Source: Liolophura sinensis (lineage: Eukaryota; Mollusca; Polyplacophora; Chitonida; Chitonidae). Taken from it: DNA of 64,000 nucleotides. The number at the start of each line of letters is the position of its first letter. Position 1 is the stretch's first letter. The stretch is from assembly GCF_032854445.1 (NCBI RefSeq), contig NC_088295.1, forward strand, positions 62,539,249 to 62,603,248, in the 5' to 3' direction. The notes beneath the pieces were generated by a model. It ran no database searches, was not told where the DNA came from, and saw nothing but the letters and a program-made list of their open reading frames with translations. The translations under genes were made by a program, and so were the position numbers. Positions 1-64,000 of this stretch are shown piece after piece.

Positions 1-600
1 GATTCCTAAGCTGGGGCGATCTTGGGTCTTGAGTTGTGATTTGAAATATGTTAAAGGGCCATTGATATGATTATCTCTTGTAAAATGTTGCAAAAAAAGA
101 CTTTGATTACACAGTGCGTTGGACAAGATTAAGAATGATTGGTTGTGACCTCCAACTGAAACAGAATCTGGCCCTTCCAATATACCCTGATTAGGGGATT
201 ACAACTATTGGCTCCGTTGATTTGATATTCACGTTACTGGTGTGAAGGATCGTGGCATGATATATGAACAAAGCAGCGCAAATGACTAAGTAGGGACACA
301 GATAACCCTCTTAAAAAAGGTTCCTTTGCGTAGTATGGACATCAGGAAATCCTACAGTAACAGAATCCTCTGTTAAGAAACCATCTGCCTCATAATTAAG
401 AAACATGGTGCCCCCCCCTCCCCCCCCCCCCCATATACATGTAGGAAAACAAAGCCAACCTTTCGGAGGTCTCTTACAGATGTCACTGATTTAGGATAAA
501 TACCACATTCACAAAACCGGGAAATCAAACTGGCGCCGACTGAGAAACAACACTGTAAAAATAAATAGTTTATTTTTACAGTGAAGCTGTATTGCGTTAC
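1..600. other. Intergenic, no gene recognised
   Basis: Apart from a C homopolymer tract at about 411-432, nothing was recognised. Confidence 0.5.
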
Positions 601-654
601 AGGTTATCTCTTGTTGATCAACAGCTCTCTTCTGACAGTAAATTTACAGTTCGA

Positions 655-768
655 CTTGGGGCGGGTGGGCATCATGAGCTGGACTTCATGAGCGACTGCA
701 TTGTTGAAAGACTCCTGGGTCACTGCGCCGCGCTGGCACGCAAACCACCTTGGCCACAGAGAATGGCA
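655..768 (-). mobile_element. SINE-A head fragment
   Basis: Contains catgagctggactt, actcctgggtcactgcg and ccttggccacagag, the complement of the tRNA-like head region; the 3' half is missing. Confidence 0.65.
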
Positions 769-1082
769 GAACACGAAGATAGCTGGCAAATGTTTTCAAG
801 ATATAAACTAGCTCTAAATGAGGATTTCTGCTCTGGAACTGAAACCATCAGAATGCAACAACAAAGAGATACAAAAAGGATTTAAGGGTTAATTTTTTTT
901 AATATTTATACCACTACAGTTTTTCCTTTTTTAACGTTGGTTTTTACATGTCCGGTTCATTGTGCATTTAGGATTGTGCAATCCGTCCGATTCCCAACTG
1001 TTTTTCTTTTTTCTTTTTACAAGCATGTATGTATACAAGGTCATAAATTGTATGATTTTTCCATAACAACAGTCATTTACAT

Positions 1083-1155
1083 TTCAGTATATATTTATTT
1101 ATTTCATGGGTCTTTTATGCCGCACTCAAGAATAGTTTACTTATCCGGGTCATTG
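1083..1155 (-). mobile_element. SINE-A tail fragment
   Basis: tttatttatttcatgggtc, then atgccgcactcaagaatag, matches the complement of the common SINE 3' tail only. Confidence 0.5.
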
Positions 1156-1499
1156 TTTCAATATATATAACGGTTTCATATACAAACACATGTAGGAAGC
1201 TCGTTTGTCCGGAAGGCATGTAAAAGACATTATAAACATGCATATACTGTGTAGTGCAGTACTACTACTACTACATTACAATACATGCACGTCTCACATA
1301 TATGGTGGTCCATTGTTGCCAGTCACGACTTAGACAAAGAAAGGCAGCGTATTCCAACAGAACAGAAGTTATCGTCACCTGTACTCAGTATAACGTCGTT
1401 TTTTTTCTAATTTTTTTTTTTTTTTTGGTTTGTTTTGTTTTTGTTTTTTTTTTGTTTTCTTTTTTTTTCGTTTTTTCATTTATTTGAGTGGTGTTCTTT

Positions 1500-1660
1500 G
1501 ATTTATTTATTTATTTGATTGGTATTTTACGTCCAACTCAAGAATATTTCACTTGAGAGGAAACCGGGCAGAACACCGGGGAAGCCCATGGTGACCTACA
1601 ACCCACTGGAAGACCTTCTCACGTATGCACGAACAGGAAGCTATCATGAGCTGAACAGTG
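1500..1660 (-). mobile_element. SINE-A fragment
   Basis: Reverse fragment covering the tail and body (tttatttgattggtatttt, then gaggaaaccgggcag), ending near catgagctg; head absent. Confidence 0.7.
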
Positions 1661-2699
1661 TAACATCAAGTGCGTCGAGTAACACTCGGTTAGTATTACA
1701 ATTCACCTCGAGGGAAAACATAAAAATGTAAAGGGTCATTTTTTAATTACTGAATATTTCTGAATCAATTATTAAGTTAACCGTTAATTCAGTTATAAAT
1801 GGAGATGCACTGAATTTATTGCAAGCCATTCTTTAATTCGCAAACGTTACTAAGGAGTCATGTATCAGTACATACCTTTGAGACTTCGTTTCCGCGGGCC
1901 TCGTCACCATAAAGCACCATCAAGAGACAGTTAACTCATTTCCCCCGTTGTCCACGCGGAACAGTCGACGTGCAATTTAGAAACCTTACTAGTATTTCTT
2001 TTCATAGTCATATTTCTGAGCACGTTTCTCGACTGTCATCTGTTATTTAGCCACCATATGGTCTTCCCTCTGTGGCTACTACAGTTGTGACGCAGATTTC
2101 AACCCAGAACCAATAATTAATTCCGTCTCCAATACCCTGAAGCAGGAGAATTCCATTAAGGAACCTTTAAACTATTTTGCTTCACAACACAAACCAACGT
2201 ATGGGCGAATTCACAGGATTAAGACACCGTTTATAAGGGCGTTTCCGCAGTGATTCATAGAAGATTATATTAATTGCGAAGTGGAAACGACCGACGTGGT
2301 CTTCATACTGCCAGTTTTACACGGTCATTGATTTAACACAAAAAGGCACATTGGTGCAAGGCCTACAACAATATTCATGCGTGTATGCTACAAAATCAGG
2401 TTTTGTTTAATCTTACTGTATAAATCCGACTTCATATCACGTGGTTATCTGTGAATAATAAGAACGAGAAAGTCACAATTAACACGCATCAAATATGCCT
2501 GGTGGATTGATAGCACGCCAAACCCGGCCAACCGCGCCATCTTCCATTCGAGTCGGCAGCATCCGACATCTTGCGGAAAAAGACGAACCCGTGGAAGGTT
2601 TACACCATTAACAAGGTAACTGACAAATTGTTTGGGAGCCTAAGCATTAATTTGCGTCTTAACAATGAACAGAAAAGGCTTATTTTCTTATTTGAGGGG
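1661..2699. other. Intergenic, no gene recognised
   Basis: Mostly plain sequence. Near 2520-2580 there is a GC-richer stretch with a minus-strand ATG (2573 region, MSDAADSNG) that could be a promoter or first exon; the evidence is too thin to annotate it. Confidence 0.4.
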
Positions 2700-2790
2700 T
2701 TTTTTTTGGTTTTTTTTTTTTTTTTTTTTTTTGTAACGCCGTACTCTAGAATATTTCACTTATACGACAGCAGCCAGCATTAGGGTGGGA
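2700..2790 (-). mobile_element. SINE-A tail fragment
   Basis: A long T run (complement of poly-A) is followed by acgccgtactctagaatatt and cagccagcattagggtggg, the 3' quarter of SINE-A. Confidence 0.7.
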
Positions 2791-4059
2791 GATACCAGAA
2801 GAACTATAAGCAGCTATTGCAAAAGAAAAAGACCATGATAATTATGGGACGAGCAGACGAGTCCATTCTAATAACGCGGTCAAATGATTCGAAAATGGCG
2901 GGAAACGTAGCTACTACGATGACCAAATGGATGTCTTGGTTGCAGTTGTGTTAAATGCGGCCTGATGGTCTTTATTATTCCCACATAATGAGGTAGTGTC
3001 AATGCAGAATTACTTCAAAATCACCAGAAACCTGAGCCTTTCTTCGCGTACAGCTTGATCCTTTGTGGAGAGCGCAGACGAGATGACAGGACCTGGTTCC
3101 AGGTTAGGGAACGTAGAAGTTAGGCTGGGATCATTGCCAAACGATCTCACAGATAGGAGTGTATAGGGTTTTCGTGTGCTCATTCCTATTCTAAACCAAC
3201 ACCTAAATATGCATAAATAAAAATTCATTATAGTTCCTTTACAGACAAATTCAGTTGCCCTATACCAAAGAAAACACGAGAAGACGATAAAACGCAAAAA
3301 ACAATACTATTCTCTGTGTGATGTAATGAATATATATAGAGAACTATCGTGTACAGTGAATACCACCTAGATAATCACCAGAGACTCTCTTAAGGTTACA
3401 AATGCTGTCTAGAGTCATCCCACTAAAGCCTGTGACGCCATATTATTTCCAAGGCTTATTATCAATGTGTATAGGCTATAGCTAAAAGATGGATAATAAT
3501 GTATCCTCTATAACATATAATATAATACGTAAAATGTTGTGTCACCTACAGACACTGACGATGTACGAAAGGTGACCAAAAGCACTTCTAATGTGTATAG
3601 TGTGGGACAATGACAGTTCTTATGTGTAAAGTTGTTTTATTGCATGATGATATGCAACAGTTATTGGATCTAGACATTTTTTGCTCTCTGAACTTTAGCT
3701 CTTGCCTACATTTGAACGACCACATGTTTAAGCCAGAGCACAACACATTTTTTTTTATCTAGATCACCTGATGGGGGGCCTGAATTAGTACGCCTTGTTA
3801 AGATTTAAACTCTGATTATCAACTTTAGATAAAATCAGCACAAACAAAATGTGCCACGACACAAAATGTACAGTCATTCTTCTACGTACTTGAAGGAGTA
3901 TGTGCTACACAACTTTTAATTACATAAATTTAACTACCCTGACGGTCGACGGCCAAATGGCGACCTGTCAATTTGGGGTACAACGACGCGGAAGCAGTTT
4001 TATATCGGTTTGCCTCGTCCTGGTACCTCAAATTGACAGGCCGTCAATTGGCCGTCCCC
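2791..4059. other. Intergenic, no gene recognised
   Basis: No coding similarity and no recognised repeat. Only short uninformative open frames are present. Confidence 0.5.
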
Positions 4060-4700
4060 AAACCTAGCCCATCAGGAGAAAGTACTAAAGTTTTACTCAG
4101 CCATTCAGGAGGTAGTACAGTAGGTTTAGTCAGCTTTTCAGAAGAAAGTAGAGTAGTTTTAACGAGCCTTTTAGGAGGAAACAGAGTAACTTTAGCCACC
4201 TTTCAGAAGAAAGTACGTAGAGTGGCTTTAGTCAGCCTTTCAGAAGAAAGTACGTAGAGTAGCTTTAGCCAGTCTTTCGGAAGAAAGCAGAGTAGCTTTA
4301 GTCAGTCTTTCGGAAGAAAGCAGAGTAGTTTGAGTCAGCCTATTAGGAGGAAGTACAGTAGTTTTATGCATTTATATGGGCAATTAGAATAAAACCCTGA
4401 CTGAGGTAAGTTGACAAGAGACCGTATTTCAAAGGTTACATGTGAGCACACTGTCGTCGCTGCTCTGGTTTTACTCTCTATGCTGTACGTCTTTAATTAT
4501 ATTTCAAGAGAAAACACAGTGTTAACCGCAGTGTCTTTCAGGAAAAAAGTACAAATGTTTTACTTTGCCTTTCATTAGCAAGTACAACAATTTTATAGGG
4601 TCGTTCAGGAGAAATTACAACAGTTTTAGAGTCTTTTTGAAGAAAATACAACAATTTCAGTCAGCCTTTCTAGGAAAATAATAGTTTCAAGCCTTTTTAT
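4060..4700. repeat. 33-bp tandem repeat, decaying to the right
   Basis: Units of the form gaagaaagtagagtagcttt followed by agtcagccttt recur about nine times at 4070-4370, two with a 4-bp cgta insertion. More diverged units continue to about 4690 after a 180-bp gap. 33 bp is a whole number of codons, so one frame stays open, but nothing else suggests coding. Confidence 0.85.
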
Positions 4701-5879
4701 ATTTCCGTTAGTACCTGGTTTGAGGGGGTGGGGGGAAATGCTGGTGATGTGTGCTCCGAGGCCTGGCCCCTTTGCATTGTTCTCAAGTCATTGTTTATTA
4801 AATGCGATGACAACATCGTATTTAGAGTAATTCAAAATCAGTGACGTAAACTTTTATTTACCCACTACAGCTTTACTTGCTTCAGCTGCTGTTTACGCCA
4901 TGTTGCCAGGAAAGTGTAGGCCTAAGTTGCTTGTATTTAAGCATTTATATGTCAACAGAACAAAACCCTACCGGAGATTTGCCACTGTCGTCGCTGCTCT
5001 GATCTATGTTGTAGTATTTTTTATAAATGGTTTTGACGTAAATAACAGTCAATAAAATTTTACACATTTGGTGGTTGGTTAGGCCATGATATTTACTTCC
5101 ATGATCCTACATAAGACCAAGAAAACCGAATATGATATCAAAGGTATCAAATCTTAGTTAAGTGATCAAAAAAGTTGGATAAATTGCCAATGCAGACAAA
5201 CATTTTGACAGGAGTTTAAAAAAGTTAAAACCGCATGTACCAGTATTAACCCAAAGTCCACACGAATTTCTTGCTGTTCTGGGCGTCAGTATGCCGGTTT
5301 GTCTCAACATCTAACATATCCAAAGACCTGTCATTATTTGATTCTAACTCACCGACGCCTCGCCCAATATGAGGATTACAGACACCATGTAGTTTCGTAT
5401 CCTATCACTGAGTAACAATGTAACTAATAATTTATCGGAATGGGGGACTCGTAAAACTCCTTCTCGCCTGTATAAAGTCTGTCCATGTGTACTTTCCTTT
5501 GTGACGTTACAATAATTGGTATACGGGTGCTCATAAAACAAATATGAAGTACACACGCTATGCAACGTGACAGATGAAAAACATACGTTCTACTGTCAAT
5601 TAGACTTTGTGTAGCTCGTCCTTGAGTCTCCCATCGTGACGTACATGGTTGTAGTTTTACTCAACATCTTACATATACATACCCTGCGGAGATCAATCTG
5701 GCATTTCACTTGTCGAAATGGGTCAACTACATCTCTATTTAAATTGACTTCAAGCCCATTCACCACTTTGACCCGTCAAACAGGTGTGGCCCTATCCGCA
5801 GTATTTAGTGACCAGGTCTTCCCTGGCACTCCTTACCTTCAGGTGTACACGAGGGCACCCATACAGTACAAGTTCTGTT
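4701..5879. other. Intergenic; contains a short duplicated segment
   Basis: 4930-5010 (catttatatgtcaacagaac, actgtcgtcgctgctctgat) echoes 4367-4470 just left of it. Otherwise nothing was recognised. Confidence 0.5.
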
Positions 5880-6060
5880 AAAAGACTCGAAGCCACTTCA
5901 ACGACAGGACGTCTTCGTCATGCTCAACGCTGGCATAACCCTTGGAGCTGTCGCCAGAGCCCTAAACGTTAATGTGTCAACGATACCTTAGAAGACGCCT
6001 TGAAGAATTCGGCACGACAGGCAAGCTCGATACTGAACTGTGGGATTTCCCCAACTGACC
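5880..6060 (+). pseudogene. Relic of a Tc1-like transposase N-terminal helix-turn-helix
   Basis: One frame reads KPLQRQDVFVMLNAGITLGA then VARALNVNVSTI, stops, and continues one base shifted as LRRRLEEFGTTGKLDTEL. The pattern GxTxxxVAxxLNVxxSTI plus RRxxEFxxTGKLD fits the paired-like DNA-binding domain of Tc1-family transposases. No DDE catalytic part was seen downstream, and it contains a frameshift and stop. Confidence 0.5.
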
Positions 6061-7184
6061 CCACCCCTGTTCCCCAACATGCCTCAGCGTCACTATCGGT
6101 TGTCCTTTTCCATCAATGGTTAAAATGTATTGCTAAAAGTCCATTCTATGCCCTCCTGAATAACGGTATTGAAAGGAATTTGATAACGCAGTTAATTTTA
6201 TCAAAATATTGGATGTTGCGTATTTTTGTTCAGTTTACTTTCTTAATTCTTTACAGGGTTGCGTTATACGTCGTTTTTGAAATTGGCCTTGCAATTATTG
6301 GCCTGGAACGTCCTTATTGGTTGACGGGCGCTATACGAATGTTTCGACGTATAGATCCAGATCATTTCTATTTCACGATGGCGATCAAGTTCATTTTTGG
6401 ATACACACATTCAGTATGAAATCACCACTTATCGTCTCCTAAACTTCTGAATGAGATTGAAACAGATACAATGGAAAATGGATTTCAGGTGGTATCTAAA
6501 ACAGCGCGAATGAATAATGAACCGTTTTATGGACAAAAGATTGATGATGTCACCATCAGGTATTTGATCACAAATTTAATGATCTCCTTAACATTGGATC
6601 CCTTGCAACACACAACTGCTGAGTTGCCGAGTTGCAATCATCGCAGTACTGGATGAAAACCTGGAACAGGCTAAATTATTGAACAAAAAACTTATTAAAA
6701 ACAATAGCATATTGATAACCGATTTTAACTGAAAAAAAAAAATCCTTTCATAAAAATGAGTCTTTTTGACGCTTTTACACAGGCCCAAATAAAAATATAA
6801 TTCTTCTTCAAATAAGCTTGATCTGTAATATATCTGTATGATCAGTCCATCTAATCTATCTTGCCACTGAAGTTTTTCAGACGCTGATCCAGGTTTGGAG
6901 GTCACATCTAATTTCCGTTTGTTCGACATGCATGTAACCTGGACAGGTCGACAATGTGATTGATGACTCACAGGTGCTTTGAAGCAGGCCATCACTAACT
7001 TCAACATGCTGATTATCCCAAACACATCACGGCATATTGATCAAGTCTTGAAAAAGAAAATGGTTTATCCGTTCAAGAGTATTCAAAGTTAACCAGAGTA
7101 TTAACTTTCTTTATATTAAAGACGACAAAAAGAACAACATAAATATGATGCCACAATCAGACTGTAAAGCGTGAAAGCTTATTT
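6061..7184. other. Intergenic, no gene recognised
   Basis: A 139-codon plus-strand frame (6000-6419) overlaps the Tc1-like relic and shows no recognisable domain. I treat it as non-genic. Confidence 0.45.
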
Positions 7185-7393
7185 GCCAATGCTGTCTTTA
7201 ATGTTTTGTAGTTATTTTTTCTTTCAGGAGAAAAGGGTATTTGAAAACATTTTGTATGGTGGTTACTTGGAATATATTGGCGTTGCACAATGATGTTCTC
7301 AAATTAGGATGTGATGACCAATAAATTTATTTGAATGAAAATTTGTTGTTTATATCCAAACACATGCATTTAATGTGAATATTTATGATTATA

Positions 7394-7470
<77 letters not shown>

Positions 7471-7690
7471 TCATATATGCTAGCTGATCATATATGCTAA
7501 CACATTTGCTGCAAAGACCAAATTCTAGAGCAGATTTATTGTCATGTATCACAACCTCATTTATAACATTGTTAAGTAGAGACAATATGTGCCAAGAGGT
7601 GGTCCCAAATACCATAGAAAATTGTTTTCAGGAATCTGTTTCTCTTTAAAGTAAAATGGAAAAAAATATTGAAGGCCACATTTACACCAA
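7185..7690. repeat. Fold-back (palindromic) element with a (TA)n core
   Basis: The left arm (from gagaaaagggtatttgaaaa, 7230 region) and the complement of the right arm (gagaaacagattcctgaaaa, up to about 7670) are diverged inverted copies. Both proceed through a gtggt/accacc step, an AATAAAT motif and a gtgatgacc/gtgatacat step. The core at 7394-7468 is an almost pure TA run. A related element lies at 36950-37515. Confidence 0.6.
7394..7468. repeat. (TA)n microsatellite
   Basis: About 37 TA dinucleotides in near-perfect array, centred in the fold-back element. Confidence 0.95.
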
Positions 7691-8101
7691 ACCTCCGCAC
7701 ACTTTCTTCTCAACTTTATGCAGTGTGTTTTTGCAAGCTTTTCGTACGATGGAGGTGGTATTGCGACATCAGCCATCTCCCACGACGACCTAATTCCTAC
7801 AGGACCTGTTGTCACAGCTTCGTTCCCTAGCATACAATTCCATTAAAGCGAATCACATTCATGTGAATCTATACGGACTGATGTTAATTTTATATTGGAT
7901 TGGTGTTTGACGTCCTGCTCAAACAATTTTTCACTTATTTGATGGATGTTGGGTGCAAGGTTGGAGGAAAACTGATTGACCAAACAAACTACATTTATGT
8001 CACTGGGTTTGAAGAATATTTCACCTGTACTACATTCAAACCCTGCGGAACCAGCAGGAAACCAATGTACCTAGCAAGATCTGGATTCGAACCTGCACAT
8101 A

Positions 8102-8312
8102 ATTTATTTATTTGATTTATGTTTAACGCCGTACGCCATAATATTTTACTAATACGACAGCGGCTAGCATTATGGTGGGAGGAAACCGGGCACAGCCCAG
8201 GGAAAACCCACAACCATATGCAGGTTGCTGACAGACTTAAACTCACGGCAACCGCATTGCTGAGAGGCTCCTGGGTCATTGTGCCACGCTGGTGTGCTAA
8301 CCATCTGCCATG
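8102..8312 (-). mobile_element. SINE-A copy, head partly missing
   Basis: Reverse SINE-A with tail complement tttatttatttgatttatg and body agcattatggtgggagg. It lacks a middle segment and the last part of the tRNA-like head. Confidence 0.78.
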
Positions 8313-8409
8313 CAACATTAAATTGTTGAGGAATGAGGGTTGACAGAAATTCAGGAAAACCGTTATCATTTAATTGAAAATAAAAAAATGGGACTGAATA
8401 ATAATAATA

Positions 8410-10640
8410 AAAAAAATAGAGCCCAAGGGCTGTGAAATGGGTCTTTAGCTCTTCTATTTTCCTTTTTTTGTATCTCATGACCAGTTGTCTTCTGGTACAA
8501 TTTATTGGTCTTCTCCAGCCCAAAGGGCCTATCAATTATTCTATCTGTAATGGAGGACCGCGTCCCACCTCACTACATGACTTTAAAGAGAATGCATTGC
8601 ACCAGAACGTATACACTGTTAGATTGCAGACATTTTCCCGGTTTTTTTTTTACAACTAAATCGTTACCATATCTATTTGTTTGATTACTGTGAGGATTAT
8701 ATCCAAATGTTCATCAATATAGCAAACGTAAATAACAGCTCATTCCACAATTTAAGAGATAACTTCTTCAACGGATCATGAAAAACTTTGTATAAGAAGT
8801 TTGTTGAGATTCACGGAATTTGGAAGATCAACTATTGGGCAGCAGAATAAGAACTCAAGCAGTGCTACAGATAATTTTCAGAGATAGTGTGGTACTCCCT
8901 ACCTTTTCAAGAGAGGGAATACTTGGGTAAGACTGCCGCAGTACACATTCTTTGAAAACACTCAACACTTCACTACTTTGCGTCCCCAGCAACACTCCTG
9001 GAAGTGTGAAGTTGATTGAGTGAACAGGGGTTGAGAAAATCGAAAGACATACATAAGCATACATGTATAGGCCTACAAAGACCTACCGGTACAGAGATTC
9101 TTGTAGCTACATAAAGGACAAGTATATGTATATTCATGCCCATTGCCCTGAATTACTACGTCATAATATTCCAGTATAAATTAATTATTTCAGCTCTTCC
9201 TCACCAGGAATGAATCGGAATGATGCTCACAAACCTAAATTTATTTATTACCTCAGTCTACAGGCCTATTGGGTTCATTCCAATAACTCACTCACTCACA
9301 ACTTTACCTTTTCATTTTGTTTTGATCGCAGCGGTAGCAGTATTATTTCATTCCATGGTAATTTTCTTTACCTGTCGAAACATTTGTGTATAGACGACCA
9401 ACTGCCGTTTTGGGATCAAAACAGGATACGCTTGTTATGCTAAATCCAAATGTAGGCCTACATCAGACAAAAATTTATTATTATTGCTTTATTTATTGGT
9501 AGTATATGGTATAAATCTAAAGGGTTTCCGAACACTAGCTGTTCTCGTAATCGTTGTATTTCATTGCATTAGATTCTCTCCTCAGAAATCACCGATACAT
9601 GTACACGTTGGAAATAGATCCTCGATGTCACTTTAACATAGCACAAATAACTGACGATTGGTGTAGAATTAAAACCATACACTGGGGGCGATACCAGGAT
9701 GATTTAGTGCATTACTGTAGCAGACCCAGCTGTATAGTAACCCAAATGACCCTTTTTTTCGCCCTTGTTACATCTTCTTCAATGCAAACACTAGAGAATG
9801 TCACAAATACAAATATCACAGTAGTCATTCGCCACAACAGCGGGTAGTGGTACATCAGTCTTTGCTGTAACCTTCATTTTCTGAAAACTAACTGGTCGTG
9901 GAGAGAGTTACGCAGGTAAACTACTCTTGAGATCATCTCTTGATTTTGACAGAACTGTTTGCTTTAAATCTCGCAGGTACGCTGTAGTTTTCAGGAATTC
10001 TGACGTACACATTAATCGCCATGCGTATTCAGTATGCTCTGTTTTAATTTTAGAAACGCATCATCTAATTTTTAAGCGCATTTACGCTGGCACGCTCCTT
10101 ATATGTAGGACTGGGGTCAAGGTCAAATGACATACCCACCATCTGATAACTTCCACATTCTTTACTTTCACCATTTTGGTGACTAACAAAGCGCTCGATT
10201 GTCGTAAGGTAGGCCTAAATCCTATTAGGAGCTGTTAAATACATGGACGTAGGCTACCTGACATGGTGTAAATCTTCTCGCTTTATACCCTATCACTGGC
10301 AATCAAGGTACCGACTGATATATGACATTTACCGTCACCATCCTCAAAATAGCGGACAGGCTTTCGCGACATGACACTAAATGAATAATAAATGAAAGCA
10401 CGAATCCAAACATAATTACAATTTCATTCATTCAATGCAAAATCATAACATATAGACCCAAACAAAACAATGAAGAAAACTTCAGGAAAGAAAGCTAATA
10501 TTTGATCATAAGACACGGTCTATTTCGTTAAGCGCACGGACACGTCGTACTTGGGTTAAACTATTTCCGGAAATTTCTTAACATTTTATCATGCCCCTAT
10601 AATGGGCCTCTGGCGATTCTCACCAATAGACCCATAAAAA
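8410..10640 (+). repeat. Dispersed repeat family R1, copy 1 (about 2.2 kb)
   Basis: Begins cccaagggctgtgaaat and ends ggcctctggcgattctcacc, then caatagacccataaaaa. Copies 2 (33810-35295) and 3 (18285-19226) share both ends. There are no long coding frames. The right end in reverse complement (atgggtctattggt) resembles the left end (aatgggtctttagct), compatible with short terminal inverted repeats of a non-autonomous DNA transposon; that classification is inferred. Confidence 0.65.
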
Positions 10641-11160
10641 ACCAATAAAACAAAACAACAAACACAGGAAAATGCCAAAATAGCATGACAAATATTCACT
10701 TTACATTTATGTGGTCACAAAATTTATAAACTATAGTATAACTGCAAAAGAAAACCATTTGTTGCCGAATGGTAGTCAACAATACACGCATCATGAACAG
10801 GATGAGAAAGCTACATGTACTTTTGATGTTTATTAAGACAAGATAAACATTTTCCTCAAAACTGGCTGCATTCCATGTATCTGTTAATTAAAGGAAAGCC
10901 TGGCAACCAGGTGAGTCTCCCTCTCTGATTTCATCAGTAATAGTCAGCACTTCCCTTCATATGACAGTCTTGTTAATAAAACTCAAGTCTTTTCAAAAAA
11001 AAAAAAAAAATCCAGCTTTGATGTGTGAAACATGAAAACAGCTTCCAGAACATGGTCCAGTATTATTTTTGAAAATACTACGTGAAGAACAAATAGCACA
11101 TCCTGGTCTTATCTTTTCTCATACAATATCCTGTCAAGATCAGATCAAAGCAGTTGGGTT
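10641..11160 (-). other. Probable 3' UTR and downstream region of PSMD13
   Basis: This stretch follows the PSMD13 stop codon. A TTTATT (AATAAA on the minus strand) at 10829-10834 is a possible poly-A signal, about 330 nt past the stop. The cleavage site is unverified. Confidence 0.35.
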
Positions 11161-14100
11161 TTATGTCAAGATATCATGAGCCTTGACTTCCACCAGACGT
11201 TCCATCTGCTTCACGTCCTCACACCACTGCATCAAGCGTTTCTGCATTATCCCGATCTGAAATTCAGACCACTATGCATTATCAAATTATAGACCAGATT
11301 GATTTATTTTATTTGATTGATGTTTTACCCCTTACTTAAGAATGGTCAGCATTATGGTGGGAGGAAAGTGGTCAGAGCCTCAGGGAAACCCACAACCATC
11401 TGCAAGTTGCTGACAGACCATCTCACGTACGGCACGTAGGCCAGATTGAGTGCCTTCTGCAAGTTAAGTTCGATTAGCTACATAGAGGTTTGCTGTATCT
11501 TGTATGGAATTACAAGCCCAATTTGTGTTCTATTTTTGAACTTTACTAAATCATTTGTATTCACATATATTTTTATTTCTAAAGGGTCTTTTAACTGGCC
11601 AATGTCAAAAGCCGTTAAGCAGCCATGTGACTGGAGCATAAACGTTGTCTTAATATTAGAGGCATGGAAAAGCCAAATATAGCACTGCTTTATGATAACA
11701 GACAAAGACATGTCTGATGGGAAAAATGTGTAGCCATTCATTAAGTTGGAGAGGACATTATGGTGCCTACTGACAAGCTTCCTGTGAAAGAATCAGTTTA
11801 CCTTAGCCCAAACAATGGCTAAAAGACATTTTCTTTCCTTTATGGCACCTTTTCTCAGCAGTTTAAAATTGCATACTACATATACTTTGCCAGGCTGAGT
11901 TAAGTTTTCCATCAGAAAGATGGAAGTATTATGTATTTTATACTTCTGACAAGACTATAGACATTTGGTCACATGCAAATACGGACTTCAATATGTACTG
12001 AGTTCAATATGTGCTTCTGCGACCTGAAGAAAAACAACATCTAGCAATTTCTTTTTACACGGTTCACACAACCTTAAAAATCTATCAATCAATCAATTAA
12101 TCAATTATATTGTGTTCACAACAATCAAATCTCAGACATGATTTCAGAGTCTAACAAAAGCCTTTTCATTAAATAAATAAAGTTATGTCATTCTAAAGCC
12201 TGTTATCTTTTGAACATTTTGCTGAAAAGTTGGAAACCAAAAATGACAATAGTAATAACAGTACTTTTCTCTGAGCTCTCAGCTACCAAAAAAACAGTTA
12301 TAAATTTTTTATGTCCTCCTGCATATCTTTTAAAAGTACCTGTTCAAGATCCAGCACCCTTGGCTGAACCCACGTCATATGCACTTTCTGATCCACTTCA
12401 TCTATGGAACCTTTCAGCAAGCCAAGGCTAAGAGCCCTCATCACCAGCATCTCCACCTGTCAACGAAAAGAAATTAAATGACTGATTGGCAGAATGACTG
12501 ATTAATGCTGTATTCAAGAAATTTTTTCTTCTACCATGGGGTCGGTTTGAAGAGTGAGTTGAGGAAAACCTGAATTTCAATCAGGCACACAATGCCTGTC
12601 ATTAATATGACATATTTAATAGAGTAATCTATTTACTTATCTATTTCGCAGGAGTTTAACCCAACACTCAAAACCCTGAATTGACTGGTGAGGTTAACGA
12701 GTGAAAAAGCGTCAAGTAAGAGGCATTGGTCCTGACATAAAGCTGCAGCCATTTGATACCAGCCAGACCTAACGTTTTGGTAAGTAAAGATGCTGACTCG
12801 TTACGCCTTAAAATGATAATTTTGTTGCTAACATTTAAGCTTCCTCAAAAGTGGCCGAAACAATGCAATCAGAATCAAGCAAAATGTGTTCCTGGAAAAA
12901 AACAAATTTCTGGTGAAATACATTAACTGGTGAAGGGCTAATCAACGCCTGCAAGAGTGACACTTAATCCAAATGAAATCTTACTACTAGGGTAAAAAAA
13001 ATTTGTGTAATACACACACATACCATAAAAATAGACCCAGTCACCATGAGGGCAACCCAAACTCACTTGGAGTCAGAAATAAAGAAATAAGGTCAGAAAT
13101 CTATAAAATACATTCAATGTTATTTACTAAATCATTTTATCCTTAAAATTTTTTTGCTGTCTTAACACTGACCAAACTTTAATTATGGATTTTGGGAAAC
13201 ACTTTTGTGTATCAGATGGGTGTAATTGATGATATCTTCTCCAGTGTTGTCTGCATACACTGTACAAGCACTTTGTTATAGACTGCAATATACATGCATT
13301 TGTGAATACGAACAACATCTGAGGAATTTTTAGTGCTCGAGGTTTAATGTTATACTTAATTTTTCAATCATCTGACAACCAGGGAGTTCTTAGAGTGCAT
13401 GTAATGTGCCTCCTTGTTACAGGACGCATTTCCACCACTCTTTTATCTAGTGCTTCTTCATTGAGATGACTTACCGAAGGCAAGTAAGCCGCCCTGCCTG
13501 AGCCAATATACTGATATGGGGCACCCAGTCGTTGCACTTTCCCCTTAATGCTGAATGCCAAGCGAGGAAGTCACAACTTCATCTTTTAAGGTCTTAGTCA
13601 TGACCCGACCTAGGATTGACACTGGATCTACCGTTCCCGAAGCAGACGCTCTACCAACCGTGTTATCAGGGCCGGTCAGAGATACACGTGAACTCATTTA
13701 TTTGATTAGCGGATGCTTTACCAACTGTGCTATCAGGTTGGCCAAGGAATTTTTAAAAAGCATGACAAATAGTGAGCACCTACAGATGTACATCTATAAG
13801 CAAGAGCAATTTGAAAACAAATCAAAAACATCCAACCCACATTGCACATTTAGAGACAGTCATCAAACAGTATAAAATTAAGATTGATTCTTCAGTACCT
13901 CGTTGTTGATATTCTACACAGATGTAGATGGGCACAGAGAAAAACAAACAACTTAAATTGTGTTCAGCTTACCTCTTTCAATGGTATTTTGGCCTCACTG
14001 GCTATTTCTTTAAATGTTAGCTGTCTGTTTGTTGCAGGTCTTTTAAAGGTCATCTGGAATAATTGTAAAATGAGCAATTAGAACAGTCATACTTCTGAGG

Positions 14101-17100
14101 TACCCCAAATGATCTTCAATTTTGCCCACAACAGTGCATTTTTCAAGGTAAATAAATGTCATAAAATATTATTTTAGGTGCTGAAATTTTCCAGCCGACA
14201 GTAAACCATGTCCAACACCTTTCTAAAATCAATAAAACTCTCAGAATCAGGTAAAATGGGCAAGTTAGTCATGGACAAAATTTATGGTCAAGTAGAGTAC
14301 TTGAGATAGTTTGTAATCTTGTTTTAGTCTTAAGTACTAATGTAAAACTGAACCACGGTCCACTATCTTCTGTTATTATATAAAGCATCTTTCTCTACTA
14401 TACATGCAATACAAAACATCTGTACACCACATGGACAATCTATGTATGCAGTGATTTTTTATTTACTTAATTTGATTGATGTTTAAAGCCTTGATAGGTG
14501 TTTAAAGCCTTACGCAAAACTATTTCACGTATATGACAGTGTCCAGTGTTATGGTGGAATGAAACCGTGCCAAGCCTGTGGAAGTCCGGCAACCATCCAC
14601 AGGGTTTTGCCAGACCTTTCCACGTACAATCGGACTGGAAGTTAGCATGAGTTGCAGTTGGACTCACAATTTACTGCATGAAGGGTATACATGCACTCCA
14701 GAATTACAATTCCTGGTGCTGCACATTACACAGTAAGACTGTCACACTAACCTCCATCAGACAAAGCAGAGAAATCTTCTCCTTCATGCTAGACTCATTG
14801 GCTGCAAGATCAGGCTGAAAAAAAAAAACAAATATGCAGCTATTTTATATTTCAACACAATGATCATGGGCCACTTGCTAGTCATCTCCAGAGATTCTGT
14901 TTTCCACCTGAGGCTCGGTTTTTTTCAAATGACACATTTTGCTTGATTCTGATTGATTTCATCTACCTTTAACACTAATTGCAATTTTCTGGCAAAGTTT
15001 AATAAATTTTCCTGTTGAAAAACTTACGTAAACTTCTTGTTTTATTTCAGAGCAAAGTTGTAGATCCATACTTCAGTATGAATAAATGTATCTAATAAAA
15101 GTCCAAAAATATGCCATGTTCACCAAAAATCAGTAGGCTCTTCTTGGTGTATAAAGTTAGGTGAAATTTGGATGAACTGCTCAAGACACAAACCGATGGA
15201 CAGACCGACCAACGGTTGTTTGAGGAACACTGAAATCCAACAGGGTTCACGGACATGTTTAGATGTACATGTCATGCGAGTTAAGTGAACTCTGGTTCCG
15301 AATTTCAACAGAATTAATATTTGCAAACTTTAATAAATTGAACTTTTAATGACCTCAATTAATATTTGCAAGCTTTAACAAACTTTTAATGACCCCCAAT
15401 GACCTTGAAAAATAGAACCTTTGCTGAAAATCAATAGTGTTCTTCCTTATGACTAACTGTAAGTGTGTTATCTGAAGGAAAATGGTGTAAAAGTGTGTAA
15501 AAGTTGAAGGAAAATAGGTGAGAAAATATTTGAGTGCAACGTACGTCCTACTCAACTACATTTCAATTATTCAAGAGTGGCCACCACTGTCGAATTGTGG
15601 GAGGAAGCCAGGCAGAGCCAGGGGAAACTCATGACCATTCGTCAGTTGCTGGAAAACCTTTCCACGTATAACCAGAGAGGAAGCCAGCATGAGATGGATT
15701 TGAACACTCAGCAGGCCGTATTGGCAAGAGGCTAATGAGTCATTGTGCTATACTAACTTGCAAACCACCATGCCAAGGAGACCCCAATAGCTCAAAATGT
15801 ATATAAGGAAATCGACTGATGGATGGGAAAACCTAGGGCTACGGACAATCAGCAGGATTCTTCCTCATGACAAGGTGTAAGTGTGGTGCAGGTTTGGTTT
15901 TTTTAGTAAACTCTTGAAAACAAGCCTTTCATAACATTTTAACTTTAATGACCTTAACGACCTTGAAAAAATAGATCACAGTCATTGAAAATCTTATTAT
16001 AGGAGTGTTTTCCACTAAAAGGTCTTTGTCTTATTTATTTAAATAATATGTATACATAACAATAAAAAGCTATCAGGGAACAACACTAATCTAAATATTT
16101 ACTTCTAGCAAATGGAACTTGTTTTTTGACAGACATACGATTCATAACTCATTAAGCAGAATAATACTAATCCATGCATATTCAGGAATCATATTTCATC
16201 AGTGGGTAATAAATATTCATTGAGAAGGGAAATAATGTGTCCTGAAGACGAGCACTATTAATTACTCTGTAAAAAAATCACTCTGATCAGCTTCTCTGGA
16301 GGATGCCTACACGAAGATTCATGAATAGCAAATCAGAGACAGGAAGTCTCTAACACACACGCACACACAATATCCAGCAGTTTTCAGCTAATGGTTTTCT
16401 TCAGAACATTCTGGAGTCATGTATATTTTATACACAGATAATATGTACTTAACAATACATTTAGAAAATATTGGTAGCTCGTCTGATAGTTCGTAACACT
16501 GCACAATGTTAAATTCATGTAATACATTCAAATATTGACCTCTAAGCCAAAAAAAACCACTGTCATACAGATATTATTCCCTAATTAGTAGTGCTAAGAT
16601 CCTGCCATTTAAACAACAAGAAAGACCAAAATTATAAAACTGTCACAACTATGACTGTTCACTGTATGCACACGGACTGCAGAGCAGTAATTTAATATAT
16701 TATGGAGTTGTAAATCATTGAGGTAGTAAAACACACTGCGGGGGAGAAAGTGCACAACTTTACCAGGTCTTTGATACGCAAAGTATGACCTGCATTTGGC
16801 AATCCATGTACTATGGGAGGCAAATGCAATCCTATGAATAGCTGAGCAAAATGTACAGCTATGTGGTAAGAAGACTTCCTTGGTCTTTGATATACAAATT
16901 GCTACCGATGATTGGCTATCTGTGGGCAATGGGTGGCCACTGCAACCCTATGGTTGGCCAAAAACATTAACCAAACTGGACACCACCGCCGACAGCAACT
17001 GATCCCCATCTCACAATACCTCTCCTTACTTCGTAAGGTGAGCTAAATGTTAATGAGAGTAGTATCATTGTAGACACGAATGAAGAGTCTTCGTTTAGTG

Positions 17101-20100
17101 CTAATACCAGGCAAAGAACATACACCTGATAACGGAGAAGCATAATTCAGAGCTGATCTATGCACATACTTATTGAACAGTCTGACATTTTGGTATATTC
17201 CAAGGATGAAATGACAGAATCTGAAGGGTCAGTTGTAAATATAAGACAACCATAGAAAAAGTTATCCGATATACTTGCTTAGTGTTACCACTTTCCCTGA
17301 TGTTTTCAAGAGTTACCTGTGCAACAACCTATTCCGGGCTCTCTTAAGGAGTTTAATGTCAAGTAAATCCCATCCTCTAAGCCCTCATCTCCGATCATAA
17401 TCTACCATTTCACATGACCTCAGTCACCACGTTATGACTGAAAACTAACCTCAGAAAGTTTTTCCCTGTGGGGCTTATTGATCTAATGTTCATTTTTTCC
17501 CACTGTAGTGCAACTTCCCTGTATCTGCAACAAGCCATGGCTGAGGATAATGTCTGTCGATATCTACAATGGGCCTGCTCTGAATTATCTCCCATGTTAC
17601 ATGACAGCGACCAGGACACAATGTGAGGTTAGTTTTGAGGCATGAAACTACGAGAAGCGAGACATCGCCAATTAAAGCATGCAGTATGTAGGTTATGTCA
17701 CAAGAGTGACAAATATTTTCTAGGCAACAACATGTAAAAAACCTTGTCAGTCCCAGAATTAAATGTTGAGTGAGATTTAAACAAAGTTAATGATTTTCAG
17801 CTTTCATGAAGGTTTATTGTGTTTAATAACCGAGGAAGCTACAGCTTGATCTTTTATGGTCTCAGGTGTGAGCTGACCCATGATTGACCCTGGATCTACC
17901 GTCCCCAATGTGCATGATCTAACAACTGAGCCATCTGGAGCCAGTCATCAATAGAATGAGAAAATAAGATAAATCTTCTGACCTGTGAAGACCACTGCTT
18001 TCTCAGCTCCTCAAACTTGGCTATATTGCCAGAGTTGAAAGCATACAGCACATCCACCAACCAGGCTTTGTTGGTTGATTTGAGACATTCCAAGATAGGG
18101 TGGCTTAACTGAAAATATAAACAAAAGCAAAATCAGTATAATCTGGAATGAACATTAAAACTTGACCAACAATAAATGAAAAGAAAACTAATATATGTTT
18201 CATCTCAATACCTGTAATAATCATATATGGGCAACGTTAAGGACTACAATGTACAAAACAATACAATGTTTTCAAGAGAAACAAGGGCTGTGAAATAATA
18301 TTAGAACCATTTAATGCAGTACAGTAGCAGAACTTGCTGTACAGTGACCCAAATAACCACTTTTTTTTTAGCCTTTGCTACATCATCTTCCTAGCAAACT
18401 TTAAAGAATCTCACAAATACAAATATGACAGTAGTCATTCTCCACGACTGCGGGATGTAGTCGTGGAACATCAGCATTTCCTGTAACCTTCCTTTTCTGA
18501 AAACTAACACGCCTGGAGAGCGTCGTGCACGTATTCTACTTTGGAGATCTACATTTGATTTTAACAGGACTGCCTGCTTTAAATCTCACATGTAGGCTTT
18601 CAGCAACTTAGGCGTGTACACAAATTGTCACGCGTATTCAGTACACTGTTTCAACTTTCAGATGCCTGTCATCTAATGTTTAAGCGCATTTACACCTGCA
18701 CGCCCCATATCTGTAGGACTGGGGTCAAGTTCAAATGGCATTCGGCCTACCCGCCGTCTGATAACTTCCACATTTTTTACTTTCACCATTTTGGTGACTA
18801 ACAAAGTGCTCGATTGCCGTAAGGTAGGCCTAAATCCTATTAGAAGCTGTTAAATACATGGACGTATGCTACCTTTCATGGTGAAAATCTTTTCGCTACA
18901 CACGCTATCACAGGCAATCAAGTTAACGATTGGTATGTGACATTTACCGTCACGATCCTCAAAATAGCGCAAGTGCATTCGACAGGCTTTCGTGACATGA
19001 AACTAAATGAATAATAAACATAACTAAAATTTTCATTCAATGCATAATCATAACATATAAATCCCAACAAAACAATGAAGAAAACTTCAGGAAAGAAAGC
19101 CAATATTTGACCATAAGACACGGTCTATTTTGTTAAGCGCACTGACACATCATACTTGTGTGAAACTACTTCCGGAATGCCTCTATAATGGGCCTCTGGC
19201 GATTTTCACCAATAGATCCATAAAAAGACACCTCAAAACTGACGGGATATAAGATAACTATAAAGCTGTAGCACATTTTTTTTTAATTTACAATTTATTC
19301 TAATATAAATGATTTTAAGATGTATAAATTTACATGCTTATTTTTCAGACTATTAGGTGGACGAAATATGGTGCGTCACAACTTACCAATTCTCCAAAAT
19401 TGTACACTCCATTTCCTAACAAAGCTGCAAGTCCTAAACTGAATGCTCTTTCCTCTTGTTCTTCAGCTAAAATTAAAGAGTAAAATGCCTTTCTTTCATC
19501 CACAAGATTCAACTACGGAAGGTCTAAGTCTAAATGTAGCTTTTTGTACATTGACCATACTTTCACTGTAGCATGTTTTCATACCCTTGATGATACATTA
19601 TATTCACGACACAATCTAAATAACCAGAGTTCAAAATCAAGCTTTTGATTTAATCTATAAAGATAGATAAGTTTGTCAGTGGTCCATTCAAAACACCAGC
19701 CAGAGGTGTGAGTGCAAGGTTTACTCAATGTAAAGACACAGACCCTGAGAAAGCTTTTCAAAAGGAAAGGCATTTTATGAAGTTTAAGCCATTTATTTCT
19801 TTACTTAAATGATTGGTGTTTATTTATTTATTTGACTGTTATGTCGCACTCAAGAACATTTCATTTATATAGTGGAAGGGACCAGGCCCAGCCCAGTGGA
19901 AACCTGCGACCAGGCCTAGGTCGCTGGAAGACCTTACCACGTACTGCCAGAGAGGAAGCCAGCATGAACTGGACTAGATCTCACACTGATCGCATTGGTG
20001 ATCGCACTGGAGTGCTAAACTCCTTGGACACAGAGGCCCCTTGATTGGTGCTTCATATCATGCTCAAGAATATTTCACTTTAATATATGATGGCAGTCAG

Positions 20101-23100
20101 GTTTATAGTTGGGGAAAACCAGAGAGTGGAAGTAAATCCCCCATGTTCGCCATGGGTCTGACAAACCTCCTGACTTAAATCCCCACCCAAAACGGCGAGA
20201 TTTTGATCACTGACTCGAAACCCGTAACTTCATTAGTCAAGTGCCAGATAGTAGCGGTAACCCAGCGCTTTAGCCATCTGAGGTAACTGCAGCAAGACAC
20301 CCAAGACACCATAATACTATGTTTAGCAACAAACAACAGTGAAATCATACCAGGGATATCTTCTAGCTTTGTACAGCCCAGATATCTCAGGGCATCTTTG
20401 TAGTACTCGGCATGGTTGCCCATCATCTTGTGGTAGTTACTGGACAGCTCATAAAACCTTCCATGTACTGAGGTGACCCCATCAAGACCATCCAGAATTG
20501 TCCTGGCCTCTTCAGCCAATGCCTGTTATACACAACATTTATGATAACTATGACAAAAAATTGTAATATATAAATATATCCCAAAAAAAATAAGAATCAC
20601 AGCAATACTGCTAGAACGACAATTTCAATAACACATGTACATGTCCTTCTTTCCTTATAATTGTTCATTAACACATGTACATGTAGAAGACCATTTTTAG
20701 TGTTTGAAGGAATCATAGCAGTTCCTTTCACAACAAAGGCACAGAAATTTCAACCTTAATGATCCTTGACGTTTTGACCTTAATTTAGGACTAGAAATTT
20801 TCACCTTGTTTTGTTAATAGCTCATAGGTTGAGTAGGGCCCTACATCTGTCTATTACTATTTTTCTATGCATATTCTATGTCTATGCACTATTATAACAA
20901 TAAATAAATCAATAAATAACAAACCTTGGTGCTTTCCAGCTCTTTCTGTCGTAGTCTGATATTGGCAATAGTCGTCAGGCATAGTATTTTGGCCTCATCA
21001 TTCGCCTTCACCTATGAACAAAAATATACAAAGCTTATCCACACAACTCTCATGTTTAAGTATGTAGTATCTCACGGTGAAGGGTTTCCACATGAAACTT
21101 AACTTATACATTTTAATAAAATATCTGTTAGTGTAGTTACATAATTAGTTACAATTAATGGCACAGCCACTTTTCTCCTCTCACAATACCTCGCCTTACT
21201 TCGTACAGGCAAGCTAAAAATGAAAAACAATGATGAAAATTATTTGGTTTCAAAATTCTTACCTTTTCTTGGATCTTTTCTAAAAATTCCACAGCCTGCT
21301 TGGGATCTGATATAAAAAATAATTACTATGCTTTATATGTTAACACATAAACACATAATATAATATAATATAATATAATATAATATAATATAATATAATA
21401 TAATATAATATAACATAATATAACATAATTATATGTATGAGATTCACTTCACTATTAACATATTTCGATACTTAGACAAAGTTCTTAGTTCACCATTACT
21501 TCTGTGCAAGTTGAATTGTATGATGGCAGTCATAATATTACCACAGATTGAGGGTTGAAAAAATCACAGCATCCAAAATAGGATAAAAAAGAGACATAAC
21601 ACCCTGATTAATTTATTTATTTCATAAAGTCTACATTATACTGAAGAATATTTCCCTTATACGATGTCAGAGCAGAGCCCCGCAGGTCACCCACGTCCAA
21701 CATTAGGTTGCTGGCAGACATTCCACAAAGGGGAAGCCAGCATGAGCTGGACTTGAACTCATTGCATAGGCTCCTGAGCCGCTGTACTGCTGCATGTAGC
21801 CACTCAGCCAGGGATGCTGCCACACACTTATTAAAGCTGCTAAGTTAATCAGAGAAAGAGATACTGGGATTTAACATTTCTGAATTCACTAATTCATCAA
21901 GTCATGTATGACATAAATCAAAATTTTCCGAAACAGAAAATGAAAAATTTCTCTAAAAAGAGGAAAGATCTCTTGCTTTTGTAAACCATAGCACCTTAAT
22001 ATATACATGACCTTTCAAACTTTCCAGTTTAGGCACGATGACAAGTAAAAAAAAATGAGGTCATATTTCTATACTATGCCAGAGAGAGGCATGTACAGCT
22101 ACATGAAGCCCTGAATACTGACCTGTTATCTGTCTGACCACCACTATGATAATCTCAACAAGAGCCAAGGCATTGATTCTGAAATAGTTACAAATAGTTA
22201 CTCCCAAAACAGGCCACCGATAATGATATGGTAAGCACATGTGAACCAGCCATGAGAAATCCATACAATACATACTGTGTTACACCTAGGTTCAGGATTT
22301 TTCAAGTGACACTCTTTTCTTTATTCTTGTTGATTCATGCAATTTGTATGGCCATTGAAGGGTTAACTGTGAAGTTTGATTAATCTGATATTAAAAAAAA
22401 CTATTTATTTATTTGATTAGTGTTTTACGCCGTACTCAAGAATATTTCACTTATATGACGGTGACCAGCATTATGGTGGGTGGAAACCGGGCAGAGCCCA
22501 GGGGAAACCCACAACCGTCCACAGGTTGCTGCAGACATTCCCATGTACGGCCCGAGAGAAAGCCAGCATGAGCTGGACTTGAACTCACAGCGACCACATT
22601 GGTGAGAGACTCCTGGGTCATTACGCTGCACTAGCGGGCTAAAAAACTGAGCCAGGGAGGCCCCTAGAAAAAACTAAGTGTTGGCATCAAAGCTACCCTT
22701 TCAGGACGTTTATGTGTTTCTGATAGTGCATTTTTACACAGTAAACTTTTGGGGAAATATAGTAGCTTCCAAAATTTGATTTCCGGGAATGCAGGGAACA
22801 GGGAAATATATTTAATATTCAATCAAAAAAGATTCTCAATAATCCACTTGTAATGAAGCTGGTCTTTCTGAATACCAGACTTTCAAAGTTATCTCCCAGC
22901 CTACAGACATCAAACATAAACAACGGATACCATCCATCCATTTATAATGTTCAAAGGTGACACAGAAAAAGAACACTGCTGATACATGTAAAGAACAAAT
23001 ATGACAGACATGTACATTTTAATACGCAGATGAAAGATCTGCCGGTATGTTTTTCTTCCCCATTAAATGTAGCTGGGGCGTAAGTTTAGCCAGGGGGAAG

Positions 23101-26100
23101 TCTCAGTGTCTTTGAGACGCTGTTTTTTGACAAACTTAACACGGGATCCATAGGAAAAATAGAAGAAAACTGGAAATGAGATGGCTTGATTTCAAATTCT
23201 GATTAAGTCTATGAGCTGGGGTGAAAGTGAACATATATCAAAATCCTATCTAAATACCTTTGTGCAATTTGTAATTCTAATTTAATAATTATTTTTTTAA
23301 ATAATTTCCACTTCTTAATGAACAACTAGTAAATGAACACCCAATGACGCGTGGCCAAGTCTTCATCTGCTCTTCACTCACTTTCTAAATACAGATTAAC
23401 ATTACTTGATATCCCACATAAAAACAGACAACATACCTGTGTTCAAAGTCAGCAATAAAATTTTCATAAAGCTGAAATAAATAAATAATACATCATGAAG
23501 ACCACGTAGATACTTGGTACATGCAATCATTATACACAGAACAAATTTCACTATAGCTGCAGTAACTTAGTCTTTGTCCTAGATATACATCATTTATACC
23601 TGAAACAGTTTCCAAACCTAAAATGCACGACATGAGAAAATGACGAAGCATGTGTTTGGGAACACTATCAACCATAAAGCTGTGAGGCAACATCATTCTT
23701 ATATGTAGATAGAAAACAAATAGTATTACTATGGGCAAAACTATGTGTCCAGAGTGTAAGGTCTTTTAGCAAAATCTTCAAAGCATGTGTATACATGCGA
23801 ACATTTACTCATATCGGGTATGAGTACATGCACATTTTACAGGTGCAAGAGTTAGAAAGTGAAATGTATTGCATTTTTTTAAAACAGGTAATATAACTAA
23901 CATTCACCAAAACAGAAACGTTACCTTTTTATAATGATAAAATAGTCAAACATAAATCCAACACAAAAATCAGAGTCTGACAATATTTCAATACAGTATT
24001 AACTAAATTACATGTACACACCATTTTGAGGAAAGGGAATGTTAAGAGAGAGACCGATTACCCTCTTTGTGAAATTAAACTAAAGCTAAGACAGAAATTT
24101 AACTACAGTGACTTGAACAAATGACATACATTCCAGAGATTATGCAAAATACTGAAGATCAAATTTGGAAGAAAAAACACTTCTTTCATATATAGATATA
24201 TATATATAATGAAATATCATTGTTTATTAAAATATTGTGCATAGAAAAAAAAAGACAGAAAAAAACAAGACAGAAAAAGTCTGTAAAGTTCTATTCATTT
24301 ACATTTAGCTACAAAGACTGGTCAAATACCTACCTCTTCGTGTACATGTATATGAAAAATAAACAGAAAAAGAAAAACAAAATCTGAGGGCCAGAAATAA
24401 GTTCTTCGGATTTTACACAGCAAGTCCACACTAGTTAATCATACGCAACTGAATTAATTCCACATTTGACTGCAAATGTCTTTGTCCAATCTGTCTCCAT
24501 TAAATTTTCTGTACACTCAACTCGCCCACAATATTTTTACCTGCAAAAGTCCATCGCCCTTTGAGAAAATTGGATCCTTGACAAAAGTCAGTAACTTCAA
24601 AGTAATCTGATGCCATAATCTGTAAAAAGAAAACAAAAAGCAAACTTGATAACAGAGTACTCCAAAATGTTGACTATTCACAAAATCCCAGAAAGCACTG
24701 CCCTGTTACATCAAGGTCTGCCAGCAACCTGCGGATGCTCCTTGTCTTTCCCAGCTTCCTCTCACCTCAACAGCAGCCACCATTGTGTAAGTCAAACATT
24801 CTTAAATACAGCGTAAAACCATCAATATAAATAAGTAAATAAGAACATGGTCCAGGAGACACACATGTATGACCAGTTAAAATAATGGTGATAAAATTCG
24901 TGTAATTACTCTAATGTGATGTCTACTTTTTCATTTGCTTATCACAGTATCTCCTTTGAGATAAAGATTTGTCATTTAGTTTTAAGAGTTGGAACCCTGC
25001 AATAATTTATCAGAGCAGCACAGATAGGTCTGAAATGTAATCATGGATGTCAATAACTGCCAAGCAGTAGTATAGTCTGAGACTACTTCATTATTAGGTT
25101 CAGTAAAAATTTGTTCATCCAAAGATATCACTAAAGTAACGTCAGAGAGCGTGACATTTAAAAATTCAGATACGTCATACTGAAGCCAGGCAATGTTCTT
25201 TTAGCCACAGAGGCAGATACCAACTAAGATATTTTCAGTTTTATTCGTGTTTCAAAACTGCCATTTAGTTCGCAGGGTTAAGCGGTCAAACTTTAAACTG
25301 CCGGCCTATGACTGACTAACAGAGGGGTTGCATGACCTACTTGTGCTAGCCATATTGGAGTACTATGGACTCCAAAATGGCTACCTGGCTATTGTTCAGC
25401 CAAGGTGATGACGTCAAGGGACACCCCTCCACAGCAATGGATGGTTTGACTTGATGAACTACTCAGTAATGATCCTTTCGTAGATCTAAATGTGACAGAT
25501 TGTTTTGGCATGTGATTCTCAGCTCATCAATGACATTTGTTTGCCATTTCCAAAAATTTGGCAGTTGTAAAGGCTCGGTTGACCCTTTTGTTAGTCAATG
25601 AGCCCCTTCTCAGATGTTCAACATGAAAATCTGGTTCTCCAACGAATTAACATCCCTCTACGCCACAGTAGCCTCATGAATTCTGCAGGAGACACTAAAT
25701 AAGTGGTTCAGAATTCAGGCACAACTCCAATAAAAGTAAATACAACTACTAAGTTTCATAGATCTGTTAAAGTGTAAGCAAAGGTAGAGATATTCAGAGG
25801 TGATATATTTATCTGGTTTAATTCATTGATGTTTTAATTTATTTTATTTTTCGGCAATTTAATTGAATAAATCGAGAACTTAATATCTAGTCGATTATAA
25901 AATTGGATCATGTGATTTAACTCAAAATAGTATAGAGAAATCTGAAAACGATCCAACAGACCAAAAATGTTACGAACTGTGACTTTGACAAGAACTGAAC
26001 ATGTATTGTTGTCGTTGTTTCAAATTCAATGCGTTTTATGATGAGTCACATGGCGTTAAACCAAAACATGTTCCGATTACTGGCGTTTTATTTCCATACC

Positions 26101-26200
26101 TTTTATTGTACAATTCTTCGATGTTTGCCCATTCTGAAGCAGTTTCTCCAGAACTTTTTCTCTGCTGCTCTGCTAGATAAGAAGCCACATCGCGAGGCAT
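11161..26200 (-). CDS. PSMD13: 26S proteasome non-ATPase regulatory subunit 13 (Rpn9), 13 coding exons
   Basis: This is a PCI-domain lid subunit of the 19S regulatory particle of the 26S proteasome, acting in cytosol and nucleus in degradation of ubiquitinated proteins. Coding exons in transcript order: 26200-26100, 24619-24541, 23471-23437, 22178-22123, 21306-21263, 21011-20925, 20522-20351, 19466-19387, 18108-17983, 14814-14752, 14053-13973, 12456-12340, 11256-11161 (TAA). Every junction reads AG/GT on the minus strand; the exons sum to 1137 nt, giving 378 residues against about 376 in vertebrates. Diagnostic stretches include [20 protein letters not shown] (exon 7), [13 protein letters not shown] (exon 9), [14 protein letters not shown] (exon 11) and [20 protein letters not shown] (exon 12, the winged-helix end of the PCI domain), and the protein ends AHDILT as in animal Rpn9. 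The start MPRDVASYL is the only ATG in frame with exon 2. Introns are filled with SINEs and other repeats. Identity is by remembered family similarity; the exon structure is read directly. Confidence 0.96.
11302..11432 (-). mobile_element. SINE-A fragment just inside PSMD13 intron 12
   Basis: Tail and body segment (tttatttgattgatgtttta, cagcattatggtgggagg, aacccacaaccatctgc). It lies about 45 bp upstream (in transcript sense) of the last coding exon. Confidence 0.72.
13332..13745 (-). mobile_element. SINE-B copy in PSMD13 intron 11
   Basis: Reverse SINE-B from a diverged tail (gaggtttaatgttatac) to the head complement atcagggccggtcag. A second head-like piece (ctttaccaactgtgctatca) follows. 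Confidence 0.75.
14458..14668 (-). mobile_element. Diverged SINE-A copy in PSMD13 intron 10
   Basis: Reverse SINE-A with a local duplication of the tail (tgtttaaagcctt twice), diverged body and no head. Confidence 0.65.
15537..15795 (-). mobile_element. Diverged SINE-A copy in PSMD13 intron 9
   Basis: Body segments gtgggaggaagccaggcagag and ccagcatgagatgga, and a head complement ending ccatgccaaggag, are recognisable; older copy. Confidence 0.65.
17825..17946 (-). mobile_element. SINE-B head fragment in PSMD13 intron 9
   Basis: Complement of the SINE-B head: ggtctcaggtgtgagctgac, gattgaccctggatctaccg. The 3' half is absent. It ends about 37 bp from coding exon 9. Confidence 0.6.
18285..19226 (+). 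repeat. Dispersed repeat family R1, copy 3 in PSMD13 intron 8
   Basis: Internally deleted copy (about 0.94 kb): acaagggctgtgaaataat at the left, cctctataatgggcctctgg at the right. The central part (acagtagtcattctccacga, acttccacattttttacttt) is shared with 9700-10640. Confidence 0.65.
19818..20043 (-). mobile_element. Diverged SINE-A copy in PSMD13 intron 7, with a second tail fragment beside it
   Basis: tttatttatttgactgttatg opens a reverse copy ending in ggacacagaggcccc. A second tail-only piece (ttgattggtgcttcatatca) follows to about 20110. Confidence 0.7.
21356..21429. repeat. (AATAT)n microsatellite in PSMD13 intron 4
   Basis: About 14 pentanucleotide units, with two units changed to AACAT at the right end. 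Confidence 0.92.
21611..21822 (-). mobile_element. Diverged SINE-A copy in PSMD13 intron 4
   Basis: Reverse copy with tail complement at 21611 and head complement cactcagccagggatgc at the right end. Confidence 0.65.
22404..22667 (-). mobile_element. SINE-A copy in PSMD13 intron 3
   Basis: Complete reverse-oriented SINE-A, in the sense orientation of PSMD13. A probable duplication aaaaaacta lies on both sides. Confidence 0.85.
24708..24842 (+). mobile_element. SINE-A 3' fragment in PSMD13 intron 1
   Basis: Plus-strand fragment: tctgccagcaacctgcggatg, then cagcgtaaaaccatcaata and a taaataag tail. It is the only SINE-A copy in the first 31 kb on the plus strand. Confidence 0.62.
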
Positions 26201-26690
26201 TTTGAAATACAACTTTCAGAATCGTCCGTCACTGTTGAGTTTGTCGTTGTGCTTCTTCACGCTGAGCCAAGAAGAGTACTAATACAGGGGAGGTAAGCCA
26301 CGTGGGACATGGTGAATATAGAGGGCCTCAACCATAAAGTTTATGAAAGCTCATTCAAAGAATCATATTAAATAAACAGAGCAAAATTTTCGAAAAAAAA
26401 AACAAAAACAAAATCATTTACATATGATAAAATGACCGTATTTAATAGTGTTAAGTACATGTAAACACCTGACATTAGATGCATTTGGTCTACCTGATGA
26501 GATAAATCTACATCATAATTGTCTGCACAATTAGTGAATATATCTGTAAAGCTGATAAACCTTAATTAATTCAACTCAGCCGTATGTTGATAAAGCCAGA
26601 TATTAAACATAGCCCAAGGCTAGCTGAACATACTTACACTGATTTCTGATATTTCCAGGTATCAGTACTGTACCCAAGAGTTGACACATG
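26201..26690 (-). promoter_or_regulatory. Upstream region of PSMD13
   Basis: This is the sequence immediately 5' of the PSMD13 start codon. It carries a CACGTG E-box at 26299-26304, about 100 bp before the ATG. No TATA box at a useful distance was recognised and no transcription start can be placed. It is called regulatory only from its position. Confidence 0.3.
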
Positions 26691-26699
26691 TACTTATCA

Positions 26700-27030
26700 C
26701 ATTCATGTACAATGTATGTATGTATGCTTGGGGTTCAACGTCCTACTTAAACTTTAATGTTGTTCAAAATTTTTCATCACATGATGACGAGGAGTCATTT
26801 GGTGTATATACACGTACGTATATATACAGTCGTCATGTGTCAAAGACACCAGACATGACACTCCACCCAGTCACATTATACTGACACCAGGTCCAACCAG
26901 TCCTGTTTCCTTGTTCTCGCTCCGCAAGTGCCGAGTGCCAAGCAAGGCAGCAACGAGTAGGTCCATAATTTTTATTGTCTTTAGTATGACACGACTTGGG
27001 TTTGATCCCGGATCTCTTGACTTCTGCATA
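26700..27030 (-). mobile_element. SINE-C copy (third tRNA-type SINE family)
   Basis: Reverse element with the common tail (gcttggggttcaacgtccta) but a different body, including agacaccagacatgacactcc and tgccaagcaaggcagcaac. It ends in gggtttgatcccggatctc, a B-box-like complement. Confidence 0.6.
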
Positions 27031-27320
27031 TAGGCCTACAATGCATCACTGTGTAACAAACATGCTGTCAAACCCAAAAGGCTATCTTTCTCATTGTAGG
27101 CCTAATTACAGGCATACCATTATGAAGTGCTGTCCCTGTGCAGTTCAACCCAGGAAATCTTACAGGGTGTTGTTTGTTTTCCGTCTTTTCTCAGCAGTCT
27201 AAATATTCTGATTCCAGTGTAGGAAGTTGCCAGGGGATTATCATATCATTATCATAGAGGCATATTTTTTTTTATTCAAGGATGAAAATTTATTACAGTA
27301 CTTTTCCAGATACACATGCA

Positions 27321-27606
27321 GTGAATGAGTGAGTGCTTAGGGTTTAACGTCGTACGTAACAATTTTTCAATCATATGGCAACAAAAAAGTCTGTGCATGT
27401 ACGTGTAATGTGCCTCCTTGAAGCAGGACAGATTTCCACCGCTCTTTTATCTAGTGCTGCTTCACTGAGACGACTTACCGAAGGCAAGTAAATAGCCCTG
27501 CCCGAGCCATTATACTGATATGGGTCAACCTGTCGCTGCACTATCCCCTTAATGCTGAACGCCAAGCGAGAAAGCTACAACTTCCTCTTTTACAGTCTTA
27601 GTCTCA
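27321..27606 (-). mobile_element. SINE-B copy lacking its tRNA-like head
   Basis: Reverse copy beginning with gtgaatgagtgagtgcttag and containing ttccaccgctcttttatcta; it stops at the ctcttttacagtcttagtc region, so it is 5'-truncated. Confidence 0.75.
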
Positions 27607-27830
27607 TACTGAAATTTTTTCTTGCTGTACAATGAAAGTAGTACAAAAATGTTCAAATGATTTGACTGAAACCATCAGTTATTATATACCTTTATTATAT
27701 AAATATATTTAATTGGTGTTATATGCTGTATTTAAGAACATTTTATTCATATGATGGCCTAAAGGTGGAGGATGTACAAATGTTAATTTGCCCTGAAAGT
27801 TGCCCTCTCACATGTGAAAAGTCTGAGGAA

Positions 27831-28033
27831 TTTATTTATTTATTTATTTGATTGGTGTTTTACGCCCGCACTCAAGAATATTTCACTTATACGACAGCGG
27901 CCAGCATTATGGTGGGAGGAAACCGGGCAGTGCCCGGGGGAAGCCCACGACCATCAGCAGGTTGCTAGCAGACCTTCCCACGTACGGCCACAGGGGAAGC
28001 CAGCATGAGCTGGACTTGAACTCACAGTGACCG
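27831..28033 (-). mobile_element. 5'-truncated SINE-A with target duplication
   Basis: Reverse SINE-A with a complete 3' tail ((TTTA)n on this strand) but lacking the tRNA-like head. ctgaggaatt flanks both ends. A 5' truncation with an intact duplication is the signature of target-primed reverse transcription. Confidence 0.82.
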
Positions 28034-28090
28034 TAAACTGAGGAATTAGAGTACCTTACATTTGTGTGTATGGATTGGCCTTATATATAT

Positions 28091-28354
28091 TTTACTTATT
28101 TGATTGGTGTTTTATACCATACTCAAGAATATTTCACTTATACGACGACGACCAGCATTATGGTGGGAGAAAACCAGGCGGAGCTCAGGGGAAACCCATG
28201 ACCATCCGCAGGTTGCGGCAGACCTTCCCACGTACTGCTGGTGAGGATCAAGCCAGCATGAGCTGGACTTGAACTCACACTGACCGTATTGGTAGGAAGC
28301 TCCTGAGTTATTGTGCCGTGCTGGTGTGCTAACCCCTTCAGCCACGAAGGCCCC
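28091..28354 (-). mobile_element. SINE-A copy
   Basis: Full-length reverse SINE-A, from the tail complement tttacttatttgattgg to the head complement gccacgaaggcccc, only 60 bp from the truncated copy before it. Confidence 0.85.
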
Positions 28355-31213
28355 AATAATACATATACTTGCATATAATAATTTTCACTGCTGAAAGACA
28401 TCCTGTAATGCTGTACAATTGTAGATTGTGGAAAACACCACAAGCAGATATATGTTATCACAAAACAATGTGACATAATTTTATTAAACGCATGATCAAA
28501 ATTTAGTAATTAAATTAAATGTAGTGAAGTTCACAAATGCTTTTTTAAATAAAAGTTTAAATTCATCAGTACACAGAGAAACTTGGCACAAATTTATATT
28601 TACCCTTCAGCAAATATTCAAATCAAAAATAAAGTTCTTTCAACAATATATACATTCAGTATATAAGCATCAGTCACCTTGTTAATCAAATACAATTAAA
28701 ATTACAACACCAAACTGACCACCATTTATTAATGAGCAAAATGTGCCATCTGCACGTACTTAATCAGACGCATTAAGAGTGCGTATACTTGTAACATTTA
28801 TAACCTTGAAAAGAAGGAAAGCAGGTTGATTTTAAGTTGTTAGTTTTAACCATTTATAGTGACTGAATTATTTGTTACGTACTCATTGTTCTCACTTATG
28901 TGACGGTGATTATCTTTATGGGTGAAGAAAACAGGATTAAACCACTGGCCATGCAAACGTAATTAATTACGGCTTTAATCAAATATTTCATTAATGAAAT
29001 AATTAGTAGGCTAGTAAGACTAAATAACTCAACACCTTAATGTGGAATGGCTGTAATATCTACGTACACTATTTCTGCAGCTAAATTGCTGACGTCTCAA
29101 AAGCTGCTTAATAAACGATTTGATTAAACGATATGATTAAACGATTAGATCTATATTTTCTTGATAAAGCAGCAAATTCAACTTTCAGTGTGATAAATGA
29201 CTGTAGTAAGTCCACATGTTTCTTCATTTTCTTGAGGGTGTACATTAAATTGATACTCTGTTGAACACAATATCTTGTTGTAATGGGCCATTCCCAATGC
29301 TGACATATTTACAACACTGTTGTAATGAATTACCATGGTGAAGACATCAGATACCAAGACCCCATCCCCCCCCCCCACTCTCCCCTCCCCCCCACCACCC
29401 AGACAAACACACACACAATGAGCTGTGAAACAACACTGGGTCAACAAATACTGTACCCTCATGCACATGTACCAAGATTTCTGACTGAAAGCTTTACATA
29501 TGAATAACCCCAGGTTTCCCCCAGGCACTTTAACAAGACGAGTTTCCCTAGATGCACAGGAGAAATAACAAAATACACTTTTAACACAACACATGATGAC
29601 AAATATACTGAAGGTCAACATACATGTCCATGTAGATTAATGGGACTAGAATTAAATACGACTGATAACCCTATTTAAAAAAACAGAATATAATTAAATA
29701 CGACCATGCATGTCATGCTGCATCCTTCACTCAGTGACTTCTTGAGTTCGGTTGTTTTGCAGACCTTAGGAAGCTGAATCAGCTTTCCAGGAATTTCACA
29801 AGTCCACGCAGGTTTAGACAAGACATGTTGGAGGCTCTCACACACTAGCATGGCTAAAAGGCATGAGTTTACGCTGTTTGCTAAACTGAATATACATCTC
29901 GCCCTGTATGGTCTGTCTGCTAAATGGTGCCCTTAGCAGCTACCATTAAATCCCACTAGTTTGCGAGAGCCGCCACCTTACTTATACATGTATCTCTTCT
30001 AAACGTGTGAACTCACAATATTCCTTAAATTCTGATTCAAATTATCAAAGAACTAAGTGAATAACACAACAATGGTTTACTTATTTGCTTGATCAGTGTT
30101 TTACGTTGTACTCAAAATTATTTCACTTACACGACGGCTGCCAGCATTATGGTGGGAGGAAATCAGGCACAGCCAGGGGAAACGCACGATCATCTGCATG
30201 TTGCTGGAGAGGACCTTCCAACACATGGCCAGAGAGGAAACCAACATGAGCAGCACTTGTACTCACAGCGACCGCATTGGTGAGAGCCTCCTGGGTCATT
30301 ACGACATGCTGGCGTACTAACCCTGCTGGCGTGCTAACCCCCTCAGCCAAAGAGGCCCCCAACAAAAATACCTTTTGCACAAAAGCATAACAGTTTGTTT
30401 CATAGTGAGATGTATTTATGTTTTTTTTCGTAATAGCAATCTACTTTTCATTTAAAGAAAAAATATACAAATGAGTTTAGCAAATACACATAATTTACAG
30501 CTGAAAGCCTGTAATTGCACAAACATAAATGAAAACCACATCTACATAAATATATATACATATATGTATGTAGAAAATGAGAAGGTTTTCTCGTTTTCGT
30601 TATATATGTACATGTGTACATAATCAGTACGTTTATAGTTTCCATTTTTATACCCTTTTCAAACAAGACAAGGCCGAATATCAACCAAATTTAACTGACT
30701 GGGTAGAATGGCACAATAACATTTTATGAAAATATGTGTCTATAATTATGCAAGACACTTATAAAATATAAATTGTTGGATATATATATATATATATATT
30801 TTACATGTCATATGTAGATGTCACAAATATGTAAGAACATAACACAGATTTTCAAATTAGGGTAACAAGAAGGCAAGCACCATGATCGAAATATAAAGAT
30901 AATTTTGAAAACTAGAACAAGTTAATAAACATTCATAATGTAAAAATAAATGGCACATGAAAATACTGTATTACCACGAACTTTCTAGACAATATAAACA
31001 ACATCATTATCAAATTCACCGGATCTGTCCAAAGTCAAATGTTTGTAGGCTAACATACCGTGGTATATCACATCACTCATGAATGCATATATCTACACGA
31101 ACAAATACTCTTCAAAATATTAAAAAAAAAAATGCTTTTCATTTATCCTGAGCAATATCCAACTCATTCTTCACAACATTTATGGGATTTCAAAAATTTA
31201 TGCAGTGAAAGTC
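28355..31213. other. Intergenic and probable ankyrin/SOCS gene 3' UTR
   Basis: Apart from the SINE-A at 30076-30360 it holds C-rich runs at about 29366-29400 and a short (TA)n at about 30780-30800. No coding exon was recognised. The part next to 31213 should be the 3' UTR, but no end could be fixed. Confidence 0.45.
30076..30360 (-). mobile_element. SINE-A copy
   Basis: Full-length reverse SINE-A with a small duplication near the head (ctggcgtactaaccc followed by ctggcgtgctaaccc). Confidence 0.82.
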
Positions 31214-33391
31214 CTAGTGTTCTATGTCAAGCAGATAGTGTTGCACACGTTTTGGTAGTGGCAGTTGTGGGATTTTTTTAGCCAGGGAGCGGTTTAAAGC
31301 TTTGTAAATAACAACCCGTGCGCTGTTCTTCAGACTGCGGGGATTATCTGTCAACTCATTCAGAGCAGACAGGAAGTCTTGACCAGTAGCACCCATCGGA
31401 TGGAAATGTGACATGAACTTTGCAGAGCGCAGGCACTCAAACAGAATCCTGTGATCCATGGTGTGGTAAAACAGCAGCAACAGGTCCAGAGCATGTCCGT
31501 GGTCAAAGATGGACTGAAGATCCTTGACTTCATGTATGTAATGATTGACCGGCTGAGAAGCCTGCTTCTTCAGGAAGATGGAGCTTTGGGAGTGGCAGAT
31601 AATCGGATCTGACGGATACGGCTCAATATCCGGATCTCCACCCCACTGTAGCAGGGTTTTCAGCCAATCATGAACAGCTTTTAGGTCACGAGGGAGGGTA
31701 GCATGTTCTGCCAGACGAACAAATTCGATAAGGGCGTTCCCCGTTCCGCCTTGTAAATGGCGACTCCTCTTGGTTGTGGTATGGTTTGGATTAAGCCCAT
31801 GTTGAAGGAGTAACCTCAGGCACCGATTCAGTAGTTTACTAAATTGTTCGTGTAATGTTACGTCTTCACCATTCCGTGACTGATTCAGAGAGAAGGAGCG
31901 TTGACCTATTCTCGCCAACAAAGTGGAGCAAGTGGCCTGACTCTGTGTTGTGAAATTTGGTTCAGCACCATGAGACAAAAGAGTTTCCAGGCAGTGCAAA
32001 AAGTTTTCTGCCTGACTGCATAAGGATTTGGGACAACCGTATAACAAGCACTGTAAGAGAAGAAGAAGAGATGTATGTCCTAAGGCACATTGAGCATTGG
32101 GGTCGGCTCCATGGCTCAGCAGAACCTTAAGGGCATCGTTCAGGATGGCAAAGTTGTTGAAATATTCGTCACCTGGGTCCAGAAAAATGCAAGGATGTGG
32201 GTCTCTACGATCACAAGCTGCAACCGTTATGTGCAGCAGTTTTGAAAGCGGCTGATGCTTTTTAGCATTTGTGGCCTTGATGTCTGCATTGTACTGTAAC
32301 AGCAGACCCATGCATTGCACAACTTGTTTCTGGTACTCGTTCTGGACTTGCTCTAGGGAGCTTCCATCTGTAACACTGGAGCAAACATCCTTTAATACGA
32401 AAGCTAAGTGGCCTACAAGGATATGCAGAGGGGTTTCTTCTTTGAAATCTTTCATATTAACATCCTCCTCAAGGCCTGCGGTCAACAGGAATTTTGTTGT
32501 ATCAAAAATAGAGAAATAACCATCTTTTGTGTTCCTATAAAGTCTATGAAGAACAGTTTCACCCAGCTTGGACACCTTTCTCATATTTGCCCCTTTGTCT
32601 ATTAGGAATCGCACATGGTTTTGACCCCAAGGAACTGCCAGCATCAAGGGCGAGTCACCATTCGCATCTTGTTCTTCTATTAACTCTGGCCACATATTAA
32701 CGAAATGTTTAATGCACTCCAGAGATCCCATCCTGCAGGAATACTGTATTAATTGCGCAGGGAGAGTTGTTGAAGGAGAACAACGGTAACCCATGGCTTT
32801 GCTAATGGACTTTACCACGGAGACATGATCACCATCTATTGCGCATTGGATGGGTGATCTTTTCCTGTCGTGGCACTTGTGCACTGGGTGTTGGCTGAGG
32901 CCCAAGTAGTTGTCCCTGAAGTAAACAGGTACGTGGGGATGTGGAAAACACATACCGACTTCTCGGTCCAGTCTCGCTCCAAAGGCTATGATACTCTTGA
33001 CCATTTCCTGATTACCCAGGTGTGCCGCGATGTGAATTGCAGGGCTACAGACTGCAGAATCTGGGTTGAATCCTAATCTGAGTAAACCTTTAATTGCTGT
33101 AACATCTCCTGATATAACCGCATGCTGTAAGGCATTGTACCCTGAACTATCAGTCACAGCCAGGACATCTTCATCAGGAGGAAGGGCCGAGATGTCATCA
33201 AGAATCGCATCCTCTTTCTTCTTTAACTTCTCCACTACAGCCAGAACCTTCTGCTTGGTCTCTGAAGAGGGTGAGCACAGTCGTCTTAGGCCGAGCAGTT
33301 GCAAAGAAAAGACAATTCCCAAGACCTTCCAAAGGTAGGTGACCAAGTAGAAAGCGTTGGAGACAGCACTGTTCAGCATCCTGCCCATCAT
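31214..33391 (-). CDS. Ankyrin-repeat protein with C-terminal SOCS-box-like motif
   Basis: A single long open frame encodes about 725 residues from ATGATG at 33391 to TAG at 31214. Ankyrin-type units are visible from about residue 80 onward, for example SGYNALQHAVISGDVTAIKG, SPAIHIAAHLGNQEMVKSII, GDSPLMLAVPWGQNHVRFLI and LLSHGADPNAQCALGHTSLL; several are diverged. The last 40 residues (LKNSARVVIYKALNRSL, then LPLPKRVQHYLL) fit the SOCS-box pattern, an alpha-helical Elongin B/C-binding motif followed by an LPLP segment. In the ASB family this makes the protein a substrate adaptor of a Cullin-5 ubiquitin ligase; that role is inferred. A hydrophobic stretch (FYLVTYLWKVLGIVFSLQLL) near residues 12-33 is unusual for ASB proteins. 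The frame stays open upstream to 33469, but a good acceptor (cttgtag, exon start 33402) lies 11 nt before the ATG, so upstream exons are probably non-coding or absent here. The family member could not be named. Confidence 0.85.
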   Translation of the reverse strand: MMGRMLNSAVSNAFYLVTYLWKVLGIVFSLQLLGLRRLCSPSSETKQKVLAVVEKLKKKEDAILDDISALPPDEDVLAVTDSSGYNALQHAVISGDVTAIKGLLRLGFNPDSAVCSPAIHIAAHLGNQEMVKSIIAFGARLDREVGMCFPHPHVPVYFRDNYLGLSQHPVHKCHDRKRSPIQCAIDGDHVSVVKSISKAMGYRCSPSTTLPAQLIQYSCRMGSLECIKHFVNMWPELIEEQDANGDSPLMLAVPWGQNHVRFLIDKGANMRKVSKLGETVLHRLYRNTKDGYFSIFDTTKFLLTAGLEEDVNMKDFKEETPLHILVGHLAFVLKDVCSSVTDGSSLEQVQNEYQKQVVQCMGLLLQYNADIKATNAKKHQPLSKLLHITVAACDRRDPHPCIFLDPGDEYFNNFAILNDALKVLLSHGADPNAQCALGHTSLLLLLQCLLYGCPKSLCSQAENFLHCLETLLSHGAEPNFTTQSQATCSTLLARIGQRSFSLNQSRNGEDVTLHEQFSKLLNRCLRLLLQHGLNPNHTTTKRSRHLQGGTGNALIEFVRLAEHATLPRDLKAVHDWLKTLLQWGGDPDIEPYPSDPIICHSQSSIFLKKQASQPVNHYIHEVKDLQSIFDHGHALDLLLLFYHTMDHRILFECLRSAKFMSHFHPMGATGQDFLSALNELTDNPRSLKNSARVVIYKALNRSLAKKIPQLPLPKRVQHYLLDIEH

Positions 33392-33809
33392 GTCAAGATT
33401 ATCTACAAGACAGAAAGAATTAGACAATATCATGAGAACAGTGAACTGTTTAAAATCAGGAAATGGCAAAATTTTTACGCTAAATTTAGAAAACTTTTCT
33501 ACTATATTATACTATGTTTCAACTTAAATTCAGCATTTTTCAAATGACATATTTGGCTTGATTCTGATAGATTTATCCACCTAATAGGGCCACATGCAAA
33601 GATTGATTAATTTTTTGGGTCACAAAAACTTGTGATGGTATCAAAAGTAACATTTTAATTTGGGTGTCTGAAAGTGCATTTTTACATATCAAATGTTAGG
33701 TTAACGACAGTAAGAATTTTATTGAGTGAAAACACTCTGAATTCTGGATGAATCTTGAAAACGTGAAATCCTCAGTGTTTTATCATACATGTCCTGCTCA
33801 CAAATCCCT

Positions 33810-35295
33810 TAAAAAAAATAGATCCCAAGGGCTGTGAAATAGGTCTATTGCTCTTCTTCTATTTTTATTTTTCTTGTAACTAATGACCAGTTGTCCTCTA
33901 GTACAATTCACTGGTCTTCTCCACCCACAAAAGACCTATCAGTTATTCTGTCTGTAATGGAGGACCCCGTCCCCACCTCATTATGACATGACTTTAAAGA
34001 AAATGTATTGCACCAGAACATCATATTATGATACAATGCAACATTGTAAACATTTTCCCGAATTTTTTTTACAACTAAGTCGTGACCATTTCCATTTCAG
34101 ATAATTTTCAGAGGTAGTGCGGTACTCCCTACATTTCTAAGACAGGGAATACCGGGTAAGCCTACCGCTGTACATATGTTCTAAAATACTCAACACTTCA
34201 TATTTTGGGCCCTTAGCAATACACCTGGAAAGTGTTAAGTTGATTGAGTGAAGGTGCTGGAGAAAACTGAAATACATACATGTGCATATACCTATACATA
34301 GACCTTCCGGTACAGAGATTCTTGTAGTTACATATACATGTAGGACTACCATTATCTGTATGTACATGTCGATTGCCCAGAATTACGACTTGTCATAACA
34401 TTCTAGAATAAATACATTATTTCAGCTCTTCCTGGGAATGAATCTGAATGACACTCACAGGCCTACATTTATTTACTACACCTCAACCTGTAGGCCTACT
34501 GGGTTTATTCCAATAACTCACTCAATCCAAACTTCACCTTGTCATTTTGTTTTGATAGCAGGGGTTGCAGTATTATTTCATTCTATGGTAACTTGCCTAC
34601 CTCGACTGGTTATTTTTTTTTTTTTACCTGTCGAAACATTTCTGTACACACGAACAACTGCCGTTTTTGGATCAAACCTCATACGCCTGTTATGCTAAAT
34701 CCAAATGTAGGCCTACATCAGAAGACAAGAATTTATTACTTGTGCTTTATTTATTGGCAGTATATAGTACAGTGTATAAATCTAAAGGGTTTCTGAACAC
34801 TAGCTGTTGTTGTGATCGTTAGATTTCAATGCACAGCTGATCGAAGTTCAATCCAGAGCATAAAAAGAATAAATTGCAAAGACATGTCATATAAATGACA
34901 AAGACACATGACAGAAATTAGAATATGCTGAAATTCTTATTTACGCTGTTTTTCTTTGTTCGCAACTTGAATTTCCCCATTCAATTTTAATCGATGAATA
35001 AACAGTAAAAGCATGTGAGGTGTGGAGAAAAAAATGACGTCAAAATGCTTGAGGAAATCAACACAAATATAACCCTAGTCCTTACAGCTCCCATCATAAC
35101 ATATAAATAAATCCCAACACAACAATGAAGAAAACATCATGAAAGGAAGCTAATATTTCACCATAACACATGGTCTATTTCGTTAAGCGCACTAACACGG
35201 CTTACTTGGGTGAAACTACTTCCGGCATCTTCACATTGTTTCATGCCTCTATAATGGGCCTCTGGTGATTCTCACCAACAGACCCATAAAAAGCG
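33810..35295 (+). repeat. Dispersed repeat family R1, copy 2
   Basis: About 1.5 kb. It matches 8415-9545 (gaccagttgtcctctagtac, ggcctacatttatttacta) and then jumps to the right end (ttcgttaagcgcactaacac, gtgattctcaccaacagacc). The middle of copy 1 is deleted. Confidence 0.65.
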
Positions 35296-36949
35296 AACAC
35301 TTTGTTACCTACATTTCATACATACCACTGAAATCTTTTCAGATTATAACATCTTCCTGAACAGATGAATTGTCTTCTCTCTCCCTAGGAGAAAAATACT
35401 TAACCTTTCCAAGGTACCCAAATGAAGAAATAAATCTCATTTTTCAAGTCTGCAAAGAAATTAAAATCCAAGTATAAAATCCAAGTATCATATCATTTTA
35501 GTATTTCTACCTAGTTTCTATTAAAAACGAAGTGGCACTTTAACAGCTGAATTTAACTGAGTGTGAGGCCATTTAATTTATGAACCTAGAAACACTAAAC
35601 AATATCAAGAGAACATTTTGGTTCTAGTTGCTGAGCCATGGCCGTATGATAGCAATGTAACACTGAACTTCATTACCCCATCTCAAGCAGTCACTTCCTC
35701 CACACAGGTGTTACCCATGGCTTAAATACTCAAATTTAAATGTTTATGTGGGCAGTCACAACTCAAAACCGACATTGACAGGTAAACAATTTCTGTGCAT
35801 GCTAAAACAGCAATCTGACAGACAACATGGCTCTTGCTCACCTTACTGTCTGATAATTTCCATTTGACAAAATAAGTAGTACGGAATGCTTTTAAACTTG
35901 ATATATACAGATATGCACTTTAGTCTTTCTTCTGAGTTGAGCAAATGATACAGACTTTATCACGAAATATTTTGATTGAGTTTAATAATGTTCAGTTCAT
36001 AGGTAACACATCTGTCAAGTGGTATAACCACTTTGCACAGAGTAACCTTAATTATTTGTGTCTTTATTAGCATTCCTTGGCTGCCGATGCTTGCACTTGT
36101 TGTGTTTCCTTGTTACAGCTCGTTAGTCAAGAATGCCAGAATTCGATTCCTAACACCTGGTTCAATACTCATTTACTTATCATCTCTTACTTTGTTCCTC
36201 CAAATACTTGGTGTGCTGAAGCTCATTTTCTCTCCATGCTAAAAGCTTAGCGCAGGTCAAGATACTGTATACTTCATGCATCATGGATGCAAATATATAA
36301 CCTCTGATTTGAGTGGCGCAGTACAGTGCAAAACTGGATCAAATGTGCTGTACCATATTTTGCTCTGTCTGTTCACAGAAGAGTAGTCTGGTATCTCACC
36401 TAAAATAAACTCTGTGGTAAGTTGTGAAGTGCCTGGGATAGGAATAGCCTGTAAATTTGATAGCGTTATCTAAGAGATAACGCGAAAATGCAAGTTTGTC
36501 AGTGGGATTTCTCTTAGCAGTAAGTGTTTGAATACCCTAATTCTTTTAAAAATTTGAGACAGATATTAGTAGTGTTGAAAGTAGAATATTACATTTCTTT
36601 ACCAGCCATTTGGAAAATTAAAGATATGAGTATGTTCTTCATTAGATGGCCTAATCATGTGAGAAAAAAGAAACTCAATTTTCCTACTACAATTACATAT
36701 TTATTGGCTAAAATGAGCAGACCAGGTGTCCCAAAAATTAGAAGAAATACTGCAATGTATCACTATGCATACCTACGTGTGACAGTTGTGGATACAGGTG
36801 TTGCTTTTATTTCAAGAAATTCTGTAAATATATATGCTTCTCTGGTGGCTATGACGCATTAAATAACGCTTCACATTGTAATCCTCATGGCTGTGCTACT
36901 CGAATACAGGCCCAGTTGTTCAAACTACCTTAATACTAACTTTAACTTA
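35296..36949. other. No gene recognised
   Basis: A-T rich, with short open frames only. If the ankyrin/SOCS gene has an upstream 5' exon, it may lie here or further right; I could not identify it. Confidence 0.45.
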
Positions 36950-37515
36950 AAGGTGGAGAAAATATTAAAAATACATTAAGTTCAGATGAAAGATTGTGAA
37001 ATGTTAGTTATGAATGTGGTCTCCAATATTTTTTCGAATTTTTTTTTTTAAGAGAAAAAGACACTTGAAAATAATTTTTGTATGATGGGTATTTGGGATC
37101 ACCTTTACATTTAAATAGTGTTACAAATGGGGGCGTAACATGTTTATAAAATATATTTGTGCTAGAATTTTTTTTTTTTTCAGCTGAAAAATGTGTTCAA
37201 CCTGGATTTGGATCATAATCATACTTTAATATATTCATAAATGTTATCATAATTCAGATAAAATCCATATGTTGGGATATAAACAACAAATTTACGTTCG
37301 TATAAATTTAACTGACATGCATCACAACCTTATTTAGAACAACGAAAATAAATACCAAAGGTTGATACCTAGTACCCACCGTACAAAAATATTCAAAAAA
37401 AAAATTTTTTCATAAAAAAAAAAAAACATCCAATGCCATATCTGCAAATAATTTTTCATGCTCTTTCATCTGAAATTGGCATCATTTCATGTTTCTTCTA
37501 CCTTAAGGCCAACTT
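36950..37515. repeat. Second fold-back element, same family
   Basis: The left part (cttaaaggtggagaaaat, ttcagatgaaagattgtg, tttttgtatgatgggtattt) matches the reverse complement of the right part (cttaaggtagaagaaacatg, ttcagatgaaagagcatg, tttttgtacggtgggtacta). This gives arms of roughly 270 bp. The inner portion (ggatataaacaacaaattt) is also shared, inverted, with the element at 7185-7690. Confidence 0.6.
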
Positions 37516-39363
37516 TTCTATTTTGTACTTTAATAGCACCAAAAAAACAACACTCCCTAATTCCTCAATCTTTTTGCATATGAAGAGCAACATTCAGCAG
37601 AATTCATGCACATTTTTAAGTTGATTTTTGGAGACAAAACTACAGTTGTTGGATTGGCCAATGTCTGTGCTTCACAAAAAGTGTAATTTTACAAGTCAAC
37701 ACTGAATAATGCCTTCAGAATATGCCTGAATAAACAATAAGGTTGAAGAATTACAGTAACAGTATATTAGGTGTGAACTAAATCTGCTGCTGTTATCATT
37801 TTTGCGGTGGACAACTGCATTGGCTACTGGGGTTCGCTAAAACCTTTAATACATAACATGACGTAAACCCAGAACTAACTAATACAAACAATTCAAACAC
37901 CTGCATGGGCCCAGCAGAGTTACCTATACAAGCACGTGTCATTTTCACACATGTTTACACTGTTTGCAGTGCAACTCGATACTGCTGAACCTTGTTTCAA
38001 GTTCAACTTAACCAACTTAACCATTCTCGGGATGTGATGAAGTATGAAACAAGGTTCTGCAGTATCGGATTACACCACCAGGATCAAGACGAAGTTATTC
38101 TACCCAAATTGGCCAAAAAACAAAAGGCTATTTTAATTCATTCTACCGCTCTCTTCACCCCTCTGATGAGATCATGAATTTTAGACCAATCAACGTCAAG
38201 CCGAGCAGTTCTCCTACATGTGCAGGCATTCAAAAGTGTGAATGAAATAGTGTCTAAGTGTTGCTTGAAGTTTTGCAAGAACAAAAGTGATATCTAGTAT
38301 AAACTAGACCCCGATATTTCACCTAAATCATAAAAACAAATCTAACATGTAAACAAGTTAAAATCCATTTGTTTGCACTAAAACATAGCAAGATGGCCTA
38401 TCATTCGGGGAGGTAAAAGTACCAGCAAGTAAGTTACGCGACACACTCTATGCTGTTTGAAAGGTCGTCTCTATTTAATATGTACAGTATATTTGCACAC
38501 GGCCCGCAACTAAGGGGTAGCATCAACAACACTGTCACTCTCAGGGTAACTGTAACACAGAACATATACGTCGACGATCGAGACTATATCACTTCTTCAC
38601 GAACAGCTGACACAGGCGCAAATATCGACAACACAGGAGTATGCAACATTATCAAAAGTTGACAGCGTCTAGAGATTGAAATATAATGAAACTGTTTGCA
38701 ATGTTTAACTTCAGCCGTACCCAAAACCTTGCACTTCAGAACCGGGACCTGCATAACGAAGATCGGTGATTCACTGACCACACCGAGACTACCTGCCGCT
38801 TACATCATCTAAAAATCTACAAATCTTTTTTAGCCAAAGAATGAACCGAATGCATCGATAAACATGTCTAGATTTTTAAAAACCATAGGTTGTGTTTGCA
38901 TCCCAGAACTGATTTCCGAAAAAGGCCATTTAATGGTGTTTTCGTTGAGATTAGCGGTGAACATTCTCAGCGTAGCATTCGAAATCACGCGCTTTCCTAC
39001 GTGATTCTACGTGCACCGACACAGCAGATGGCGAACGTACCAAACTATGGAACAATGCGCTAATTACAGGCGTTTGTGGTTATTATTATCATCTCTGTCC
39101 ATGCTCAAGTTGAACCATAGCAGTGTAAATATATTTACACACTTACAAATTGATTTTGCATAACAGATTTCACAGGGGATACAAGCATAGTTATCGTGAG
39201 TTCTTCACTGTGTTCTCGACTGAGGATAACCCAAGGCATGAGCTGATATACAAGACTTTTACCATATCCAGTCGATTAGACTGTAATGACATCTTGTTGC
39301 TTATATGTCATGCGAAGAGCGGTGACCTGCTTTGCCTTTGACTACAGAAAAGCCACCGTTTAC
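37516..39363. other. No gene recognised; GC content rises toward 39.4 kb
   Basis: 37700-37770 (aataaacaataaggttgaag, aattacagtaacag) is similar to 59985-60030, so a small dispersed repeat is present. Otherwise only short unsupported frames were found. Confidence 0.45.
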
Positions 39364-39426
39364 CTTGGCATACGCGATTACTTCTTCAAACTCACTTTTC
39401 ATGCCGTCTTTCGTGGGCGCCGCCAT
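39364..39426 (-). CDS. Possible first coding exon of an unidentified gene
   Basis: An ATG in a GC-rich context (aacATGGCGGCGCCC) opens 21 codons reading MAAPTKDGMKSEFEEVIAYA then K, ended by a good donor (AAG/gtaaac) in phase 0. The composition differs from the AT-rich surroundings and resembles a CpG-containing first exon. No continuation was recognised downstream. The ankyrin/SOCS exon at 33402 needs an incoming phase of 1, so a direct splice to it would break the frame; an intermediate exon would be required. No family was recognised. It could also be a chance short frame. Confidence 0.3.
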
Positions 39427-39660
39427 GTTGAATAACTTTCCCAAGCATAAACCAACGGCCAACTTCAGGACTAGGTCTTAGGCAAAATGGAGTCGCCCAC
39501 TTTATTTATGGGGCCCTGAATTGTGCAGACTGACTTTATTTATAATTTATCAACTTGAGGTACATATTAAAAATTTTTTATGGCATGCGCCTGTGAGGAA
39601 TGCATAACCTTGTCAATGGTATTTGATATTTAATTTTTCTTCTCTTTTAAAGCTGACAAT

Positions 39661-40311
39661 TGGGGGCCTCCGTGGCTCAGTCGATTAGCGCGCTAGCGCA
39701 GCGTAATGACCCAGGAGCCTCTCACCAATGCGGTGGCTGTGAGTTCAAGTCCAGCTCATGCTGGCTTCCTCTCCGGCCGTAAGTGGGAAGGTCTCTCAGC
39801 TACTTGCAACCGGCCCGGATAGCACAGTTGGTAGAGCGTCCGCTTCGGGACCGGTAGATCCAGGATCAATCCTTGGTCGAGTCACACCTAAGACTTTAAA
39901 AGAGGAAGTTGTAACTTCCTCGCTTGGCGTTCAGCATGAAGGGGATAGTGCAACGACTGGTTGACCCGTATCAGTATAATGGCTCGGGCGAGGCGGCTTA
40001 CTTGCCTTCGGTAAGTCGTCTCAGTGATGCAGCACTAAATAAAAGAGCGGTGGAAATCCGTCCTGCAACAAGGAGGCACATTACACGTGCATGCACCCTA
40101 ATGATTCCTTCGTCGTCATATGACTGAAAAATTGTTGAGTACGACGTTAAACCCCAAGCACTCACTCACTCTCAGCTACTTGCATATGGTCGTGGGTTTC
40201 CCCTGGGCTGTGCCCGGTTTCCACCCACCATAATGCTGGCCGCCGTCGTATAAGTGAAATATTCTTGAGTACGGCGTAAACACCAATCAAAAAAAAAAAA
40301 AAAAAAAAAAA
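39661..40311 (+). mobile_element. SINE-A copy carrying a nested SINE-B
   Basis: This is a tRNA-derived SINE with an A-box-like TGGCTCAG..GATTAGCG and a B-box-like GAGTTCAAGTCC, ending in a 3' tail (ttgagtacggcgtaaa) and a poly-A of over 20. It is flanked by a perfect 12-bp target duplication aaagctgacaat at 39649-39660 and 40312-40323. Its body is interrupted at 39808 by SINE-B. Confidence 0.9.
39809..40168 (+). mobile_element. SINE-B copy inserted into SINE-A
   Basis: This is a second tRNA-derived SINE (head ccggcccggatagcacagtt, A box ..GCACAGTTGGTAGAGCG, B box GGATCAATCC), about 360 bp, ending in gttaaaccccaagcactcac. The 16-bp duplication ctctcagctacttgca flanks it exactly at 39793-39808 and 40169-40184, within SINE-A sequence. 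Confidence 0.92.
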
Positions 40312-40381
40312 AAAGCTGACAATATTAAGTTTTATCTTTCTGCATGGCAGAGTTGAACTGCTGATAGTTGGATTCTGGAGA

Positions 40382-42565
40382 ATGTGGATGGTCATAACAA
40401 TGAAGTTAGTAGTTGCCCCATGCAGAGTAGAAAACCCAGCCATGAAGTTTTCTAGTTTGGAGGAAGGTGTTGATGAAATTGCCTTAATATTGGCCAAAGA
40501 GGTAGCTGAGTGTGGCACGCCTTCTGAACATCAATTTATTTCAACAAGGTTTGTTTTACAAAAGAAACGTGGAAAATGTAGAACTATTCTAAATTTATGT
40601 AAATTAAATGAGTTTGTTCAATACTTCCATTTTAAGATGGACACTTTGGAGGTCACCTTGGACATGGTTCAGCCAGGTGACTTTTTGACGTGTGTGAACT
40701 TGCAGGACGCAAAGCGGCATAGACAGTATTTGCGTTTTGAATGGAAAGAGCATTTGTAAATGCCTTCCATTTAGTTTGAGCAGCTCACCTAGAATACATA
40801 CCATAACTGTTACACCAGTTTATGCCTATTTTCACTTTCTTGGAATTAGGTGTGGTTATTACATCGTTGATTTGTGATTTATGAATGCTTCTCAAACAGG
40901 TTTAGTTGTGAGTGCATTCTGCAAGGTGGGTTTTGTGCCAAACTAGAAGTCTGTTTTGACACCCAGGCAAGAAATTACTTATGTGGGCTTTGTAATTAAT
41001 TCCTCCGATTTAACACTTAGTCTTAGGGAAGACAAGCTCAAAAAAGTGCTGCTTTGTTGAGCAGCTGTGTTAAATGCCTCCATATGTAAAATAAGTGAGG
41101 TGGCTAGTCTTATCTGTATTTATACTTCTTGTCCTAAGGCAGTTTGGCTTGCTTCCCTACATTACAAATATCTTGACCATAATAAGATTGTAGCATTTCA
41201 CCAGAAATGTCATATAAGAGTGGTATGATTTTGTTGATAAAGGTCTTGAGGACATAAAACAGGGGATTTTAATGTTCCATGTATGAATTAAGCTGGGTTT
41301 ATGTTGCCTCCTGTGGTTTTTGTTTCAGGCAGATGCCTCCGGTTTAGGTTGGTGTAGTGCGTAAGATTATCGAACTGTTAATGGCAGGTGGTCGTGTGCG
41401 GAGTCTTAACTGCACATAAATTAGTTGGAGCTTTTAGCTGTGTATTTTAGCATTACTGGCCTTGTGTCGTGACGTAAAAGGGCATCATATTATAGTGGAA
41501 TCTAACACTATGACAGTAGTTGTTTACATCAATAACGTTGGAGGGCGAAAGTTTAAGTTACTCGAGCTTGCAGTTACTTGAGTGTTACGTTCTTGCCTGG
41601 CAGGTTAAACTTAACACCAGACAGGCTTGCACGAAATTTCTGTGATTCAGCTTTATGGATGTTGGGTCGGTTCATGTTTACACGTATTGTGGTAAGGTTC
41701 TTTTAAACTTATATTGATTTGTTTGCCTCAGGATTAAATAAGCAAATTGATTGTTATTCATCTTGGGGACCGGATCCTCACGCTCATTTAGTGGATGCAG
41801 TCGGACGAGTTTAAATCCCTTTTGTTTTCCCCCTTTCCAGATCTTGAACAGTCATGACTGACTGCAGAAGTCGATAATTGTCATTCCCCATTGGAAGAAT
41901 CAAAATTGGTTCTCTCAGATCACAGTCATGTTGACAAGTTGCCTGTTTGTTTGCCTTGGCGTCCAACTCTTGTCACCCTAGCGGGGACAGACTGATATAA
42001 TCTAATGAGGAGGAAGCTTCAGAAATTTGTAAGTCAAATATCTGGATGAGCATCAGGAGTTTCTGCGGATGCTGCCCACATTTCTCGTCAAATCGTGGCA
42101 GTCGTCTACTTGCTGTCAGAATGAAGTCACCTGGTGTTGTTGGTTTCTTTAGTTACAAGTGGAGTGGGAATCCCCTTCGACCCTCCCATAGCCATGTGAT
42201 AAACTATTTGGCAGGACTTCAGCAATCGTCATCATGCAGTGTTCTTAACATTCACAGATCCATGTTATCTCAGACACTCAAGTGTATGGGTTATGATTTT
42301 CCTGACATTTTAGTTCGGAGGTTCATGAAAGGTTGTTTAGAGGCTAGGCCGCCTGGTCCTAGATACAGCTGTACTTGGAATGTTGCTTTAGTATTAGACT
42401 ATTTATAGCCTTGTTTGCCCTTAGGAGAGTTCTCCTAATGTCTTACTTTTAAATTTACCCCTTTGCTGGCTCTTCTAACCGCACAGAGGGTCAAAACACT
42501 GAAATCCTTCAGGGTTTCAAATATTATTTGTTTGCTTAAGTGGAATTTAGAAGTCGGTGAGGAGG
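40382..42565 (+). pseudogene. Decayed DIRS-like retrotransposon: RT, RNase H and N-terminal part of tyrosine recombinase
   Basis: Remnants of a DIRS-order element lie in order on the plus strand. Reverse transcriptase, 40490-40990: FVLQKKRGKCRTILNLCKLN, FHFKMDTLEV, then LPFSLSSSPRI just past a stop; the YxDD box is destroyed. RNase H-like part, about 41290-41560: QADASGLGWCSA, LELLAVYFSI and VESNTMTVVVYINNVGG. Recombinase N-terminal region, 42046-42510: VRRFMKGCLEARPPGPRYS and LLALLTAQRVKTL, which contains the first catalytic Arg. The frame is interrupted by many stops and shifts, so it cannot be functional. The order RT-RH-YR separates DIRS from LTR elements. It is broken at 42565 by the Penelope-like insertion and resumes at 43787. 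Confidence 0.8.
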
Positions 42566-43239
42566 TACACTGAACAAGGCATTCTTATGGATGTACAACT
42601 TCTTGGTTTATTTAACACAACGTTTCGATGCAGATACTAGCATCGTTATCAAGTGAATGACATCAAAATTACTACTGCGCTTATATATAGCAAGAGATGC
42701 AAATGTCAACAGATAAAACAAGAAGAGGGTAAACAGTCCTCAGGGGATTAAGGTGTCCTGGGGTGGGTGTTGGCATACTGACTAGGCTCGGTGGGGTTCC
42801 TGAGCGGTTTGGAGGATTAGCAGATCATAAGCTGAGGGGAGGTAGATGCCGTGATCTCTGTTCAGGCTGGGCTTTAATCTCTTAATCTGGATGGCTTCCT
42901 GTAGTTTTCGTTTCTTCCAATGGGGCTGATTCATGTTCAGTGTCCTGACTGTATTCCAGTTGATGTTGTGGGATGGGTTTTCATGGATGTGGTCAGATAT
43001 GGCAGATTTGGAGTCAAGTTTCTGTACTGATGATTGGTGTTCTTTAATTCTGGTTTGAAGCGGTCTGCCTGTTTCACCTATGTAGGAGTTGTTGCAACTG
43101 CATTTTAATTGGTAGACAACTCCTTTGGGTGGCTGGGGTTTGGTTGGTGTCTTCTTTCCTGTGGCATGTAGGTGGGTCTTTAGTGTGGTCAGGCTTCTGA
43201 AGACTGTTTCTATTCCAGTTGACTGTTTTATTAGGCGGG
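42566..43239 (-). mobile_element. Penelope-like element 3' fragment with GIY-YIG endonuclease domain (left, inverted copy)
   Basis: The minus strand encodes a GIY-YIG (Uri-type) domain: GVVYQLKC, then SYIGETGRPLQTRIKEHQSS, then WKKRKLQEAIQIKRLKPSLN and NRDHGIYLPSAY, in the order seen at the C-terminus of endonuclease-bearing Penelope-like retroelements. The reading frame runs from 43243 to 42782. It is 5'-truncated: no reverse transcriptase is present. The first 547 bp (42566-43112) are inverted and nearly identical to 43240-43786. Confidence 0.8.
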
Positions 43240-43786
43240 CCAATTAAAATGCAGTTGCAACAACTCCTACATAGGTGAAACAGGCAGACCGCTTCAAACC
43301 AGAATTAAAGAACACCAATCATCAGTACAGAAACTTGACTCCAAATCTGCCATATCTGACCACATCCATGAAAACCCATCCCACAACATCAACTGGAATA
43401 CAGTCAGGACACTGAACATGAATCAGCCCCATTGGAAGAAACGAAAACTACAGGAAGCCATCCAGATTAAGAGATTAAAGCCCAGCCTGAACAGAGATCA
43501 CGGCATCTACCTCCCCTCAGCTTATGATCTGCTAATCCTCCAAACCGCTCAGGAACCCCACCGAGCCTAGTCAGTACGCCAACACCCACCCCAGGACACC
43601 TTAATCCCCTGAGGACTGTTTACCCTCTTCTTGTTTTATCTGTTGACATTTGCATCTCTTGCTATATATAAGCGCAGTAGTAATTTTGATGTCATTCACT
43701 TGTTAACGATGCTAGTATCTGCATCGAAACGTTGTGTTAAATAAACCAAGAAGTTGTACATCCATAAGAATGCCTTGTCCAGTGTA
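43240..43786 (+). mobile_element. Penelope-like element 3' fragment (right copy, head-to-head with the left)
   Basis: This is a near-identical inverted copy of 42566-43112, starting inside the codons for QLKCSCNN of the GIY-YIG domain and ending at the same 3' terminus (gccttgtccagtgta). It lacks the 127 bp of extra 5' sequence present in the left copy, so the two copies are truncated at different points. The paired positions need no net gap over 547 bp; a few substitutions are visible, for example tgaacaagg against tggacaagg near the outer end. Confidence 0.85.
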
Positions 43787-44180
43787 TTATTTGTTTGAAT
43801 GCTTGAAATAAGCTGGTGGTTATAATTGATCAGCTGTTGAACACTTGTAAGAGGAATAGGCCTCCAAAACCTATTGAGTTGGTGTCCTATATGGACAAAA
43901 GTTTGTGTTGTTAGAACTTTGTTCATGTACCTGTAGAAAACTTAAGAATAGTTGGAAGAGTGCTCGGTGAATAGTTTCTTATAGAACTTTTGAGGCTGTT
44001 CAACCATAGAGAGATGGGTGACAGAGGTCTTATTGTTGTCAGGGATAGATACGGTGGTGTTTAAAGAACATTCATATCACTGCAACATCGGCAGCTTCTT
44101 TTAGGGGAGTGTATATAAAGGATATCCTGGACGTAGCTGATTGGTCATGATTTCTATCATAAGCCTTTAGAGGCGCCCAG
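43787..44180 (+). pseudogene. DIRS-like element, C-terminal part of tyrosine recombinase (after the insertion)
   Basis: Downstream of the Penelope-like insertion the same element continues. Around 44065-44160, read across a frame shift, there are the segments EHSYHCNIGSFF and VYIKDILDVADWS, which match the conserved C-terminal recombinase region (HSxR...A, then GxxxxDILxxAxWS) of DIRS elements. The catalytic Arg after HS and the terminal Tyr region are not intact. The link to the upstream part is inferred from order, strand and family. Confidence 0.6.
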
Positions 44181-44295
44181 GGGCCATTCCTTCATACACA
44201 GTGTGTTGTCATGAGTTCTCCAGTGTAGATGAAGATAATAAATAATGAGAATCGGCTTGTGTTTGTGCCTGTTGTTCATTCTTTAAACATGATAC

Positions 44296-44410
44296 TGTGA
44301 CCCCGAAAGGCCAAGGTCATGCATAAAAGGATTCCCCCTCTCATACCAGCATCTCTGATGTACCGGATGAGAGGGATTCTTTTAACATAACAAGGCCTTT
44401 CGGGATCACA
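44296..44410. repeat. Inverted-repeat hairpin next to the DIRS relic
   Basis: The outer arms 44296-44312 (tgtgaccccgaaaggcc) and 44394-44410 are inverted copies with one mismatch. An inner pair, 44325-44344 and 44367-44383 (atgagagggattctttt), is also complementary. It lies about 120 bp after the recombinase C-terminus and may be the terminal inverted repeat zone of the DIRS-like element; that role is inferred. Confidence 0.55.
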
Positions 44411-44709
44411 CCTACCCAGTTATGGTGTCCTTCACCTTCGCAGGTGAAGTATGTAGAACGAATGGTGTGTAATCTTGAGGTAGAGGCCGGACTGTTTTTT
44501 TCTCTTTGAAGATCACATGCGCGCTGACGGCTCGATAGCAATTCTACTGTGAACTCTCAAGGCTGAAAGGCCTCAGCAGAGATGATGATATGAGAGGAGG
44601 GAATTTTATTGCACCATATATGCCGGAGAATAGTGAAAAGATAAAAAATGTTCCTTATAGCTCAATAAATGTCGTTGTCCTTTACATACGATATCTTCCA
44701 ATACAATAG

Positions 44710-44963
44710 GGGGCCTCCGTGGCTCAGTTGGTTAGCGTGCTAGCGCAGCGTAATGACCCAGGAGCCTCTCACCAATGCGGTGGCTGTGAGTTCAAGTCCA
44801 GCTCATGCTGGCTTCCTCTCCGGCTGTAAGTGGGAAGGTCTCTCAGCAACCTGCGGATGGTCATGGATGTGCCCGGTTTCCACCCACCATAATGCTGGCC
44901 GCCGTCGTATAAGTGAAATATTCTTGAGTACGGCGTAAAACACCAATCAAATAAATAAATAAA
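44710..44963 (+). mobile_element. SINE-A copy with intact target duplication
   Basis: Full-length SINE-A with an (AAAT)n tail. The 13-bp duplication tccaatacaatag flanks it at 44697-44709 and 44964-44976. Confidence 0.9.
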
Positions 44964-44976
44964 TCCAATACAATAG

Positions 44977-46839
44977 TCTTGACCTTTTTTAACTCAAAGT
45001 TAGTGCGCATGATGGCATCCATATCGAGGTAGTTCACCCGAAACCCGCTCGGGGACACCCTATGAGGCACGGTATCAAAGACGGTTTATTCAGAGTAGAA
45101 AAGCACAGCAGGTATGTATGGCCAGCTCGTTGGGCTGACTGGACCCAGTTGTTCCTCCTTCCATTTCCACCTTCACAACTAAAAAAACATGTAGTCAACA
45201 ACTGTGGTTTGTTGTGACTGGGTTCACTTTCGTACTCTTTCATGCAGAGGAGCAAAGAAGGGCATCTTCGTGGCATGGTTTGTTGGGTGAGTGTTGAAGT
45301 CTGTCACGGATGCATTTCCCGCAGAGATTGAAATAGCCCCAAACATCAGGGTTAATGATGTAGTTGCGATATCTACTGGTAAGGGGAGATAACCGTGTAT
45401 TGGCAGTCTGTTTCGATGCAGTCACGTGATTAGGCACTTTTCCGTGGTAGAGTGCAAGTTTCTCTTGATTGCAGAAGCAGCCGAGCTTCAAAGGCGTGCA
45501 AGAACTATGTTACAGTTATTTCATCAACTGTTTATATATTAAGACTCAGTGTGTTACGTCCAGTTTAACGATATCAGAAATTCGACCTTTTTTTGGGTGA
45601 GCTTTGCTTACTCCAAAATTGTATATCTGTAGAACGACACCTTGGACTTATACAGCGCCCAGATTTCAACACTATTTATTACAATGCTTTGATATACTCT
45701 ACACTTTATCCTGTCCAGATGTGAGCAATGTAGTAGTCCTGACTGCGAAAGAACACAGTTTTTAGGAAGTACTACCTTAGCTGGCAGCCAGTTTGGCTTG
45801 CCAGCATTCAGTTCTAGGGCTGACCCTGAAGTCCGCGATTGCATGGAGCATTGGAGGTAAAAGAGATGGAGGCACCAATAGGCTAGTTACGGAATGTATC
45901 ACTGAAAGCGAGCAACGCGGTTGCGGGATTTACGGAGAGATCGATATATACCCAAATGTGTCGGATTGACAGTAAGGAACATTTACTGTTGTTCACATAC
46001 CCATTCAGTGTTCCCAAGCATAAACCGTCAACCGCATGACGTTTTTATGGAATATATAATATTACACATGAACATGTACTTTTTACTTTGTTCGTGTGAA
46101 CCCAAGATGAACAAGCCAACCAGCTTGTCCTTTCCTTGTCTTGTTAGCTTGCTTATTCAAAGATAAACAATGGGCTGCAGTGTGCAAAACTTTCGTTGAA
46201 TTTTAATTTTAACTAAAGACCACAAACAGAAGTATACAAAATTGCATTATCGGCAGATCGCCACAAGCGCTTGACTTGAAGCTACATTAAACCACGATGT
46301 TTGAAAATAGTCCGAGTCCGAAGCAAATTTCATATGAATTACTTGGGAAATGTATTATGTGCTAAAAACGTATAGTGTTCACATGCACGTTAACGGATTT
46401 CCTGTCCGATAATGAATTTGGGCAAATGGCTTGCAGACCCATTTTTTTCGGTCCGGGAAAGAAAGTCATGATGAATTTTTACTTCTGACCAATCAGCATC
46501 AAGAGTGTTGATGTACAAAAAACTTCACTGGAAACATGGCCACGAGTGAGTTGTACTGCTGATTGCAGAAGTTGAGAAGAATAATGTACACTACAACCTG
46601 TATGAGAAGGGTGTTATTTGGAAAAAAAAAATCTTAGCGTGTGAGGTCTGACAGAGCTAAGCTTGATTTTTATTTTAGCAGGCTAGCAAACTTTTAGCTG
46701 ATTTCGAAAACTGGCTACTATGACATTTAGCAGATAAAACCTATGGCACATTTCATGTTGGAAAAAAACAAACATAATTAAGCCTAGTAAATATAATGAT
46801 CACAGATGTTGCGTACTAGTTGTAAGTTTCTAGGGCTGA
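44977..46839. other. No gene recognised
   Basis: Several frames of 70-80 codons are present on both strands, but none has a recognisable motif or splice context. Confidence 0.45.
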
Positions 46840-47135
46840 ACTGCTTTATTAAGGATCAGCCACTGACAGTTTCAAAGTCGAGAGATGCGGGATCAAACCA
46901 AGGTTGGGTCATACCAAAGACTTTAAAAATGGTACTTGTTGCTGCATCCTTTGGCACTCAGGACTCCGAGGATAGAACAAGGAAGTAAGACTGGTTGGCC
47001 CGTTGTCAGTATAACTTGACATATCAACATGATGCCTCCGTTCAATGGCATGGACTCGTCCTGCCTTAAGGAGGCACATTATATACACATATCTAATGAC
47101 TCCTCCTCCGTGGTTTGTTGGCCGAGCCATCTGGG
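46840..47135 (+). mobile_element. SINE-C copy upstream of GCNT
   Basis: Plus-strand body: gggatcaaaccaaggttggg, accaaagactttaaaaatgg, gttgctgcatcctttggcac. The 3' tail is lost. Confidence 0.55.
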
Positions 47136-47274
47136 TTGGGCATCATTGACGCCATCCGCTGAGCCATCTAGGGCGGCTGGTGGGAAATTGGTATTTTAAG
47201 AACTTTTCAGTGCATAAATTAGATATGTAATTAATAACTAATGGTTTTTTTTTTTATTTTTTTTCTCTTCACAG

Positions 47275-47383
47275 GTTCGGGAACTGTCATATTTGATTCA
47301 GTGATGAGACAGTTGGCATTCTGGGTTATTGCAGTCAGTCTAAACTTACATGGTTCAAACCTGGATGTCGCTTGATTTTCAGA
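47275..47383 (+). other. 5' untranslated part of the first visible GCNT exon
   Basis: A long pyrimidine tract ending tctcttcacag/G forms a strong splice acceptor at 47274. The exon then runs 109 nt to the ATG at 47384. This implies at least one further upstream non-coding exon, which I could not locate. Confidence 0.6.
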
Positions 47384-50300
47384 ATGTTCAGAGCAAGACA
47401 CTTAAGGGTAAAATTTTTAGCGACAGGGGTGATATTGCTATTGTCACTGTTATACATACACAACATTACTTTTGCAAGGACGGGCATAACACCTTCTTCC
47501 CTGGTGTTTGGGAAATGCTGGGCCAAGACATATGAACGGTCAAAGGCATCCCAAATAAAATCACTTCCCCATGCTTTTAAACGCTCGATTCCTTCACAAA
47601 ATCCAGCCTCACCCCTTAATCAGGTGTTAAGATCACGGTTACCTGTGAGCCAGGTGAACTGTAGTGCCCTGCTTGATGGAGACAGAGAGGAACAAGACAG
47701 GGCAGAAGACATCATGGTTTCCAATCAACGCACCTTTCTCTCACCACAAGACTTCATGAAAATGGCGGAGAACTGCAAAATGTTTAGGATTTCCAGAGGT
47801 TACTTTACCAGTCCTTTAAGCCCAGAAGAAGAAAACTTTTCTATAGCTTTCAGTATAATTATGTACCAAGAGATTGAACAGGTGGAACGGTTGCTAAGAG
47901 CAATTTATCGCCCACAAAATGTTTACTGTATTCATGTGGACAGAAAGTCACCATTGGCTCTCCGACGTGGTGTGGAAGCAATAACCAACTGCTTTGATAA
48001 TGTCATTGTTATTAAAAATCCATTGAGTGTTGACTGGGGCCAAATGAGCGTGCTGGAGGCTGATCTTTTGTGTATGCGTGCATTGTCAGCATACAAAAAG
48101 TGGAAATACTTCATAAACTTGACAGGGCAAGAGTTTCCCCTGAGAACTAACCGAGAACTTGTGAAGATCTTACAGGATTACAAAGGTGCCAATAATATAG
48201 AGATGCTCCGAAACAGGTTTGTATCAAGTCTTGTCTACTACATCAGTCTCTACACTATTTTTATGTGCCCCCGCCTTTAGACGGAGCTTATTATGTCATA
48301 GAGATTTTGTCCATTTGTCCATCCATCCATATTCTTGTCATGGCCTTAACTCCAACAGTTTTCAACGTAGATTGATAATTTTTGGTGGATACATAGATGA
48401 CGATGTCTTGCGACTCACATTTGTCCATTTTCGCGGCCGTCATGGTAACCAGACAGCCATTTTCCTTATGTATAGTATATAGATACATATGATTTGGTGT
48501 CCGAGCTCTAACTCCAACAACCGGCCCTGATAGCACAGTTGGTAGAGCGTCCGCTTTGGGACTGGTAGATCCAGAATCAATCCTTGGTCGAGTCACACCT
48601 AAGAATTTAAAAGAGGAAGTTGTAACTTCCTCGCTTGGCGTTCAGGATGAAGGGGATAGTGCAACGACTGGTTAACCCATATCAGTATAATGGCCCGGGG
48701 GAAAGCCATCTCAGTGAAGCAGCACTAAATAAAAGAGCGGTGGAAATCCGTCCTGCAACAAGGAGGCACACTACATGTACATGCATCCTAAGGATTCCTT
48801 CGTCGTCATATGACTGAAAAATTGTTGAGTACGACGTTAAACCCCAAGCACTCACTCACGCTAACTCCAACAGGTTTCCACACAGTTTTAATTTTGGGTG
48901 GATACATAGATACACAGATGACAATTTGTCACGGTTCACACTTGTCCATTTTCACGGTTGTCATGGTAACCAGATAGCCATTTTCCTTATATATACTACA
49001 TAAATAGAAACGATTTTGTGTCTGGGCTACTGTTTTCTGCATGGTTTGGATTTGACGTGGACACCTTTGTGTAGATTCCCCCCAGGGGTTATAGTCACCA
49101 TAATGCTGCTGGTATTATACATTTAAAGAAATGCATTTGTTGAGGCATCTATGTATGTTACTTTCCCATGAAATGTCTGCTTGTTGCCACAACCCTTATG
49201 TAGGGTTAACATGTTGTCTGTGCGCTGCCACAACCCTTATGTGAGGTTAACATGTTGTCAGCATGTTGCCACAACCCTTATGTAGGGTTAACATGGTGTC
49301 TGTGTGCTGCCACAACTGTTATGTAGGGTTAACATGTTGCCTGTGCACTGCCACAACCCTTATGTAGGGTTAATATGTTGAGTGTGCACTGCAACAACCC
49401 TTATGTAAGGTTAACATGTTGTCTGTGTGCTACCACAGCCCTCATGTAGGGTTAATATTTTGCCTGTGCACTGCCACAACCCTTATGTAAGGTTAACATG
49501 GTGTCTGTGTGCTGCCACAACCCTTATGTAGGGTTAACATGGTGTCTGTGCGCTACCACAGCCTTCATGTAGGGTTAACGTATTGTCTGTGCACTGCCAC
49601 AACCCCTCGTAGGGTTAACATGTTGTCTGTGCACTGCCACAACCCTCATGGAGGGTTAACATATTGTCTCTGCACAGCCACAACCCTTATGTAGGGTTAA
49701 CATGTTGTCTCTGCACGGCCACAACCCTTATGTAAGGTTAACATGTTGTCTGTGCGCTGCCACAAGCCTTATGTGGGGTTAATATGTTGTCTGCATACTG
49801 CCACAACCCTTATTTACATGAGGGGTTAGCAAGTCTGCGTTCTGTCACAATCCTTATGAAAGGTTAACATGTCTGCTTGCTACCACAACCCTCATGTAGG
49901 GTTAACATGCTGTCAACTTTCTGCCACAATCCTTATGAGGGTTAACATGTTGTCTGCTTGCTAGCACAACCCTTATGTAGGGTTAACATGTTGTCTGCTT
50001 GCTGCCACAATCCTTATGTAGGGTTAACATGTTGTCAACTTTCTGCCACAATCCTTATGAGGGTTAACATGTTGTCTGCTTGCTGCCACAACCCTTATGT
50101 AGGGTTAACATGTTGTCTGCTTGCTGCCACAATCCTTATGTAGGGTTAACATGTTGTCAACTTTCTGCCACAATCCTTATGAGGGTTAACATGTTGTCTG
50201 CTTGCTGCCACAACCCTTATGTAGGGTTAACATGTTGTCTGTGTGCTGCCACAATCCTTATGTAGGGTTAACATGTTGTCAGTGCACTGCCACAAGCCTC

Positions 50301-53300
50301 ATGTAGGGTTAACATGTTGTCAGTGCACTGTCACAACCCTTATGTAGGGTTAACATGTTGTCTGTGTGCTGCCACAATCCTTATGTAGGGTTAACATGTT
50401 GTCAGTGCACTGCCACAACCCTTATGTAGGGTTAACATGTTGCCTGTGCACTGCCACAATCCCTCTGTAGGGATAACATAATATCTGCATGCTGCGACAA
50501 GCCTCATGTAGGGTTAACATGTTGCCTGTGGGCTGACACAACCCTTATGTAGGGTTAAAATGGTGTCTGTGTGCTGCCACAGCCTTCATGTAGGGTTAAC
50601 ATATTGTCTGTGCACTGCCACAACCCTTATGTAGGGTTAACATAGTGTCTGTGCACTGCCACAACCCTTATGTAAGGTTAACATATTGTCTGTGCACTGC
50701 CACAACCCTTATGTAGGGTTAACATGTTGTCTTTGTGCTGCCACAAACCTCGTGTAGGGTTAACATGTTGTCAGCTTTCTGCCACAATCCCTCTGTAGGG
50801 CGTAATATCTGCATGCTGCCACAAACCTCGTGTAGGGTTAACATGTTGCCTGTGGGCTGCCACAACCCTTATGTAGGGTTAGCATATTGTCTGTGCACTG
50901 CCACAACCATTATGTAGGGTTGACATGTTGTCTGAGCACTGCCACAACCCTCATGTAGGGTTAGCATGATGTCTGTGCACTGCCACTACCCTCATGTAGG
51001 GTTAACATGTTGTCTGTGCACTGCCACAACCATCATGTTGGGTTAACATGTTGTCTGTGCACTGCCACAAGCCTCATGTAGGGTTAACATGTTGTCTGTG
51101 CACTGCCACAAGCCTCATGTAGGGTTAACATGGTGTCTGTGCATTGCCACAACCCTCATGTAGGGTTAACATGGTGTCTGTGCACTGCCACAAGCCTCAT
51201 GTAGGGTTAACATGGTGTCTGTGCACTGCCACAAGCCTCATGTAGGGTTAACATGGTGTCTGTGCACTGCCACAAGCCTCATGTAGGGTTAACATGGTGT
51301 CTGTGCACTGCCACAAGCCTCATGTAGGGTTAACATGGTGTCTGTGCACTGCCACAAGCCTCATGTAGGGTTAACATGGTGTCTGTGCACTGCCACAAGC
51401 CTCATGTAGGGTTAACATGGTGTCAGTGCACTGCCACAAGCCTCATGTAAGGTTAACATGTTGTCAGTGCACTGCCACAAGCCTCATGTAGGGTTAACAT
51501 GTTGTCAGTGCACTGCCACAAGCCTCATGTAAGGTTAACATGTTGTCAGTGCACTGCCACAAGCCTCATGTAGGGTTAACATGTTGTCTGTGCACTGCCA
51601 CTATCCTCATGTAGGGTTAACATGGTGTCTGTGCACTGCCACAAGCCTCATGTAGGGTTAACATGGTGTCTGTGCACTGCCACAACCCTCATGTAGGGTT
51701 AACATGGTGTCTGTGCACTGCCACTATCCTCATGTAGGGTTAACATGTTGTCTGTGCACTGCCACTATCCTCATGTAGGGTTAGCATGGTGTCTGTACAC
51801 TGCCACAAGCCTCATGTAGGGTTAACATGGTGTCTGTGCACTGCCACAAGCCTCATGTAGGGTTAACATGGTGTCTGTGCACTGCCACAAGCCTCATGTA
51901 GGGTTAACATGGTGTCTGTGCACTGCCACAAGCCTCATGTAGGGTTAACATGGTGTCTGTGCACTGCCACAAGCCTCATGTAGGGTTAACATGTTGTCAG
52001 TGCACTGCCACAAGCCTCATGTAAGGTTAACATGTTGTCAGTGCACTGCCACAAGCCTCATGTAGGGTTAACATGTTGTCAGTGCACTGCCACAAGCCTC
52101 ATGTAGGGTTAACATGTTGTCAGTGCACTGCCACAAGCCTCATGTAAGGTTAACATGTTGTCAGTGCACTGCCACAAGCCTCATGTAAGGTTAACATGTT
52201 GTCAGTGCACTGCAACAAACCTTGATATTGGAATGTTATGTGTACTATATCTATAGAGATCATTGGTAGTGTGACAGTGTTACATGGAACAGAAAAATGT
52301 CATCCAGAAATTTAAAGAGATTATACGAAACATTTTGAAGAATCAATCAATGTAAATCCAACTGAATTTTTTGCTTTTATTTAAGAATAGCCGAAATGGG
52401 TACCTTTCACAAAGTATCAGCCTCTTCTGTGCACACATTACCACAAAAAATCGGTCATAAAGTTTCTAAAATTTATAAAGCAGATCACATTATGACTGTT
52501 TCAAACTATAGAACCATTTTAACACTGCAGTACATACAAATACATGTAGTACAGTTATGAGTAATAATTTGAGATAATCTTGGTAAAAATAGAGAAAATC
52601 TGATTTGGTTAACTCTTAAATGTTTTTTTTCATACCCCATAATGCATCATGTACACATATGTACACATATATGACAGTAGATAATGAATAGACAATCATT
52701 AACTACATGTATTCAGTCATTGGACAAACTTCTTCAGTGCTACTTCAGTTCAAAGAGAAACTACTGGAGTGAGTGAGTGAGTGAGTGCTTGGGGTTTAAC
52801 GTCGTACTCAACAATTTTTCAGTCATATGATGATGAAGGAATCCTTAGGTGCATGCACAAGATGTGCCTCCTTGTAGCAGGACGGATTTCCACCGCTCTT
52901 TTATCTAGTGCTGCTTCACTGAGACGACTTACTGAAGGCAAGTAAGCCGCCCCGCCCGAGCCATTATACTGATACGGGTCAACCAGTTGTTGCACTATCC
53001 CCTTCATGCTGAACGCCAAGCAAGGAAGTTACAACTTCCTCTTTTAAAGTCTTAGGTGTGACTCGACCAAGGATTGATCCTGGATCTACCGGTCCTGAAG
53101 CGGACGCTCTACCAACTGTGCTATCCGGGCCGGTCGAGAAACTACTGGAGGTGGAGATATTAAAATGTTATCAAGGAAATTCTGTGGAACAGATTGAGAT
53201 AAAACCATACTTCAGAAAGAATTACAGTGTATAACACTGTCTATTAAACAATTATAACTGATAAATTTTCAAAAATAAATATGCAGCAGTCTCCGTTATG

Positions 53301-56300
53301 TTTGCCTGGTACGATGTGACAGTATTCATTATGTGATGTTGAATCAGGGAGCTGTGACATCGAGTAAGGCAATTATGCTAGAGTGACGTCAAGAGAGTTT
53401 GAAAGTATGGTACCACATCAAATTTAGCTGTAAGGTGGTAATGGTTGACGCTGTATGTGTACGTTCTTGCTTGACATCACACCAGGCAAATGTGGAAACG
53501 ACAGAAAAATTTTGTTTCTGTATTATCTTCTCAAACTTACAATTACTACAGTGTCATTTTTCTGAGTTTTGGAAAGCAGTTCAGACTGTCTTAATCTTTA
53601 TTACATATTTGTATTTATTTATTTGATTGGTGTTTTACGCCATACTCAAGAATATTTCACTTATACGACGGCAGCCAGCATTATGGTGGGAGGAAACCGG
53701 ACAGAGCACGGGGGAAACCCACGACCATCCGCAGGTTGGTGGCAGACCTTCCCACGTACGGCCGGAGAGGAAGCCAGCATGACCTGGACTTGAACTCACG
53801 CCGACTGCATTGGTGAGAGACTGCTGGGTCATCACGCTGCACTAGCGCGCTTACCAACCAAGCCACAGAGGCCCCTATTTGTACATTTAACCCAGCTTTT
53901 AAGATGCAGAGGCTTTAAATAGAACAGCCTTTTTTTTTCTGTTGAAGACGAAAGTAGTATTTTTGATTACAGTTGACAGTGTTTACGTTGTAGTTTCATC
54001 TTAATATGTGTATTTAAAGTGTACCTTTTGTATTTCTTGACATTTTTCCTAGAATGACATTTGTTTTTTCATTTTGTGGCTGTGAAGGAAATATAGCTCC
54101 AGAGTCAGCATTGCCAGTGTGCCTCCCCATGGGATCAAGGCAGTTGGAGGCTCACTCAAGATCACAGCTTCCCGGGGCTTTGTCGATTACGTTCTCCACA
54201 ATCAAACAGCTCAAGATTTCTTACAATGGGTGAAAAACACAGAAATTCCAGATGAGATTTTTTTCCAGTCGCTGAACGCAAATGCTCATTTAAGGATTCC
54301 AGGCACATTTAAAGGTGAGAACTTGTGCATGAATGAATACTTCATTTTTCTCAACTACCTGTAGCCCTTGACACAGGTGGTCACATGTTCATATCCAGAT
54401 GACAGAGGCTTGTTAGTCAGCGTAGAGATCACAGCCACATTTTATTTTGCTCCTTTAACGTCATCTTAGTCTGTAGTTGGCCATTGACTGTAAGTGTAAA
54501 CGAATGGATAATCAGTACTCATAACTTAGGAGGCCTACGTGGCTCAGTTGGTTAACACGCTAGCACAGCGTAATGAACCAGAAGCCTCTCACCAATGCAT
54601 TCGCTGTGAGTTCAAGTCCAGCTCATGCTGGCTTCCTCTCTGGCCGTATGTGGGAAGGTCTGCCAGCCACCTGTGGATGGCTCTGCCTGGTTTCCACCCA
54701 CCATAATGCTGGCCGCCGTCGTATAAGTGAAATATCCTTGAGTAGGGCGTAAAACGCCAATCAAATAAATAAGTAAATACTACAGCATTTCATTACATTA
54801 ACGTATTTTCTGTTTTACACTACTACACCTAGTGTGGACTGTTCCATGTATACAATACATGTTCTTGTTGTTGTTGTTGTTGTAAAGCAACTAAACATTT
54901 CTAATTTCCTTAGCTGTAATTTACCAACCTTACATGTTACAGCACATGTTTCATTAGTATCGGTTAACAGAACATGCGCAGAAATATTACAACCTGTCAA
55001 AATCGTAGCAGTTACAAGGTACTACTTGTTTGTGCTGCTTTTATAGACATTAAGAATCACCATTTCATAATGACCATGTCCTGGTGCATCTTGTTGCACG
55101 TGTGTAACCAACATTACCAACAGATGTCAGAAAAACATGAATTAGGGGGTTCTTCAGTGGCTTGGTTCAGTATATTAAAGTAAAAGAAAGCTAACATGTG
55201 AAGTAAGGTACATCATGTGGACAACTGCAAACTATGTGTAAAAATGCTTTCATTTATTTTTTCAAATTTTTTTAAGACTGTTGAAAGGCATTCAAATATT
55301 TGAATAGTAAGGTGGGCTTTATGAGCCATACTGACGGTTTCTAAGAACTCTGACGTCACATCGCCAATTTTTCTGATGCTCAGCATGACAGGAGGAAGGA
55401 ATTTTTAGGAATATTTTGTCAGTAATCTCATGGGTAAAAAGAATTATTCCAACAGTCAGTGTCCTGATTAGAGTTGGATAAACTTCCCTGTGACATCACT
55501 GTTCCTGACCTCTGATAGTGCGATCTGTAAAGCCCGCCATATAATTCAAATGTTTGAACGCCTTTGACTCTCTTTGCAAAAATCTGAACAAGTAAATGAA
55601 GCTATGTTTATGCATAGTTTTAAGTGATCTATTTAGCGATGCCTACTTCAATTTTTAGATGTCTTTTCCTTCAGAGAGTTGACTCGTGTTAAAATTAAGG
55701 TTGTGCCATTTAGGGTTTGACTTTAAGCCTTGTGATTTGTCAGACCCCTGGCAATGGTTGGCACTCTTCTGGAGCATGAAGAACACGAAATTGTACTATT
55801 AAATACAAGTTGGATAGATGCATGAATTAATAAATCTAGTCCATTTGCTGCAAATTTTAGATAACTTTTAATCGGTTCTTAAGTGTTTATGTGCATGTTG
55901 GATCTTCATTAGCATTTTAAAATCACTATATCTCAAGGTTCTTTTTTTTTTTAAAAAAATTCCTGACTGATAAAAGCCATAATCGGCGTTAATTAGGCCG
56001 TTCTTAAGTGGCGTAGTGCATGAGCTTGGAACCTAAGAATTGGCTTTTAGTGATCAGGTTGTCATTAAGAATGTTTGAATAAGTTTCATCTTCGTATTGA
56101 ATTGTGACCGATAAAATTAGTTTTGGGGTACTTTCCACCCCACCCCTAGAGAGCTGTACACGTCTGCCGCAGTTAAAAATCACCATTTTGGCCTTTCCAC
56201 ATATGGTTCTGTATATTCAATGTGTCAAACCTTTCAGGGGCCTCCGTGGCTCAGTCGGTTAGCGCACTAGCGCAGCGTAGTGACCGAGAAGCCTCTCACC

Positions 56301-57347
56301 AATGCGGTCGCTGTGAGTTCAAGACCAGCTCATGCTGGCTTCCTCTCCGGCCGTACATGGGAAGGTCTGCCAGCAACCTGCGGATGGTCGTGGGTTTCCG
56401 CCGGGCTCTGCCCGGTTTCCACCCACCATAATGCTGGCCGCCGTCGTATAAGTGAAATATTCTTGAGTACGGCGTAAAACACCAATCAAAAAAAAAAAAA
56501 AAAAAAAAATCAAACCTTTCATACGCGACCTGACCGATAAACCTCTGCTAGCTCCCAGACTATGACATCCCCTTTATGTTATTGTTCTTCAAGTATTTGT
56601 ATTTCATAACCTGTATACGTGCAGTACTTTTTGAGATAACTGCTCTAACATTTCATTAAACATTGATTCTGTGATCCTAATACACAGTACACTCTACACA
56701 TGCACGGTCTTAAGGATACCACCCCTAACATTTGCTTGAGTATAGTATTCCCTATTATTGGATGCTGATTGTGGGGTTACTAATGACCTAAAATTTTGCT
56801 CACAAAAAAACAGGTTTTGGAAGCAGAAAAATTGTCATAAAATATTATTTTGGTGATGAAACTTAGATTTGTCCTGTAGGATATCATCCTTTCTTCCAAA
56901 CAAGTCTTAAAGCAGCTGTCAGAGTCAGGAAATGTGAGCAAGTTATTGTCGAAATTTTAGATTGTTAAGGGTATACTTATCTATTTTATGGTTAAAGATC
57001 CTTTTTTGTTGTCTTTTTGTCTGGCAGGTAATACCGACAGCGATGATGATCGTAACCCCCAACTGAGCCGCTTTGTTGTCTGGTATCATGCCCCTATTCA
57101 ATACCCATGTGAAGGCAAGTTTGTGCGGGAAGTTTGTGTGTTCGGAGTTAGAGATCTTCCCATGATAATTCTTCAGCCTCACTTATTTGTTAATAAATTT
57201 CACTTGGATTATCAGCAGTTTGCCCAGGACTGCCTTGAAGAGTGGCATTTCAACAGAACCAGAGACGAGTTTCTGTATGATCTCCAGTTTGATGATACTT
57301 GCTACAAAAATCTCGATTTTGTCATCAATCAAGTACATGCAACTTGA
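47384..57347 (+). CDS. GCNT1-like: GT14 beta-1,6-N-acetylglucosaminyltransferase (core-2/GCNT family)
   Basis: This is a Golgi type II membrane enzyme that, in this family, transfers GlcNAc in beta-1,6 linkage from UDP-GlcNAc to branch O-glycans or poly-LacNAc. Coding exons are 47384-48216, 54103-54314 and 57028-57347 (TGA); they sum to 1365 nt (454 residues) in one frame with GT-AG junctions. Residues about 10-30 are a hydrophobic signal-anchor (LATGVILLLSLLYIHNITFA) after a short basic tail. Family landmarks are LLRAIYRPQNVYCIHVDRKS (about 170-188), FINLTGQEFPLRTN (about 243), SRGFVDYVLHNQTAQDFLQW (exon 2), PDEIFF (about 327, matching the conserved SPDE segment with the catalytic Glu), and in exon 3 YPCEGKFVREVCVFGVRDLP and HLFVNKFHLDYQQFAQDCLE with the conserved Cys residues. 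Exon 2 could instead start at 54097 (two extra residues, same frame). The stretch between NNIE and VPPH is about 25-30 residues shorter than in GCNT1/2, so a small internal exon may be missing from this model. The exact paralogue is not assignable. Confidence 0.88.
48285..49015. repeat. Diverged tandem duplication of about 220 bp, split by SINE-B
   Basis: Segments aactccaacagttttcaacg, gtggatacatagatgacga, tgtccattttcgcggccgtc and catggtaaccagacagccat recur after the SINE as aactccaacaggtttccaca, gtggatacatagatacaca, tgtccattttcacggttgtc and catggtaaccagatagccat. The start of a third unit (gattttgtgtctgggct) follows. No coding role was recognised. Confidence 0.75.
48520..48860 (+). mobile_element. 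SINE-B copy in GCNT intron 1
   Basis: SINE-B with an internal deletion of the cggcttacttgcc segment. It is flanked by ctaactccaaca at 48508-48519 and 48861-48872, and it splits an older tandem repeat. Confidence 0.9.
49180..52220. repeat. 41-bp minisatellite in GCNT intron 1 (about 74 units)
   Basis: The unit is ctgccacaagcctcatgtag followed by ggttaacatggtgtctgtgca. Left-hand units carry caacccttatg and vary more (some 37-40 bp); from about 51040 to the right end they are nearly identical caagcctcatg types. Each unit contains the palindrome GTTAAC. It lies wholly within the intron between coding exons 1 and 2. Confidence 0.96.
52770..53135 (-). mobile_element. SINE-B copy, antisense in GCNT intron 1
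   Basis: Full-length SINE-B in reverse orientation, starting with the complement of its (actc)n tail and ending in the complement of the ccggcccggatag head. The 15-bp duplication gagaaactactggag flanks it at 52755-52769 and 53136-53150. Confidence 0.9.
53614..53875 (-). mobile_element. SINE-A copy, antisense in GCNT intron 1
   Basis: Full-length SINE-A on the minus strand, beginning with tttatttatttgattggtg (complement of the tail) and ending ccacagaggcccc. The short duplication tatttgta lies on each side. Confidence 0.87.
54529..54779 (+). mobile_element. SINE-A copy in GCNT intron 2
   Basis: Starts ggaggcctacgtggctcag and ends in an A/T-rich (aaat)n tail. It is somewhat diverged, with a deletion near the ctctgcctggtttcc segment. 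No clear target duplication was seen. Confidence 0.85.
56237..56509 (+). mobile_element. SINE-A copy in GCNT intron 2
   Basis: Near-consensus SINE-A with a poly-A tail. The 12-bp duplication tcaaacctttca flanks it at 56225-56236 and 56510-56521, indicating a recent insertion. Confidence 0.92.
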
Positions 57348-58958
57348 GTACTAACTACCATTGATTCTAGTTGTGTATTAAATGCCATGGGACCACTGTG
57401 CAAACATTCAGTACAGTCAGTTTTTTGGCTCTTTTCCTGGTGCATGTAAATGATGTCGTGTTGGAGGGCTGCAGGCTGGATGATGTCATTTACGAAGAAA
57501 GCTACAAGAAATTTTATTTATTTAAAGTTTTGTGAAAGTGACCCTCTGGTATCTCTCACAGGAAGGGCTTCATCATTCCAAAACAAAGAGTAATACTCCG
57601 TTCAGACATTGAGCTGGCCTTTAAAGTGCCTTTAATCCATTTTCAGGGCTTAATGAGTCAGTTTGTCTGTGATGTAGGAGTGATAACTGGATCAAATGTT
57701 ACTCATTTTTTCGCATGACATTGCTGTACTGAACTGGTTTAAATGTGATCGTGTGAACAGATAAATGGGTGAACTGTCCTAAGTCTGACTTGACTACCTG
57801 GCTGTGGGAATGTATGCATTTTCACAACTGATTGCGATTTAAACCAGTTTAGATTTGAACTTAAAGGATACATGAAAGGCTATGGTTTTATTTCTTAATG
57901 TGCAAACAATCATGTGCAATAACATATAACGGTACAAACAAATTTTTTAACTTTCATTTTGGACGGGTAAAAATGGCTTCAAAGCACAGTTTTCTTAAGG
58001 CCTCAGTGGTCAGTCCGGAAGTTAAGTAGCTTGCAGCGGTGACTTCAGTGATGATCCCTGCTTAAAAAGAACTCTGTTGGGGACAGACTGAACGAGTCTG
58101 GCCAAATGGGGGCGGGGTAAGGGGAATAGACCGAATTGGGGATGAGTGGCCCGAAAAAGCCATGCAGTATCTGTGTACATGTTCACCGGGCTTGGACCAC
58201 TTCGGGGTTGTTCACCAAGTTCCGAGCAAGATCAACGATGAAAAAATCTGACCATTGATGGAAAATATGCGTAATCTATGGCGGTAATTAACAGATATAA
58301 AAATACACCCAAAAAGAAATTTTTTTCAGCAAAAATATTTGGAGTCATAATTTTCTTCATTTGTCATAATCTTAAAGATTAAACATAATCTTTGTATTAT
58401 AGTTCCTTTTCATGTATCTTTCAATGAAATTGTGGCCGTGTAAATGGGGTATTAGACTAATCGTATCATACTTGTACATGATTTTGCGTCTCACTGTAAC
58501 AGTCTAGACAAAGGTAATTTTGGAAGTACCCCCGAACAAATCCTGAACAAATCAAGAACAAACGTGTATGAACATGAGCTAGTTTGCAGATTTGTTTTTA
58601 TTAAAGATGAATATTGAAATTATATTGAAAGTTTCTTTCAGCTAGTTCAGGTGATTCAGTGCAATATTATTGATATTACTGTATTTGTTTATCACTTTAT
58701 GATCCTTTACAGAAATCATATTTACAAATTTTTTATTGCTGTTCATGTATGTTGGCAAACCTCAAATATTTTACCAAGTTTTTCTGTTTATTATCATGGC
58801 TCCAAAAACCTGCATAAAAAATCATTTGGAATTTTTGGATTCATACAGCATAATTAAACTCCACTGAAATATATAAATCATTTAATGAGAATGTGGAAAT
58901 CATAGTACTGCACATGCCTATCAGCCAATATGAATAATTCTCCAATAAACTTCTATTA
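57348..58958 (+). other. GCNT 3' UTR and downstream sequence
   Basis: No second gene was recognised. No AATAAA close to the stop codon was identified with confidence, so the transcript end is open. Confidence 0.4.
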
Positions 58959-59396
58959 GGCCCGTCTGGTGGTGTATTGGTAGGAGTGCCTGCCTTGAAG
59001 TCAGGAGACACAGTATACATGTATGTACACAGACCTAATGGCCCCTCGTGGTTATACGATTGCAAAATTGTTTTCACTCATCCATTCATTTAAGTCGGGA
59101 CCCCGAGAGCAAACCCGGGGACCGAAACCTAAGACTTTAAAAATGATACTTGCTGCTGCCTTACTTGACCCTCAGCACTAAGAGATTAGGGCATGAAAAC
59201 AGGATGCTGTTGATACGGTGTCAGTGTAATGTGACAGGGTGGGTGTCATGTGTGGTGTCTTTGGCATGATACTTCAGTGGCGGCAGCACTTTGGCAGCTT
59301 GCGGACACAGCATATTTACACACAGCTGTAACGACTCCTTGTCACATGACTGAAGAATTGTTAAGTACGGCGTTAAACACCAAGCATACATGTGTA
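58959..59396 (+). mobile_element. Two abutting SINEs: a short tRNA-headed unit and a SINE-C body
   Basis: 58959-59092 starts with a tRNA-like ggcccgtctggtggtgtatt and ends in a tail fragment (gattgcaaaattg). 59093-59396 is a SINE-C body (gactttaaaaatgatacttg) ending in the common tail ttaagtacggcgttaaacac. Confidence 0.6.
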
Positions 59397-60226
59397 TACA
59401 CACATACATGTAAATGTGGTGTGCCTTACAAGTTACATGTAATGTTCTCGATTTTCACACCGTGACCAAAATAGGCTTTGCAGTGTTGTTGTCACGGTCA
59501 CTGTCTGTCCCTCTGTCCTGTCTGTCAGTAAACTCTCTTTCAATTGTGTGGTTGTTATCAGTTTGACCACACACACGCTTTAAAGAGCATTTGTTCATTA
59601 TTTTTTTTCTTATTTTTTGTTGTGGTCTGGGTTTTTGTTATTCAAAATATTGTGATCACATATGTTAAATTTTGTAACTTGCTTGTAACTACGATATGTC
59701 TAAATGCTTTTCAATGAACATTCCTCAACCTTCTAGCACATGGGCACCTAGACATAGAGAAGAACCTTATTGTTCTTTTTATTGGGCATGACCTATTTCT
59801 TCAAGGTTGTTGGGTCCGTGTCATCATGACCTTGTAAACACGCTTAATCTTGTGATCGTTTGTGGCAGCTTGTTTCCAAAGTTATACTATACCTTATTGT
59901 ACACTTACCCTTATTCCTCAACCTTTCAGTGCAAGTTATTGACCTTTTTCCTAGTATAAAGTATAATTAAGCATAAGAATATGCTTGAATAAACACCTTG
60001 CAAAAAGGTTGAAGAATTACAGTAGGTATTGGAAAGAATCATAATTACGCAATTCAGTTTTAGAGGCTTTAGATCATTGGAGTCAGATAAGTTGACTTAA
60101 TGCTTATTTTCCTGTCTCAGAATAGGATTGATCACACACACTGCTAGTTACCAGCACGATTCGCTCCCGGATTCCGTGCAATGTGATCTTGTATCCCAGG
60201 TTTCCCATGTTTGTACCCCACGTTTC
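59397..60226. other. No gene recognised
   Basis: Contains the small repeat shared with 37700-37770 (gcttgaataaacaccttgc, aggttgaagaattacagta). Nothing else was recognised. Confidence 0.45.
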
Positions 60227-60239
60227 CACAATGTGAGTG

Positions 60240-60507
60240 GGGGGCCTCCGTGGCTCAGTTGGTTAGTGCGCTAGCGCAGCGTAATGACCCAGGAGTCTCT
60301 CACCAATGCGGTCGCTGTGAGTTCAAGTCCAGCTCATGCTGGCTTCCTCTCCGGCCGTAAGTGGGAAGGTCTGCCAGCAACCTGCGGATGGTCGTGTGTT
60401 TCCCCCGGGCTCTGCCCGGTTTTCCACCCACCATAATGCTGGCCGCCGTCGTATAAGTGAAATATTCTTGAGTACGGCGTAAAACACCAATCAAAAAAAA
60501 AAAAAAA
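60240..60507 (+). mobile_element. SINE-A copy downstream of GCNT
   Basis: Near-consensus copy with a poly-A tail. The 13-bp duplication cacaatgtgagtg flanks it at 60227-60239 and 60508-60520. Confidence 0.92.
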
Positions 60508-61009
60508 CACAATGTGAGTGATAACTGTAATCTTGTTCATTAGCATTGATATCTTACAAATGGACCTATCCAGTGAGGTGAAAGGCCTGTCTCAGTGACA
60601 GTGATGACAATTGTAAGGTAGGTTTGATGTCCATGGATTGCTGTGTAAAACTTTCTAGCTAAAGGGTAGCTGGCATTTGACTGATCAAACCGCCAGATAA
60701 CATTTTTCACTCTGTATTCCAATATTGCAATAAAACTCAGAGCAACGTTACACAAAATATGCTGAATTATTATTGCTTGAGGATTCACCAACCATGCCTG
60801 TTAGTTACATGTAGGCTTTTCCTGTGCAGCTATAATTTTATATACTTACATGTATTGTAAGTACTATGTTTTATGCTAAATGCTTAATTGTTATTTTTAT
60901 AACTGTGCCATAAGGACATTTTATACAGGTGTAATATGACATAATATATATTATTTTCATTTTTGTAACCTTGAAGGCCTCGATATCTAAGTTTAAACAG
61001 TGTATGTGG

Positions 61010-61165
61010 TCATGTAATAATTTTAATAAAGAATGTAGATGTAATAATTATAAAAAATGTAGATGTAATAATTTTAAAGAATGTACATGTAATAATTGTG
61101 AAGAATGTACATGTAATAATTGTAAAGAATGTACATGTAATAATTATAAAGAATGTACATGTACT
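61010..61165. repeat. 24-bp tandem repeat
   Basis: About six units of atgtaataattgtaaagaat plus gtac (early units gtag). In one frame the 8-codon unit reads CNNxKECT, giving a Cys-rich open frame without an ATG start. Confidence 0.88.
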
Positions 61166-61280
61166 TTCAGCTTTAACCCTTATTCAGTGGGAGATTAGAA
61201 TATGGGTCTATCTTAATCCCAGACTCAATATGGTTCATTTTATGCACCTTTCGACACTCTTGTCCAGTTTCGGAACTGTG

Positions 61281-64000
61281 ACTAAATGATCTGAATACTG
61301 TCTGGCGATGGTGTAGCATAGCAGACAAGTGATTCAGGGATAATGATCTGAAATACTGTCTGCCAATGGTGTAGCATAGCTGACAAGTGATTCAGGGATA
61401 ATGATCTGAATACTGTCTGGCAATGGTATAGCATAGCTGACAAGTGATTCAGGGATAATGATCTGAAATACTGTCTGGGGATGGTATGGCATAGCTGACA
61501 AGTGATTCAGGGATAATGATCTGAATACTGTCTGGGGATGGTGTAGCATAGCAGACAAGTGATTCAGGGATAATGATCTGAATACTGTCTGGCAATGGTA
61601 TAGCATAGCAGACAAGTGATTCAGGGATAATGATCTGAAATACTGTGTGGCAATGGTATAGCATAGCTGACAAGTGATTCAGGGATAATGATCTGAATAC
61701 TGTCTGGCAATGGTATAGCATAGCAGACAAGTGATCCAGAGATAATGATCTCAAATACTGTCTGGGGATGGTATGGCATAGCTGACAAGTGATTCAGGGA
61801 TATGATCTGAATACTGTCTGGGGATGGTGTAGCATAGCAGACAAGTGGTTCAGGGATAATGATCTGAATACTGTCTGGCAATGGTATAGCATAGCTGACA
61901 AGTGATTCAGGGATAATGATCTGAAATACCGTCTGGCAATGGTGTAGCATAGCTGACAAGTGATTCAGGGATAATGATCTCAAATACTGTCTGGTGATGG
62001 TGTAGCATAGCTGACAAGTGATTTAGGGGTAATGATCTGAAATACTGTGTGGCAATGGTGTAGCATAGCTGACAAGTGATTCAGGGATAATGATCTGAAA
62101 TACTGTCTGGCAATGGTGTAGCATAGCAGACAAGTGATTCAGGGATAATGATCTGAAATACTGTCTGGTGATGGTGTAGCATAGCTGACAAGTGATTCAG
62201 GGATAATGATCTCAAATACTGTCTGGCAATGGTGTAGCATAGCAGACAAGTGATTCAGGGATAATGATCTGAAATACTGTCTGGGGATGGTATGGTATAG
62301 CTGACAAGTGATTCAGGGATAATGATCTGAATACTGTCTGGTGATGGTGTAGCATAGCTGACAAGTGATTCAGGGATAATGATCTCAAATACTGTCTGGG
62401 GATGGTATGGCATAGCTGACAAGTGATTCAGGGATATGATCTGAATACTGTCTGGCAATGGTGTAGCATAGCAGACAAGTGATTCAGGAATATTGATCTG
62501 AAATACTGTCTGGCAATGGTATAGTATAGCTGACAAGTGGTTCAGGGATAATGATCCGAATACTGTCTGGCAATGGTGTAGCATAGCAGACAAGTGATTC
62601 AGGGATAATGATCTGAAATACTGTCTGGTGATGGTATGGCATAGCTGACAAGTGATTCAGGGATAATGATCTGAATTCTGTCTGGCAATGGTGTAGCATA
62701 GCAGACAAGTGATTCAGGGATAATGATCTGAATGCTGTCTGGCAATGGTATAGCATAGCTGACAAGCGATTCAGAGATAATGATCTCAAATACTGTCTGG
62801 GGATGGTATAGCATAGCAGACAAGTGATTCAGGGATAATGATCTGAAATACTGTCGGGCAATGGTGTAGCATAGCTGACAAGTGATTCAGGGATAATGAT
62901 CTGAAATACTGTCTGGCAATGGTATAGTATAGCTGACAAGTGATTTAGGGATAATGATCTGAATACTGTCTGGCAATGGTGTAGCATAGCAGACAAGTGA
63001 TTCAGGGATAATGATCTGAAATACTGTCTGGCAATGGTGTAGCATAGCTGACAAGTGATTCAGGGATAATGATCTGAATACTGTCTGGCAATGGTGTAGC
63101 ATAGCTGACAAGTGATTCAGGGATAATGATCTGAATACTGTCTGGCGATGGTATAGCATAGCTGACAAGTGATTTAGGGATAATGATCTGAAATACTGTC
63201 TGGCAATGGTGTAGCATAGCTGACAAGTGATTCAGGGATAATGATCTGAAATACTGTCTGGCAATGGTATAGTATAGCTGACAAGTGATTTAGGGATAAT
63301 GATCTGAATACTGTCTGGCAATGGTGTAGCATAGCTGACAAGTGATTCAGGGATAATGATCTGAAATACTGTCTGGCAATGGTATAGTATAGCTGACAAG
63401 TGATTCAGGGATAATGATCTGAAATACTGTCTGGCAATAGTATAGTATAGCTGACAAGTGATTCAGGGATAATGATCTGAATACTGTCTGGTGATGGTGT
63501 AGCATAGCAGACAAGTGATTTAGGGATAATGATCTGAAATACTGTCTGGGGATGGTATGGCATAGCTGACAAGTGATTCAGGGATAATGATCTGAATACT
63601 GTCTGGCAATGGTATAGCATAGCAGACAAGTGATTCAGGGATAATGATCTGAATACTGTCTGGCAATGGTATAGCATAGCTGACAAGTGATTCAGGGATG
63701 ATCTGAAATACTGTCTGGCAATAGTATAGTATAGCTGACAAGTGATTCAGGGATAATGATCTGAAATACTGTCTGGTGATGGTGTAGCATAGCAGACAAG
63801 TGATTCAGGGATGATCTGAAATACTGTCTGGCAATAGTATAGTATAGCTGACAAGTGATTCAGGGATAATGATCTGAATACTGTCTGGCAATGGTATAGC
63901 ATAGCTGACAAGTGATTCAGGGATAATGATCTGAAATACTGTCTGGCGATGGTGTAGCATAGCAGACAAGTGATTCAGGGATGATCTGAAATACTGTCTG
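61281..64000. repeat. 57/58-bp satellite array running off the window
   Basis: The unit is ataatgatctgaaatactgt, ctggcaatggtgtagcatag, ctgacaagtgattcaggg; loss of one A (gaatac) gives the 57-bp form. About 47 units are present with variants at gcaatgg/gggatgg/gtgatgg and agctgac/agcagac. The minus strand shows many overlapping open frames because 57 is a multiple of three; they are repeat artefacts. Confidence 0.96.

Follow-up and report, generated by a model that had tools for sequence, protein, structure and literature searches.

How do two partial copies of a Penelope-like element (PLE) come to lie head to head, and does such an arrangement record priming from both strands of the target DNA or the folding back of an unfinished copy onto itself? 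The question is raised by a long palindrome in the window, the 64,000-nt stretch of Liolophura sinensis DNA that was analysed and to which all positions refer. An inverted-repeat search returned two arms of 547 nt each, at 42566-43112 and 43240-43786, which are 99% complementary and separated by a spacer of 127 nt. Counted directly, the arms differ at 3 of the 547 sites (42573, 42649 and 42775) and contain no gaps. The original prediction had placed a gapless inverted repeat with few mismatches around a 127-bp centre at these coordinates, and the count bears it out. All three mismatches sit 3' of the stop codon that the arms have in common, within 216 of the 547 nt, and the 331 nt that belong to the left open reading frame (42782-43112, stop included) are identical between the arms. 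Three differences are too few to decide between one and two template RNAs. The palindrome itself is far beyond chance, because the next longest inverted pair among the 25 longest of the 84 pairs found in 36000-48000 measures only 37 nt, at 70%.

The left arm, on the minus strand, holds the end of an endonuclease-type open reading frame (ORF) and a pLTR-like 3' region. The right arm, on the plus strand, is a copy with a stronger 5' truncation. The unmatched centre (43113-43239, minus strand) is a more 5' part of the left copy, and the left ORF runs through it in frame without a stop. Thus the left copy extends 127 nt further 5' than the right copy, and the locus looks like two 5'-truncated copies of what looks like one PLE, placed head to head. 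The unequal 5' truncation of the arms and their 5'-to-5' joining had been foreseen. The reading of the pair as head-to-head 3' parts of a PLE also stands as far as the arrangement and the PLE-like appearance are concerned, but its extent had been drawn too narrowly, since a 31-nt extension and a 13-nt direct repeat, described below, had been missed.

The assignment to PLEs begins with the coding part of the two copies. The left ORF fragment (42782-43243, minus strand) comprises 153 codons and a stop, with its first codon inside the right copy, and the right fragment (43235-43570, plus strand) comprises 111 codons and a stop, with its first two codons left of or across the junction. Both end at the same stop, and in a BLAST alignment they were identical at 110 of 110 positions, the stop included. 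The ORF sequence contains GVVYQLKCSCNNSYIGETGRPLQTRIKEH, and visible in its translation is GVVY...SYIGETGRP..TRIKEH, which we take to be the PLE form of the GIY-YIG endonuclease motif. When matches with E up to 1 were admitted, PHROG gave weak matches of the ORF to an endonuclease (E 0.0051), a GIY-YIG homing endonuclease (0.052) and an endolysin (0.062). Pfam returned no match for the ORF fragment at E up to 0.1, and the trimmed domain matched XhlA alone, at E 0.11 and below the XhlA cut-off. A PDB search with the endonuclease-type ORF gave no match at E 1, and the predicted structure of its product was unusable (mean pLDDT 38). The GIY-YIG label is putative and draws mainly on sequence motifs, with the weak PHROG matches beside them. 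The truncation of both copies falls 3' of the position expected for the telomerase-like reverse transcriptase domain.

The stretch 3' of the stop is putatively pLTR-like. Set against the PLE structures described in the available part of PMC3846280, inverted pLTR-like 3' ends are present at both limits of the insertion. The 3' region contains a GATGC/GCATC hairpin followed by GAAAC, which is stem-II-like, and an ATG at this hairpin opens a frame that closes after 11 codons in both copies. The bases preceding the hairpin presumably do not fit a hammerhead core, and Rfam gave no match to a hammerhead ribozyme in 42520-43800 at E 10, just as a search at E up to 1 had found none; a hammerhead motif is common in the pLTR of PLEs but does not define them. 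A match to MIR856 that spans the middle of the palindrome (E 1e-07; 40.3 bits, gathering score 297) was taken as an effect of the long hairpin. Relatives of the PLE were sought in two collections. In the viral contig collection, two scans gave six pattern-matching stretches, none of them confirmed, the second scan having no matches; in the genome contig collection, which may omit the window's own genome, none of 106 pattern-matching stretches was confirmed.

The insertion interrupts the remains of another element. To its left, ORFs on the plus strand mark a decayed host element at approximately 40300-42521, with an RT-like stretch near 40535-40759 and a tyrosine-recombinase-like stretch near 42199-42521 (limits approximate). 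The recombinase-like frame resumes to the right of the insertion, at about 43798-44000 on the plus strand, and the flanks, when joined, are in frame, with stops. By its RT-like and tyrosine-recombinase-like motifs the host relic is putatively DIRS-like. The relic pieces had no match in Pfam, and in the viral contig collection, which may omit the window's own genome, 18 pattern-matching stretches were found for the relic and none was confirmed. Right of the relic, at 44297-44410, short near-complementary blocks flank a hairpin, and the stretch gave a sub-threshold match to mir-320 (19.2 bits against 55.5); it may be a complementary region, terminal or internal, of the DIRS-like element.

How old is the PLE pair relative to this relic? 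The insertion appears to postdate the decay of the host element, because the PLE frames of 153 and 111 codons are free of stops while the joined relic frame holds three, between 42001 and the end of the recombinase-like stretch. The same order had been proposed in the original prediction and is supported by this comparison. The flanks also bear on whether the palindrome could be an artefact, of assembly or of fold-back in the library. Chimeric palindromes are known to arise as artefacts, and a fold-back of this kind would be expected to mirror the flanking sequence too. Here the flanks differ and carry a single old reading frame on from one side of the insertion to the other; the 31-nt tail and the 127-nt centre are one-sided, and a direct repeat bounds the outer limits. 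Judged by these features, a fold-back artefact appears unlikely, and we would give an artefact of either origin only the slightest chance.

Then, what lies at the outer borders of the pair? A 13-nt sequence immediately left of the insertion (42522-42534, plus strand) is matched exactly at the right end (43785-43797, plus strand). The first two nucleotides of the right repeat overlap the end of the right arm, and the duplication therefore measures 11-13 nt. It is rich in AT, with A or T at 11 of 13 bases as counted by eye. The flanks were resampled 200,000 times under a first-order Markov model; the 11 nt that follow the right arm turned up again in the 100 nt to the left of the left arm at a frequency of 6e-5, and a recurrence of 13 nt was seen in none of the resamplings. 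The direct repeat probably marks an AT-rich target site that was duplicated on insertion.

The left arm does not directly adjoin the left repeat: 31 nt (42535-42565, minus strand) separate the two and extend the left copy at its 3' end. The right copy is without them, and the right arm stops at the border of this tail. We regard the 31 nt as a putative tail of the element, on evidence from one locus, and since the tail is known from one locus, the 31 nt could alternatively be filler or host DNA. Two further arguments for a tail did not hold. The RNA with the 31 nt folds at -12.6 kcal/mol (z -2.72), with 1 of 200 shuffles equally good, and shuffled tails fold as well or better in 115 of 2000 cases. 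When the tail was replaced by other 31-mers, however, about a third of them did as well: 1661 of 5000 from the window (981 of 3000 in a second draw) and 1853 of 5350 from the relic. The hairpin was dropped as support for the tail. The reading frame of the relic is not decisive either, for it is open across the site with one copy of the repeat and likewise when the 31 nt and the 11 nt of the second repeat are kept.

The pair, the tail and the direct repeat are best read as one insertion. An alternative on this point is a history of two independent insertions, in which a PLE copy was inserted, in the opposite orientation, into or next to an older one. PLEs form partial tandems, according to the available parts of PMC3846280, PMC8969392 and PMC11167929, and an Adineta Pen2a copy described in the first of these excerpts sits in a Pen3 copy in the opposite orientation. 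In the present case, the copies meet 5' to 5' without extra DNA, one direct repeat encloses them both, and they differ at 3 of 547 sites only, so that two separate events are very improbable.

Given one insertion, which strand primed it? It is fairly probable, in our judgement, that the locus arose by one recent insertion of an endonuclease-bearing PLE through target-primed reverse transcription from both strands. The element protein would have nicked the top and the bottom strand of an AT-rich site at positions 11-13 nt apart. Each of the two resulting 3' overhangs would have primed antisense cDNA from the element RNA. The start on the top strand would have been 31 nt further downstream on the template, which gives the tail, and the start on the bottom strand nearer, which gives none. 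Neither cDNA would have been completed, the second falling 127 nt behind the first, and their unfinished ends would have been joined with very short homology at most. The overhangs of 11-13 nt, filled in later, would have become the direct repeat. The footprint at the end of this route is what the locus displays, namely a direct repeat on both sides of two copies with outward-pointing 3' ends.

The orientation of the arms agrees with this reading. The left arm is antisense in the top strand and the right arm in the bottom strand, which fits cDNAs that were started from the top-strand 3' end at 42534 and from the 3' end of the bottom strand, respectively. With antisense arms at each end, either limit of the insertion has the look of a target-primed start, and element 3' ends on both outer sides are what separate priming of a cDNA by each target strand should leave. 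The difference between the arms at only three sites fits a single event. Against this reading, the ATT cut motif was not exact at both inferred nicks. Twin priming of L1, which yields an inverted segment of one copy, shares with the present case two primers at one site, an inversion and a target-site duplication. It inverts part of one copy, whereas here both copies carry the 3' end, and it was set aside on account of the same 3' end on both copies.

Near-identical arms, however, suit fold-back synthesis equally well. In this alternative a cDNA, or an antisense RNA, folds back at its unfinished 5' end and is copied into the second arm, which agrees with the identity of the arms at 544 of 547 sites. 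The model proposed for the Penelope elements of Adineta in the available part of PMC3846280 is likewise self-priming on an antisense template, on the basis of palindromes at inverted junctions, and head-to-head is the arrangement most often observed there. The preference expressed in that excerpt would seem to oppose priming from both strands.

The junction falls at 43239-43240, where the last base found only in the left copy is followed directly, without extra DNA, by the base that begins the right copy. When exact palindromes were scanned at centres 43215-43259, the one centred on the junction had a half-length of 2 (CC/GG), and one of half-length 4 was centred 18 nt inside the right arm. 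CC/GG could act as a minimal primer for a fold-back, but this is all the exact palindrome that the junction offers, and a loop of 127 nt would be needed. Furthermore, copying of an arm should carry the 31-nt tail along, yet the right arm ends at the tail border. The one-sided tail and the lack of a junction palindrome beyond these two bases speak against fold-back self-priming. These objections would weaken if the 31 nt were not element sequence. On balance we consider fold-back self-priming possible but rather unlikely.

The direct repeat encloses the whole pair, which also agrees with a ready-made head-to-head pair that was moved or copied as a unit, the palindrome being constitutive in a derived element. 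Inverted pLTRs are recurrent in PLEs in the available parts of PMC3846280 and PMC8969392. Both copies here are nevertheless truncated within the endonuclease frame, and at different points, and if such a unit were reverse-transcribed over its whole length, its far side should not coincide with an apparent start site. When the left copy was compared with the 64-kb window by BLAST, the two copies and three matches of 17-20 nt were recovered, and no second instance of the pair was present within the window. A ready-made pair is therefore improbable. The original prediction had named a palindrome that is a normal constitutive part of its parent element as the finding that would overturn it, and this clause may partly apply, inverted pLTR ends being common in PLE insertions as far as the excerpts of PMC3846280 and PMC8969392 go. 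The same excerpts agree with its statement that inverted partial copies are a known trait of PLEs; in the available part of PMC12910113, inverted pLTRs are not mentioned.

The preferred reading, one insertion primed from both target strands, can be set beside published PLEs. In the available text of PMC3846280, PLE ends are inverted, mostly head to head, target-site duplications (TSDs) are short, and a 31-bp tail, as in Pen2a of Adineta, is optional at one of the ends. The Pen2a_Av/Pen2_Av elements of Adineta vaga in this excerpt resemble the present pair in having 3' ends at both limits, a head-to-head junction and a 31-bp tail on one inverted end, the tail being putative here, and 5'-truncated members with inverted pLTRs, as found here, are described as well. 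The TSD in Adineta vaga is 9 or 10 bp in two cases and absent in another, as compared with 11-13 nt here. Whereas the inverted partner in Adineta vaga is a pLTR of about 180-220 bp, both arms here extend into the endonuclease-type coding region. Junction palindromes are reported there and are absent here, where exact palindromes were scanned.

A biochemical comparison is offered by PAc, the Poseidon element of the lizard Anolis carolinensis (PMC11167929). The purified full-length PAc protein cuts both strands of its target and extends each of them, favours AT-rich DNA with ATT, and initiates reverse transcription internally on the template. The optional tail of 30-40 bp is equated by the authors with the stretch between two start sites of reverse transcription, and the commonest start lies 111-118 nt into the ORF, which begins at hammerhead stem II. 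The target of the present locus is likewise rich in AT, a stem-II-like hairpin precedes the 3' ends, and two putative 3' end positions lie about 30 nt apart. Measured from the start of this hairpin, the distance is 78-80 nt to the tail-less end and 109-111 nt to the tail end; the latter is near the 111-118 nt of PAc (PMC11167929), in a comparison that is post hoc and depends on the choice of hairpin. In contrast, cutting and extension of both strands have been shown for the PAc protein (PMC11167929), whereas the events proposed here are read from the sequence. The PAc ORF starts at stem II, whereas the ATG at the hairpin here yields 11 codons only, and a hammerhead core is not matched here in Rfam. 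PAc is arranged in direct tandems, and "inverted" occurs once in the main text of PMC11167929, for a blocked primer end; section 3 of that paper describes no head-to-head product, whereas the copies here lie head to head.

The arrangement is already known, while this copy is unusually clean and its borders are unusually complete. The locus favours both-strand priming over self-priming, and a new mechanism is not established by it. On how PLE insertion is completed, the available part of PMC3846280 infers self-priming from inverted structures, and PMC11167929 reports extension of both strands in vitro and states that additional steps still await experimental validation. If our reading is true, the locus is a nearly undecayed genomic footprint of the both-strand route, against the published self-priming model. 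The wider proposal, that head-to-head PLEs in general are one-event products of target-primed reverse transcription from both strands, with either template start used on each strand, seems to us evenly balanced between true and false. What to count in one genome in order to choose between the models is shown by a young copy such as this, in which the duplication is probable, the 3' ends are unequal and the 5'-to-5' junction is clean.

Other repeats were seen in the window. A tRNA-headed SINE-like repeat is present in two copies, at 39663-40300 and 44710-44963 (limits by eye), which flank the insertion on either side and are 89% identical over a 99-nt end stretch; the first seems to contain a second tRNA-like SINE at about 39808-40165. 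We take the look of these repeats to be molluscan. Two tandem arrays follow downstream, one at 49185-52222 with a 41-bp unit (74.3 copies, 88% matches) and one from 61285 to the window end at 64000 with a 58-bp unit (47.4 copies, 91% matches). An open frame of 327 codons at 47297-48280 looks like an exon of a glycosyltransferase, presumably of the core-2/I-branching type.
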